Assembly (NCBI GenBank): GCA_009838735.1
Contig: VXQZ01000033.1
Coordinates: 1-50,825, forward strand
DNA from: Chloroflexota bacterium
GTDB lineage: Bacteria > Chloroflexota > Dehalococcoidia > Bin125
DNA: 50,825 bases
Reading direction: 5' to 3'
In this document: piece after piece, positions 1 to 50,825 of the stretch
How the letters are laid out: the number at the start of each line of letters is the position of its first letter
How positions within the stretch are numbered: position 1 is the stretch's first letter
Position numbers and translations under genes: made by a program
The notes under the pieces: generated by a model
Databases searched by the model: none
Told to the model about the DNA's origin: nothing
The model's input: only the letters and a program-made list of their open reading frames with translations

Positions 1-82
1 TTTTTTACACCCACCCCCCCGCCAACCTCACCCTATCCCCTGCTCGGGGGCTCGGATATGTTTATACCCCACATTACCCCAG

Positions 83-101
83 GCGCCCCGCGCCGGGGCG
101 C
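83..101 (-). terminator. GC-rich hairpin after the flavin oxidoreductase gene
   Basis: A perfect 8-bp stem with a 3-nt loop lies about 30 bases beyond the stop codon of the minus-strand gene that ends at 133. No T-run follows it on that strand, so it is at best an imperfect terminator or an mRNA-stabilising hairpin. The remaining 1-132 sequence is C-rich on the plus strand and I see no gene in it. Confidence 0.3.
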
Positions 102-132
102 GGGTCTCTGCTGGTTGAACCGGGGGGCGGGG

Positions 133-1428
133 TTAGTCGCCGGACATTGGGGCTCCGGTCTGGGTGTCGACTTCGAAGGCTCCCTTGAGGTCGAGATCCT
201 TGCCCATCTCTCGGACGGCGGGGATGACTTCCTCGCCGAAGAGGCGGAGGGAGCGCATGGCGTCCTCGTGGTTCATCGCGCCGTCGCCGTCCCAGAAGAA
301 GATGTTGCCGGGGCGCAGCTCTTCGAGGACGTGGCGGATCTTGGGGATGACCGTGTCGGGCGTGCCCGTGATGATCGAGTACTTGTTGACCTGTTCCTCG
401 TAGGTGCCGAAGGCGTCGGCGTCGACCTTGTCCTGCTCGGCTTCCTGCTCGGCGAGGGCGGCGTCGCGTTCGGCCTGACGGCCGCGGGCGGCGGCAGCGA
501 AGGTGCTGACGGTGGGCAGGAGCTGGGTTCGCGAGGTCAAACCGGGCAGGTTCTGCAGGTTGCTGCGGACGGTGCCCTGGTTGCCTTCGAGGAAGGGGTT
601 GGCCGGGCCGGAGATGTACTTGCGGCCGGCTTCCTCGGCCAACTCTTCGGTCTCGTCGACGTGGACCTTGAAGAGGTAGCCGTGGTGCTCGGTCGAGGCC
701 TCGTAGCCGTTCTCCTGCGCGACCTCGTCGTAGTACTGGAACGACTGCTTGGTCGGCTCGATCTCGGTGGCGAGCATGACGTAGGGATAGCGATGCTCGG
801 CGCACCACTTGACCGTGTTCCGCGACATCACGCCGGGAATCCAGATCTGGGGGTGCGGTTCCTGGTAGGGGCGGGCCCAGGGGTTGACGTAGCGGTACTG
901 GTAGTGCTCGCCTTCCCAGCGGAAGGGACCCGGGGTTGACCAGGCCTTGACGACGAAGTCGTGGGCTTCCTGGAAGCGCTCCCAGTTGAAAGGCGCCTGC
1001 GAGTTGTGGGCGACCGATTCGCGGCCGGTGCCGCGGACCCAGCCAGTGACCAGGCGGCCGCGGGAGATCATGTCGATCTCGGCCAGTTCCTCGGCGAGCC
1101 ACAGAGGGTCTTCCCAGATCGGGAGGACGTTGCCGAGCAGCACGATCTTGGCGCGCTTGGTGATCCGGGCGAGGATGGCGGCCTCGACGTTCATCACGCC
1201 GCCCATGCAGAACGGGGTGGAGTGGTGCTCGTTGAGCATCAGTCCGTCGAAGCCCATCTCCTCGGCGTAGACCTTCTCGTCGAGGTAGCGGTTGTAGAGC
1301 TCGGCGCCGATGCGGGGGTCGTAGTCCCCGTTGGTCATGCCGAGGTCTTCGATTTCACGCCCGGTCGCTCCGACCCAGCCCGATTCGAAGTCCTGATAGG
1401 GACGTTCGGTGAAGTAGCCAATGAACAT
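133..1428 (-). CDS. LLM-class (luciferase-like) flavin-dependent oxidoreductase
   Basis: The 431-residue protein looks like a bacterial luciferase-like TIM-barrel flavin enzyme, which uses reduced FMN or F420 to oxidise small organic substrates in the cytoplasm. It begins MFIGYFTERPYQ and has the family's early EHH motif (GLMLNEHHSTPF), then a segment typical of the barrel core (LLGNVLPIWEDPLWLAEE) and a DMISRGRL-type motif followed by GWVRGTGRE. It is longer than the usual 330-380 residues, mainly through an alanine- and glutamate-rich insert near residues 310-345. The ATG at 1428 has an AGGAA Shine-Dalgarno about 8 nt upstream. The next minus-strand gene upstream is an alpha/beta-hydrolase-fold protein about 100 bp away, so the two may be co-transcribed and act on one catabolic substrate. 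The substrate cannot be read from sequence. Confidence 0.88.
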   Translation of the reverse strand: MFIGYFTERPYQDFESGWVGATGREIEDLGMTNGDYDPRIGAELYNRYLDEKVYAEEMGFDGLMLNEHHSTPFCMGGVMNVEAAILARITKRAKIVLLGNVLPIWEDPLWLAEELAEIDMISRGRLVTGWVRGTGRESVAHNSQAPFNWERFQEAHDFVVKAWSTPGPFRWEGEHYQYRYVNPWARPYQEPHPQIWIPGVMSRNTVKWCAEHRYPYVMLATEIEPTKQSFQYYDEVAQENGYEASTEHHGYLFKVHVDETEELAEEAGRKYISGPANPFLEGNQGTVRSNLQNLPGLTSRTQLLPTVSTFAAAARGRQAERDAALAEQEAEQDKVDADAFGTYEEQVNKYSIITGTPDTVIPKIRHVLEELRPGNIFFWDGDGAMNHEDAMRSLRLFGEEVIPAVREMGKDLDLKGAFEVDTQTGAPMSGD

Positions 1429-1525
1429 GGTTGCGGTTCCTGTTCCTCCGGCTCAGCGATTGGGTGCTTGAGCCGGTTGTACGTTCCTCAAAATGATACG
1501 TGATCTCGCACGAATCGCCGGAGGC

Positions 1526-2320
1526 CTAGAGCCCTGCGATGAACGAGCTGACGGCGTCGGCGGCGGCCTGCGGATTCTCCAGCTCGACCAGGTGTCCGAG
1601 TCCGTCGAGGACCTGAATCTGGCTATTGGGCAGGCTCGCGTTGTAGACCTCGGCGACGCCGAGCGGTACGACGCGGTCGTTCTCGCCCCAGAGGAGCAAG
1701 GTCGGCGTTTCGACCTCGGAGAGGAGATGCGGCAGCTGGCGGTTGAACATCCAGGGCTTCCAGGTGAGGCGCGCGGTCATTTCGCGGGAGAAGTCCCAGA
1801 GTTCCTTGAGTTCGGGCGCGGCTTCGTCGCCGAAGACTTCGGCGTAGGCCTCGTCGGAGGAGAAGCCGAGCTTCACGTACTCTTCGAACTCGTAGAAGAT
1901 GACGTCGGCGATTTCGCCTTCCTCGGGCTGGACGCCGGCGGCGCCGACGAGGATCAGGCTGTCGAGTCCGTGCAGGTGCATGGACGCGAGCTCGGCTGCG
2001 ACCCAGCCGCCGAAGCCGAGTCCGAGCAGGTGGGCGTCGGTGTCGATGCCCATCTTGTGGATCGCGCTGTGCAGCAAGATGGCGATGTCGCGGGGGTGTC
2101 GGGCCCAGGTGGGACGTTCCGACTGGCCGTATCCGGGCATGTCGAGGACGGTGACGGTGTGGTTCTCGGCGAGGTGGTCGTAGAAGGGAATCCAGCCGGG
2201 CGAACCGGTGGAATGGTGGAGCACCACGATGTTCGGTCCGCTGCCATCCTGCAGCGCGTTGACCTTGAGTCCGGAGACCTCGGCTGCGATCTGGGTGTGT
2301 GTTTCGGCTTGTGTCGTCAT
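1526..2320 (-). CDS. alpha/beta-hydrolase-fold protein lacking the nucleophile
   Basis: The 264-residue protein has the alpha/beta hydrolase fold. An N-terminal strand and oxyanion region (VVLHHSTGSPGW, residues 32-43) is followed by VLDMPGYGQSERP (58-70), a nucleophile-elbow region (95-110), the acid-bearing segment LLLWGENDRVVPL (D215) and the C-terminal histidine segment GLGHLVELENP (H243). The elbow reads G-L-G-F-G, so glycine 102 sits where the catalytic serine of GxSxG is expected. The acid and histidine are kept. It may be a non-catalytic or cofactor-independent member of the fold, or a lyase/oxygenase-like relative that does not use a serine ester intermediate. It starts with ATG at 2320, upstream of and in the same direction as the flavin oxidoreductase. 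It is divergent from the FtsX permease pair. Confidence 0.8.
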   Translation of the reverse strand: MTTQAETHTQIAAEVSGLKVNALQDGSGPNIVVLHHSTGSPGWIPFYDHLAENHTVTVLDMPGYGQSERPTWARHPRDIAILLHSAIHKMGIDTDAHLLGLGFGGWVAAELASMHLHGLDSLILVGAAGVQPEEGEIADVIFYEFEEYVKLGFSSDEAYAEVFGDEAAPELKELWDFSREMTARLTWKPWMFNRQLPHLLSEVETPTLLLWGENDRVVPLGVAEVYNASLPNSQIQVLDGLGHLVELENPQAAADAVSSFIAGL

Positions 2321-2497
2321 ACACGTGCTCCTGAGGGTGATGCCTTCGACGTTGAGTCAGCTTGGACAGTGCAGGCCGGTTCGGGCGAGTTCCGGGCCGT
2401 CGTGCCGGCGGCGCAACTAGTTCGCCATAGGCTAAAGGCCGATTGCAGCAGGGGCAACCAGAGTAGTGACGACCCCAGAGCGCGACTGACAACAGGC

Positions 2498-2529
2498 GAG
2501 CGACCGGCAGTCGGGGAGCGACCGACAGT
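2498..2529. repeat. 14-bp direct repeat upstream of the FtsX permease pair
   Basis: GAGCGACCGGCAGT at 2498-2511 recurs at 2516-2529 with one mismatch and an 18-bp period. It lies 27-58 bp before the permease start codon, in the 235-bp divergent gap between the hydrolase-fold gene and the permeases. It could be a regulator site, but no known motif is recognised. Confidence 0.35.
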
Positions 2530-2555
2530 ACGTGCGGTCGTAGGATTGCAACATC

Positions 2556-5500
2556 ATGCTCGGACTCTTCCGTCTGCTGCGACTCGCCGCGCTGCGCGAA
2601 TTGCGCGGCGGTTGGATGTTGATGATCGGGGCGGCTTCGCTGCTGGTCATCGCGGCGGCGCTGGTGGCGTTGCCGCTGGTGTTTCGGGCGGCGTCGGCTG
2701 ATCTGGCGCTGCGTGAGCTGATTGAGCAGTCACCTCGCGGGACTGGTTTCGCCGATCACGCGCGGGCATTTCGTCCTGCTGAGATCGAGGACTTTGCTCA
2801 GGTCGCAGAGGATGCGGAACTGATTCGCGAGCGACATCTGAGGCGGTTTGATGGACTGCTTGGCGATACGCGGCGGATCATGGAGACGCCTCGCAGCTTT
2901 GCGAGGTTTACTCGCCTGGACAACGAGATCAACGAGTCGCTGCTTGCGTACTTGATGTCGTTCGACGGGCTTTCAGAACACAGCCGTCTGGTCCGAGGTG
3001 AATGGGCTCGTGGGGTGAATGAGGCGGTGATCGGGTCGGAGTTGGCGTCGGATTTGAGCCTTGATGTGGGAAGCGAGGTCGTGTTTGCCGAGGATCGACG
3101 GTTTGTGGTCACCGGCATCATCGAGCCAACTGCCGCGGATCCCTCACAGGTTCTGACATTTCACTACACGAATGTGTGGTTCGATCTGCAGGTCAACATC
3201 ACGCAAGGCGGCGCCGAGGAGCCGTATTTCGGTCTGTTTGTGAATCAGGCTGCGCTCGAGCGGTTTGGTTCGGCGGTGACGCACCGGATGCGCACCGAGC
3301 TGATGACGGGCGCGTTGAACTCTGACCAGGTTGACGATGCGATCGAGGCCCTGAGCGCATGGCAGCAACAGTCGAGGCGACTAGAGAGCGGATCGGCGGG
3401 CACGCTGTTGCTGAGTGCTCTGGAATCGTTCTCCCGCCAGGCGCAGTTCTCGGCCAGTCAATCGCTGCTGGCCGGTCTGCAGATCGCTGCGGTTGCGATG
3501 TTCGGGGTGGCCCTGGTTGGGCGCGTGATGGCGCAGCGGACGCGGGTTGATCGGGAACGACTGGCCGCGCGGGGAGCTCGCCCGTGGCAGCAGGCGGGCG
3601 CGCAGGCGGTCCTGGGGGCGATCGCGGCTGTGCCGGCGGCATTGCTGGGGGCGCCGTTGGCGGCGTTTGCGCTGAGTCACGCCGGGCGGTTGGAAGCGGT
3701 GGCGCGGGTGTCGGGCGGGGAGCCGTTCGACACGCGTCTGACCTGGGAGGCCTGGGCGCTGGCGGTCGGCGGCGCATTGATTGCCTGGATCGCCTTCGCC
3801 ACGCCGGCCTGGTTCGACGCTCGCAAGCGTGAGAATCAGCGCGTTGCGGCCGGGCGTCCGCAGCGGCAATCGCTGTTCCAGCGGGCCTGGCTCGACGTGG
3901 CGTTGCTGGCGCTGGCGGCGGTGCTGTTCTTCCAGTTCGAGAGCGAGGCTTCGGGCGGGGCGCTGGCGGCGTTCGAGTCGGGCGGGATGAATCCGGTGCT
4001 GATGCTCAGTCCCGGCCTGCTGTTGCTCGGCTCGGCGCTGACGATCATGCGTGTGGCGCCGCGGGTCTGGGGGCTGGCGGCGGCGGCGCTGTCGAGAGCG
4101 CCGATCGCGTCATGGCTCTACCTGGGAGTGCTGAATGTCGCACGAAACCCGACGGGGCCGATGCTGCTCACGGCGCTGGTCGCGTTTGTCACGGCTGTGG
4201 GGCTGATCTCAGCCACGTATGCGTCGACGATTCGCACGGTGGAGCGTTCACGAATTGAATATGAGGTCGGCTCGGACGTCCGGGGCGTGTCGATTGGCGG
4301 GAACCTGGCGACTTCCACCATCCGTCGGGTGACAGAGCCGCTGGACCGACGCGATGGCATCCAGGCGGGTGCGGTGTACCGGGGAATCGGTTCGATCGGC
4401 GGCGACCGGGAGGGCAGCCGGGTCGTGGTGCTGGGGCTGGAGACAGGACGGCTGACCGAGACGGTGGCGCTTGACGACGATCTGCTGGGTGCGTCCTCCG
4501 ATGCGCTGCTGGCCGCGATCGCTCGGGAGCCGGGCCGGATCGGACAGGCATTGCCGGAAGGCGCGGAGGCGCTGACGATCGGCGTGCGCAGCGATCCGGG
4601 CAACAGCAATCTCGAACTGGCGGCGCGGGTGCTCGACGGAAACGGTCAGGTACACATGCGCCAGTTTCGGACTAACACTGCGTCGGCTGTCGGAGGGGAG
4701 ATGCAGACGATGCGCGCGCCGCTGGGCGGGTTGACTCAACCGCTGAGGATTGCGGCGATCATCATGAGGCCACATGCGCGGGTGGTTCGGGCGCCCACCG
4801 GGACCCTGCACATGCGGGACTTGCGGGCGCTGGTTGGAGAGGAATCGATAGCGGTGGAGTCGTTCGAGTCTGCCGGACCCTGGTTGTCGGCGTCGGGCGG
4901 AGCGGGAGAGGACCGGATTGAGTTCAGGGGCGGCGAGCTGCGATATCACTGGTCACAGATGGCGGCCAGCGACGAGCGGATCATTGTTCGCGAATCACCC
5001 AACCTCCCGGTCAACGCGGCGATGGACCGGACATCGATGGAGACTGCCGATCTGAAGGTGGGTGACATCGTTCCGATCGAGCTGAACAATGCCAGCATTC
5101 CGGTGCGGATTGCCGCTTCGGTCGATTACTTTCCCACGCTCAATCCGGCCCAAGGCGGGTTCTTGATCGCCGATGTGCTGGCCTTGCGCAGCGCTGCGTT
5201 GTTGGCGGCGGTTCAGGCGGTGTTGCCGATCACCGAAGTCTGGGCCTCGACTGAGACGAACGCCGGCCGATTAATCACGAACGATTTGCTCGACGATGTG
5301 TATCTGGCCAGCACGGTGCTGGACGCCGAGGAGCGAATCGTGCTGGCGGAGGAGGATCCGTTCCGCTCGGGCGGGGCGGCAGCGCTCTTCGTGGTTGGAT
5401 TTATTGGCTTGCTGGTGGTCGGGTCTGCCGCGCTGATCTTTACGTTGGCGGCTGCCGGTGGAGAGCGCGCCCGTGAGTTTGCGCTGATGCGCACGATCGG

Positions 5501-5798
5501 CGCGGGACGGAGCGGGCTGACGGGGCAGGCCGCGGTGGAAGTTGGGCTGGTGCTCGCGGCCGGGGTTGCCCTGGGATTCGGGTTGGGCCGGGCAATCGTG
5601 GGCGCTCTGCTGGCGTTTCTCGACGTCACGGCCGAGGGCATCGCGGCAGCGCCGCCGACCGTGCTCTCGGTCGATTGGGTGCTAGCCGGCATCGGGGTCG
5701 GTGTGATCGTGACATGCGCGATCGTCGGGACGACGGTGATCTCGCGCTGGGCGACCGGGCAGGAAGCGGCGCCGCTGCTGCGTGAGGGCGCCGACTGA
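2556..5798 (+). CDS. large FtsX-like ABC permease, first of a coupled pair
   Basis: This 1080-residue membrane protein has the MacB/LolC/FtsX-type layout. There is an N-terminal transmembrane segment (about residues 20-45) and a long extracytoplasmic domain (about 46-295). A first FtsX helical block (about 300-425) carries the cytoplasmic motif ERLAARGARPWQQ, and more helices lie between about 445 and 560. A second extracytoplasmic domain follows, and the C-terminal FtsX block (about 945-1060) carries FALMRTIGAGRSG. Such proteins transmit ATP hydrolysis mechanically to export or extract lipids, lipoproteins or peptides. No ATPase of the LolD/MacB type is encoded next to it. The ATG at 2556 has an AGGA about 10 nt upstream. 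Its TGA overlaps the ATG of the next permease (TGATG), so the two are translationally coupled and probably form a heterodimer. Confidence 0.85.
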   Translation: MLGLFRLLRLAALRELRGGWMLMIGAASLLVIAAALVALPLVFRAASADLALRELIEQSPRGTGFADHARAFRPAEIEDFAQVAEDAELIRERHLRRFDGLLGDTRRIMETPRSFARFTRLDNEINESLLAYLMSFDGLSEHSRLVRGEWARGVNEAVIGSELASDLSLDVGSEVVFAEDRRFVVTGIIEPTAADPSQVLTFHYTNVWFDLQVNITQGGAEEPYFGLFVNQAALERFGSAVTHRMRTELMTGALNSDQVDDAIEALSAWQQQSRRLESGSAGTLLLSALESFSRQAQFSASQSLLAGLQIAAVAMFGVALVGRVMAQRTRVDRERLAARGARPWQQAGAQAVLGAIAAVPAALLGAPLAAFALSHAGRLEAVARVSGGEPFDTRLTWEAWALAVGGALIAWIAFATPAWFDARKRENQRVAAGRPQRQSLFQRAWLDVALLALAAVLFFQFESEASGGALAAFESGGMNPVLMLSPGLLLLGSALTIMRVAPRVWGLAAAALSRAPIASWLYLGVLNVARNPTGPMLLTALVAFVTAVGLISATYASTIRTVERSRIEYEVGSDVRGVSIGGNLATSTIRRVTEPLDRRDGIQAGAVYRGIGSIGGDREGSRVVVLGLETGRLTETVALDDDLLGASSDALLAAIAREPGRIGQALPEGAEALTIGVRSDPGNSNLELAARVLDGNGQVHMRQFRTNTASAVGGEMQTMRAPLGGLTQPLRIAAIIMRPHARVVRAPTGTLHMRDLRALVGEESIAVESFESAGPWLSASGGAGEDRIEFRGGELRYHWSQMAASDERIIVRESPNLPVNAAMDRTSMETADLKVGDIVPIELNNASIPVRIAASVDYFPTLNPAQGGFLIADVLALRSAALLAAVQAVLPITEVWASTETNAGRLITNDLLDDVYLASTVLDAEERIVLAEEDPFRSGGAAALFVVGFIGLLVVGSAALIFTLAAAGGERAREFALMRTIGAGRSGLTGQAAVEVGLVLAAGVALGFGLGRAIVGALLAFLDVTAEGIAAAPPTVLSVDWVLAGIGVGVIVTCAIVGTTVISRWATGQEAAPLLREGAD

Positions 5799-8700
5799 TG
5801 GCGCAACGGCAACCAACTTCGCGCGGGGAGACCGCTCGGGAGCTCGGGCTGCTCGCAATTCGGCGGATCACTTCTGCGCCTCGACTCTCGGCCGTGTTGC
5901 TGATCGGCGCGCTGCTCGCCGTCGGCCTGGCCAGCAGTGCCCCGGTGTTCATCGAGGCGGTGCGCGATCTCGGGCTGCGACAAACGCTGGCCGACAGCGA
6001 TCCGGCTTCCCTGGACCTGCGCTTTGTCCAGACGAAGGTGACCGCCGATGCGGAATCCGTCGAGTCAGTGGAGTCGCTGATCCGCGATGAGGCGGTCAGC
6101 GCGGCCGAGTCGCTGCTGGTCGGCCGGATGACGGCGATCAGGACCGGCGGCTACGTCCTGCGGACAGAGGATCAGGAGTTTGACCCGCCAGATGCTGACC
6201 ATGCGACGTTCCTCGCTCAGAGCGATATGGAGGAGACGTCGGAGGTTGTGGAGGGGCGATCGCCGGCGCCGGCCGATGGATTGCTCGAGGTTGCGGTTGA
6301 AGCGGCGCAGGCACGGTCGTTCGGCCTGACCGTCGGCGACGAGTTGCTGGCGCAGCCGTTCTGGCTGGGTCTGGAGCACGAAACGCGGGTGCGGGTGGTG
6401 GGTCTGCTGCAGCCGAGCAGCGAGGTCAGGCGCTGGTCAACCCTTGACCCGGTATACATGCCGATTGCCGCACTCAACACGGAGCTACGCTTCTGGACCA
6501 CGCGCGACGGCATCCTCGGCATCCTCGCCGATCAATCGCCAACGCTGCGCCTGACGCTGTTGCAGCGGTTTCGCACCGATCTGACAGGAGCGTCAGCCGC
6601 TGACGCGTCGGCTGCGGCCGACTCGCTGGAACGGATGACCCGCCGGATCGCGCAGTCGATAGACGGCGTGCAGCAGGAAACGGAGCTGGTCGACACACTG
6701 GTCGGTTTCAGCCGGCGCTTCCAGTTCGCGCAGTCAACCTTGTTGATGATCGTGCTCCAGCTGGTTGGGGCCGTGCTCGTCTATGCGGTGGTGGCGGCGG
6801 CGATGCTGGCCGAACAGCGGACCGAGGACACGGCCTGGCTCCGTTCCCGCGGAGCCCGTCAACGTGACGTGGCCATGCTGCACATCGTCGAGGCGGCGAT
6901 CCTGACTGCTCCTGCGGTCGCGTTTGGTCCGCTGATTGGGATGGGGCTGGTCAGTCTGCTGGGGTTCGTGCCGCCATTCGACGAGACGTTGGCGGCGACG
7001 GGCGCCGGACCATTCCTGCCGGTGTCGTTGCCGCTGGAATCCTGGTACCTGGCAATCGGAGCCGGCGCGCTCGCGCTGCTGGCACAGGCCGTTCCGACCT
7101 ACCGGGCAACTCGTCAGACGATGGTGACCACTCGACGCGAGCGGGGGCGTCCACCTTCGTCATGGACCCAGCGCGCGCTGATCGACGCGGCGGTCGCCGC
7201 GCTCGGCGCCCTGCTGATCTTTGAGTTGCAGTGGGCCGGAGACCCGATCGAGACGCCGCTGGTCGGTGAAACACGGTTCGACTGGCTCGCGGTGGCGACG
7301 CCAACAGTGCTGCTCTTCGTCGTTGGACTGATCGTGCTGCGGTTGTTCCCGCCGCTCATGAGATTGCTGGCCCGGTTCGCATCGCCGTGGCGATCGCTCA
7401 CCCTCTTACTGGGCACCTGGTACCTGGGGCGGACACCCACGCACTATGCGAGAACGGTGTTGCTGCTGACCATTGCCGGCGCGCTGGCTGTGTTCGCCGC
7501 CTCGTTCCGGACCACCCTGGACACGTCGTACGACGATCGCGCGCTGCACGCCGTCGGCGCCTCGGTGCGTCTGACGGAGCCGTTCTCGGAGGCGATTCCG
7601 TACGAGGAGATCGAGCGCGAGAGCGGTGGATCGGCGGCGCAGATCAAACGGATTGTGGGCGCGTTCGACGGTGACGAGGATTCCGGCCGGCTGCAGATCG
7701 CCGCGTTGGACTCTGAAGTAGTCGCCGATCAGCTGGCGGACCGGCAGATCAGTTGGACGCTGCCACCATCGGACTTGAGAGAAATCGCGGTGCCCCTCAA
7801 CGAGGTCCAGGGAACGTTGATCGACGACATCGGCGGCCGTCTGGAGTTGGATCTCGCAGTGGTGCGGTTGGAACAGGAGACGGCGATCGGGATCAAGGTG
7901 CTGGACGCGGTCGGACGCTATTGGTGGTACACGATCGACACGCTCAGTCCCGAGCAGGTGAACGAGGAAGCGGAGTGGATCACGATCTCCAGCCGATTGA
8001 CCGAGGAACCGGCCGCATATCTGCCACTGGAGGGGGCTCGAATCGTCCAGCGCCAGACCCGCTTCCGACCGGCCGTGTCTGAACGGCCCGTCGCACCAGT
8101 GACCCTGGTCTCGCTTGACCTGGCGCTGACACGCGCCGCCGGCGAGATCCTGCTCGGCAACCTGTCTTATGTCATGCGCGGGGAGCGGCAGCTGCTGGCC
8201 GACTTCAGCTCGGGACGCTGGGAAGCGACGCCGTTGGAGGTCGGCGAGGAGCCGCTCGATTTCTTCGCCGTCTCGGACGCTGGAGCACGCTACCGCTGGA
8301 ATGCGATCCCGTCTTCGCTGCGCGGCGTGCGCTACATCGCCGAACGTGCGCCGCTGCCGGCACTGTTCTCTGCCGAAGCGATACAACAGGGCCGGCTCAA
8401 CATCGGCGACACGGTCAGGCTGCGAATCGGTCCATCGCCGATGAAGTTCCTGATCAGCGGGCAGTTCGAGACGTTCCCCAGCTACGACCCGCAGCGCGAC
8501 GATCCGCTGGTGCTAATCGACCGCGCCGCATTTGTCGATCGGCTGTACGGCAGCGCGGCGGCCGGAGTCGCGCTGGCGGTGAGTGACGAACTCTGGGCGT
8601 CGGCGCCGCTCGAGCGCTGGGCGGATTTGCTGGTTGAGTACGACACCCCGCTCGAAGGTGACGGCATCGCCACAATCGACAGCGCCCGCGAGGAGCTGGC

Positions 8701-9145
8701 GGCCGACCCGCTGATCGTGGCCTCGTGGAACGGCGTGTTCATCGGCGCGCTGGCGGCGGTCGCGATCGCGTCGGCGTTCGGACTGGTGGTTCTGACGGCA
8801 GTGACGGCTCAGGCGCGAACCGTGGAGTTCGCTGTCTGCCAGAGCGTGGGAATGAGTATGCGCCAGATTCTCGGCCTGATTGCCCTGGAGCAACTGATTG
8901 TGATCGCGATTGGGTTGGGGGCTGGATTGATTGTCGGAACGCAGTCGGGGGCGATCCTGTTGGACTTCTTCGCGCTGACACCCGACGGGCGCGACGTCGT
9001 GCCGCCGCTGGCATTCATCGTCGACTGGCCGGTGGTAGGCATGCTATTCGGCGCATTGAGCGGGCTGTTCGCCCTCAACCTGGGCGCGTTCCTCTGGTTC
9101 CTGAGGCGGATCGAGTTACACGGAGCGCTGCGGCTGGCCGCATGA
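5798..9145 (+). CDS. large FtsX-like ABC permease, second of a coupled pair
   Basis: This 1115-residue protein shares the layout of the preceding permease. It has an N-terminal membrane anchor (about 32-55) and a large extracytoplasmic domain. A first FtsX block (about 315-430) contains TAWLRSRGARQRD, with further helices around 455-575. A long second extracytoplasmic region is followed by the C-terminal FtsX block (about 980-1110) containing EFAVCQSVGMSMRQILG. Its ATG shares a base with the upstream stop codon. The two proteins have clearly diverged in sequence, which fits a heterodimeric LolCE-like complex rather than a recent duplication. The matching ATP-binding subunit must lie outside this window. 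The gene converges on the DUF4389 gene with 25 bp between the stops. Confidence 0.85.
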   Translation: MAQRQPTSRGETARELGLLAIRRITSAPRLSAVLLIGALLAVGLASSAPVFIEAVRDLGLRQTLADSDPASLDLRFVQTKVTADAESVESVESLIRDEAVSAAESLLVGRMTAIRTGGYVLRTEDQEFDPPDADHATFLAQSDMEETSEVVEGRSPAPADGLLEVAVEAAQARSFGLTVGDELLAQPFWLGLEHETRVRVVGLLQPSSEVRRWSTLDPVYMPIAALNTELRFWTTRDGILGILADQSPTLRLTLLQRFRTDLTGASAADASAAADSLERMTRRIAQSIDGVQQETELVDTLVGFSRRFQFAQSTLLMIVLQLVGAVLVYAVVAAAMLAEQRTEDTAWLRSRGARQRDVAMLHIVEAAILTAPAVAFGPLIGMGLVSLLGFVPPFDETLAATGAGPFLPVSLPLESWYLAIGAGALALLAQAVPTYRATRQTMVTTRRERGRPPSSWTQRALIDAAVAALGALLIFELQWAGDPIETPLVGETRFDWLAVATPTVLLFVVGLIVLRLFPPLMRLLARFASPWRSLTLLLGTWYLGRTPTHYARTVLLLTIAGALAVFAASFRTTLDTSYDDRALHAVGASVRLTEPFSEAIPYEEIERESGGSAAQIKRIVGAFDGDEDSGRLQIAALDSEVVADQLADRQISWTLPPSDLREIAVPLNEVQGTLIDDIGGRLELDLAVVRLEQETAIGIKVLDAVGRYWWYTIDTLSPEQVNEEAEWITISSRLTEEPAAYLPLEGARIVQRQTRFRPAVSERPVAPVTLVSLDLALTRAAGEILLGNLSYVMRGERQLLADFSSGRWEATPLEVGEEPLDFFAVSDAGARYRWNAIPSSLRGVRYIAERAPLPALFSAEAIQQGRLNIGDTVRLRIGPSPMKFLISGQFETFPSYDPQRDDPLVLIDRAAFVDRLYGSAAAGVALAVSDELWASAPLERWADLLVEYDTPLEGDGIATIDSAREELAADPLIVASWNGVFIGALAAVAIASAFGLVVLTAVTAQARTVEFAVCQSVGMSMRQILGLIALEQLIVIAIGLGAGLIVGTQSGAILLDFFALTPDGRDVVPPLAFIVDWPVVGMLFGALSGLFALNLGAFLWFLRRIELHGALRLAA

Positions 9146-9170
9146 CTCGGACGCCTCTGGCGACGCCGCT

Positions 9171-9740
9171 CTATCCGAGACGGAATGGCGGATAGCGGTC
9201 GGTGATCAGCAGGAAGGCGTAGGCCTCGACGCGGAGAATCCAACGCTCGGCGTTGAGCATGAAGGTGAAGAGCGGTCGCGGGTACTGCCCGGTGAAGAGG
9301 ATGGCGAACCAGGCGATCAACACGGCGATGGTCTGGAACAGCAGCATGATGTTGACCACGATGTAGTGCGGGATCGCGAGGAACCACTTGACCAGCGGCA
9401 GCCATCGATTGAGTTGGGCGGCGTCGGGATAGTCGAGTTCGAGCTTGACCGACTGCTCTTCGTCGCTGGACGGATACTCGTCGGTCATCAGATTGAGATA
9501 GGCGTTGACGCGATTGCGCAGGCGCGCCATCTCCAGGTTGAAGTCGAACCACCAGCGCGGATACTTGCGCCGCACGACCAACATCAACGCGACCGGCATG
9601 CAGAGCATGGGCGGGATGAACGAGACCAGGATGACGATCGGAATCGCCAGGATTGGTCGCAGCAGGGTCGAGATGCGGTCGAGCGATTGGGGGTATTCGA
9701 TGTCGAGGCGGGACGGATAGTCGTCGACGGTTCGTTGCAT
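9171..9740 (-). CDS. DUF4389 membrane protein
   Basis: The 189-residue protein has two copies of the DUF4389 pattern. Each is a short polar segment of the YPSRL or LDYPDAAQLNRW type followed by a hydrophobic hairpin: helices near residues 22-48 and 97-128. PRWWFDFNLEMARLRNRVNAYLNLMTDEYP and its second-half counterpart (an AERWILRVEAYAFLLITDRYPP stretch) are the family's characteristic cytosolic segments, here split and partly paraphrased by position. The ATG at 9740 is chosen because an AGGAG Shine-Dalgarno lies 8 nt upstream; the upstream in-frame extension to 9860 lacks family similarity. The function of DUF4389 is unknown. Lipoprotein-associated or envelope roles have been suggested only by context. 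Confidence 0.8.
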   Translation of the reverse strand: MQRTVDDYPSRLDIEYPQSLDRISTLLRPILAIPIVILVSFIPPMLCMPVALMLVVRRKYPRWWFDFNLEMARLRNRVNAYLNLMTDEYPSSDEEQSVKLELDYPDAAQLNRWLPLVKWFLAIPHYIVVNIMLLFQTIAVLIAWFAILFTGQYPRPLFTFMLNAERWILRVEAYAFLLITDRYPPFRLG

Positions 9741-9819
9741 GCAGATTCTCCTGAAGCCATGGGTCCGCGGGACCGGTGAGTTCAGGCTATCGATTATGGC
9801 AAGCGACTGGCGTCGGAGA

Positions 9820-10245
9820 TCAAGGCACGATCCCGAGCGTCCGCTGGATCTGGCGGACATGAAACAGTTGATGATCGGCGGCGGTCAGCGCGATCGTGCG
9901 CAGGGACATGTCGAGCACGTCTCCGTCCAGCTCGAGGTTGGCCGGTTCGCGCAGATGGTCGGGCGAAAGATCGGCGAGCAGGCGTTCGGTGTCTTCGCGC
10001 ACGCTGGTCAGCGCCCAGCGCAGTTCAGGCAGAGAGGCGTCGCTCTCAGTGTCCGGGAGGCTGACGCCGCCGATCCGCGGGACAGGTAGCTCGGGCGCAA
10101 CTTCACGGCGCAACAGCATGAGTTGGGGATGCAGCCAGCGTTCGGAGTGGACGAGATGGAGCAGGATCTCGCGGACCGACCATTCGTCGTCCCCGAGGCG
10201 TTCGCTCAACCGATCCTCGTCACACGAATCGAGCAGCGCCCGCAA
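9820..10245 (-). CDS. DinB-family protein
   Basis: The 141-residue protein resembles the DinB/DUF664 four-helix-bundle family, which are metal-dependent thiol transferases or stress proteins. The first ligand region is EILLHLVHSERWLHP and the last helix carries the paired histidines DHQLFHVRQIQ (H-x3-H), the usual divalent-metal site. The start is uncertain. The TTG at 10245 is the first canonical codon, but the in-frame codons before it (FVNVRAALDQNFNELRALL) read like the missing first helix of the fold. Either a rare start codon is used upstream, or the gene has lost its original start. The next gene upstream runs in the opposite direction. Confidence 0.75.
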   Translation of the reverse strand: MRALLDSCDEDRLSERLGDDEWSVREILLHLVHSERWLHPQLMLLRREVAPELPVPRIGGVSLPDTESDASLPELRWALTSVREDTERLLADLSPDHLREPANLELDGDVLDMSLRTIALTAADHQLFHVRQIQRTLGIVP

Positions 10246-10415
10246 CTCGTTGAAGTTCTGGTCGAGCGCGGCCCGGACGTTTACAAAATCAGCGATGATG
10301 TTTACCTCAACCGGTATCCAACGTGAGGGCGGTCGCGCACAGTGTCGATGAACCGCGGCGGCGGGACAACTCAGTAATCCTCACTGACCAGCGAACGCAG
10401 AAGGCGGTCGGCCTG

Positions 10416-11300
10416 ATGGCCAGAGTGCGTGAGATCCCGTCCCGGTCCGAACAGCTTGCGCTCGAGCCGACGATTTCCTCGGAACACCGCGCCGAACTCG
10501 CGAAGGGCGCGGCCGAGTGGGACGCCAGGCAGTTTTTCGACGCTCACGAGACCTGGGAGGAAATCTGGCAGGTCGAGCGCCGCCCGATTCGCGGTTTCTA
10601 CCAGGGATTGATCCTGCTCGCCGCCGGCCTGCATCATTGGACGGGCACGCACCGGCCTCGCGGGGTTCGAATCAAGCTGTCATCGGGCATCGAGCGCCTG
10701 GCGCCGTATGCGCCGTCGTATCTGGGGGTGGATGTGTCGGAGATGATCGCAGATGCGGCGGGGCTGCTGCGGCAGGCGCCCGACCATCCAGCCGCGTTGG
10801 CAGACACGCGGCTGGATTCCTTCCCGCCATTTCGTTGGGCGGCGACGGATGGCGGCGGGCTCGGAGCCTTGCGTGTGCGGCGACTGCGCGCGGCGGCGCA
10901 GTTGCCCACACGCGGCTCCGAGCTGTCTTCCGGACTAGACCTGTACGCGGAACTGTCGGAGCAAGGCGGATCGCTGCAGCTCGGCCTGATGCCGCAACCG
11001 GTACCGACCGGGATCGCATGCGCGCCGCCGGCCGGCCATGAGATTCAGATCCGTCCGCGGTCTGGTCTGACCCGACGGGGCGTTGAGATCGGCTGGGGCA
11101 CGGTCGACGCGGACTATCGCGGCGAACTGCTGGTCTCGATGTCGCTGCGGGGCCCGGCCGGGCGCGGATACCGGATTGAGCACGGCGACCGAATCGCACA
11201 ACTGGTGGTCGCTCCGGTCGCATTGACCGAGGTCGAGGAAGTGGACGAACTGGACGACACCGCTCGGGGAGCCGGCGGGTTCGGTTCCACGGGCCGCTGA
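10416..11300 (+). CDS. fusion of a DUF309 domain and a trimeric-type dUTPase
   Basis: The 294-residue protein joins two domains. Residues about 22-120 are a DUF309 helical domain with the hallmark FFDAHETWEEIW (His44, Glu45, Trp47) and FYQGLILLAAGLHHW. Residues about 150-294 are a complete dUTP diphosphatase with all five motifs: SGLDLYA (172-178), PRSGL (214-218), GTVDADYRGEL (228-238), HGDRIAQLV (256-264) and the P-loop-like RGAGGFGSTGR at the C terminus. The dUTPase half should hydrolyse dUTP to dUMP and pyrophosphate, keeping uracil out of DNA. The linker between motifs 2 and 3 is slightly shorter than usual. The ATG at 10416 is chosen because the DUF309 similarity begins soon after it; an in-frame GTG at 10323 is possible. 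The stop is 3 nt before crcB, implying co-transcription. Confidence 0.85.
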   Translation: MARVREIPSRSEQLALEPTISSEHRAELAKGAAEWDARQFFDAHETWEEIWQVERRPIRGFYQGLILLAAGLHHWTGTHRPRGVRIKLSSGIERLAPYAPSYLGVDVSEMIADAAGLLRQAPDHPAALADTRLDSFPPFRWAATDGGGLGALRVRRLRAAAQLPTRGSELSSGLDLYAELSEQGGSLQLGLMPQPVPTGIACAPPAGHEIQIRPRSGLTRRGVEIGWGTVDADYRGELLVSMSLRGPAGRGYRIEHGDRIAQLVVAPVALTEVEEVDELDDTARGAGGFGSTGR

Positions 11301-11303
11301 ACG

Positions 11304-11675
11304 ATGACGGTCGCCGCAATTGCTTCGGTCGCGCTCGGTGGGGCCTTCGGTTCCGTGCTGCGCTACATGCTGAATCGGTGGATCGGTCAGCCGGACGGCT
11401 TGCCGCTGGGCATCCTGGTCGTCAATCTGAGCGGGACGCTGTTGCTGGGCCTCGTCGCCACGCTGTTTCTGGAGCGCCTCGGCGTTTCGGACAATCTGCG
11501 TCTGGCGATCACAGTGGGATTGCTGGGTGGATTTACCACGTTCTCCACGGTGTGGCTCGACACCCTGCATCTGCTCAATGGCGGTCGCTGGTACTGGGCG
11601 CTGGCCAATCTGCTGGTTTCAGCTGTCGGCGGACTGGCGGCGGCCTGGTTGGGACAGCAACTGGCGCGCCTTTAA
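11304..11675 (+). CDS. crcB: CrcB/Fluc fluoride channel
   Basis: The 123-residue, four-helix membrane protein has the CrcB signatures: an N-terminal GGAFGSVLRYML, the pore asparagine segment LVVNLSGTLLLG and GLLGGFTTFSTVW. Fluc proteins assemble as antiparallel dual-topology dimers that let fluoride leave the cytoplasm. Only one crcB is present here, so it would form a homodimer unless a second copy exists elsewhere. It starts 3 nt after the dUTPase stop and shows no fluoride riboswitch, so expression is probably tied to the upstream gene. Confidence 0.92.
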   Translation: MTVAAIASVALGGAFGSVLRYMLNRWIGQPDGLPLGILVVNLSGTLLLGLVATLFLERLGVSDNLRLAITVGLLGGFTTFSTVWLDTLHLLNGGRWYWALANLLVSAVGGLAAAWLGQQLARL

Positions 11676-11755
11676 CGCGATTCGCATCGTTCTACCCGCT
11701 CTCTAGCCCGAATGTGTATAGAGTGGCTACAGGCGACGGGGCGGTTGAGTCACTG

Positions 11756-13150
11756 ATGTCCCATTACCGTTGGCTTGCTCGACGGCGCGCCGTCAATTTT
11801 GCATCTGCTGTCCTTGTTCTTGCACTGAGTACGTTCCTGTTCGCCGGCTGCGGCCTGTTCGGCGGCGACGACGAGGAAACGCCGCAGGTCGTGGAGCCGC
11901 CGGCTGAAACGGCCCAGAACGCCGACGACCAATCCGCTGCCGTCGCCACCGGTGACGCCGTCACTGACCAGCAACAGCAAGCTCAACCGACCGAGGCGGT
12001 GTCGGTCACGACCTCGCCCTCGGACGACGAGGAAGAGCAGGCAGCTCAGCCACAATCTGAAACTACAGAGCCGGAGCAAGAAGGCGATCCCTCTGTATAC
12101 ATCGTCCAACCGGGGGACACGCTGGCCGCGATCGCGAACCGACTCGGGGTGCGGATCGACGATCTGATCACGCTCAACGGAATCCAGAACCCGGATTTGA
12201 TCAGCGTCGGTCAGGAGCTGAAGATTCCCGGGGTCACGCTGAGTGATGCCGAGGAAGACGGTGAAGCGGAAGAGTCCGCGGAGGAAGCAGAAGATCAGCA
12301 GGAGGAAGAAGACGAACAGATCGAGCCGCCGAGCGTCGAGCTGCCGACCGTCGCGGTGCCCGCGGCCACGCCGACTCGGGTGACGTACACGCAGTTCCCG
12401 CAGCCGGGCCCGGAGCAAACCAGCGATACGATTCCCGACGCACCGGCGAACTTCCTCCAGTACGGGGCAGCCGCATTGCCCTGGCTGCACGGCGTGAATG
12501 AGGTCGAGCCGATCATCGAACTGTTCAAGGCCTGGCCGATGCCGTCTCTGGCCGTGGGCAACGACCGCGTCGTGCTGATCGATACCAGCGGCGACGGCAA
12601 CTTCTCGGCGTCGATTGTGTACACCGACCCGAATTCGTTCGGCGCTGCCGTGCCGTTCTCCAATCTCGTGGTGTACGACCCGGTACCCGGCGATCTGACC
12701 AAGTATCGGATCTCGTACGACCATGCCCAGGCCTATGCCCGCGAGGTCCAGGGCATTCAACAGATTTCCGACGCCGACCTGACCGGCGACTTTTTCCGCG
12801 ATCTGACATTCCGCGAGATCACCTGCGACGAGAGCGGCTGCGTGAGCAGCTTCTACATCCTGTCATCGACCGGCGACGGCTACCGCACGGTCACGGGTTC
12901 GGTCGCCCAGGTCGCCGCGGTCTCGGCAATCCGGATCGAGGACATGACGGGTGACGGCGTGCCTGACATCGTGGTCAACGGCCTGGCAACGGATCAGGCG
13001 ACCGCAGCGCGGTACACATTTGTCTTTTCGGCGCGTGGCGACGAGCTGATTGAATCGGTCCGGCTGTCGCTTGACGGTGGCGGATCCGATGACGTGGCCG
13101 AGGAAGCGGAGACAGATGACGAGGAAGAGGAAGACTCCCTAGAGGAATAA
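11756..13150 (+). CDS. LysM-domain lipoprotein with acidic linkers and FG-GAP/VCBS-like C terminus
   Basis: The 464-residue protein starts with a basic stretch and hydrophobic helix ending in a lipobox-like FAGC (Cys32), so it is probably lipid-anchored outside the membrane. Residues about 37-112 are a disordered region rich in Glu, Asp, Gln and Thr. Residues 114-160 are a single LysM domain (YIVQPGDTLAAIANRLGV ... GQELKIPG) that should bind peptidoglycan or another GlcNAc polymer. A second acidic linker is followed by a domain with calcium-loop-like DTSGDGN, DLTGDFFRD and DMTGDGVPD repeats, like a partial beta-propeller. The tail is again strongly acidic. The ATG at 11756 is used; GTG at 11723 is in frame but precedes the signal sequence. 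The in-frame region further upstream is antiphase to crcB and not coding here. Confidence 0.8.
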   Translation: MSHYRWLARRRAVNFASAVLVLALSTFLFAGCGLFGGDDEETPQVVEPPAETAQNADDQSAAVATGDAVTDQQQQAQPTEAVSVTTSPSDDEEEQAAQPQSETTEPEQEGDPSVYIVQPGDTLAAIANRLGVRIDDLITLNGIQNPDLISVGQELKIPGVTLSDAEEDGEAEESAEEAEDQQEEEDEQIEPPSVELPTVAVPAATPTRVTYTQFPQPGPEQTSDTIPDAPANFLQYGAAALPWLHGVNEVEPIIELFKAWPMPSLAVGNDRVVLIDTSGDGNFSASIVYTDPNSFGAAVPFSNLVVYDPVPGDLTKYRISYDHAQAYAREVQGIQQISDADLTGDFFRDLTFREITCDESGCVSSFYILSSTGDGYRTVTGSVAQVAAVSAIRIEDMTGDGVPDIVVNGLATDQATAARYTFVFSARGDELIESVRLSLDGGGSDDVAEEAETDDEEEEDSLEE

Positions 13151-13281
13151 CCCGCCAGCCCGGGTTTGGCTCCGATTGCCCGCTGTGGGGCTGGGGCATA
13201 GCCTCAATCGGTAACACCTCGTAGCGAGAGACCCTGGTCTAGCCAGCGAAGCCCCGCTGCGAAGGACGGGCGTGCGCAGCG

Positions 13282-15384
13282 ATGTCTCTGGTTCGGCGGC
13301 CATCGAGACGCTTCGGGACGCGGTCGGCCCAGCTCTTCTGGCGACTGCCGTTGATCGGCCGGGTGCGGATTCCGCGCAACCTGGCCCCGTTGCTCCTGGC
13401 CGGAGCGGTCGGGCTGGCAGCAGGCTTCGCCGCGGTCGCTCTAACCGCCGTGGTCGACGGTCTGACGACTGTTTTCAACGAGCTGGCGTCGATCCTCGAT
13501 GGTCTGGCCGGCGGTTGGACGCTGATGCTGGTGCCCGCGATTGCGGCGATTCCCGTCGCCTTCGTGGTTTCCCGGATCGCCTCGGAGTCGCAGGGTGCGG
13601 GCGTGCCCTACGTCATGGTCGCGGTCGAGCGGGCAGGCGGCTTCGTTCGGCCGATCATCGCGCCGGCCAAATTGGTCGCGACCGGATTCACACTGGGCGG
13701 AGGTGGGGCGGCAGGCCGCGAAGGTCCGATCGTGTTGATCGCTGCATCGGTGGCGTCGTCGATCGGACGCCTGGCGAGACAGCCGTCCGACATGCTGGTG
13801 CTGATGGTCGCGGCAGCCGCCGCCGGCGGCATCGCCGCGACCTTCCTGACGCCGATCGCCGGGACATTCTTCGCGATGGAGGTCGTCCTGCGCCGCTTCA
13901 ACGTGCGCAACTTCACCATCGTCGTGGTCTCGGCCGTCGTCGCCAACCTTGTCGCGGTCTCCTTCTACGGCGAATCCGCAGGCCTGGACCTTCCCGATCT
14001 GGACATCAACAGCAACTGGGAGTTGTTCCTCCATGCGATCGTCGGAGTCTCGGCGGCAATCGCGGGCATTCTCTTCGTCAGAACGCGCTTCTTCACCGAG
14101 GACGTGTTTGAGTTCCTCGGAGTGTCGTTGTCGGTGCGGCCGATCCTCGGCTTGCTCGGCGTCGGCGTGTTGGCGCTGATCGAATCGAACATCCTCGGCT
14201 CGGGTCTCGACCAGATCAGGATCTTCGCCGAGGGTGGCACGGCAGTGTCCACACTGGCGATCCTGATGGTGCTCAAACTGATCGCCGCATCCCTGACCAT
14301 CGGATCAGGCGCGTCAGGCGGAGCGTTCGCGCCGCTGCTCTTCGTCGGCGCGACCCTGGGCGCGCTGATGGGCGCCGGGTTTGAGTCGGCGCTGCCGAAC
14401 GTAGTCGGACCGACGGGTACCTACGTGGTTGTCGGCATGGCAGCGGTGTTCGCCGCCGCGGCGCGCGCTCCGCTGACGTCGTTGTTCATCGTCTTCGAGC
14501 TGAGCGGATACTCGCTGATCCTGCCCCTGATGACGGCCGTCGCCCTGGCGGCTGCGCTCGCGCAACTGTTGACCCGCGACACGATCTACAACGTCAGGCT
14601 TCGCCGCGCCGGACTCGACGTCCGGGATGAACCGGCGCCTTCGCCGCTTGACGACCTGGTGGTCGCCGCGACGATGCGCACCGATACGCCGATCGTCTCC
14701 CGGTTGGCGACAATTCAGGATCTGGCCAATGCCATGAGCCAGTCGCGCGGCAACGTGGTCGCCGTTGCGGACCAGCAGAATCGGTTCATCGGCCTGGTCA
14801 CGGCGACGGACGTGGCGTCGGCGGTCGAGCGCCAGGAGCTGAACCGGCGAGCCTTCGACCTCGCGGTGGTGGCGCCGATCTTCGTCCATCCGGACGACAG
14901 CCTGCGCCACGCCCTCTCGCTACTGGTCGAACACGACGTGCGCCAACTGCCGGTGGTCGCACGAGAGGATGAGTCCCGGCTGATGGGCATGCTGACCCAG
15001 CGGGACGTCCTGCGCGAAGTCGCCCAGCCAGCCGCGCGCGATACCGGACAACGAGCCGCCCCGACTCCGGTGCGGCGCCTGGTCGGCGCCGTCGAGATCG
15101 AGCTGCGGGTAGAGCCAGGTTCGCAGGCGGAAATGACGACGGTCTCGCAGTTGCCGCTGCCCGAGGCATCGGTGATCACGGCGATCCATCGTCGCGGCGA
15201 GGTGGTGATCCCCCGCGGCAGCGTGAGACTGGAAGCCAACGATCTGGCGATCATCCTGTCGGTTCCACCGGAGGAGGCGGCAGTGCGCACGCTATTCATC
15301 AATCACGCATCTCAGACGCGCAACAACTGGTGGTTCCTGCCACATCCGCCGAGCTCGCCCGATGATGAGTCAAGCGACCGCTGA
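13282..15384 (+). CDS. ClC-family chloride channel with CBS pair and TrkA-C-like domain
   Basis: The 700-residue protein has a ClC membrane domain (about 30-440) with QGAGVPYVM (105-112), GREGPI (145-150) and GSGASGGAFAPLLF. A pair of CBS domains follows (about 450-565), then a C-terminal RCK_C/TrkA-C-like domain (about 600-680, ending in GSVRLEANDLAIIL). The gating glutamate (E147) is kept. The position matching the internal proton glutamate of E. coli ClcA (E203) is valine here (V201, in FAMEVVLRRF), and the GSGIP serine is alanine. By the usual rule this favours a chloride channel over a proton antiporter. The CBS and RCK-like parts suggest control by nucleotides or ligands. The 130-bp gap before the gene holds no clear promoter. 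Confidence 0.87.
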   Translation: MSLVRRPSRRFGTRSAQLFWRLPLIGRVRIPRNLAPLLLAGAVGLAAGFAAVALTAVVDGLTTVFNELASILDGLAGGWTLMLVPAIAAIPVAFVVSRIASESQGAGVPYVMVAVERAGGFVRPIIAPAKLVATGFTLGGGGAAGREGPIVLIAASVASSIGRLARQPSDMLVLMVAAAAAGGIAATFLTPIAGTFFAMEVVLRRFNVRNFTIVVVSAVVANLVAVSFYGESAGLDLPDLDINSNWELFLHAIVGVSAAIAGILFVRTRFFTEDVFEFLGVSLSVRPILGLLGVGVLALIESNILGSGLDQIRIFAEGGTAVSTLAILMVLKLIAASLTIGSGASGGAFAPLLFVGATLGALMGAGFESALPNVVGPTGTYVVVGMAAVFAAAARAPLTSLFIVFELSGYSLILPLMTAVALAAALAQLLTRDTIYNVRLRRAGLDVRDEPAPSPLDDLVVAATMRTDTPIVSRLATIQDLANAMSQSRGNVVAVADQQNRFIGLVTATDVASAVERQELNRRAFDLAVVAPIFVHPDDSLRHALSLLVEHDVRQLPVVAREDESRLMGMLTQRDVLREVAQPAARDTGQRAAPTPVRRLVGAVEIELRVEPGSQAEMTTVSQLPLPEASVITAIHRRGEVVIPRGSVRLEANDLAIILSVPPEEAAVRTLFINHASQTRNNWWFLPHPPSSPDDESSDR

Positions 15385-15428
15385 GACACACAGCGTCAGT
15401 GCTTGAGTCGCCGCTTAGAATCCGTCCT

Positions 15429-15839
15429 ATGCCCAGACTGTTCACCCTGTCGCAGGCGCGACGGTCGCTGCCGGAGATTGCGGCTGTCGTGACCGTGATG
15501 CGTAAACGCGCGTTGCGACTGGACGAGCTGAATGCCCTGGCCTCGTCGATGCGTCGCACCACCGGCGCCGACGGTGATCCCGTGATCACCGACGACTCCG
15601 CCATGCGGGCCGAGATGAACAAGTTGGAGAGCCAGATCGCGGAGCTGATCGAACACCTCCAGCGGCAAGGCGTCGAGGTCAAGGACATCCGGCGCGGGCT
15701 GGTCGACTGGCGTGCCGAACGGGACGGTCGAGAGGTGTATCTCTGCTGGCAGTACGGTGAGCACACGGTGAGCTGGTGGCACGAACTGGCCGACGGCTTT
15801 GCCGGGCGTCAGCCAATCGTCGTGTCCGAGTGGGCCTGA
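15429..15839 (+). CDS. DUF2203 protein
   Basis: The 136-residue protein is a clear DUF2203 member: an N-terminal LFTLSQARRSLPEI, a helical middle, and the conserved ending with GLVDWRAERDGREVYLCWQYGE and SWWHELADGFAGRQPI. The function of the family is unknown. Conserved Trp, Cys, Glu and His residues near the end look like a binding site. ATG 15429 is chosen over the TTG at 15399 because family similarity begins at MPRLFTL. The next gene starts 10 nt after its stop, so the two form an operon. Confidence 0.82.
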   Translation: MPRLFTLSQARRSLPEIAAVVTVMRKRALRLDELNALASSMRRTTGADGDPVITDDSAMRAEMNKLESQIAELIEHLQRQGVEVKDIRRGLVDWRAERDGREVYLCWQYGEHTVSWWHELADGFAGRQPIVVSEWA

Positions 15840-15849
15840 GGCTCGGACC

Positions 15850-16623
15850 ATGCCGCACCATCGCAATCTCGCGCCCCCGGCGCAGCGAGGCGCCGACCGG
15901 CCCGTCATCCACGACGAACTGCGCAGCCACTATGACGCGCTGTACGACCTGTTGCTCAATGGGCGGCGGGCTCGGGATGCGCGGCCGGTGCTCGATGTGG
16001 GCAGCGGCGACGGTCTGGCCCTGAGTGCGATCATGCAGGGCACCCCCCTTCACGGGATCGCGATAGATTCGGCCGCGACCGGACCGTGGTTGGGACCGAG
16101 CGACTGGGCCCTGGTTCAGGCGGACGCACAACGCCTGCCCTTCGCAGATTCACGCTTCAGGTCGGCAATGATGGTCGATGTCCTGGAGTGGCTGCGCCAC
16201 CCGGCGGCCACCCTGCGTGAGATTGCCAGGACCACGAACGGTCCGATCCTGATCGTGCAGACCGACTGGGAGGGTCTGTGGTTCCAGGTGGATCGGGCGG
16301 AGATCGGACGCGACCTGGTGCGTGGCTTCACCAAGGGAGCGCCAGAGGAACTACGGGGTCTGATCAAGAGCGCGGCGGAGGCAGCCGGCGTCACCGTGAC
16401 GCAGATGTCCTCGGTCTCGATTGAGACCAACCGACTGGACCAGGGCAGTCTGGCCTGGGATGTCCTTGAGTCGATTCGGCGCTTTCTCGTGATCGAGTCG
16501 GCACAGGTGCGGGCGCGGCGGTTCGACGACTGGCGCTCGGAACTGCAACTTGCGGCTGACGAGGGTCAGTTCTCGATGTTGGTGCGGCGAGTCGTCGCCC
16601 TGGTCGAAGCGGGTGAGACTTAG
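15850..16623 (+). CDS. class I SAM-dependent methyltransferase
   Basis: The 257-residue protein has a Rossmann-type SAM-binding core: motif I VLDVGSGDG (47-55), the acidic end of strand 2 (GIAIDS), then ADAQRLPFADSRF and VDVLEWLRHP, typical of UbiE/Methyltransf_11-like enzymes. The C-terminal half is helical and charged with no recognised substrate domain. It follows the DUF2203 gene by 10 nt and is likely co-expressed with it. Its stop lies 3 nt from the stop of the convergent ABC ATPase gene. The substrate cannot be inferred. Confidence 0.78.
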   Translation: MPHHRNLAPPAQRGADRPVIHDELRSHYDALYDLLLNGRRARDARPVLDVGSGDGLALSAIMQGTPLHGIAIDSAATGPWLGPSDWALVQADAQRLPFADSRFRSAMMVDVLEWLRHPAATLREIARTTNGPILIVQTDWEGLWFQVDRAEIGRDLVRGFTKGAPEELRGLIKSAAEAAGVTVTQMSSVSIETNRLDQGSLAWDVLESIRRFLVIESAQVRARRFDDWRSELQLAADEGQFSMLVRRVVALVEAGET

Positions 16624-16626
16624 CGC

Positions 16627-17517
16627 CTACGGAGTCGGGCCGTGGCGATGCCCCTCCTGGTGCTCGTGGTCTTCCATGTGCAGCTGGAGCTCATCGCCGA
16701 GTCGCAACGTGTGGTGGTCGTGTCCGTCCGACGAGCCATTATGGACGTCCCCGCGCGACACGATCGCCAGCTCGCGTCCATACGTGCGCCGCAGGACATC
16801 CTCCGTGAGGACCGACGACGGATCGCCCTGGGCGATGATGCCGCCCTCGGCGGCGTTGATGCAGATCACTTCGGCGTAGTGTTCGAGGACGGTCGACAGG
16901 TCGTGCGTGGTCATGATCACCGAAGTACCGAGCTCCGTCAGGTCGCAGAGCACGTCAAACAGCTGGTCGTCGGAGATGGCGTCGAGGGCGGCAGAGGGTT
17001 CGTCCAGCAGCAGGATTCGCGGTTGCCTGGCCAGCGCGCGGGCGATCAGCGCGCGCTTGCGCTGTCCGCCGGAGAGCTCGTGGATTTGACGATCCCGCAG
17101 GTCCAGGACATCCATCAACTCCATGGCGCGCTCGATGGCCATCTGGTCTTCGCGGGTGCGCAGCAGCCGCCCCAGGCGCGATCTCCAGCTGAATTGGTAG
17201 CGCCCCATCTCAACCAGTTCGCGCACGGTGATGGGAAAGCGCCAATCGACATTGCTGACTTGCGGCATGTAGCCGAGAAATGATCGCGCTTCCTCCGGTG
17301 GCTCCCCGCCGACCAGTACCTCTCCATTGGAAGGCTTGATCAGGCCCGCGATCGTCTTCAGCAATGTGCTCTTGCCGGATCCATTGCCGCCGATGATGCC
17401 GGTAAACACGCCGCCCGGGATGTTGAGCGTCAAGTTCTCAAAGACTCGATGTCCGGGATATCCAGCGGTAACGTCCCGCAACGCCACCCCGGCTCCTGCG
17501 ATTCGGGTGATCGTCAT
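16627..17517 (-). CDS. metal-type ABC transporter ATPase with histidine-rich tail
   Basis: The 296-residue protein is a complete ABC ATPase: Walker A GGNGSGKST (43-51), Q-loop Gln86, signature LSGGQRK (148-154), Walker B ILLLDEP (168-174) and switch His205. The overall pattern (TAGYPGHRVFENLTLNIPGG, then YMPQVSNVDWRFPITVRELVEMG) is that of ZnuC/MntB/SitB-type importers for zinc, manganese or iron. The last 40 residues contain nine histidines (259, 266, 268, 269, 280, 284, 286, 290, 292) and could bind metal, as a sensor or buffer. No permease or lipoprotein receptor is adjacent. It is divergent from a BtuF-like gene. Confidence 0.85.
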   Translation of the reverse strand: MTITRIAGAGVALRDVTAGYPGHRVFENLTLNIPGGVFTGIIGGNGSGKSTLLKTIAGLIKPSNGEVLVGGEPPEEARSFLGYMPQVSNVDWRFPITVRELVEMGRYQFSWRSRLGRLLRTREDQMAIERAMELMDVLDLRDRQIHELSGGQRKRALIARALARQPRILLLDEPSAALDAISDDQLFDVLCDLTELGTSVIMTTHDLSTVLEHYAEVICINAAEGGIIAQGDPSSVLTEDVLRRTYGRELAIVSRGDVHNGSSDGHDHHTLRLGDELQLHMEDHEHQEGHRHGPTP

Positions 17518-17627
17518 CCGGAACTCCGCGCTAGATACATGAGGCGCGCCAGTTGTCTGCGCCGCGGCAGCCGTGCGTTGGCGGCGTATCGGCCATGAGC
17601 TGACCGGTCGCTGATAGCCTCAACCAC

Positions 17628-18524
17628 ATGCCCAGCGTAGTTGACGCCACCGACACCGAGATCGACCTCGAGCGACCCGCTCGCGAAGTGGTTTCGCTGG
17701 TTCCCTCGTTCACCGAACTGGTCTGCTCGATGCGGCTCGCTTCGCGGCTGGTCGGGGTGACCCGATTCTGCGTGGAGCCCGCGGACGTCGTCGCGCCGAT
17801 CCGCAAGGTCGGCGGGACGAAGAACCCTGACATCGAGCGGATCATTCGACTCGAACCTCAACTCGTGCTCGCCAATCGCGAGGAGAACAATGAGGACGAT
17901 GTCGCCGCGCTGCGCAAGGCCGGACTGAACGTCTATGTCGGCGATGTGCGCACGGCAGAGGAAGCGCACGAGGAGATCGACCGGGTTGGCCGGCTGCTGG
18001 GCGGGATCTCGCTCAAAATCGGGGAATCGATCAAGGAATCGCTGGAGGAGCAAGAGCACGTTCAACGGCTGCGGCCTCGAGTCCGCGCAGCGGCACTGAT
18101 CTGGCGCAATCCGTACATGGCCGCGTCGGGCGACACGTACATCGGAGACCTGCTGCGCGTCAGCGGCGCAATCAACGTCTGCGAGGACTCGGGCCGCGGC
18201 CGTTACCCGCGACTGTCGCTGACCCAACTCGTCGAGCTCGACCCGGAGGTCATCCTGCTGCCCTCAGAGCCGTATCGTTTTCGCGAGCGTCACGCCGAGG
18301 AATTGCTGGCCCAGCAGGGCATGTCGGCGGGACGAAACGGCCATGTGTATCTCTGCGACGGCCAGAACCTGACCTGGTGGGGCGTCAGAACTGGCGCAGC
18401 GATCCAGGAGGTCTCGGGACTGCTCGACCACGCCCGGTCCGGCTGGCAGGCCGAAGCAGCCATGGCCCCAGAGCTGCCGCCGGGACTCAATCTGAACGTC
18501 ATCCAGCAGGACGTGGTCGAGTAG
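17628..18524 (+). CDS. BtuF-like helical-backbone metal/cobalamin-binding protein without signal peptide
   Basis: The 298-residue protein has the fold of periplasmic cobalamin and siderophore receptors. It opens with VVSLVPSFTELVCSM and LVGVTRFC, followed by KVGGTKNPDIERIIRLEPQLVLANREENN, then a long backbone helix and the second lobe (PYMAASGDTYIGDLLRVSGAINV ... LDPEVILLPSEP), given here in pieces. It has neither a signal peptide nor a lipobox, so it is predicted to be cytoplasmic, unlike transport receptors. It may bind a cobamide or metal complex inside the cell, or be secreted by another route. The ATG at 17628 is the only sensible start. No BtuC or BtuD partner is adjacent; the divergent ATPase looks metal-type. 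Confidence 0.78.
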   Translation: MPSVVDATDTEIDLERPAREVVSLVPSFTELVCSMRLASRLVGVTRFCVEPADVVAPIRKVGGTKNPDIERIIRLEPQLVLANREENNEDDVAALRKAGLNVYVGDVRTAEEAHEEIDRVGRLLGGISLKIGESIKESLEEQEHVQRLRPRVRAAALIWRNPYMAASGDTYIGDLLRVSGAINVCEDSGRGRYPRLSLTQLVELDPEVILLPSEPYRFRERHAEELLAQQGMSAGRNGHVYLCDGQNLTWWGVRTGAAIQEVSGLLDHARSGWQAEAAMAPELPPGLNLNVIQQDVVE

Positions 18525-18550
18525 GCGTACCACAGCAACCTGCTAATCTC

Positions 18551-18646
18551 CGTCATTGCCGCGCTTGCCGCGGCAATCTCGCATTGTTCCGGACTTACCG
18601 GCAACCCCTGAGGATCGAGATACCCGCGGCAAGCGCGGGTATGACG
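18551..18646. repeat. 96-bp palindromic dispersed element (MITE/BIME-like)
   Basis: Two 30-bp ends at 18551-18580 and 18617-18646 are inverted copies of each other with three mismatches. They begin CGTCAT and end ATGACG. Each end is also a hairpin: TTGCCGCG/CGCGGCAA on the left and ATACCCGCG/CGCGGGTAT on the right, each with a 5-nt loop. A 36-bp spacer separates them. It lies between the convergent BtuF-like and membrane-protein genes. This resembles non-autonomous palindromic repeats built on CGTCATNCCCGCG. No target-site duplication is obvious and no transposase is in the window. Confidence 0.7.
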
Positions 18647-18666
18647 AGCGCTTGAGCGAGTGGCTG

Positions 18667-19485
18667 CTACAAGGGTCGACCGCTGTCGAGCATCAAGGCT
18701 CTCGCGGCGATCTGCGCGGCCAGCACGGCGGCAGTGGTCAGATAGAGCAGGCCGGTAGCGGCCATCATCGAGCGCATCCGGGCCGTCGTCCAGGCCATCC
18801 AGCCGAAGATCAGGGGCAGGACGAAGCCGACCACGATTCTGAGCCAGAACGTTGGATCTCCACTCAACGCTTGATCGCGTCCGCCGACCGGATCGTCAAT
18901 CGGGACTGCGACCGCGGCTGCAAAGAGAATGGCCTGCACGACGACCACGATCAGGAATGCCGCCGTGATCTCGACCAGCGGCCGGGCGGGGAGCCGGGGC
19001 GTGACCAGGTACCAGTGGCCCAGCGCCAACCCGACAGCGGAGAGGCCCAGCGCCAGCGCGCCAAAGCCGAGGCTGAACACGGTCAACGCTTCGGGGGACC
19101 CGGCCAGCGTCGCCGCCATCAGGCCGAGCGACGCCAGCGACAAGCCGCTCAAGGCCCAGCCGATGCGCCGCGCCCAGGCATCCCGATCGGTGTAGAGCGC
19201 CACATTGTGCAACCCCGACGCGGCTGTTAGCGCGGCCAGCACCCAGACCAGGACGTCCCGAGGTCCGGAACGGACGGCATAGCCTTCGACGACATCGCCC
19301 TCGAGTGTGAATGCGGTCCAGAACGCCAGGCCAAGCACGATCGGCACCATGATCGTGGTTGCTCGCACGAATCCTGGCGTGGCCTGTCCTCGCAGGTGGA
19401 CAGCGTGCATGACCAGCGCGCCGCCGACGCCCAACTCCAACAACAGGAGCAACAACGTGTACGGCAGTGCTCCCGACGCTTCCAC
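18667..19485 (-). CDS. polytopic membrane protein of unknown function
   Basis: The 272-residue protein is almost entirely hydrophobic, with about eight predicted membrane helices, for example residues 8-28, 42-60, 78-95, 108-125, 132-152 and 170-195. A short motif GHWYLVTPRLPARPL follows the sixth helix, and a GGRDQALSGDPTFW loop precedes the last helices. I do not recognise a family with confidence; a distant relation to molybdoenzyme membrane anchors is possible but unsupported. It starts with GTG at 19485, 6 nt after the stop of the 70-residue gene, so the two form an operon. Confidence 0.7.
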   Translation of the reverse strand: MEASGALPYTLLLLLLELGVGGALVMHAVHLRGQATPGFVRATTIMVPIVLGLAFWTAFTLEGDVVEGYAVRSGPRDVLVWVLAALTAASGLHNVALYTDRDAWARRIGWALSGLSLASLGLMAATLAGSPEALTVFSLGFGALALGLSAVGLALGHWYLVTPRLPARPLVEITAAFLIVVVVQAILFAAAVAVPIDDPVGGRDQALSGDPTFWLRIVVGFVLPLIFGWMAWTTARMRSMMAATGLLYLTTAAVLAAQIAARALMLDSGRPL

Positions 19486-19491
19486 TACCGG

Positions 19492-19704
19492 CTACGACCC
19501 CAACTTCAGCAGGAGCACTGTGCGTCGCAAGCCTTCGTCGCCGATCTCCACCTGAACACTCAGCACCCGATAACGATCGTCGCGGCCGCCGCGACGGAAG
19601 CGCAGTATGTCGCCCTTGCTCCACGGGTAGTCGGTCTCCAGCGTGTCGAGCAGTGCTTCCCGCCGCTCGGTGAAGGTGTCCGACTCCCAGAACTCCGTCA
19701 GCAT
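19492..19704 (-). CDS. small hypothetical protein (70 residues)
   Basis: A short acidic and basic protein (begins MLTEFWESDTFTERREALL, contains YPWSKGDILRFRRGGRDDRYRVLSVQVEIGD, here split) with a likely small beta-barrel C-terminal half. The ATG at 19704 has a strong GGGAGGA Shine-Dalgarno 6 nt upstream, which supports it as a real gene. It ends 6 nt before the GTG of the polytopic membrane protein gene. No family is recognised. Confidence 0.65.
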   Translation of the reverse strand: MLTEFWESDTFTERREALLDTLETDYPWSKGDILRFRRGGRDDRYRVLSVQVEIGDEGLRRTVLLLKLGS

Positions 19705-19781
19705 CGCAATCCTCCCGCGGCAGACGTACCGACCTATCGTAAACCACCGATGTGCGAAATCGATGTGTCAGAATGTCGGGC

Positions 19782-20225
19782 ATGAGCGACAGCGAGACCT
19801 CCAGGCGCTGGCTGATGAAGGCGTTGCGCGAGGCGTCGGGCGAGATGTACGACTTGATGATGCGCGCTCTGCGCGACTCAATGCCGGACGCCGAGGCCTT
19901 GATCGACCGAGCCTGGCGGCACGAAACAATCTCGGCCTGGCAGCTCGGGCATCTGCTGTTCCAGGATGTCGAGGACTTGCCGCTCCACGACTACGAGTGG
20001 CTGGAGCAAGTCAACGTTCCGGATTGCTACGAGCAGTTACGCGAGTGGTACAGCACGCGAGAACAGATTTCCGGCGTGCTCTACATGATTTCGTCATTCG
20101 AGTGGGAGCGCACGGCCAATCACCGCTTCCAGGGAGAGTTGAGCGTGGAGTCGATTGCGCGCTCGATGCATCAGACCGACCTGGAGATCCTGAACACGCT
20201 GCGAGCTCAATTGCAGCCGACCTAG
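19782..20225 (+). CDS. DinB-like four-helix protein
   Basis: The 147-residue protein is helical throughout and its C-terminal half (NHRFQGELSVESIARSMHQTD) matches the last part of DinB-like folds, in which a glycine-containing loop precedes a metal-binding helix. The canonical triad of histidines is not complete, so metal binding is uncertain. The ATG at 19782 is preferred. In-frame ATG 19773 and GTG 19752 are alternatives. The gene stands alone between divergent and convergent neighbours. Confidence 0.6.
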   Translation: MSDSETSRRWLMKALREASGEMYDLMMRALRDSMPDAEALIDRAWRHETISAWQLGHLLFQDVEDLPLHDYEWLEQVNVPDCYEQLREWYSTREQISGVLYMISSFEWERTANHRFQGELSVESIARSMHQTDLEILNTLRAQLQPT

Positions 20226-20249
20226 CCAGTCCGCAGTCAGTCCCCCACG

Positions 20250-21122
20250 TCAGTCCGCTGGCCAGCCCAATGCCGTCGCCACTTCAGATGCGGCCCGGGC
20301 AAAGTTCATCGTGTAGATGTGCAGGCCCGGCGCTCCGAAATCCAGTAGCTCGCGCCCGAGCCTGACCGCAACCTCCACCCCGATTTCGCGCCGCTCCGCC
20401 GCGCTCGATGCAGCCTCCAGCCGCTCTCGGATCTCGACAGGGAACTCCGTCGTGTTGATTGCGGACATGCGCTCGATGCCGGCGACGTTGGTCGGCGGCA
20501 TGATGCCGGGAATGACCGGCGTGTCGATGCCGCGCGCGTCGAGTTGGTTGACAAACTGGTCGTAGTGCTCGGCCCGGTAGCCGAACTGCGTGATGGCGAA
20601 GTCGGCCTGCGCCAGTTTGCGCGCCTGGTGCGACAGATCTGCTTCAACGGAGGCCGCCATCGGGTGGCCCTCTGGATGCGCGGCGACTCCGATGTCCCAG
20701 TCTGCACGCGACCGGATGAAGTCAGTGAGTTCAGCCGCGGTGTCGAATGCCTGGCTTGGGGATTCGACGCCCTGCGGCAGATCGCCCCGAAGGGCAAGGA
20801 TGTTATCGACGCCGTCTTCCTGGTAATCCTCGATGATTGCGGCGATTTCGTCGCGCGTATGGGCCACGCAGGTCAGGTGGGGCATCGCTTCGACCTGGAA
20901 GTGGTCGCGGATGGTTCGGACCCAGTCGCGAGTCGGGCCTCGAGTAGTGCCGCCGGCCCCGTAGGTGACCGACATGAACTGTGGACGGTGCTTCGAGAGG
21001 CGGTCCAGGGTCTGTTTCAGGCGCTCGGCGCCGGCTTCGTCACGAGGAGCCGAAAATTCGAAGGACAGCGTTTGGCCCGCATCAAGCAGGCGCGTGATGC
21101 GGGCCATACTGGGAGCACTCAC
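20250..21122 (-). CDS. metF: 5,10-methylenetetrahydrofolate reductase
   Basis: The 290-residue TIM-barrel flavoprotein should reduce 5,10-methylene-THF to 5-methyl-THF for methionine synthesis. Visible motifs are SFEFSAPRDEAGAERL (the family's SFEF with the catalytic Glu), FMSVTYGAGGTTRG, MPHLTCVAHTRDEI, NILALRGDLP and PVIPGIMPP. Length matches the bacterial MTHFR catalytic domain. It starts with GTG at 21122 or ATG at 21107. The GTG has purine-rich AGGGAGAGG directly before it, and this lies in a hairpin. It follows the ErpA-type gene on the same strand by 36 bp and may be co-transcribed. Confidence 0.92.
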   Translation of the reverse strand: MSAPSMARITRLLDAGQTLSFEFSAPRDEAGAERLKQTLDRLSKHRPQFMSVTYGAGGTTRGPTRDWVRTIRDHFQVEAMPHLTCVAHTRDEIAAIIEDYQEDGVDNILALRGDLPQGVESPSQAFDTAAELTDFIRSRADWDIGVAAHPEGHPMAASVEADLSHQARKLAQADFAITQFGYRAEHYDQFVNQLDARGIDTPVIPGIMPPTNVAGIERMSAINTTEFPVEIRERLEAASSAAERREIGVEVAVRLGRELLDFGAPGLHIYTMNFARAASEVATALGWPAD

Positions 21123-21148
21123 CCTCTCCCTCTCCCGGAGGAAGAGGG
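21122..21148 (-). promoter_or_regulatory. hairpin covering the metF ribosome-binding region
   Basis: In the 36-bp gap between the ErpA-type gene and metF, CCCTCT and CCTC pair with GAGG and AGAGGG (ten pairs, one internal mismatch, 5-nt loop). In the minus-strand mRNA the stem contains the purine-rich sequence that would serve as Shine-Dalgarno for the GTG start. It could limit metF translation, or simply be a dispersed CT/GA-rich palindrome. Confidence 0.35.
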
Positions 21149-21158
21149 GATATGGGGA

Positions 21159-21542
21159 TTAGATGCAGGAGCGAGCCTGGGAGGCGCCGCCCGCGTCGGC
21201 AGTGTCGAAGCTCGAACCGCAGGCGCAGGAGTGTGATGCGTTGGGGTTCGAGATCGAGAAGCCCTGCTTCATCACGTCGTCGATGTAGTCGACGCGCGAG
21301 CCGGAGATCAACGGGGCCGATTCCTCGTCGACGAGGAAGCGGACGCCGTTCTTCTCCACGACCTGGTCGCCTGCCTCGGCGTCGGTGGCCAGGGCCATGC
21401 CGTACTGGTAGCCGGAGCAGCCGCCGCCGACCACGAAGACGCGCAGCGCGCCCTCGGCAAAGCCCTTGTCTTCGAGCAGGGACTTGGCCTTCTCCGCAGC
21501 CAGGTCCGAAACGTCCAGCATTTCAGTCATCTGAAAGACCAT
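21159..21542 (-). CDS. A-type iron-sulfur carrier (ErpA/IscA/HesB family)
   Basis: The 127-residue protein is an A-type carrier that accepts Fe-S clusters from a scaffold and inserts them into apoproteins. The three cluster cysteines are in GGGCSGYQYGM and the SCACGSSF pair (C-x-C). A GFSISNPNASHSC segment precedes the pair, as in ErpA. It has a short alanine- and glycine-rich tail with one more cysteine (ARSCI). The ATG at 21542 has AGAGGA 8 nt upstream; the internal ATG at 21530 is less likely. It is divergent from a small membrane protein and the cysteine desulfurase about 0.6 kb away, a plausible sulfur donor. Confidence 0.9.
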   Translation of the reverse strand: MVFQMTEMLDVSDLAAEKAKSLLEDKGFAEGALRVFVVGGGCSGYQYGMALATDAEAGDQVVEKNGVRFLVDEESAPLISGSRVDYIDDVMKQGFSISNPNASHSCACGSSFDTADAGGASQARSCI

Positions 21543-21737
21543 GAAGCTGTCCTCTCAACGAGATGAGTTCACGTCTGAGCATAGCGCATCCGGGGCGTCG
21601 CCAGTCCGCTCCTGCCGAGTGGAACACTGCTCCATTGCAGCAGCGGCTTCAGATTCACAGAGGATCCATTGGCACTCGGAGGCGGTCAGTCGGATTAGAT
21701 TACAATGTATCGGTACAGATGTGGTGTGGAGCACGGC

Positions 21738-21908
21738 ATGACGACAGGCGAGGAGTCGAGGCCGGCGACATCGTCGGAGTTGCAGTTGGTCCGGGATCAA
21801 CTCAACGGCCGCATCGATGACCTGCAGAAGGTGATGTTCTGGGGGATTGGCCTGCTGGCAGCGCTCCTGATCGCGCTGATGGGCCTGGTGCTCAGCGGAG
21901 CGGGCTAG
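21738..21908 (+). CDS. small coiled-coil protein with C-terminal membrane anchor
   Basis: The 56-residue protein has a hydrophilic N-terminal half with a short helix (LQLVRDQLNGRIDDLQKV) and a C-terminal membrane helix (FWGIGLLAALLIALMGLVL). The ATG at 21738 has GGAG 7 nt upstream. The pattern (F)WGIxLxxAxLxAxMGxxLxxGA is shared with the protein encoded at 25380-25616, so this is a family rather than a chance ORF. Function unknown. It lies between the ErpA-type gene and the repeat array before the cysteine desulfurase gene. Confidence 0.6.
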   Translation: MTTGEESRPATSSELQLVRDQLNGRIDDLQKVMFWGIGLLAALLIALMGLVLSGAG

Positions 21909-21980
21909 GCCCCACTGGCATTATAAGAATCACGGTTCGGGTCTGGACCTCCCCGGATTTCCCAGGAATCGTTCTGCCAC

Positions 21981-22080
21981 GTCCCGGACAAACGCAGACA
22001 GGTCTGGAACAATCTGGACAAATCGGGACACAGGAATGGACGATCCCCAGTCCAGGACAAGAGATCTCTCCCGCGCAGCC
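21981..22080. repeat. 10-bp phased repeat array plus conserved block, copy 1 (before cysteine desulfurase)
   Basis: Five consecutive 10-bp units at 21981-22030 (gtcccggaca, aacgcagaca, ggtctggaac, aatctggaca, aatcgggaca) fit the consensus AATCTGGACA with decay at the left end. They are followed by a 50-bp block containing CGATCCCCAG (22041-22050) and GAGATC (22061-22066). The block aligns without gaps to the one after the array at 29341-29390. The end is about 60-80 bp before the cysteine desulfurase start. The rest of the 250-bp gap (21909-22158) shows no other feature. Confidence 0.65.
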
Positions 22081-22158
22081 AGATTCTCCTCGCGTCCATG
22101 CCTTCCAACCTCTGAGCAGTCCGAAGCGAGGACTGGAGTGCGGCGTTACTCTGACCTC

Positions 22159-23322
22159 ATGGAACGTGCATATTTCGATCATGCGGCGACGACTCCTCTG
22201 GATCCGCGGGTGCTTGAGGCGATGATCCCGGCACTCCAGTACGGCTGGGGGAACCCGTCGGGAATCTATCGGGAGGCGCAGTATGCGGCGGGCCTTCTCG
22301 ATCGGGCCCGGGATGACATCGCCGGGGTTCTGCAGTGTTCGCCTTCGGAAGTGGTGCTGACCTCAGGAGGGACGGAGTCCGACAACCTGGCGATCCGAGG
22401 CGCGGCGCTGGCCCGGGCAGAGGCGGGCCGGCACCTCATCACTCAGGCGACCGAGCATCATGCGGTCCTGCACACGATGGAGCAGCTTGAGCTCGAGGGG
22501 TTCGAGCTGACTGTGCTCAGTGTGGACGGCGAAGGATTCGTCGACCCCCATGACGTCGCTTCGGCAGTCCGTGACGACACAACAGTGGTCAGCATCATGT
22601 TGGCCAACAACGAGGTGGGAACCGTGCAGCCGGTCGCGGACATCGCGCGTGCAGTGAAGGCGAGAAATCGACGAACGATTGTGCATTCCGATGCGGTGCA
22701 GGCTGCCGGCGCGGTCGATATCCGTCCCGAAGTGTTGGGCGTCGACCTGATGTCGCTGACAGCGCACAAAATCTACGGCCCCAAGGGAGCAGGAGCGCTC
22801 TACGTGCGGCGCCGGACGCCGCTGCAGCCGCTGCAACTGGGCGGCGGTCAGGAGGAGGAGCGTCGGGCCGGCACGGAGTCGGTCGCGCAGGCGGTTGGCC
22901 TGGCCAAGGCGCTGCAGCTCGCTGAAGAGGAGCGCACGCAGCGGACGGGTCACGCCTCGGAGCTGCGCAACCGGTTGTGGCGCGAACTGAATGAGCGCGT
23001 CCATCCGATCCGTCTGAACGGGCCGTCGGACTGGTCCCGCCGCCTGGCGAACAACCTGAACGTCAGCTTTCCCGGCGTCGAAGGCGAGAGCATCTTGCTG
23101 CAGCTCGATCTGGAAGGGTTCGCGGCGTCATCCGGCAGCGCGTGCTCGACCGGCAGCACCGAGCCCAGCCACGTGCTTTCGGCGATGGGGCTCGATCCCG
23201 ACACCGCACACAGCACGCTGCGTCTGAGCCTGGGCCAAACGAACACTGAGGAACAGATCGAGAGCATCGCCGGAACGATCGAGGAGATCACGGCGCGACT
23301 CAGGGCACTCTCGCCCGTATAG
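22159..23322 (+). CDS. cysteine desulfurase (NifS/IscS family)
   Basis: The 387-residue PLP enzyme removes sulfur from L-cysteine as a persulfide for Fe-S clusters and other thio-cofactors. It starts MERAYFDHAATTPLDP. The PLP-stacking histidine is in TEHHAVL (100-101), SDAVQAAG binds the cofactor, the Schiff-base lysine is K204 in LTAHKIYGPKG, and the persulfide cysteine is C329 in SSGSACSTGS, the class I active-site loop. ATG 22159 matches family N termini. GTG at 22138 is in frame, has a better GAGGA Shine-Dalgarno and is a fair alternative. It is convergent with the AlkZ-like gene and probably supplies the ErpA-type carrier and the Fe-S proteins NuoB, NuoI and NuoG nearby. Confidence 0.92.
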   Translation: MERAYFDHAATTPLDPRVLEAMIPALQYGWGNPSGIYREAQYAAGLLDRARDDIAGVLQCSPSEVVLTSGGTESDNLAIRGAALARAEAGRHLITQATEHHAVLHTMEQLELEGFELTVLSVDGEGFVDPHDVASAVRDDTTVVSIMLANNEVGTVQPVADIARAVKARNRRTIVHSDAVQAAGAVDIRPEVLGVDLMSLTAHKIYGPKGAGALYVRRRTPLQPLQLGGGQEEERRAGTESVAQAVGLAKALQLAEEERTQRTGHASELRNRLWRELNERVHPIRLNGPSDWSRRLANNLNVSFPGVEGESILLQLDLEGFAASSGSACSTGSTEPSHVLSAMGLDPDTAHSTLRLSLGQTNTEEQIESIAGTIEEITARLRALSPV

Positions 23323-23334
23323 GGTCCGCTGCAA

Positions 23335-24459
23335 TCACGCGGAAGTCTCGAGTTCCAGAGACCAGTTGATCTCGGTTCCGAGGAATCGTCCCATTTCCGA
23401 GAACTCAGCCTCGAGTTGGGCCTGAGCGTCGTCCGACAGTTCCTCAAAGCAAGTAACCCTGACGGTCAGTCCGTGCGCCCGACGGCGGCGATCCCAGGTC
23501 GCGACAAGACGTCCATCGATGAGGACGCATGGGCGCAGCATGCCGCCACCGGCGTTCACTCGCTTGAGGAGATGGTCGGGGACATCGAGGTCTCGCCTGG
23601 CGTAGCCAACGATGTACGGATCGAACGGTCCCAGCGCTCTCAGGACGTCCTGCGGACCGTCCAGCACTTCACCAATTCGGTCCGCCCCGTCCTGTGACAT
23701 CCACATGGGCTGGCCATCGACGTCCACTTCTGTCAGGTCATCCAGGGCGGCCTGCAGGCATCGGCGAGTGTCGGTTGCGGGCAGACCGGACCACCAGCGG
23801 AAGTCCGACTGAGTCGCGGGGCCGTAGGCACTGAAGTAGCGTCGGGCGAATTCGGCGCCAGGGTCTGGTGGTGGGTCGGTCTGGGGCAGCCAGTCTTCGA
23901 TCAGCACGTGGGTCGTGTCGCCGTCGCGTTCGGGGCCGAAGCAGCTGACGCCCAGCAACGACGTGCTGCGGAGCAGGTGCGCGGTTGCCTGACCGTCCGA
24001 TGGCAAGCCCGCCGAACGGAAGGCGTCGGCGATCTCTGCTCGGGTCATCGGTCCCTTCAACGCGAGTTCCTCGCGCAGAAACCTGAGCGCCTTGCCGTGG
24101 TCGTCTTCGGAGATGCCGAGATCGGCGCGGCGCTTGAGCGCTTTGGCGTCCATGGCTTCTCCCAGAAGGTCGAGCATCCAGCGGAGATCCTCGGATGGGA
24201 CGAGATGCAGGGTGCCGCGCATCAGCCAGTTGCGGACGACTGAACGCTCAACTTGACGCGCATGGCCAACCTGGGCTGCGGTCAACCCTGCCGCTCGGAC
24301 GCCGACGCCGAGTTGTTCTCCGAGTCGGTCCTGAGCCTGGATGGCGGCTGCCGCTCGGACTGTTCCTGGGACACCGTCGCCGCGCTGGGCGCCCAACTGC
24401 TGGGCGTGGAGGCGCAGCCGATGGGCGTCGCGTCGGGTGAGCGTGATTTCGGCGGTCAT
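23335..24459 (-). CDS. winged-helix DNA glycosylase-like protein (AlkZ/HTH_42 family)
   Basis: The 374-residue protein belongs to the winged-helix DNA-binding family that includes AlkZ and AlkX/YcaQ, glycosylases that excise bulky or crosslinked N-alkyl purines. The family's catalytic Q-x-Q motif is present as IQAQ (Gln41, Gln43). Other typical elements are VVRNWLMRGTLHLVPSEDLRWM and, near the C terminus, FDPYIVGYARRD and PCVLIDGRLVATWDRRR, here shortened. It should act on DNA damage in the cytosol. It is divergent from the Tam-like methyltransferase gene with 42 bp between the starts, so they may share a promoter region. Confidence 0.82.
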   Translation of the reverse strand: MTAEITLTRRDAHRLRLHAQQLGAQRGDGVPGTVRAAAAIQAQDRLGEQLGVGVRAAGLTAAQVGHARQVERSVVRNWLMRGTLHLVPSEDLRWMLDLLGEAMDAKALKRRADLGISEDDHGKALRFLREELALKGPMTRAEIADAFRSAGLPSDGQATAHLLRSTSLLGVSCFGPERDGDTTHVLIEDWLPQTDPPPDPGAEFARRYFSAYGPATQSDFRWWSGLPATDTRRCLQAALDDLTEVDVDGQPMWMSQDGADRIGEVLDGPQDVLRALGPFDPYIVGYARRDLDVPDHLLKRVNAGGGMLRPCVLIDGRLVATWDRRRRAHGLTVRVTCFEELSDDAQAQLEAEFSEMGRFLGTEINWSLELETSA

Positions 24460-24501
24460 CGACTGTCAGGCTACGCGGCTCGAATTGGTAGGCTCACGGT
24501 C

Positions 24502-25293
24502 GTGACCACTTCCGGACGCGACGAATGGCAGCCCGACCAGTACGCACGCTTCAAAGCGGAGCGGGAGCAGCCGTTCTACGACCTGCTGGAGCTGGTGGAG
24601 CCGGTACCCGGTGGACGCATCGTTGACCTGGGCTGCGGCACCGGCGTGCTCACAGCCGTGTTGCACGCAAAGACATTGGCAGACGAGACGGTCGGGCTCG
24701 ACCGCTCGGAGGCGATGCTCGAACAGAGCGCGAAGCACGCCGGCGGCGGAGTGCGATTCCAACGCGGCGACATCACGGAGTTCACCGGGCTGGATAGCAG
24801 CGGACTGGACGTGGTCTTTGCGAACGCGTCGATTCAGTGGGTCCCGGACCACGCCTCGCTGTTTCCTCGTCTGGCGTCAACGCTGAAGCCGGGTGGACAG
24901 TTGGCAGTGCAGATGCCTGCGAACGAGGATCATCCGTCGCACGCGGTGGCTCGCGAGGTGGCAAAGCAGTCGCCGCACGCCGAAGCGCTGGGCGGATTCG
25001 TCTATCGGCACTCGATTGAGTCGGCGGAATGGTACGCCGAGCAGCTGGCGCGGCTTGGCTTCGCCGAACAACATGTGCGCGTGCAGGTCTACCTGCATCG
25101 CCTGCCGGGGCCGGAAGATGTGATTGAGTGGGTCAAAGGGTCGCTGCTGACGGGCTACCGAGACCGGATGGCAGTAGAGGACTACGAAGCGTTCCTGTCG
25201 TACTATCGGCAACAGTTGCTGTCAGAACTGTCGGATGAGCGCCCGTTCCTCTACCCGTTCAAGCGGGTGCTGTTGTGGGGTCGGAGGGAGTAA
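24502..25293 (+). CDS. tam: trans-aconitate 2-methyltransferase-like SAM methyltransferase
   Basis: The 263-residue protein aligns closely with the Tam pattern: EWQPDQYARFKAERE near the start, motif I VDLGCGTG (41-48), VGLDRSEAMLEQ, FANASIQWVPDHASLFPRL, GGQLAVQMPANEDHPSH, and a final PFLYPFKRVLLWGRR. Tam methylates trans-aconitate, which forms spontaneously from cis-aconitate and inhibits aconitase, itself a 4Fe-4S enzyme. GTG at 24502 is chosen because similarity begins there. The longer in-frame extension overlaps the divergent AlkZ-like gene and is not coding. Confidence 0.83.
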   Translation: MTTSGRDEWQPDQYARFKAEREQPFYDLLELVEPVPGGRIVDLGCGTGVLTAVLHAKTLADETVGLDRSEAMLEQSAKHAGGGVRFQRGDITEFTGLDSSGLDVVFANASIQWVPDHASLFPRLASTLKPGGQLAVQMPANEDHPSHAVAREVAKQSPHAEALGGFVYRHSIESAEWYAEQLARLGFAEQHVRVQVYLHRLPGPEDVIEWVKGSLLTGYRDRMAVEDYEAFLSYYRQQLLSELSDERPFLYPFKRVLLWGRRE

Positions 25294-25379
25294 CGTTCCT
25301 CGAGCCTTTGTCGGGCGATCGGATCTTGCGGTGTGTGACAGTGGACCAACGGCGGCCTAGCGTCGCCAATAGGGGCCAG

Positions 25380-25616
25380 TCACGCTCCTCGTGCGAGGAG
25401 TGCGCCCATGACTGCCAGGACCGATGCGAACCCCAGTGCAATTCCCCACATCAGGAGACGAAATCGGGCATCCATATCTGCGCGGAGATCGCCAATTCGT
25501 TCGTTGACATCGTTGATTCGGCCGTTGATGTCGTCAATCCGACGATTGAGCTGGGCAAATGCGTCCCGCAAACCGAATTGCTCTTCTCGACCACCTGATT
25601 GGTCGCTCGTGACCAT
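25380..25616 (-). CDS. small coiled-coil protein with C-terminal membrane anchor
   Basis: The 78-residue protein has a coiled-coil of heptads (RRIDDINGRINDVNERIGD) leading into one membrane helix (LLMWGIALGFASVLAVMGALL). The start at 25616 has a strong GGAGG Shine-Dalgarno 5-6 nt upstream and is preferred over ATG 25655. It shares its membrane helix pattern with the 56-residue protein at 21738. It is divergent from nuoB. Function unknown; the shape suggests an oligomeric inner-membrane protein. Confidence 0.65.
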   Translation of the reverse strand: MVTSDQSGGREEQFGLRDAFAQLNRRIDDINGRINDVNERIGDLRADMDARFRLLMWGIALGFASVLAVMGALLARGA

Positions 25617-25801
25617 GGCGTCCTCCGCACGTGAACGCCATAGTAGTTGATTCATACCGATATCTCCAAGACAACCGAGCTCAACTTGCGGTGCTTGGCC
25701 TCCTTAGGCGTGTGGTACGCCGGGAGGGACGAGAGATGGAAAGGCGAGAGGGCAACAACGACCCTCGTGTATCCTGACTCGGATGGGTGAATGGAGTTGG
25801 G

Positions 25802-26509
25802 ATGGTTTCTCCGACGATTGACACTGGGGGGGCTCCGATCCCCTTGCTGGACCCGGTGACGGATGTTGAGGACGAGCTTCGCTCTCAGCTTCTGGTCTCG
25901 ACGGTGGGCAAGGTGTTTGGCTGGGCCCGCCGGTCGTCTCTGTGGCCGGCCATGTTCGGTCTCGCCTGCTGCGCGATTGAGATGATTGCGACAGCCAACG
26001 CCCGATATGACCTGGCCCGCTTCGGCGCCGAGGTCTTTCGCGCGTCCCCACGGCAGGCCGACCTGATGATCGTGGCTGGCACGGTGACCTGGAAGATGGC
26101 GCCTCCGGTTCGGCGCATCTACCTGCAGATGGCCGAGCCCAAGTGGGTGATCTCGATGGGTTCCTGCTCCAACATCGGCGGACCGTTCGCGCACGGCTAC
26201 TCGACGCTGCCGGGCGTCAACAACATCGTTCCGGTCGACGTGTACGTGCCTGGTTGCCCGCCTCGCCCGGAGTCGCTGTTGGCCGGTCTGATGCTGCTGC
26301 AGCAGGTGATCGATGAAGAGCACGCGAACGGCCATCGCAAGCGCCGACCGGAGCCGACAGGCGACTTCTCGCGGATGCTGCCAGAGGGCGATCCGATTCG
26401 GCAGGAGCTGGAATCGCTGTTCCCGCCATACCTGACCGCCGACGGTCAGCCGCGCGACAAGTGGACCGGCGCGCTGCCGCACGACGAGAACTTCTTCACC
26501 AGCCGCTAG
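25802..26509 (+). CDS. nuoB: NADH-quinone oxidoreductase subunit B (complex I)
   Basis: The 235-residue protein carries the N2 4Fe-4S cluster, the last electron carrier before quinone in complex I. The four ligands are all present: the tandem cysteines C56-C57 in [11 protein letters not shown]122 in [10 protein letters not shown] and C152 in VPGCPPRPE. The C-terminal tail of about 60 residues (after [10 protein letters not shown]) is longer than in E. coli NuoB. ATG 25802 has GGAG 6-7 nt upstream. nuoI follows after 37 bp. The other core subunits (A, C, D, H, J-N) are not in this window. Confidence 0.95.
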
Positions 26510-26546
26510 CCTGCTACGGCAGGAGAGCGCTAGAAGGAACTGGCAC

Positions 26547-27032
26547 ATGGTCTTCGGCAAGGGCATCGCCAAGGGACTGATGACCGTGGTCAAGCACGTG
26601 CGCAAAGAGCCGGTCACGGTTGAGTTCCCCGAGCAGGAGCGGGACATCCCGCCGCGCGCGCGGACCAACCTGGTCTGGTTTGTCGAACGCTGCACCGGCT
26701 GCTCGACCTGCGCGCAAAGCTGTCCCGACGGCTGCATCCTGGTTGACACCGAGCCGCGCGAAGACGGCTCGTTCCTCGTTAACCGCTACGAGATCGATTT
26801 CCGCCTGTGCATGTACTGCGGACTCTGCGCCGAGGCCTGCCCATATGAGGCGATCCAGGTCGGCGGCTCGTACACCAACGTCGTCACGAACCCAAACCGG
26901 TTGTACAAGGACAAGGACGACCTGATCGAGCTGGCCAACGAGTACCTCGAGCAGCACGACTGGGTATATCCGAATGGCCAGCAGGCGGTCCAGCAGACGG
27001 TCCATCCCGAGGAGCGCCGGCAGCACCACTAA
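26547..27032 (+). CDS. nuoI: NADH-quinone oxidoreductase subunit I (complex I)
   Basis: The 161-residue protein has two 4Fe-4S sites: C49-T-G-C52-S-T-C55-x3-C59-P and C88-M-Y-C91-G-L-C94-x3-C98-P. They carry clusters N6a and N6b, which pass electrons from the peripheral arm to NuoB. The N-terminal amphipathic stretch (MVFGKGIAKGLMTVVKHV) fits the membrane-facing helix of NuoI. AAGGAA lies upstream of the ATG, about 10 nt. It ends before the convergent metallopeptidase gene. Confidence 0.95.
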   Translation: MVFGKGIAKGLMTVVKHVRKEPVTVEFPEQERDIPPRARTNLVWFVERCTGCSTCAQSCPDGCILVDTEPREDGSFLVNRYEIDFRLCMYCGLCAEACPYEAIQVGGSYTNVVTNPNRLYKDKDDLIELANEYLEQHDWVYPNGQQAVQQTVHPEERRQHH

Positions 27033-27110
27033 CCATTGGTGCGAAGGCCGATTCGACTGTGTGAATCGGGCCGGCCGTGGTCATTTCTCAGTGACCCTGA
27101 GACTGTCCCC

Positions 27111-29039
27111 TCAGCAGCCGCCCCGCGGCAGCCGGAGGTTCAACTCGGCAGCAGCCAGCTCGCGCGCATTGAACTGGAGACCGGCGCTTGGACCTTGGAC
27201 GAGAGCCGCGCCGTCATAGAAGTAGTCGCATTCCCCATATCTGATGCGAAGCGCGTACGCCCCGTCGTCGGGAAACCGGATGGCGAAATTGCCGTCTTCC
27301 GAGGGTTGAGTTTGCGACCTGCCCGACTCACCTTCCACCGAGATGTCGTACGCGTCTACTGCTCTGCCGTTGGCGTCACGGAGCACGCCCGACGCGGCGA
27401 TGGTGCAGAACGGTTCGACGAGCTGAATGTCCAGGCTGACATCCTGATCGCTAACGGAGAATCGACCGGAGGAAAGGTCGTCGGGAGCTCGCGGAGCGCT
27501 GGCGCTTGTGACCTGGCAACCGTCGATGGAGAGCGCCAGGGCATACTCGTGCGGTTCGACAAAGAGGCTGTAGCCGCCGTCCGGCCATGACCAAGACAAT
27601 CTGGCGGCGCGAGCGCCGGATGTCTGGCGCAACCAGACCAATGCGCCAGGTAGCGGTTGGCCGAGATGATCGATGATCTGACCGCTTACCACGTGATTCC
27701 GCGTTGCGCCTTGCGCTGGCGATTGCGCTGAGTGGCAGGTGGAATCGACCTGGAAGTCGCCGAGGGTGCCGGTGATCAGCTTCGCGATGGGCGGGCTGTG
27801 CTCCAACAGGTGCAGGCGATTCTTGAATGGCATATCGAATGACTGGCCGGTGCCGACCCATGCGCCGACCGCTTCGGCCCAGAATTCGGCCGTGTTCGTC
27901 GCGCCATATGAGCCATCCCAGAGGCCGGAGTCCATTCCCGATCGGTACGCGCGGCCGAGCGAGCTCCTAAAGTTGCCACTCGAGGTTCCGCGACTCAGGG
28001 CGTAGTCGATCGCGTGGGCATATTCGTGGATCACGATGTCGTAACCCCAGGACCTGCCGCTAAGGCAGAGCACGTTTTCCTCGGGTACCAAGGCCGGCGT
28101 GAACTGGTTCGGCCCGAGCCCGCGAGGACCTCCTGGCCCGTGGGGTTCGAGCTTGACGATGTCCTGATACTGCCGGTACGGCGTCAGGTCGAAGGTCTGT
28201 TCCTCGCGACCGACAACTACAACGTGGACCCGGTGACGGATGAGGGTCTCGCGGATGTCGGGCCGGTTGACCAACATGTCGTCGAGGATGGCGGCGGCGC
28301 GGAAGAGCGCTTCGTCGGCGACGTTTTCGGTGGCGATGATTGCGATGCCGTCGGCGTCGAGGTACTTGTCGAATGAGGCGTACCAACGGACGTGGTCAGG
28401 CGGCGGACCGAGCAGATGGAGCGCGCGATCGCCGCTTGGCTGCAGCCAGTTTGTCTCTGTCGTGCTGAACACCCAGAGAGCGTCGCCTCGTCGCAACTGA
28501 TGCGAATGGCCAACGCTTGCCTTCGAATCCGGCTGATGCTTCCGCAATTCCCCGCTCTCCGGCGTGGAGTAGAGGGCGTGCGTGAATGAATCGCCGACGG
28601 ACCGGAGCGCCAGATCGATCGGGGTTCCGCTGGGTCCGGTCCAGGCGACGAGGTTCGGCCCGGACTGCAATCCGACCCACTCACCGTCGGCGGCAGTCGG
28701 CTGAAGCCACTCCACGGGAGCGTCGCCGGCGATGCGTACGATCAGACCCATCCCGGGTTCCAGCACTGGCAGCGTTGCGTCAAGGCCGCGAGCGGCAAAT
28801 CGGTACTGGGCAGACTCGGCGTCCCAGGTGTAAATCAGTTCCGCTTCAGGAATCTGAGCGAACACATCCCGCGTCGACGCAGGAAACCCAACCCAGCCAA
28901 CGAGATTGTCCCCCGGCTGCAGCGTTCGCAGGTTCTTCGGCGGCTCCGGTTCGGCGAGCAGGGCTGGGGCGAGCAGCAGGCTGAGGAGCGCTGCCACCAA
29001 GACGACCGAGAGGCGTGCGAGTCGGATACGGCCAATCAC
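27111..29039 (-). CDS. secreted HExxH metallopeptidase with two WLQP domains and two carboxypeptidase-regulatory-like domains
   Basis: The 642-residue protein begins with a signal peptide (about 1-30, cleaved near ALLAEPEP). Residues 38-115 and 120-202 are two copies of an ~80-residue domain of pattern LQPGxNLVxWtG ... WDA ... G.alwV ... WLQP. Residues about 215-450 are a gluzincin-like peptidase with zinc site HEYAH (His338, His342) and a likely third ligand in TAEFWAEAV (Glu385 or Glu389). Two beta-sandwich domains follow (about 460-640): VSGQIIDHLGQPLPGALVWL and ASGVLRDANGRAVDAYDISV. It should cleave proteins outside the cell. GTG 29039 gives an ideal signal peptide; ATG 29141 is possible. 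It sits between nuoI and the nuoG-like gene, which run the other way. Confidence 0.8.
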   Translation of the reverse strand: MIGRIRLARLSVVLVAALLSLLLAPALLAEPEPPKNLRTLQPGDNLVGWVGFPASTRDVFAQIPEAELIYTWDAESAQYRFAARGLDATLPVLEPGMGLIVRIAGDAPVEWLQPTAADGEWVGLQSGPNLVAWTGPSGTPIDLALRSVGDSFTHALYSTPESGELRKHQPDSKASVGHSHQLRRGDALWVFSTTETNWLQPSGDRALHLLGPPPDHVRWYASFDKYLDADGIAIIATENVADEALFRAAAILDDMLVNRPDIRETLIRHRVHVVVVGREEQTFDLTPYRQYQDIVKLEPHGPGGPRGLGPNQFTPALVPEENVLCLSGRSWGYDIVIHEYAHAIDYALSRGTSSGNFRSSLGRAYRSGMDSGLWDGSYGATNTAEFWAEAVGAWVGTGQSFDMPFKNRLHLLEHSPPIAKLITGTLGDFQVDSTCHSAQSPAQGATRNHVVSGQIIDHLGQPLPGALVWLRQTSGARAARLSWSWPDGGYSLFVEPHEYALALSIDGCQVTSASAPRAPDDLSSGRFSVSDQDVSLDIQLVEPFCTIAASGVLRDANGRAVDAYDISVEGESGRSQTQPSEDGNFAIRFPDDGAYALRIRYGECDYFYDGAALVQGPSAGLQFNARELAAAELNLRLPRGGC

Positions 29040-29641
29040 TGCGACGCCATCAGCCTCTCGAATCTGCCGGTCGGTACGGTGTTCCAACGGGGTGCGCTCG
29101 AACAGAATGCTACTTGCCGCTTGAACAGGTGCTGAGTGCATGCCACCGTCTACGTTCACACGACAACGTCCCCGGTCGGCTGCCGCTGCGCTCCTCTGCG
29201 GTGGAAACCGAATACGATCAGAACATACGATCTTCCTGCACCAGGGCTCGACCGTCTGCTTTGTCGACATCCTCGCCGGAAACTGCAGAATCCTGGAACA
29301 GAGCGGAATTGCCTGGAGGAACACTGACAAAACCGAGCCAGATCTGGACGAATCTGGACAAATCTGGACAAATCTGGACAAATCCGGACACTGCAACGCA
29401 CGATCCCCAGCCTGAGACAGGAGATCCTGCCCCGATCGCCGAATATTCCCGTCCGAAAGGCCGAATTGGCTGTGGCATCAATGGCACGCTTCGCAGGGGT
29501 TCGGTGGAAGATGAACAAGCGATCATCGCGATGCCGCTGCCCCGGTTGTCGGGAACGAGCGGGCCAGGTCGCCAGAAGAGGTGCTGGTAGACTGAGCCGC
29601 GGTGCCGCGTGCTTGCGGCAGGCTGCATCTGGGGAGGCCCT
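29040..29641. other. 602-bp divergent intergenic region
   Basis: The longest gene-free stretch in the window. It lies between the divergent metallopeptidase and NuoG-like genes. It contains the second phased repeat array (29341-29440) about 200 bp before the nuoG-like start. In-frame extensions of both neighbours run through it, but neither resembles a known protein. Apart from the array I see no gene or RNA in it. Confidence 0.5.
29341..29440. repeat. 10-bp phased repeat array plus conserved block, copy 2 (before the nuoG-like gene)
   Basis: Five head-to-tail 10-bp units at 29341-29390 read gatctggacg, aatctggaca (three times) and aatccggaca. The 50-bp block after it contains CGATCCCCAG (29401-29410) and GAGATC (29421-29426) and aligns without gaps with the block after the array at 21981-22030. 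The regular 10-bp spacing puts every unit on the same face of the DNA helix. It lies about 200 bp before the nuoG-like start and about 300 bp before the metallopeptidase start on the other strand. Confidence 0.75.
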
Positions 29642-32266
29642 ATGGCGACGATCACGATCAATGGACGGGCGGTCGAGGCTGAGGTTGGCGCTCCGCTGGT
29701 CGAGGTGATCAAGAACGCCGGCTTCCCGATTTCCAACCTGTGCTACCTGGATGGGTTGCCCCCCTACGCCGGCTGCCGCACGTGTGCAGTCGAGGTCGAG
29801 GGCATGCGTGGTTTGCCCCTGTCCTGCACCACGACCGTGATGGACGGCATGGTCGTACGCACCGACACGCCGGAAGTGACCGAGATGCGCCAGGAGGTCC
29901 TGGCGGTCATCCTGGCAAACCATTCGGATCGCTGTCTGACCTGTCACCGAATCGAGCACTGCCGCACCGGTGAAATCTGCCTGCGCGACAACGAGGTCAC
30001 CCACCGTTGCGTGACGTGCTCGAAGAACTACCGATGTGAGCTGCAGACCACCTGCGACGCAGCCGATGTTGGACGCGCCAACGTCGAGCCATACATCGAC
30101 GAGGCGCGCACCTACTACCGGCATCAGCAGCCTGAGCCTGACCGCGCGAATCCGTTCTTCGAGTTCGACCCGCAAATGTGCATCATCTGCACGCGCTGTG
30201 TTCGCGCCTGCGACGATTTGCGTCACACGACCGCGATCACGCTGGCGGGCCGAGGGTTCTCGACCATGATCGCGTTTGGCGCGGGAGGACGCATTGACGA
30301 GTCGAACTGCGACTTTTGCGGTTCGTGCGTCGACGTATGCCCGACGGCAACGCTGATGGAAGCGCCGAACAAGTGGGTCGCCCGGCCTGACAAGTGGGTG
30401 ACGACTACCTGCACCGAGTGCTCGATGGGCTGCACGATTCAGATGGGCGTGCGCGACGGCCGCGGCGTGCAGGTTCGGCCGGGCAACGGCAACGACGTGT
30501 CGCGTTCGCAGATCTGCGTACGCGGACGATTCGGCTACGACCAGACCCGAGACAAGGATCGACTGCGCGCCGCCTCGATCGGTCGGGGCGAGGACGCGTT
30601 CGAACAGGACGGGGATGCGGTCGCGGAGCACGCGGCGGCGGCGATCTCGGCGATCCTTGCTGAGCACGGCCCGTCTGCGGTGGGCATCCTCGGCTCGGGG
30701 CAAATGACGCTTGAGGAGCTGTACGCGCTTCGCACCCTGGCGACCCGCCTGGGAATCACCAATCTCGATTCCTCATTGGGACCGGTCACCGCCGCAGTTG
30801 GCGCGGCGCTCACCGACGCGTTTGGCTCGGAGCACCTGCCCTCGCGTCTGACATCGGTGGAGACGGCCGATCTGATCATCGCAATGGGTGACGACATTTC
30901 CGCCTCGAACAACGTGCTCGGCGTGCGGATCAAGGACGCGGTTGCCAACAACGGCGCGTCGTTGGTCAGCATTTCGTCGCGTCGCAATCCCTTGGCCGAC
31001 TATGCGGTCGACGAGGCGCACGCGATCCATCCCGCCGACGGCGACCTTGCAAGCGTCGCGCAGGCGATTGCGACAAACGTAGTCAAGGATCTCGATGTCC
31101 GGACGGGACTGTCCGACGTTGACGGCCTGTCAGATGTGAGTGGCTCCGCCGATGGCGTCGAGGCGTCGTCGGTGACCGCGCTTCGCCGGCGCGGAGGCGC
31201 GGTTGCGATCGTGGTCGCTCCTTCACGCACCAACGCCGCCCAGGCAGGTGCACAGGTGCGAGCGGCGGCAAATCTGGCGATCGCGCTGGCGGGTCCGGCC
31301 GACGCGCCGGCCTCTCTGCACGTGCTGCCGCCGGAATCGAATTCCGTAGGACTCCGAGACCTCGGTGTCGTCCCCGGCGAGGCAGGACTCGATGTCTCCT
31401 CGATGTTGAAGGCGGCGCAAGAGGGCACAGTGAAGGCCCTAATCGTGGCGCGAGACAACCCGGTGATGCTGCATCCCGACCACACGGCGACGATTGCCGC
31501 GCTGGAGAATCTCGACGTTCTCGTCGTGATTGATGAAGTCGCAACGCAGACCGTGCAACTGGCCACGCATGTCTTGCCCGATGCTTCGGCATTCGGCAAG
31601 GATGGCCACATCACCAATGCCGACCGGCAGATTCTTCGCCTGCGAACCGCGACGATTGACCAACGTAACGCGCGTCCGCTGGGACTCTGGCTGGCGGCTC
31701 TGGCGGCACATCTACCAGCGGTCGATACACCGACGACCAACGAAGACGGCGAACCGGGCAGTCCGATTCCGGCGCCGGAGCAGCCTCAGAATGTGGGCGA
31801 GGCCCGAACGGCACTGGCCGGGGTGGACAGCCGATACTCGGCACTCCTCGAGGCCGGAGCCAGCCAGTCTCGAATGGCGATCAACGGTGCGGCAACGCAA
31901 CGTTTCCTCAGCGTCGAGGCCACTGGAGCTGCAAACGGCGACGGATCGCTCACGCTGCTGTCAGGACGCGATCTCTACAGCGATCGGCTCTCGGCTGCGC
32001 GCGGCGAGGTCAATGCCGACCTGTTGCAACGCTCGGACACGGTGCAGATCAATCCGGGCGACGCAGCGTCACTGGGGATCGAAGATGGTGCAGTCGTGAT
32101 CCTGACCCGCAACGACAGCCGGATCAGCCTGGCGGCGGAGATTACCGAGGACGTGCCCAGCGGCGCAGTCTGGGTCTCGGCCCTCCACGAACACGGAGCC
32201 GTGCAAGAACTGCAGTCCGCGGGCGCCAATCGACTCGCCTCGGTGCAGATTGAGGTTGCTGGATAG
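29642..32266 (+). CDS. nuoG: NuoG-like multi-Fe-S protein of the molybdopterin oxidoreductase family
   Basis: The 874-residue protein is the complex I G-subunit type, which takes electrons into the Fe-S chain. It has a 2Fe-2S ferredoxin domain (C34, C45, C48, C62). Next comes an unusual C98, C101, C107, C113 cluster, then the usual H/C cluster region (H121, C123, C126, C132). Two 4Fe-4S ferredoxin motifs follow (C180/183/186/190 and C223/226/229/233), then the N7-type site C257, C260, C264, C292. The rest is a molybdopterin-oxidoreductase fold without the catalytic Cys/Sec, so no molybdenum chemistry is expected. GGGGAGG lies 5 nt before ATG 29642. No NuoE or NuoF gene is adjacent; a formate-dehydrogenase- or hydrogenase-associated role is an alternative. 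Confidence 0.87.
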   Translation: MATITINGRAVEAEVGAPLVEVIKNAGFPISNLCYLDGLPPYAGCRTCAVEVEGMRGLPLSCTTTVMDGMVVRTDTPEVTEMRQEVLAVILANHSDRCLTCHRIEHCRTGEICLRDNEVTHRCVTCSKNYRCELQTTCDAADVGRANVEPYIDEARTYYRHQQPEPDRANPFFEFDPQMCIICTRCVRACDDLRHTTAITLAGRGFSTMIAFGAGGRIDESNCDFCGSCVDVCPTATLMEAPNKWVARPDKWVTTTCTECSMGCTIQMGVRDGRGVQVRPGNGNDVSRSQICVRGRFGYDQTRDKDRLRAASIGRGEDAFEQDGDAVAEHAAAAISAILAEHGPSAVGILGSGQMTLEELYALRTLATRLGITNLDSSLGPVTAAVGAALTDAFGSEHLPSRLTSVETADLIIAMGDDISASNNVLGVRIKDAVANNGASLVSISSRRNPLADYAVDEAHAIHPADGDLASVAQAIATNVVKDLDVRTGLSDVDGLSDVSGSADGVEASSVTALRRRGGAVAIVVAPSRTNAAQAGAQVRAAANLAIALAGPADAPASLHVLPPESNSVGLRDLGVVPGEAGLDVSSMLKAAQEGTVKALIVARDNPVMLHPDHTATIAALENLDVLVVIDEVATQTVQLATHVLPDASAFGKDGHITNADRQILRLRTATIDQRNARPLGLWLAALAAHLPAVDTPTTNEDGEPGSPIPAPEQPQNVGEARTALAGVDSRYSALLEAGASQSRMAINGAATQRFLSVEATGAANGDGSLTLLSGRDLYSDRLSAARGEVNADLLQRSDTVQINPGDAASLGIEDGAVVILTRNDSRISLAAEITEDVPSGAVWVSALHEHGAVQELQSAGANRLASVQIEVAG

Positions 32267-32313
32267 CAGACTCGGTCAATCATCTATCGCGACTTTTGGC
32301 GCGAATCGACGAG

Positions 32314-32355
32314 GCTATCGGTGTTGTCGATAGCAAACGTGCTTGGTTCTTTTTT
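32314..32355 (+). terminator. hairpin with T-run after the nuoG-like gene
   Basis: A perfect 7-bp stem GCTATCG/CGATAGC with a 7-nt loop (32314-32334) lies about 50 bp after the stop. A T-rich tract TTCTTTTTT (32347-32355) follows 12 nt later. The gap is larger than in a classical Rho-independent terminator, so the call is tentative. Confidence 0.45.
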
Positions 32356-32395
32356 CCCTTCGATTGCTCGCAGAACTCGATAGGCTAGGTGTTAC

Positions 32396-32418
32396 CGAGT
32401 CGGATAGACCGATTCGGT
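32396..32418. promoter_or_regulatory. inverted repeat upstream of the NYN-like gene
   Basis: CCGAGTCGG and CCGATTCGG pair with one mismatch across a 5-nt loop, 74 bp before the NYN-like start. The nearly symmetric 9+5+9 layout could be an operator for a dimeric regulator or an mRNA hairpin. Confidence 0.3.
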
Positions 32419-32491
32419 TAGCTCGACGAGTGTTGCCAACCGCGTTTCGAATATCGACTTCAACGGCCGACGGCCGCAGGATTTCATTGAC

Positions 32492-33754
32492 ATGACATTG
32501 CATCATTCCGACCCCGAAATGGGACCGCCTCGGGGTCACTACGTCTTCGTGGATGGTCCCTCAATCGATGGCACCCTGGGACGGGTAATCGGCCAGCCTC
32601 CGGGACCTGATACCCGCCCCGACTGGCGTCGTCTCGAAGCGTTTGTGAAGCAACACGGTGGTCCGGCGCCGTACTCGGCTACGTTCGTCTTCTGGGCGCC
32701 CGGCCAGCAGGGATTCATGCACTTTCTGCGCACGTCGGGGTTCATGATCGCGCTGGGAGACCGGTTTACACCCGGACAAAGTTGCGCCGACCTGATTCGA
32801 GAACGGATCGAGCGGCTCAACTCGACCGCGGACGACGAACAGTCGTGGCAGGTGATCGTCGGAACCCACAATTCAGAACTGATCTCTGAGCTCCCGGAAC
32901 TTGCCAGTCGGGCGGAGCGGATCACCGTGTTCGGCTTCACTGAGTTCTTGCCCGACGCGCCGGAACTTGAAGATCTGATCGACTTCTACGACATTGAGGA
33001 TGATGCGCAGCTGTTCCGTACCGCATTGCCTCGTGTGGAGTTCGACGACGAGGTTGATGAACGCGCTGTGTTCGACCCCGACGCGGCATATCAACCGGCA
33101 TTAGTCCGGCCGCCGGCCGCCGAACGACACGTTGTTCCTCGAACGTTTGCACCCAGACCGCAAGGTGAGGAACGTGACTTCTATCTGATTGTCGACGGAC
33201 GCAGCATCGAGAAGGAGCTGGGTGAGATTCTCGGCGAGAAGCCGAACCCAGGAACACGGCCAGATTGGGGGACCGTGCTCGATTTTGCCCGCAGCCAGAC
33301 GAATTCGGCCGACGGTGAGGTCAAGGCGCTGTTCGTCCATATCGCACCCGGCCACGCAGGATTTCGGCGCGCGTTGAAGGACCTGGGCTATACCTCCAGC
33401 CCGGTGCGACTTGATGACACGCAACCGATGCGCCCGGTTGTCGAGGAGTTCATTTGCGGCTTGCTGGGAGCGCGTGTGTTTCGCGGCGAGTCAGGCGCGG
33501 ATCCGGCGCCGGACATCATGGTGATCGGCCACGGCCAGGCGTTGTTTGATGCGTTGAGCGACATTCCCAACCGCGGACAACGCCTGTGCGCGCTCGGGTT
33601 CCCTGAGCGAATGCCACTGGTGGAGTCCTATCCCCGGATAGAGCAACTGGATCTGGAACGGGATGCGCAGGCCTTCGGCGCCGAACTGCCCAGGGAATTC
33701 GGGGTCGATGTCGACGACTTCGATCCCGACGAGGAACTGTCGAAGCTGTTCTAA
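32492..33754 (+). CDS. tandem NYN/PIN-like protein, probably with degenerate active sites
   Basis: The 420-residue acidic protein is made of two diverged copies of one domain. Copy 1 (about 15-165) opens with HYVFVDGPSIDGTLGRVIG and runs through TFVFWAPGQQGFMHFLR and VIVGTHNSELISELPEL to ITVFGFTEFLP. Copy 2 (about 228-395) opens with FYLIVDGRSIEKELGEILG and runs through LFVHIAPGHAGFRRALK and IMVIGHGQALFDAL to LCALGFPERMP. The start resembles the DGxN of NYN (PIN-like) RNases and the later strand resembles their SGDxD site, but the acidic residues there are missing (GTHNSEL, GHGQALF). It may bind RNA or nucleotides without cutting. I infer the fold from pattern alone. It has no operon partner. 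Confidence 0.6.
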   Translation: MTLHHSDPEMGPPRGHYVFVDGPSIDGTLGRVIGQPPGPDTRPDWRRLEAFVKQHGGPAPYSATFVFWAPGQQGFMHFLRTSGFMIALGDRFTPGQSCADLIRERIERLNSTADDEQSWQVIVGTHNSELISELPELASRAERITVFGFTEFLPDAPELEDLIDFYDIEDDAQLFRTALPRVEFDDEVDERAVFDPDAAYQPALVRPPAAERHVVPRTFAPRPQGEERDFYLIVDGRSIEKELGEILGEKPNPGTRPDWGTVLDFARSQTNSADGEVKALFVHIAPGHAGFRRALKDLGYTSSPVRLDDTQPMRPVVEEFICGLLGARVFRGESGADPAPDIMVIGHGQALFDALSDIPNRGQRLCALGFPERMPLVESYPRIEQLDLERDAQAFGAELPREFGVDVDDFDPDEELSKLF

Positions 33755-33767
33755 TCGCGAGGCAGCG

Positions 33768-34943
33768 CTAGAGGTCGAATGGCAGTGCGCTGCCAATGGC
33801 AAATGTGATTGCGGCGAAGAGCACACCGACAAGGACGGATCGTCCGGCCGCATAAAGCGGGCTACGACTCGTCACGAGTGATGTGAACAGACCAGCGACG
33901 GCCAGCGTGACCACGCTGGCCAGCACGCCGACAATCAGCGCCCAGTAGTTGACTGTCCAGTCTGCCGCGTGCCAGACCAGGAAGGGGAGCAATGGAATCA
34001 GCGCGCCGAATGAGAACGACAGGAACGAACTCGCCGCAGCCTTCCAGGGATTGCCCAAGCCGTCCGGATCGAGGCCGAGCTCTTCGCGAACCATCGTGTC
34101 GACCAGGGCATCGGGCTGTTCAGAAAGCTCGGCGGCGACCTGTTCGGCCAGCTCTTGCGATAGTCCCTTGGACCGGTAGATGCTGATCAACTCGCGCCGC
34201 TCTTCACCCGGATCGAGCAGCACTTCGTCCCGTTCCATGGCGATCTGTCGTTGAAGGACTTCTGACTGGCTACGAACGGAGATGTACTCTCCGCCGGCCA
34301 TCGAGAAGGCCCCGGCAAGCCAACCGCCGATTCCGGCGACGAGCACCGCTTCGGATCCAATGGCGACGCCGGCGACGCCGGCGATCAAGGCGAGGTTGGA
34401 AACGATGCCGTCGTTCAGGCCGAAGAGGGCCGCGCGAAACGTTGAGGCTCCCTGGGCGCCAACCCCGGCGTGACCTTCTCCGATCGCTCCTTCGGCGCCG
34501 AATTGCGGCGCCAGCTCCGCCAACGTCGCGCGATGCTCCCGCTCTTCTTCGGCCAGGCCGCCGGAGTCGGGGTCGGAAACGTAGCGCTGGATGTCGAACA
34601 GCTCTTCTCGCCTGAGTTGGGAGATGATGTAGCCGAGACCAAAGACTCGAGCCTCGAAGGCCATCAGCCGGACTCGGAGCGACGGACGATGCAGGTCGAG
34701 GTAGGCTTGCGGCTCGTGGTCGCCCAGCAGCGCGATCCAATGCGCGGCGTGCTCGCGCTCTGATTCTGCCATGTTGCGCAGCACCTCGGCCGGTTGGTGG
34801 TGGGCCGGCTGCCGGTCGCTCATTCCCGCCAGCCGGTCGTAGAGCCAAGCGGCATCGAGCTCGTCGCCGATCATCTCTCGGAGACGTTCGATTCGCTCGT
34901 CGGTGAGCGGCACGTGGGCCTGGGGCGGATCCATGGTCGCCAT
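33768..34943 (-). CDS. ferritin-like domain fused to a VIT1/CCC1-type iron transporter (MbfA-like)
   Basis: The 391-residue protein has an N-terminal rubrerythrin/ferritin-like domain (about 15-140) with diiron-type Glu/His segments (GDELDAAWLYDRLAG, AESEREHAAHWIALL, EEEREHRATLAEL). A VIT1 membrane domain follows (about 160-391) with FRAALFGLNDGIVSNLALIAG and MAGGEYISVRSQSEVLQRQ, shortened here. Such fusions oxidise Fe2+ at the ferritin site and export iron across the membrane, protecting against iron and peroxide stress. It starts with ATG at 34943. Known neighbours for this family include iron regulators; none is seen here. It is convergent with the NYN-like gene. Confidence 0.88.
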   Translation of the reverse strand: MATMDPPQAHVPLTDERIERLREMIGDELDAAWLYDRLAGMSDRQPAHHQPAEVLRNMAESEREHAAHWIALLGDHEPQAYLDLHRPSLRVRLMAFEARVFGLGYIISQLRREELFDIQRYVSDPDSGGLAEEEREHRATLAELAPQFGAEGAIGEGHAGVGAQGASTFRAALFGLNDGIVSNLALIAGVAGVAIGSEAVLVAGIGGWLAGAFSMAGGEYISVRSQSEVLQRQIAMERDEVLLDPGEERRELISIYRSKGLSQELAEQVAAELSEQPDALVDTMVREELGLDPDGLGNPWKAAASSFLSFSFGALIPLLPFLVWHAADWTVNYWALIVGVLASVVTLAVAGLFTSLVTSRSPLYAAGRSVLVGVLFAAITFAIGSALPFDL

Positions 34944-35041
34944 GCGCCCAGTGTATCCCGCGACACCGGCGATCCCTACTGATGCGCGATGATCGACACA
35001 GACAGAGCGGCAGCATGCAGCAATAGTCCGGAGCCGGCGTC

Positions 35042-35911
35042 ATGCTCAAATTGGGGCTACCCAAAGGATCACTCGAAGTTCCCACTTTTGACCTGTTTCG
35101 ACGTGCCGGGTTCCATGTGTCGGTCAACTCAAGGTCGTACTTTCCCGAGATCGACGACGAGGGCATCAGTTGCACGATGTTTCGGGCCCAGGAGATGGCT
35201 CGATACGTAGAAGATGGCGTCGTCGATGTCGGGATTACCGGTCACGATTGGGTCGTCGAGACTGGTGCAGATGTGGTCGAGGTCGCCGAAATGACCTACA
35301 GCAAGGCGACCAGCAGACCCGCTCGCTGGGTGCTCGCAGTGCCCGCCGAATCGCCCGTGACGGGAATAGAGCAGCTCGAAGGCGGAGTCATCGCCACCGA
35401 ACTGGTCCGCACGACGCGCCAGTACTTCGAGCAGCGAGGCATTGACGTTCGGGTGGAGTTCAGCTGGGGCGCGACGGAGGTCAAGGCAAGAATCATCGAC
35501 GCCATCGTCGACGTGACGGAAACCGGGTCGTCGCTGAGAGCGAACAACCTGCGCGTCATCGCCGAAGTGCTGGAGAGCACTGCGCGGCTGGTCGCCAACA
35601 GGGACGCATGGAACGATCCTGCGCGGCGGGAGAAGATCGAGTCGATCAACACCTTGCTGCAGGGCGCGATCACGGCGACGACCAAGGTTGGACTCAAGCT
35701 CAACACGCCTCGCTCAAGCCTGGAGGACGTGCTCGCCGTGATTGGCAAGTTCGGCGAGCACGCCCCCACGATTAGTCCGCTGATCGACGGCTCATGGGTT
35801 GCGCTGGAGATTATTCTCGATGAGCGCCAGGAGCGAGAGATGATCCCCGAATTGCGCCGCGCCGGCGCCAGCGGCCTGGTCTCCTACCCGCTGAACAAAG
35901 TCATCTCCTGA
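35042..35911 (+). CDS. hisG: ATP phosphoribosyltransferase, long form
   Basis: The 289-residue enzyme catalyses the first step of histidine synthesis, joining ATP and PRPP. It starts MLKLGLPKGSLEVPTFDLF. The catalytic domain contains VDVGITGHDWVVETGADVVEV and the PRPP loop near DAIVDVTETGSSLRANNL. A C-terminal ACT-like domain (about 205-289, ISPLIDGSWVALEIIL ... GASGLVSYPLNKVI) marks the histidine-inhibited long form that needs no HisZ. GGAG lies 8 nt before ATG. No other his gene is adjacent. Its last 120 bp overlap the end of the convergent PPC-domain gene. Confidence 0.93.
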   Translation: MLKLGLPKGSLEVPTFDLFRRAGFHVSVNSRSYFPEIDDEGISCTMFRAQEMARYVEDGVVDVGITGHDWVVETGADVVEVAEMTYSKATSRPARWVLAVPAESPVTGIEQLEGGVIATELVRTTRQYFEQRGIDVRVEFSWGATEVKARIIDAIVDVTETGSSLRANNLRVIAEVLESTARLVANRDAWNDPARREKIESINTLLQGAITATTKVGLKLNTPRSSLEDVLAVIGKFGEHAPTISPLIDGSWVALEIILDERQEREMIPELRRAGASGLVSYPLNKVIS

Positions 35912-38407
35912 CGGTCCCGCAACACTCTCCAATAGCCTGCTTGCCAGCCAGGCGTCGATTGGTGCATTCGCGGGAACGACCCAGCGAGAAGTCGCGTCCA
36001 TACTGAGACCCACCGGAACGTAAGTCGCCTGGACAAGCCCGTTGCTCAGCCGGCGAGCATGGATCCTGCCGAGCTCCTGATCGTTGTGGGTAATCGGCCC
36101 AGTCCTCAACCAGCGGTCCGCTGTGACTTCGACCGGGAGTTGACGCTGCGAGGGCAGGGCCCGCTCGCCGTTTGAGAGGTCGGCGGCAAACTCGACTTGG
36201 CCGTCGTCAAGCACGCGAGCCAGCAATCGGGTCACGGTGACGACCGGTGCGGCCGCTGGTTCCTCGGACACCTCTGGCTGCGGGATCGCGGGATTTGCGT
36301 CGAGTCCAAGCCCTGTGAGCAACAGGTCGTGGTCAGTGCCGGCCGTCGCGGCACCGCAGAACGCGCGATCCAGCATGAGATCGTAGATCGTCGACTGCGC
36401 TCGCAAGGCTTCGTCGCCAAGGTCGAGCGCGCTGTCATCAGCGCGGCAATCGATTCCCTCTCCGAATTCCTCCAACCCGGCCTCGACCACAGGACCGCTC
36501 CAGCCACGCTCAGCCTCCCGCTTCATGAGCACGAGCTCTGCGGCGGCGACCAGGTGGCTGTCGATACCCTGAGCAGCGGCGAGTTCAGCGTGAACCCGCA
36601 ACGCTTCCTCGGGTGTGATTGCGCGTTGCTCCGCCGCCGTCTGTCCCCACGCCCGGACGAATCCATCGATCCGCGCGGCGGCAGCGCGGCCTGCGAGCAC
36701 GACGATCTCCTCTGCGGCATCGGCGCTCTGGAACTGCTGCGGATCGAACTCGGCATTGCTAAGCGTTTCGCGATGCGCGGCGGCCAGCAACTGGACCAGT
36801 GCGTCCATGGTCGGCGCCGCAGGGTCATCCAGCTCAGACAGCGGCAGACCGCCCCGACCCACGCGAGAGAACAACGACTGCGCTCGGGCATTCAACGACT
36901 CCAGCACGGCGCTGAAATCGGCAAGGACCTGAGTGCGTACGCCGGCCGCGTAGATGGCTCTGGCTTCGATCTCCGGAGCGAGACCTTCTGCATCGACCGA
37001 GCTGTCGTCGTTCGATGCATCCCCGGTCTGTTCGTCAGCTTCGGCCGCCTCGCCTGTGGGTTCGTCGGCCGGCCTGACCTCGGTTGTGACTTCGCCATCT
37101 TCGGCGGCGATTGCCGACACCCGGTACTCCACGCCGTCAACGCTGACGTTGACCGGGTCGAGTTCGATGCCAGTAAGCACCATGATCGGTCGAGTCAGGA
37201 AGTGGAACGCGAGAGTGTCGAAGTCGTCGTTGATGACCGCGACCATGAGCATCACGTCGGTCGGGCCCGTGCGCCATCTGAACAACCCCTCAAATGGATG
37301 CAGCTGGGACAGGGGCTGGCTTCCGAATTCCTCAACAGTCTCATCAGAGTGATAGGAGGCGCCGACGGGCAACAGCTCTGTTTCGTCGTCCAGGACGTCA
37401 ATCCAGGGCGTTCGCCAGTCGTCGATGTACGGCCAGCGCACTTGTACGCGCAGTCGCGCTTCGGGGTCAAGCGCGGACAGTGGCTCGTCGCCCAGGTTGC
37501 CTACTCGGTAGTTGATCTGGAAGGGCAAACCCAGAACCACGCGGTCGGGTGCATCAATCTCCTCCAGTTTGACGATCGGTCCGTCTTCAGCCGACGTCAC
37601 AGTGAGCTCGAACTGGGCGGCAACCAACCCCTTGAGATCGCGGTCGCCCCAGTTGGTCGCCTCGATCATGTACGTGCCGGCGCCAAGAAATCGCTCGATC
37701 CGCGAGTTGTACCCGATCCCGCTATCATCATCAGCCTCGAGCAGATCACCGCCTTCGTCGAGGAGATAGACGTACGGGTCGGCCAGTTCCGACGTCAGAT
37801 CGATTCGAATGCGACGGGTGTCGGTCACTTCAAACCGATAACGTTGCGCGGCGCGATCGGCTCGGTAGGCTGATTCGCATCCGAAATGCGACCACTCGCC
37901 GGTGGCGCTGAGCGTGTCGACCAGGACTCCCAGGTCGACGACGTCGAGACAGCCCTTGATCACGTGGATGGTGAGATCGAACGCGCCGGCCTCTCGTCCC
38001 GACCAGCCGAGGGCGCTGGCCTCAATGCGGTAGATCCCTGCGGAGAGCGCGCGCTCGATGCGAGCATTATTGCCGCTGCCGGTATCGTCGTCGGCTTCAA
38101 TCAACCTGCCATCCTCGGCGAGCAGATACAGCAGCGTGTCTCTCTCGGGGGAGCTCAGATCAATGCGCACTTCCTGAGGCTCGGCCAGCGAGAACTCAAA
38201 CATCAGGCCGTGGCGCCGCGCCAGGAATTGGGACACGTTGCACTCAGCGGATGTCCAGGTACCGCTGGCGCTCAGCACATCAATCAGCTCGCCTAACTGT
38301 GTGGGGGGCGGACAGTCTCCGGCGTCGTCCTGCGCCTGGATCGATTGCAAGGACGCGAGCGTTGCCAAGAACGCGACGGTCGCAATCAGCATGATCGATG
38401 TTCTCAT
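35792..38407 (-). CDS. large secreted protein with two PPC domains
   Basis: The 871-residue protein has a signal peptide (about 1-25). Two bacterial pre-peptidase C-terminal (PPC) domains follow at about 37-150 and 152-275, with near-identical cores: IDLSSPERDTLLYLL ... EADDDTGSGNNARIE and IDLTSELADPYVYLL ... EADDDSGIGYNSRIE. A CARDB-like beta-sandwich lies at about 285-430, then an acidic linker, and a mainly helical C-terminal half that I do not recognise. The PPC domains bind calcium or carbohydrate in other proteins. The role is unclear; there is no peptidase domain. The stop lies 120 bp inside hisG on the other strand, so the C-terminal 40 residues are antisense to HisG. RCC1-like gene upstream on the same strand. 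Confidence 0.75.
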   Translation of the reverse strand: MRTSIMLIATVAFLATLASLQSIQAQDDAGDCPPPTQLGELIDVLSASGTWTSAECNVSQFLARRHGLMFEFSLAEPQEVRIDLSSPERDTLLYLLAEDGRLIEADDDTGSGNNARIERALSAGIYRIEASALGWSGREAGAFDLTIHVIKGCLDVVDLGVLVDTLSATGEWSHFGCESAYRADRAAQRYRFEVTDTRRIRIDLTSELADPYVYLLDEGGDLLEADDDSGIGYNSRIERFLGAGTYMIEATNWGDRDLKGLVAAQFELTVTSAEDGPIVKLEEIDAPDRVVLGLPFQINYRVGNLGDEPLSALDPEARLRVQVRWPYIDDWRTPWIDVLDDETELLPVGASYHSDETVEEFGSQPLSQLHPFEGLFRWRTGPTDVMLMVAVINDDFDTLAFHFLTRPIMVLTGIELDPVNVSVDGVEYRVSAIAAEDGEVTTEVRPADEPTGEAAEADEQTGDASNDDSSVDAEGLAPEIEARAIYAAGVRTQVLADFSAVLESLNARAQSLFSRVGRGGLPLSELDDPAAPTMDALVQLLAAAHRETLSNAEFDPQQFQSADAAEEIVVLAGRAAAARIDGFVRAWGQTAAEQRAITPEEALRVHAELAAAQGIDSHLVAAAELVLMKREAERGWSGPVVEAGLEEFGEGIDCRADDSALDLGDEALRAQSTIYDLMLDRAFCGAATAGTDHDLLLTGLGLDANPAIPQPEVSEEPAAAPVVTVTRLLARVLDDGQVEFAADLSNGERALPSQRQLPVEVTADRWLRTGPITHNDQELGRIHARRLSNGLVQATYVPVGLSMDATSRWVVPANAPIDAWLASRLLESVAGPSGDDFVQRVGDQAAGAGAAQFGDHLSLLALIENNLQRNP

Positions 38408-38603
38408 TGGAGCAATCCAATCAAAGCGGCATATTGTCCGTGAGACAGCCTAACTGCGATACACGGTTGCAACCGTCGATGGCTCTGGGCAGCGACTGTC
38501 GAAGAACACGAAGCCGCGAATCGCGCCAGGTATTGGCCGCCAATCGCGAACAGGAGCCAATACGTTCAGTCCTGAATCCGCGTGATGAGAATGAGAGGAT
38601 GGG

Positions 38604-39743
38604 CTACTGATCCGGCCCGGGGTCATCCTCTTCCACGTCAGGCTCGGGCGCTACCGGCATCGGCAGTGGGCGGAATCGCTCGGGCACGTCGTGACGAGGA
38701 TCGCCCCGGCGGAAGTCGCTCCAACAATCAATGTGCCCTTCAGTGGTGATGGCACAGGCGGCTTGATCACCGAACAGGTGGGTGTAGGTATTGGCCTCCG
38801 TAGCGTCGCGATCGGGTCCGCCTTCGAACAGGAAGGTGAACGGAATGGACCAGTACTGGAAGCGGATGAGATCGGGCGGGCAGTAGTCGAGGTCAGCGGG
38901 AATCAACTCAAGACACCAATGATGGGTCTGTCGGCACTGGAGCGCGCCGTCTTCTGAGATGGTGCATCCTTGCGATCCGAGCAAATGCACGTTGCGAAAC
39001 AGCTGGATGTAGGGCTCCGGCGGACCGGGAGCAGTGCGCGAACGGGCAGTCAGGCAGCGGACTTCGCCGTCGGCAGTGAAGCCGCACAGCCCGTTGCCGC
39101 TGGCTGCGATCCGGACGAAGGGGCCGGCATCGGAGATGAATCGCTCAATACCCAAATTTCCCCAGCATGTCGTCTGACCCTCGGAATCGAGCGCGCAAAA
39201 CTCCCGCCCAGTGCTGATCAGCTGAGTGAAGTTGCCTCCCGCCGGGGCGTTCTGGCCCGCCTGAGGCCGGCCCCAGCAAACGATCTCACCCTCGATCGTG
39301 AGAGCACAGGCATAGTGCCTCCACGGGTGGACCACGATCTCGACGAGGTCGTCACGTTCGGGAGGAAGGAGCTGCGCAAGCTCAACACGGTCAAGATCGG
39401 TGCCAGGGTTGCGTTCAAGAATGCCGTCGATCGTGTCGTTGATGTAGCCGTAACCGGTGCCCCAGCAAACGGCCGCTCCTTCGTCGTTGATCGCGCAGGC
39501 GTCGCCGGGTCCGAGACTCAGGCTGGTAAAGACACCCTCAGGAACGTCGTGGACGAGCGGAGTGTCGAAGCCCCAGCAGACAATCTCACCGGCCTCGGTC
39601 AACGCGCAGACGGTAGTGGGGCTGATGACGATCCGGACCGGGGTTTCGGCGCGAGTCGCGGCGGGGTCGAGCAAGATCACGACCGCTGCCAGCAGCAAGG
39701 CGGCGAGTGGGGCGAGGCGACGTATATCTGGAGCCGACAGCAT
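38604..39743 (-). CDS. secreted RCC1-like beta-propeller protein
   Basis: The 379-residue protein has a signal peptide (cleaved near TRAETP). About six or seven repeats of the RCC1/BLIP-II type follow, each with a CAL...G.IVCWG-like core: VCALTEAGEIVCWG, ACAINDEGAAVCWG, ACALTIEGEIVCWG, FCALDSEGQTTCWG, LCGFTADGEVRC and ACAITTEGHIDCW. The paired cysteines within each repeat probably form disulfides. It ends in an acidic, proline-rich tail. It is likely exported and binds another protein. The PPC gene follows 196 bp downstream on the same strand and the HpaB-like gene is divergent. Confidence 0.78.
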   Translation of the reverse strand: MLSAPDIRRLAPLAALLLAAVVILLDPAATRAETPVRIVISPTTVCALTEAGEIVCWGFDTPLVHDVPEGVFTSLSLGPGDACAINDEGAAVCWGTGYGYINDTIDGILERNPGTDLDRVELAQLLPPERDDLVEIVVHPWRHYACALTIEGEIVCWGRPQAGQNAPAGGNFTQLISTGREFCALDSEGQTTCWGNLGIERFISDAGPFVRIAASGNGLCGFTADGEVRCLTARSRTAPGPPEPYIQLFRNVHLLGSQGCTISEDGALQCRQTHHWCLELIPADLDYCPPDLIRFQYWSIPFTFLFEGGPDRDATEANTYTHLFGDQAACAITTEGHIDCWSDFRRGDPRHDVPERFRPLPMPVAPEPDVEEDDPGPDQ

Positions 39744-39837
39744 CGTGTGCGCGTTCGCTGTGATGTTGCGGGCAGGCTAGCGGAATGCGCACGCGACGTT
39801 GGCGACACGGGCGACGGCAGTCGTGGGCTAGGATCGC

Positions 39838-41307
39838 ATGGACTTCGTACCTCGATTGGAGCGTGCCGTGGCCCTGCGAACTGCTGCCGAATATGTCGAA
39901 TCCCTGCGGGACGGTCGGGAGATCTGGTACCGCGGCGAACGCGTTGATGATGTCACGACCCACCCGACGATCAGCAAGGCGGTCAAGCACGCCTGCATCG
40001 ACTACGAGATGGCGGAATCGGATGAGTACCGGGATCTGGCCACCTATGAAGAGGATGGCGAGAGTCACTCGGCCTACTACCGAATTCCACGCTCGACGCA
40101 GGACCTCCTCGATCGCTCAAGGCTGATTGAGGCCGCCACGGCGGAAGGCGACACCCTGGTCGTACTGATCAAGGAGATCGGCACCGACGCGCTTTTCGCG
40201 CTGCTCTCGGTCACCGCTGAGTTCGAGGATCAGACGTACTACGAGCGTGCGAAGGCATACTACGAGTACTGCCGCGCCAATGACCTGTCGCTGGCCGTCG
40301 CCCAGACAGACGTCAAGGGCGACCGCATCAAGCGTCCCTCGCAGCAGGCCGATCCCGACATGTACCTGCGCGTGGTCGAGCGGCGACCGGATGGAGTCGT
40401 GGTGCGCGGGGCCAAGGCGCACACCTCGGTTGTGACCAACACCAATGAAGTGATTGTGCTGCCGACCCGCGCGATGGGTCCCGAGGAGCAGGACTGGGCA
40501 ATCGCCTTCGCGCTTCCCGTCGACACGCCGAATCTGCGCTTCATCGCTTCACCGTTTGGAGACAACGCCAGCCACGCGGGCGAGCGGCCCATCTCGGCGG
40601 TCCGCAAGATGATGGAGACGATCACGATCTTCGACGACGTCTTCGTCCCCAACGATCGCATCTTCATCGACGGCGACACCGAGGCGGCCGGCAACCTGGC
40701 GCTGACGTTTGTCGAGTACCACCGCTTTACGGCGGTCTCGTACAAGCTGCCGCTGATTGATGCGCTGGGCGGGTGCGCGGCGCTGGCGGCCGACTACAAC
40801 GGGATCATTGGCGTCTCGCACGTCCGCGAGAAGTTCGTGGACCTGATCGCTTACGCCGAGACGACCCGGGCATTGATTGAGAAATCGGCAGAGCGCTGTA
40901 TCGCTAAACCAAACGGACAGGTCGCGCCCGATCCGATGACGGTCAATCTGGCCAAGTCGCACTTCGCCCACGGTTACCACGAGGCGGTGCAGCACGTGCA
41001 GGAGATCGCGGGCGGCATTCTGGTGACCGGTCCCGGCGACGAGGATTGGGAGTCGGAAGAGCTGAGGCCGTTCCTGCAAAAGTACCTGGCCGGTCGAGAA
41101 GGAGTCGGCGGCGAGCAGCGGATGAAGCTGCTCAACTTCGTCCGCGATCTGACCTCCTCAGATTACGGCGCCTACCAGGAAGTGCTGGCCATTCACGCCG
41201 AAGGATCGTTGCAGGCCGAACGACTACAGGTCTTCCGGGCATTCAACGAGAACGGCGGCGCGCGTCGGGTGATGAGGCTCGCGGGTAGAATGGCTGGCGT
41301 CAGGTAG
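39838..41307 (+). CDS. HpaB-like flavin-dependent monooxygenase
   Basis: The 489-residue protein belongs to the 4-hydroxyphenylacetate 3-monooxygenase/4-hydroxybutyryl-CoA dehydratase superfamily with an acyl-CoA dehydrogenase-like fold. It opens with LRTAAEYVESLRDGREIWYRGERVDDVTTHP. It contains LSLAVAQTDVKGDR, VVRGAKAHTS, TIFDDVFVPNDRIFI and the C-terminal EIAGGILVTGPGDEDW, shown in parts. At the site of the dehydratase cluster His-x6-Cys the sequence is EYHRFTAVSY with no cysteine, which favours an FADH2-dependent monooxygenase over the Fe-S dehydratase. Its reductase partner (HpaC-type) is not seen. The LON-domain gene follows 31 bp later. Confidence 0.85.
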   Translation: MDFVPRLERAVALRTAAEYVESLRDGREIWYRGERVDDVTTHPTISKAVKHACIDYEMAESDEYRDLATYEEDGESHSAYYRIPRSTQDLLDRSRLIEAATAEGDTLVVLIKEIGTDALFALLSVTAEFEDQTYYERAKAYYEYCRANDLSLAVAQTDVKGDRIKRPSQQADPDMYLRVVERRPDGVVVRGAKAHTSVVTNTNEVIVLPTRAMGPEEQDWAIAFALPVDTPNLRFIASPFGDNASHAGERPISAVRKMMETITIFDDVFVPNDRIFIDGDTEAAGNLALTFVEYHRFTAVSYKLPLIDALGGCAALAADYNGIIGVSHVREKFVDLIAYAETTRALIEKSAERCIAKPNGQVAPDPMTVNLAKSHFAHGYHEAVQHVQEIAGGILVTGPGDEDWESEELRPFLQKYLAGREGVGGEQRMKLLNFVRDLTSSDYGAYQEVLAIHAEGSLQAERLQVFRAFNENGGARRVMRLAGRMAGVR

Positions 41308-41338
41308 CGGTCGACTGACCGGTTCGGAAACCGAGGAC

Positions 41339-42004
41339 ATGCCGGAACTACCGCTGTTTCCGCTTCAGATCGTCGTGTTTCCCGGCGAGTCGGTCCCGTT
41401 GCACATTTTCGAGCCGCGCTATCGCCAACTGGTCAAAGACACGTTGCAGACCGGTGATCCGTTCGGAATCGTGCTGACCCGTCGGAGTCGCCAGCAGCCG
41501 ACATCGGGAGAACGTGAACCGACCCACGAGGTCGGTTGCACCGTGCGGATGGAGTCGAACGAGGCATTCCCGGACGGACGGTTCAACATTGCCTGCATCG
41601 GTGAACGCCGGTTCCGGATCATCGAGAAGCTCGGTGAGCGGCCGTACTGGGTGGCCGACGTCGAGTACCTCGACGATCCGCCCGACTCAGAATCGACGGA
41701 GGCGTACACCGCCTGCGACGCGACGGCGACGCTGTATCGCGAACACCTGGGGTTGGCGTTGGCGCTGCAAAACTCATGGCAGCGCTCGTATCGGTTGCCG
41801 GGTCGGCCCAACGCGTTGGTCAATCATGTGGCCTCAAGCATTGAAGCGCCGGCGTCGGTCAAGCAGGAAGTGCTTAAATCCGAGTCGGCTGTCGAGCAGC
41901 TCAATCTGCTCAGCCGGATTCTGAGGGCATCAAACCGCCAACTCAGCGATCGAGTCCACCTGCACCACAAGCAGCGATATGAGGGTCTTGGGGTCGGGAA
42001 CTGA
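41339..42004 (+). CDS. LON substrate-binding-domain protein
   Basis: The 221-residue protein is the N-terminal domain of Lon protease on its own: MPELPLFPLQIVVFPGESVPLHIFEPRYRQL, shown here as one short start stretch, then GDPFGIVL, EVGCTVRMESNEAFPDGRFNI and a helical C-terminal half. It lacks the ATPase and protease domains. Stand-alone LON-domain proteins are widespread and poorly characterised; they may bind substrates or partner proteins. It has GAGG right before the ATG and follows the HpaB-like gene by 31 bp. Confidence 0.85.
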   Translation: MPELPLFPLQIVVFPGESVPLHIFEPRYRQLVKDTLQTGDPFGIVLTRRSRQQPTSGEREPTHEVGCTVRMESNEAFPDGRFNIACIGERRFRIIEKLGERPYWVADVEYLDDPPDSESTEAYTACDATATLYREHLGLALALQNSWQRSYRLPGRPNALVNHVASSIEAPASVKQEVLKSESAVEQLNLLSRILRASNRQLSDRVHLHHKQRYEGLGVGN

Positions 42005-42013
42005 GCCGCAGTT

Positions 42014-42391
42014 CTACTCGGTCAATGGCGCCAGCAATTCGACCAGTTCCGCGACACTCTCGATGTCCGCGGCGATAACGGCAGCATCAAGAAACTCATC
42101 CCGTTCATAGAAGTACTCGTGGAGGTCGTTGGGACTCCCTCGCAAATCGCGCACCCGCTCGTCTCCAGTCAATCGCCAGACATTGTTCAGCACGGTACTG
42201 AAGTCCCTGTGCCTCTCGTACTCCCATCCTTGAGCAGTGGCCACAGCTTTGGCCATGTGTGCCGCTGCACCCCAACCCTTCTCAGACGCTTGATGCAGGT
42301 CGCCCGATGCCAGGTAGTCCCGGGATTTCTGTAGGAACGTCCTAGATTGTCTCGCGTAGGTCTCCACCGCGCGCCGGTCTATCGTTGCCAA
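42014..42391 (-). CDS. PaREP1/HEPN-family protein
   Basis: The 125-residue helical protein matches the PaREP1 (HEPN-superfamily) pattern: YLASGDLHQASEKGWGAAAHMAKAVATAQGW, shown shortened, then LRGSPNDLHEYFYERDEF. R84-x6-H91 has the spacing of the RX4-6H RNase motif of HEPN toxins, but many PaREP1 proteins are not known toxins. No nucleotidyltransferase (MNT) antitoxin is adjacent. It is convergent with the LON-domain gene. Confidence 0.75.
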   Translation of the reverse strand: MATIDRRAVETYARQSRTFLQKSRDYLASGDLHQASEKGWGAAAHMAKAVATAQGWEYERHRDFSTVLNNVWRLTGDERVRDLRGSPNDLHEYFYERDEFLDAAVIAADIESVAELVELLAPLTE

Positions 42392-42426
42392 GTCAAGTCC
42401 CCTTCTACCGGTACAACGATAGCAGG

Positions 42427-43581
42427 TTAGAGAGCTTCGATCCCATTCTGACGAATGTGTCGGGTGACCGTCAGCCGCAGCAGCTCGGTCGGACCCTCGG
42501 CGATCCTAAGGGAACGGCTGGTTCGATAGAGACGCTCCAACGGGTGGCCCCGCAGCAAGGCCTGGGCTCCGTGGAGTTGGATTGCCCGATCGACGGTCCG
42601 ATGCAGGCACTCCGACGCCAGCCACTTGGCCGCCGCCACCTGCGTGCCCGCGGTGGGCTGGTCTGACTCTCGAGCCTCGGCTGCCCGGTAGAGCGACGTT
42701 CTCGCCGCGTAGGTATCCGCCACCATGTCGGCAAAGATTGCCTGGACCTGTTGCTGTTCCGCGAGCGGTTGGCCGCTGCGGTGGGGTCCTTCGATGCGCT
42801 CCAGCGTCGCACGGGTCACCCAGCGGGCCCAGCCGACGCAGTCAGCGGCAACCCCCAGGCGCATCCGATCGATGTTCTGCATCGCTCGGGGTAACCCGTC
42901 GCCAACCTGGCCGAGCAGCCGGGATTCTGGTACAGCGACGGAATCGAAGTAAAACGGCGAATGGGTGCTGCCGTCCATTGACGCACCCAGATCACCCTGG
43001 CTGACGCCGTCGGCGTCCCGGTCAACAACAAGGAGCGCCGTCCCTTCATCGGGAACGTTTGCGACGACGACCAGCCAGTCGGAGGATGCGCCGCCGGTGA
43101 CGAACCCCTTGGCTCCGCTGACGAGGAACCCATCGGCGCCGTTGCCCAAGCCGGCGCGCACTGCTTGAGTCGGTTCCCGACTGCCGTCAGTGCGCAATGC
43201 TTCGGTAAAGGCAAACGCGGCCGTTTTCTCGCCCCGTAGCACAGGCTCGTACAGGGTGGCCCGCTGCTCTTCGTTGTCGGCGAGCCGCATGATCCCGGGA
43301 CCCGATCCCAGCACCAGCGAGGCCAACGGATTGCCGCTGAGCGCCAGGGCTTCGCGGGCGGCCGTGATCACGCGAGGGCCGCCGCCCAATCCACCGTCCG
43401 ACTCGGGCACCACGAGCTGGTAGTAGCCGGCGCGATCGGACCGGCCGGCAATATCTCTGCGTAATTCGGCCGGGGGCGACTCCGGATCGACGCCGACAGT
43501 GATTGGATCGATCTCGTTGGTCACGAAACTCAGCAGTCGCGACTGCAGATCGGCCAGGTCGGGTTCGAGTTCGAAGTGCAT
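42427..43581 (-). CDS. acyl-CoA dehydrogenase family protein
   Basis: The 384-residue flavoenzyme has the ACAD layout: an N-terminal helical domain, a middle domain (AFAFTEALRTDGSREPTQAV and GFLVSGAKGFVTGGASSDW) and a C-terminal helical bundle. The likely catalytic base is the Glu in RIAEGPTELLR, which matches the YEG Glu of MCAD. It should oxidise an acyl-CoA at the alpha-beta bond in the cytoplasm. It is downstream of nothing obvious; a PaREP1 gene lies 35 bp further on in the same direction. Confidence 0.87.
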   Translation of the reverse strand: MHFELEPDLADLQSRLLSFVTNEIDPITVGVDPESPPAELRRDIAGRSDRAGYYQLVVPESDGGLGGGPRVITAAREALALSGNPLASLVLGSGPGIMRLADNEEQRATLYEPVLRGEKTAAFAFTEALRTDGSREPTQAVRAGLGNGADGFLVSGAKGFVTGGASSDWLVVVANVPDEGTALLVVDRDADGVSQGDLGASMDGSTHSPFYFDSVAVPESRLLGQVGDGLPRAMQNIDRMRLGVAADCVGWARWVTRATLERIEGPHRSGQPLAEQQQVQAIFADMVADTYAARTSLYRAAEARESDQPTAGTQVAAAKWLASECLHRTVDRAIQLHGAQALLRGHPLERLYRTSRSLRIAEGPTELLRLTVTRHIRQNGIEAL

Positions 43582-43630
43582 CGGCAGGGCTCCAGAATCT
43601 GTTGTGGGTCAGGGACTTTTGTCGAAGCCG

Positions 43631-44803
43631 TCAATCAGTCATTTGCGCCAGTTCGAAGTCGCGGAGGTCGGGCTCTTGCGCCCTGGTCAGCGCCACACCG
43701 ATCAGTCGCGTGTGCGCAAGGAGAAGCTGTGCGTCAACGAGCTGCTGCTCCGATGCATCGGCGCGCGCCAGGAGAATCGCGCCGGACGATGAACGGGCCA
43801 CGACTGTGGCAGACATGTCGGGAAGCGGGTCCGTCAACACCAGCACGTATGCATTGGGGCGCACCGCGGCGGAGGCGCTACGGAGGATCAGTTCCCAGCG
43901 TTCAACCGAAGCCCAGGGAGCTCCGGTCAGCCAGATTGGCGGCGAGTCATAGGTGATCTCAAAGGCCGGCCGCCGGGCATCGAGCCAGATGACCGACCGA
44001 CCGCGAGCGGCAAGTGTTCGAGCCGTCTGAATCAAGGTCGCGGTGATGCCCGATTCCTCGTCCAGCGGAATGAGCGCAACGATGCCGGAGAGCGGATTGA
44101 TCGCATTCGCGAGCATCACAGCGTCGTCGTCTGCGGCGCCTCGCTCATGTGTAGCGCCGATCGCCGCTCCCGATTCGTGCGCACCATCCTGGCCGGCAGC
44201 GTGCTCGGCGTCGGGCGAGATCACGGCTACTGGACGCAGCCCAATCCGACCGAGGCGGCCAAGCGTCGTCCCAGGGCTCCCGGCGCGCGTCGCAAACAGC
44301 CAAGCCAATCCGAGCCCGCCGAGCAGACCCAGCGCCGAGGACCAGGCCGCCGTCCACTCGGTGTGGGGCGAGACCTTGCGCGCGCCTGGCCTGACCAGAC
44401 CAAGCATCTCCAGGCCGGCGTCTGCCCCGTAACGATGGATGGCCTCGCTGACAGCCGCGTGGGCCAGCGAAACGGCCAGGGCCTCGGCGTCGGCTTGTCC
44501 GGAGGAGCGGACCGTTACTCGGATCAGTGTGTCTGTCAACTCGACAGACACGCCGCCAATCACCGGGAGGCCATCCTCAGTCGCCATCATGCTGCTCGTC
44601 GCGGATTCCTGAACGTTGGTATCCAGCACGAGCTGCGCATACTCCGAGGCAGACGGACCGTCCCTCGCCCAGAGATGCACATCAGCATCCCAGGCGGCCA
44701 CCGACATCTGCGAGACGATGACTCCAACCAACGCGGCCATCAAGGCCGTGATGATCGGCAGCCACCAGGGAAATCCGTCTTTGAGGGCGAAGAAGCCGGT
44801 CAC
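43631..44803 (-). CDS. Wzz-like chain-length protein with a degenerate BY-kinase domain
   Basis: About 390 residues from GTG 44803. An N-terminal membrane helix (WWLPIITALMAALVGVIVSQM) precedes an extracytoplasmic Wzz-like domain, and a second helix (ALGLLGGLGLAWLFA) leads to a cytoplasmic domain. That domain resembles bacterial tyrosine kinases: a Walker A'-like ARGRSVIWLDARRPAF and a VLVLTDPLPDM strand. The Walker A region reads DEESGITATLIQTA, without the GK[ST] signature, and there is no tyrosine cluster. It is probably a regulator of surface polysaccharide assembly without kinase activity. The in-frame TTG at 44899 is unlikely to be the start; the start is uncertain. Confidence 0.6.
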   Translation of the reverse strand: MTGFFALKDGFPWWLPIITALMAALVGVIVSQMSVAAWDADVHLWARDGPSASEYAQLVLDTNVQESATSSMMATEDGLPVIGGVSVELTDTLIRVTVRSSGQADAEALAVSLAHAAVSEAIHRYGADAGLEMLGLVRPGARKVSPHTEWTAAWSSALGLLGGLGLAWLFATRAGSPGTTLGRLGRIGLRPVAVISPDAEHAAGQDGAHESGAAIGATHERGAADDDAVMLANAINPLSGIVALIPLDEESGITATLIQTARTLAARGRSVIWLDARRPAFEITYDSPPIWLTGAPWASVERWELILRSASAAVRPNAYVLVLTDPLPDMSATVVARSSSGAILLARADASEQQLVDAQLLLAHTRLIGVALTRAQEPDLRDFELAQMTD

Positions 44804-44971
44804 AGAAACGAGTTTATCCGCACGCGTGGCACCGACGAGACAATCCGAAACTTGGGCCGCACCAGCTGATGACCGTTCGTTTCGGGCGAATATCGTCAAC
44901 TCTCTGCCTCGTATTGCCAGACACGATCCCGAGCGTCCAAACCGACGATGCCTCTCAACTAGTCTCGTGCA

Positions 44972-47900
44972 ATGCGTCGAGCGTTTTTGTTCCTTGCGTT
45001 GGTGATTGCCGTCGCTGCGTCCTTGTTCGGCACCGGCAACCCGACGTCAACGGCGGCTGAGCGACTGCATCTTGACGTGCGCTTCGATCACGTGGACTCC
45101 GGGATCGAAGCACGATTGGTTGAGGCGGGATTCGAGATACAGCTCGCGGTGCCCGAGTTCGGACGCTGGCAGGGCTGGCAACCACGTCACCGGTTGGAGG
45201 AACTGCGATCGGTTGCAGGCGTGGTAGCAGTCGGCACACCTCTCTACGCAACGCTCTCGGCGGGCGACGTATTGACTGAAGGCGACGAGCTGCTCAACGC
45301 GGCTTCAGCGCGAAACCGTTTCGATGTCGACGGCAGCGGCGTTCGTGTAGCCGTCATCTCCGACGGAATCATTGGCCTGGACGAAGCGATCCAGGCGGAC
45401 GAGGCCCCGCGTCTGCAGGAAGCGAAGCCGTTCGGAGACGGCAGGATTGATCGCGGCGAGGAAGGGACCGCAATGATCGAGATCGTCCATGATCTCGCAC
45501 CGGGCGCTGAGATTTCGTTCGGCGCGGTCTATACGGACCTGGATCACATCGCAGCCGTCAACTACTTCGCCCAGCGAGTCGACATCATCGTCGACGACGT
45601 GTCGTTCGCCTACCCCGCGAATCAGCGCAGCGATGTGTCGATCAACACGACGAGTGCGCTGCGACATCCCGACTGGCCGATCAGGCTGTATGTCACCGCG
45701 GCCGGCAACTGGGCCGAGTCTCACTGGTCGGGAACCTGGCAAGCGGGGCCAGATGGAACCCAGGTTGGACTGTCCTCACCCGGCGCCGTACACCAGTTCA
45801 ACCTGGCGGGCGATGCCGGCCTCTTCTTCGGTGCCGGGAACGGCTTCAACGTGGAGCAGGACGACGAAATCCGCCTGGCGCTGTTCTGGGACGACCCATG
45901 GGGTCGCTCAACCAACGACTACAACCTCTACCTCGTCTCAGGAGTCGGAGAGGTCCTGGCGTCGAGCGTGATAACGCAGGGGGTCGGGGTCGGGCAGGAC
46001 CAGCCACGCGAACATCTCACCTACACCCACACGGGCGAGGCAACGGTGCTGTTCGCGGTCATCCAGAATCACAACAACGACGCTTCGCCCGTCAACTTCG
46101 ATTTGTTCGTGTTCCAGACGGGCCGCCGACAGCTTCGTCTGTCGCATCAGTCACCTGAGGGGAGTTTGCTGGCGCAGTCAGATGCCGCCGATGCGCTCAC
46201 GGTGGGAGCAGTCAATGCAGGCCGTCAGGTGGTCGCGGAGTATTCGAGCCGAGGTCCGACCGTCAATGGGATCGCGAAACCCGAGATCAGCGCCGTTGAC
46301 CGGGTGTCGGTATCGCCGTCGACCATCTTCGGACCGCACTTCTCCGGATCGTCGGCGGCTGCCCCACATGTGGCCGGCGTCGCCGCACTGCTGCTCGAGG
46401 CCCATAGCGCGCTACTCGCGGCAGACGGCGGCAGCCCGTTGCTGGAACGACGCTTGATCAGGGACATCCTGACAGACACCGCGCAGGACATCCTGCCAAT
46501 CGGGCCCGATCCTTCGACCGGCGCCGGCCTGGTCGATGCCAACGCGGCGCTGGAGTATTCGAACTCTCGCATCGCCGTGATTGAGTCGATCGCTGATAGC
46601 GGCCCTGGAACGTTCCGGGCTGCGATCGAGAGTGGCGCCTCCATCCTGTTGTTTGCGAACCTGTCGGACCAGCGCACCATCGTGCTCGATTCGGAGCTAC
46701 CGCGCCTGCCTTCCGGGCTCGTTGTGGACGGCGCCGGTTGGACGCTCGATGCGTCACAGGTTGAGGTCGGGCTGCAGCTAGGCGACAACACGGAACTGTG
46801 GGGCCTGTCCGTGGTTGGCGCTCGCGATGTGGGTGTCATCGTTGCCGGCAGTGGCAGCCGGCTCGTGCATGTGACGGTAGATGGCAATGAGACCGGGATC
46901 AGGGTCGATGGCGCCGACGTACGGATCGAGCGATCGACCGTGATTCGGGGAGCTGCCGCGGGCATCGAGATCTCTCCGGGCGCGTCCGCTTCCGTTTCGG
47001 GCAGCGAAATCGGATCGAACCAGGGCCCCGGTGTAAGAATTCTCTCCGGGGCAGGGAACGTATCGATCGGTCCGGACACGGAACTGCCGATCCTGTCCCA
47101 GGCGAGCGAACAACCTCCGCCAATCGCAGAACTGAAGTCGGCGGCGCTCCGGCCCCGTTCGGGTCTGAGCCATTCCGTGAGCGGCTCGGTGAGTATCGAT
47201 GGATTGCCAGCGATGCCCGGAAATCGGGTGGACGTCTACCTGGACAGAAGGTTGGCTGCCTCGGTCAGAGTCGATCATCGGGCCAGCTTCAGAGCGACTG
47301 TGACCGGACCCGGTGGAGAGTTGCGCTTCGCTGTTGACGGCGTGCCGTTAAATCAACGGGTCGCATTCGAAGCCGGAGCCAGCACCACGCTCACGCTACG
47401 CGCGGTGAGTCGTCACAGGCTGATCGCGGCGGACAGACAGGGAGAGCACATCGACGGCGCCAACCTGATCCACAACAACCTCGTGGGGATCGAGACTCCG
47501 GCCGCGGAGGGCGACGTCCATGGGCAGCGCTTCATCTGGGGCAACGTGATGTACCGCAACCGAATCAATCTGGCCTCGCCACTGACTGCACCGACGATCG
47601 AGCACGCGGGCTGGACGGCGTCAGGTTTGGTTCTGAGTGGTCGCGCCGATGGCGCAGCCATCGTCCACCTCTACGCGGGAACCGACGGCCGACGCCGGTA
47701 CGCGGCCTCAATCCCGGTCATCGAGGGTCAATTCAAGTTTGAGCACCTCGATGTTGACCGTGTGGCCAGTGAATTTTCGGCAATCGCCTTCACGACAGAA
47801 AGTCGCGCCAGCCCGGAGAGTGACGTCCACCATGTGCCTGAAGCAGGTTCAATCGTCAGTGTGACGCCGGACGTCGGCTATATCGATGGCGGCGAGACCA

Positions 47901-48364
47901 TAGAAATCTGCGGCACCGGGATTGCCTCCAACGCCAGTGCGCCCAGGGTCTGGTTCGGCAATGCTCCAGCCCGCGTGTTGTTCTGGTCGACCGAGTGCGT
48001 GTCGGTCCAGACACCGCGATCGCAGGCCGGCACGGCCGACATCGCATTGCTCGTGAACGGATCGCGGCCAGTTGTCGCGATCGATGGATTCGAATATCGA
48101 GCCATACGCGCCGTCTCGCTCAAACCTGGACGCAATTTCGTCACCTGGACCGGTTCGGATACACGGGTCACGACAGCGTTTTCATCGCTTGCGGGCGCAA
48201 CGTTCCGTGCCTATGCCTGGGACGCCGAGAGGCAGCAGTGGCAGATCTTCTCGACCGATCTCCCGGCAAGCCTGAACACGCTGCGTACGTTGAAGCACGA
48301 TCAGGCGCTCTGGATTCTGCTCGAAGGCGAGGAGATCGACTGGTTGCAACCAGCGCCTGAATGA
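44972..48364 (+). CDS. secreted S8-type serine peptidase with beta-helix, TIG and WLQP domains
   Basis: The 1130-residue protein has a signal peptide (about 1-29). Residues about 115-525 are a subtilase domain: Asp131 in VAVISDGIIG, oxyanion Asn246 in VTAAGNWAE and Ser461 in FSGSSAAAPHVAG. At the His position the sequence is EEGTAMIEIVHDLAPG, so Glu164 replaces the HGT histidine. A right-handed beta-helix (about 560-720) follows, a beta-rich region, then a TIG/IPT domain (about 959-1046) and a C-terminal WLQP domain (1047-1130, KPGRNFVTWTG ... WLQP) shared with the metallopeptidase. It probably acts outside the cell on proteins or on itself. It is divergent from the Wzz-like gene. Confidence 0.8.
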   Translation: MRRAFLFLALVIAVAASLFGTGNPTSTAAERLHLDVRFDHVDSGIEARLVEAGFEIQLAVPEFGRWQGWQPRHRLEELRSVAGVVAVGTPLYATLSAGDVLTEGDELLNAASARNRFDVDGSGVRVAVISDGIIGLDEAIQADEAPRLQEAKPFGDGRIDRGEEGTAMIEIVHDLAPGAEISFGAVYTDLDHIAAVNYFAQRVDIIVDDVSFAYPANQRSDVSINTTSALRHPDWPIRLYVTAAGNWAESHWSGTWQAGPDGTQVGLSSPGAVHQFNLAGDAGLFFGAGNGFNVEQDDEIRLALFWDDPWGRSTNDYNLYLVSGVGEVLASSVITQGVGVGQDQPREHLTYTHTGEATVLFAVIQNHNNDASPVNFDLFVFQTGRRQLRLSHQSPEGSLLAQSDAADALTVGAVNAGRQVVAEYSSRGPTVNGIAKPEISAVDRVSVSPSTIFGPHFSGSSAAAPHVAGVAALLLEAHSALLAADGGSPLLERRLIRDILTDTAQDILPIGPDPSTGAGLVDANAALEYSNSRIAVIESIADSGPGTFRAAIESGASILLFANLSDQRTIVLDSELPRLPSGLVVDGAGWTLDASQVEVGLQLGDNTELWGLSVVGARDVGVIVAGSGSRLVHVTVDGNETGIRVDGADVRIERSTVIRGAAAGIEISPGASASVSGSEIGSNQGPGVRILSGAGNVSIGPDTELPILSQASEQPPPIAELKSAALRPRSGLSHSVSGSVSIDGLPAMPGNRVDVYLDRRLAASVRVDHRASFRATVTGPGGELRFAVDGVPLNQRVAFEAGASTTLTLRAVSRHRLIAADRQGEHIDGANLIHNNLVGIETPAAEGDVHGQRFIWGNVMYRNRINLASPLTAPTIEHAGWTASGLVLSGRADGAAIVHLYAGTDGRRRYAASIPVIEGQFKFEHLDVDRVASEFSAIAFTTESRASPESDVHHVPEAGSIVSVTPDVGYIDGGETIEICGTGIASNASAPRVWFGNAPARVLFWSTECVSVQTPRSQAGTADIALLVNGSRPVVAIDGFEYRAIRAVSLKPGRNFVTWTGSDTRVTTAFSSLAGATFRAYAWDAERQQWQIFSTDLPASLNTLRTLKHDQALWILLEGEEIDWLQPAPE

Positions 48365-48456
48365 TCGGCGTACTGTCCGCGTTTGGGCACTCGCTATCAT
48401 CGATTCGGGCCGGAGCGAATCGCGGTCCGTCAATCGCCGGTTGAGAGGACATCAAG

Positions 48457-49293
48457 ATGGCCATCCAGAAGTACGAAGATCCACAGGCTGGCGTTGACCT
48501 CGGCAGTTCGACCGTTGTGATTGACGAAACGGCGCTGAGCGACTACTTCGAAGGTCTGGAGTTGGAACGGCCGACTGATCTCAAGTCGGCGCCGTCGATG
48601 GTGGCCGCCAACGCCGATCTCTCAACTCGAATGCACTACGCCAACGACTTCGGCAACCTGTGGCTGCGCCAGGAGTGGGATTTCCGCAAGCCGCTCAGGC
48701 CCGGCGGCAGCTATGAAGCATCGGCCAGGTCAATCGACATCTACGAGCGCCGCGACCGCAGCGTGATTCTCACGGAGACCGTGGTCAAAGACGACAGCGG
48801 AGACGTCGCCGTCGCCATGCGCCACCACCAATCGTTCGTGCTCTACCAGAGCGAGGGTCACGTCACCCTGCGCGATCCCTCGAAAAAAGAGGGCGCCAGG
48901 ACCTACGCATTGCCGGAAGGCGAACCGTTTGGACCGCTCGTCCGAACGATTTCGCTGGAGATGTGCGGTTCCTTCTTTCACGGCGACCGCAACTATCACA
49001 CCGACAAGGAGGCGTCGGAGGAGCTCGGCTTTACCGATGTCGTGGTCGGCGGCAAGATGACGATGTCTCTGGTCGGGGAGTTGCTCGACCAACGCTTCGG
49101 CGACGCCTGGAAGTCGTCCGGCAAACTGCTGGTCAAATTCGCCAACATCGTCTGGCCCAGCGAGACCGTCGCGGTCAAGGGAGTCCTGCAGGGCGCCAAT
49201 GAGGACAACCCAGAGCGGCGCAACATCGCCTGCTGGGTTGAGAAGGACAACGGTGTGATCGCCGTCGTCGCCGAGGGCAGCCTGAAGCTCTGA
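48457..49293 (+). CDS. MaoC-like (hotdog) dehydratase/hydratase
   Basis: The 278-residue protein has two hotdog halves. The C-terminal one carries the MaoC/R-hydratase signature in modified form (FFHGDRNYHTDKEASEELGF; Asp177, His181), with a GGKMTMSLVGELLDQRF helix. Such enzymes add or remove water on acyl-CoA or acyl-thioester substrates. GAGAGGAC lies 8 nt before ATG. A ThiS/MoaD-like gene follows 24 bp later, so the pair may share an mRNA. Confidence 0.78.
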   Translation: MAIQKYEDPQAGVDLGSSTVVIDETALSDYFEGLELERPTDLKSAPSMVAANADLSTRMHYANDFGNLWLRQEWDFRKPLRPGGSYEASARSIDIYERRDRSVILTETVVKDDSGDVAVAMRHHQSFVLYQSEGHVTLRDPSKKEGARTYALPEGEPFGPLVRTISLEMCGSFFHGDRNYHTDKEASEELGFTDVVVGGKMTMSLVGELLDQRFGDAWKSSGKLLVKFANIVWPSETVAVKGVLQGANEDNPERRNIACWVEKDNGVIAVVAEGSLKL

Positions 49294-49316
49294 CCCGTCG
49301 CGGCAGGGGTGCACCG

Positions 49317-49595
49317 ATGCCTGCCGATGTCACCGTCTTTGTCCCCGTTGGGATGCGACCGCTGACCGGCGGCCGGCGAGTGGTGTCCGCGTGCGGTCGG
49401 ACGGTGTCAGAAGTGGTCGCCGATCTCGAAACGAACTATCCGGGATTCCATGAGTCGCTGGTCGAGGATGGCCGGCTCAGGCGTGGCTTGACGATCGCAG
49501 TCAATAGCGTCGAACAACCGCTCGGTTTGCTGGCCAAAGTGCCGGAACGAGCCGAGGTGCACATCCTGCCGGCAATGGCGGGCGGCGTTGTCTAA
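49317..49595 (+). CDS. ThiS/MoaD-like ubiquitin-fold protein with extended C terminus
   Basis: The 92-residue protein has the beta-grasp sulfur-carrier pattern: VTVFVPVGMRPLTGGRRVV, TVSEVVADLETNYPGF, the central NSVEQPLGLLAKV, and a C-terminal AEVHILPAMAGGVV. In active carriers the chain ends in GG, which is adenylated and thiocarboxylated. Here two valines follow the GG, so processing would be needed, or it is a non-sulfur role. It follows the MaoC-like gene by 24 bp. Its stop overlaps that of the convergent gene. Confidence 0.75.
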   Translation: MPADVTVFVPVGMRPLTGGRRVVSACGRTVSEVVADLETNYPGFHESLVEDGRLRRGLTIAVNSVEQPLGLLAKVPERAEVHILPAMAGGVV

Positions 49596-49903
49596 AGGAC
49601 CGCTATCAGAATCGCAATGATCCCAGCAAAGAGCGCCTGCGCGGCGATGGTTGCCAGCAGGAATCGAAGCATCCTTCGTTCTGCCTGAGCCTCGGCCTGT
49701 GCAAACCGGGCCAGCATTCTCTGCTCCAACAGCGCGAACTGGGACACAATACGGTCTTCAGACGCCTCCAACCGCTCGTTCGTGACGAGCGTCTCGCTCA
49801 ATTCCTCATCCAATGATGTCGCCAGTTCCAGGCCCTTCGCTTCGTCAGTGACCTCAGCCCGAACGAACGCGTCTCTGACTCGTCGGACGTTGATGATCGC
49901 CAC
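49592..49903 (-). CDS. coiled-coil protein with C-terminal membrane anchor
   Basis: The 103-residue protein has long helices rich in Glu, Arg and Leu (SETLVTNERLEASEDRIVSQFALLEQRM, split in structure into heptads) and one membrane helix at the end (ATIAAQALFAGIIAILIAVL). This resembles the DUF1640/CCDC90-type layout and, in shape, the small proteins at 21738 and 25380. The GTG at 49903 has GAGAGG 8 nt upstream and is preferred over GTG 49927. The stop codons of this gene and the ThiS/MoaD-like gene overlap. Confidence 0.6.
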   Translation of the reverse strand: MAIINVRRVRDAFVRAEVTDEAKGLELATSLDEELSETLVTNERLEASEDRIVSQFALLEQRMLARFAQAEAQAERRMLRFLLATIAAQALFAGIIAILIAVL

Positions 49904-49987
49904 TGCGCGGCCCTCTCGTGGATGCACATACTAGCCGATCGTGTTGGCCCATACCAGTTCGGCAGTACCAGTCAAAGCTCTGTGGAT

Positions 49988-50074
49988 TCATTTGCTATAG
50001 AAAACCAAACCTGTACTTGATCTCAACCGGCGCTCTCCCGAAGATACGTAGGTTTGCATTTGCTATCGCGAACC
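49988..50074. repeat. direct repeat with -10-like core upstream of the HNH nuclease
   Basis: CATTTGCTAT with flanking similarity occurs at 49988-50006 and 50056-50074 (15 of 19 bases match, 68 bp apart). The first copy contains TGCTATAGA, which resembles an extended -10 element. The region 49928-50099 is visibly more AT-rich than its neighbours, and I see no other gene in it. Confidence 0.35.
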
Positions 50075-50099
50075 TATTGCGTATTGAAGGAAGAACACC

Positions 50100-50825
50100 T
50101 TGCAGTTTGCCTTTGTTGAATCATTTCGCCACGAACGACTTCTCGCACTCGGCCTGGCCTTCATACTCGCTGGCCTGGGATTCTGGTTCCTCCTCGACCA
50201 GGCATCTGCGCATGGCACTTGCAGTACGCATCACCAGTACCGGGTCTACGACGGCACCCACGACGCTGATGGCGACGGCGTCGGTTGCGAAACACTACCG
50301 GAACCGCCGGGCGGACCGCCACAGACCACTTCAACCACGACAACCACCGCGACATCGGGATACGACCGCGACAACTGGAGCTTCAACTCGAGTTCGGCGA
50401 GAGCGGCGCTGCTATGTGATTCCAGCGAACACGTTGACCACATCGTCGCGCTCAAGGAAGCATATGACTCCGGCGCATCCGGTTGGACGAACGCCCGCAA
50501 GAGGCAGTTTGCCAACGACCGCGCCAATCTCTGTTGCCTGGAAGCGGGCGTCAATCTGAGCAAATCAGACCACGACCTCGCCGAGTGGAGGGGCGGATCC
50601 TGCGAGCAACGTCGCCACATCGCGACCGTCACCGTCGCAGTCAAATTGACCTACCAGCTGTCAATCGACCCTGCTGAACAAACGGCGATTGACCAGGCAT
50701 TGGCGATGCAGTGTTCGATTCCATCAGCGGCGATCGGAGCAGAAGCCCCGGAGACGGCGCGTCTGAATAGTGTCACTGGATTCGCTACCTGGTTGTCTGA
50801 GCACTCGACCACCGCCGGCGCCCTC
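50100..50825 (+). CDS. secreted excalibur-HNH nuclease, truncated by window end
   Basis: At least 242 residues, open at the right edge. TTG 50100 has a good AGGAAG Shine-Dalgarno 6 nt upstream. A signal peptide (about 12-36, ending ASA) is followed by an excalibur-like calcium motif (YDGTHDADGDGVGCE), then a Thr-rich linker and a DUF1524-type HNH nuclease (EHVDHIVALKEAYDSGASGW ... RKRQFANDRANLCC ... NLSKSDHDLAEWRGG). The VDHIV His, the ANDRANL Asn and the SKSDHD residues are the expected catalytic set. It should cut DNA outside the cell, perhaps for nutrient use or DNA uptake. The AT-rich upstream region and unlike neighbours hint at transfer. Confidence 0.78.
   Translation, partial: MQFAFVESFRHERLLALGLAFILAGLGFWFLLDQASAHGTCSTHHQYRVYDGTHDADGDGVGCETLPEPPGGPPQTTSTTTTTATSGYDRDNWSFNSSSARAALLCDSSEHVDHIVALKEAYDSGASGWTNARKRQFANDRANLCCLEAGVNLSKSDHDLAEWRGGSCEQRRHIATVTVAVKLTYQLSIDPAEQTAIDQALAMQCSIPSAAIGAEAPETARLNSVTGFATWLSEHSTTAGAL

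Follow-up and report, generated by a model that had tools for sequence, protein, structure and literature searches.

The E. coli gyrase motif is 130 bp long and symmetric, with a 36-bp centre, two 47-bp arms and a period of 10.75, and some gyrase sites lie within dispersed intergenic repeats (BIME-2) (PMC6379681). This motif and the strong gyrase sites (Mu SGS; PMC6379681) resemble the element described here in being long and degenerate, in alternating between A/T and G/C once per turn and in suiting wrapping. The phased alternation over more than 100 bp is found in the element (period 10.40-10.45, power 0.24-0.32 vs shuffled maxima of 0.08-0.13), but a period of ~10.75 and symmetric arms are not: the element is ~165 bp long and directional with a period of 10.4, its centre is its most periodic part and carries a fixed word, and a dyad lies on one side. 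Because period, symmetry and centre differ, membership of the gyrase motif is not claimed, and the motif is regarded as the closest known analogue. REP/BIME, Correia, ERIC and RPE repeats (PMC2229807) are also present as tens of short non-coding copies, mostly intergenic and sometimes in frame within proteins, and form lineage-restricted sub-families. Unlike these, the element is built of 10-bp phased words and not of terminal inverted repeats, no target duplication was seen at two sites, and RAYT/Y1 is absent in element-rich genomes.

Most dispersed repeats of bacteria are palindromes or relics of transposons, and in gyrase and nucleosome sites the structural code of the DNA is as a rule degenerate and difficult to make out by eye; in the present case this code takes the form of discrete, countable elements, in which words change and helical phase stays constant. 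Arrays with a spacing of one helical turn are known from two further systems. MraZ boxes are head-to-tail sites one turn apart that are bound on one DNA face, and the ParR/parC centromeres are head-to-tail binding arrays of 10-11-bp direct repeats, also bound on one DNA face. The element differs from both in reaching up to 16 turns, in occupying dozens of loci, in having several alternative words and in carrying a downstream dyad, and the genus's own mraZ operator has another word than the element.

Two copies in the window and their family in the genome

The window is the whole stretch of DNA that was analysed, 50,825 nucleotides, and corresponds to positions 1-50825 of contig 46 of its own genome (G000; 3.15 Mb, 56 contigs). 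A first-pass annotation had described two five-unit arrays in 10-bp phase, each followed by a similar block, as a shared 100-bp organisation that chance could hardly explain. Both arrays are real, with five units each in register (Table 1), and the 50 bases 3' of each align without gaps and contain CGATCCCCAG in register (22041-22050 in copy 1, where it is the left arm of the dyad module, and 29401-29410 in copy 2). At three mismatches or fewer, CTGGACAAATCTGGACAAAT gave 5 matches in the window vs 0.01 expected from shuffles, which is beyond chance. The shared organisation is present, but the size of the element is ~165 bp and not 100 bp. The units of the first array in register are cgtcccggac, aaacgcagac, aggtctggaa, caatctggac and aaatcgggac, only two or three of the five being near consensus.

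Table 1 Features of the two element copies and neighbouring genes in the window
Feature	Position	Strand	Remark
Phased element copy 1 (whole)	21929..22093	+	-101 to +64 around end of last array unit
R1 model match to copy 1	21935-22093		83.7 bits
Copy 1 core array, five degenerate 10-bp units	21980..22029	+	
Copy 1 dyad module GATCCCCAGTCCAGGACAAGAGATC, imperfect inverted repeat	22042..22066	+	
NifS/IscS-type cysteine desulfurase	22159..23322	+	Neighbour of copy 1
Phased element copy 2 (whole)	29289..29453	+	R1 model match 29288-29453, 115.9 bits
Copy 2 array, five near-perfect 10-bp units (AAATCTGGAC)	29340..29389	+	
Copy 2 dyad module GATCCCCAGCCTGAGACAGGAGATC	29402..29426	+	
NuoG-like / formate-dehydrogenase-like multi-Fe-S molybdopterin oxidoreductase	29642..32266	+	Neighbour of copy 2

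An ErpA/IscA-type Fe-S carrier gene (21159-21542, minus strand) adjoins the nifS locus, so that two Fe-S genes lie around copy 1. To the left of copy 2 lies a 682-aa ORF (27111-29159, minus strand) with no NCBIfam matches at 1e-5.

Genome-wide, an 18-base array pattern had 64 matches on the plus and 54 on the minus strand of G000 (118 vs 1 for the reversed control), which collapse to ~40 arrays in both orientations, or about one per 60 kb. When 38 copies were aligned on the end of the last unit, conserved columns extended from about -101 to +64. The left arm consists of looser CCnGGA units, the core is the AAATCTGGAC array at -40 to -1 with many columns at 2 bits, the dyad module (GATCnCCAG..CnGGAGATC) lies near +12 to +36, and the right arm ends in CCGAAAATTCCCC. 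Array and dyad are separated by 30, 40 or 50 bp, all multiples of 10, in 65 of the 68 typical-family copies. Paralogous copies are otherwise much diverged, with a mean column identity of 59%, and sub-families with common arms are present (e.g. L018/L042 and L003/L007/L009/L011). Even spacing of copies was rejected as a general rule, being nominal in G011 only (p 0.013; G006, p 0.15), and KOPS-like polarity was rejected on the mixed orientations along single G011 contigs.

Gene context and operator readings

Copies were found in all four intergenic gene arrangements, including between convergent genes. One site lies between sdhA and sdhB, within one operon, and in recG of six species (L004, L064, L068, L086, L160, L161) a copy encodes a variable linker after the N-terminal region. 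Copy 1 adjoins the cysteine desulfurase gene and copy 2 the NuoG-like gene, as the first-pass annotation had stated when it proposed a common operator of an Fe-S/respiratory regulon, and elsewhere SdhB also adjoins a copy, with the ErpA-like gene near the desulfurase as a further Fe-S neighbour. The desulfurase, the NuoG-like protein and SdhB are the only clearly Fe-S products among the 36 right-hand genes, which have no common function; the other 33 are unrelated (enoyl-CoA hydratases, CoA-transferases, luciferase-like oxidases, Mur ligases, RNase D-like and others). A check of orientation and gene context across the genome copies found unrelated neighbours in both orientations, which the annotation itself had named as evidence against its proposal, and the element is absent at nifS in nine congeners examined and present there in G000, G011 and G006. 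Because of these contexts, including the copies inside the sdhA-sdhB operon and in recG coding DNA, an Fe-S operator is excluded, and a single-gene operator role is unlikely as a general function.

A broader operator reading, in which a polymerising regulator would bind every 10 bp and control whichever gene lies downstream, draws on the orientation of the copies. They tend to follow the direction of the downstream gene, with 18 copies along it vs 4 opposed to it among co-directional gene pairs in G000 (p 0.004) and 51 vs 19 overall, where counts are not independent; gene calls for both counts came from a simple codon-usage finder. Many copies also lie 40-250 bp upstream of a start, and MraZ, a known binder of 10-bp-spaced repeats, is encoded in 15 of 15 genomes. 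This reading has only a small chance, as some copies separate convergent genes or lie within the sdhA-sdhB operon or recG, and as the 36 neighbours lack a common function. The mraZ promoter carries TGGGGAAAAGTGG-type boxes and not the element word, and the element as an MraZ operator was rejected on the finding that mraZ promoters mostly have boxes of this type and not TGGACAAATC. At L131 and other mraZ loci, most congeners keep canonical-looking MraZ boxes (TGGGGAAAAGTGG, 10-bp spacing), in contrast to the element word. In both G000 and G011 (L285/L286), the left-hand frame at the copy upstream of rsmI apparently continues across the element, which would then encode a proline-rich tail.

Helical phasing, words and the dyad

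Across 37 aligned copies, G+C and A columns rise and fall nearly in antiphase, with a 10.4-bp period that extends along the entire element, including the arms. One phase runs from the left arm through the core to the right arm, and DNA immediately beyond the element shows no lag-10 signal. The best period over -101..+64 is 10.40-10.45 bp (A up to 10.5). The G+C power was 0.24 in the G000 copies against a shuffled maximum of 0.08, 0.27 vs 0.13 in 111 typical copies and 0.32 vs 0.13 in 28 copies sorted as word-variants, the phase being nearly equal throughout. About 8 of the 28 resemble typical copies in shifted register, and the set therefore speaks less strongly for other words (CCTGAAAAAA, TCTGACCAAA, CCGATCAAAA etc.) than its number would imply. 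The periodicity of single copies had a z of 3.7 for the whole element, 2.6 for the arms alone, which played no part in copy finding, and -0.2 for the flanks, and CCGAACA arrays found by pattern alone had weaker arm periodicity (z 0.9). Predicted curvature, from a wedge model, was modest (z 1.3 in elements vs -0.1 in flanks). The period is 10.0 bp in the core and 10.5-10.7 bp in the left arm, and the mean of the two is about the helical repeat of relaxed B-DNA. Indels inside elements comprised 16 of exactly 10 bp vs 3 of 9 bp and 3 of 11 bp. General intergenic periodicity was rejected, as other intergenic DNA of the window is not 10-periodic, and an archaeal-type nucleosome site was rejected on the distribution of the histone fold PF00808, which was present in 0 of 15 genomes and found in three archaeal controls.

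The ten-base word varies by family and species (TCTGGACAAA, TCTGACCAAA, CCTGAAAAAA, CCGAACANNN, CCGATCAAAA), and helical phase and the downstream GATCYCCAG...GGAGATC module are largely kept across word families. The word TCTGGACAAA is abundant in G000, G011, G002 and G005, where TCTGACCAAA is absent, and the opposite is seen in G013; CCGAACANNN is present in 11 genomes. A single word is present in both G000 and G002 at the mur locus that follows an rnpB-like sequence; the units there are of the CCGATCAAA type in G006, and the remaining genomes lack them. The G000 loci found only by the CCGAACA pattern often extend into an array of CCTGAAAAAA units with a clear inverted repeat of the form CACGATCYCCAG-loop-CTGGAGATCGTG. 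In the CCTGAAAAAA family this inverted repeat is strong, with a net stem of 7.4 vs 4.4 after shuffling, and in the TCTGGACAAA family it is weak. The dyad pairs of the CCTGAAAAAA family (C-family) showed no covariation beyond shuffles, and a DNA dyad is therefore likelier than an RNA hairpin. In some CCGAACA arrays (L298, L338, L344) the last CCGAAC unit is followed by GCGTTCGG, which completes a perfect palindrome of 14 bp, CCGAACGCGTTCGG. A further palindromic repeat that is dispersed, represented by CCGCTCCCCCTTTGGGGGAGCTGCCGAAGGCTGAGGGGG, is intergenic at the ECH and mur loci of G007, G009 and G001 (L262, L261, L275).

The same data bear on an element acting at the RNA level, such as a Rho-utilisation site (C-rich, with YC every ~10 nt) or an attenuator. 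The composition is strand-asymmetric (C 0.33, G 0.21, A 0.30, T 0.16), YC recurs in each turn and the orientation is biased, all as such an element might have; it is nevertheless very improbable, given that 8 of 10 folds, both window copies included, had z between -1.6 and 0.8, that the consensus fold contained no two-sided change, and that the dyad pairs lack covariation as described above. Copies also lie within an operon and between divergent genes, the 10.4-bp helical period and the A/GC antiphase are properties of DNA, and an Rfam search of the window gave no match. The second suggestion of the first-pass annotation, a dispersed structured element, thus stands for dispersal, but the order resides in DNA helical phase and the dyad, not in RNA structure.

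A candidate bending or wrapping site and its mobile-repeat rival

The phase-coherent alternation, the whole-turn steps between array and dyad and the changing of words at constant phase fit indirect readout by a bending or wrapping protein. The arrays are best read, with a probability of roughly 0.5, as copies of a dispersed, genus-specific, ~165-bp DNA-bending or wrapping site with copy-and-drift ancestry, and we infer that a protein bends or wraps the element and that the element serves to organise the chromosome and not to control single genes. As A-rich and G/C-rich patches alternate once per turn (10.4 bp) for ~16 turns, the A-rich minor grooves all face one side; DNA phased in this way is bent, or easily bent, in one direction, and suits a wrapping or bending protein, be it a nucleoid protein or an enzyme like gyrase. 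The central word array is the strongest part of the element, and the dyad, which lies ~12 bp downstream of the array and keeps to one helical face, probably offers a dimeric protein a second point of contact. Copies would have arisen by copying within the genome and then have remained in place and drifted. Against the bending reading, slippage among similar units could account for the gain and loss of 10-bp steps, and common descent instead of selection for the constant register of array and dyad; word conservation within families exceeds what indirect readout alone needs, and a purely architectural site would have no need to favour the direction of the downstream gene. A more specific proposal is put forward tentatively: a lineage-specific chromosome-organising system may exist in which the wrapping protein reads the ~165-bp elements mainly by helical phase, the word turning over between species or families in step with the protein and the once-per-turn A-tract phase and the dyad remaining fixed. 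Should a wrapping protein be confirmed, direct and indirect readout could be told apart in these genomes, which would also offer a natural set of strong wrapping sites ~60 kb apart.

The element is confined to one Dehalococcoidia genus, whose members we take to be sponge symbionts, judging from isolate names and general knowledge. Of the 15 genomes of the genus, 8 have the array pattern, counting that of the window, and none of 46 other genomes of the family and class has it; two array-only matches were found in unrelated bacteria. With the R1 sequence model, seven genomes of the genus had 58, 57, 51, 48, 46, 40 and 26 copies, five other congeners had few, and G003, G004 and G012 had none; the E-values of the model are rough, and its weak matches in G014, G013 and G006 include other word families. 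As three congeners (G003, G004 and G012) lack the element, it is not essential. Most G000 copies have a counterpart beside the same genes in the nearest relative, G011, and thus occupy orthologous sites; conservation between the two genomes was 0.90 in the core vs 0.77-0.81 in the flanks, in a set that includes some paralogous pairings (L040, L045, L046).

This distribution bears on the strongest rival to a bending or wrapping site, a miniature repeat of the RPE, Correia or REPIN kind, non-autonomous and mobile or selfish, whose phased words and dyad would bind its own mobilising protein with no gain to the chromosome. Such a repeat would suit the sub-families with common arms, the patchy species distribution, the turnover of word families between species, the inverted repeat 3' of the array, strong in the CCTGAAAAAA family, and the presence of the element in protein linkers, as reported for RPE (PMC2229807). 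It is a possible but doubtful explanation. Neither terminal inverted repeats nor target duplications were seen by eye at two filled/empty sites (sdhA-sdhB and ECH), which are old and diverged, Y1 transposase is absent from every element-rich genome, and copies are mostly orthologous in site and much diverged, which indicates no recent movement. There was no plasmid or viral-contig match, and mobility leaves the 10.4-bp phasing over 16 turns unexplained. A mobile origin may be compatible with a present architectural role. A REP/RAYT system was rejected, PF01797 (Y1) being missing in 14 of 15 genomes, among them every element-rich one, as was a phage or plasmid origin, the searches having returned no viral-contig or plasmid matches and one weak 64-bp phage match. 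This match lies at 381-443 of MT839301.1, an unannotated 4.4-kb faecal phage record, in which 64 bases are 79.7% identical to the array. At the rnpB-mur junction (L271/L272), the element and much of its surroundings are identical in G000 and G002, species that differ elsewhere, and G011, which is closer to G000 than G002 is, has another arrangement; the identity reflects either recent recombination or MAG cross-binning.
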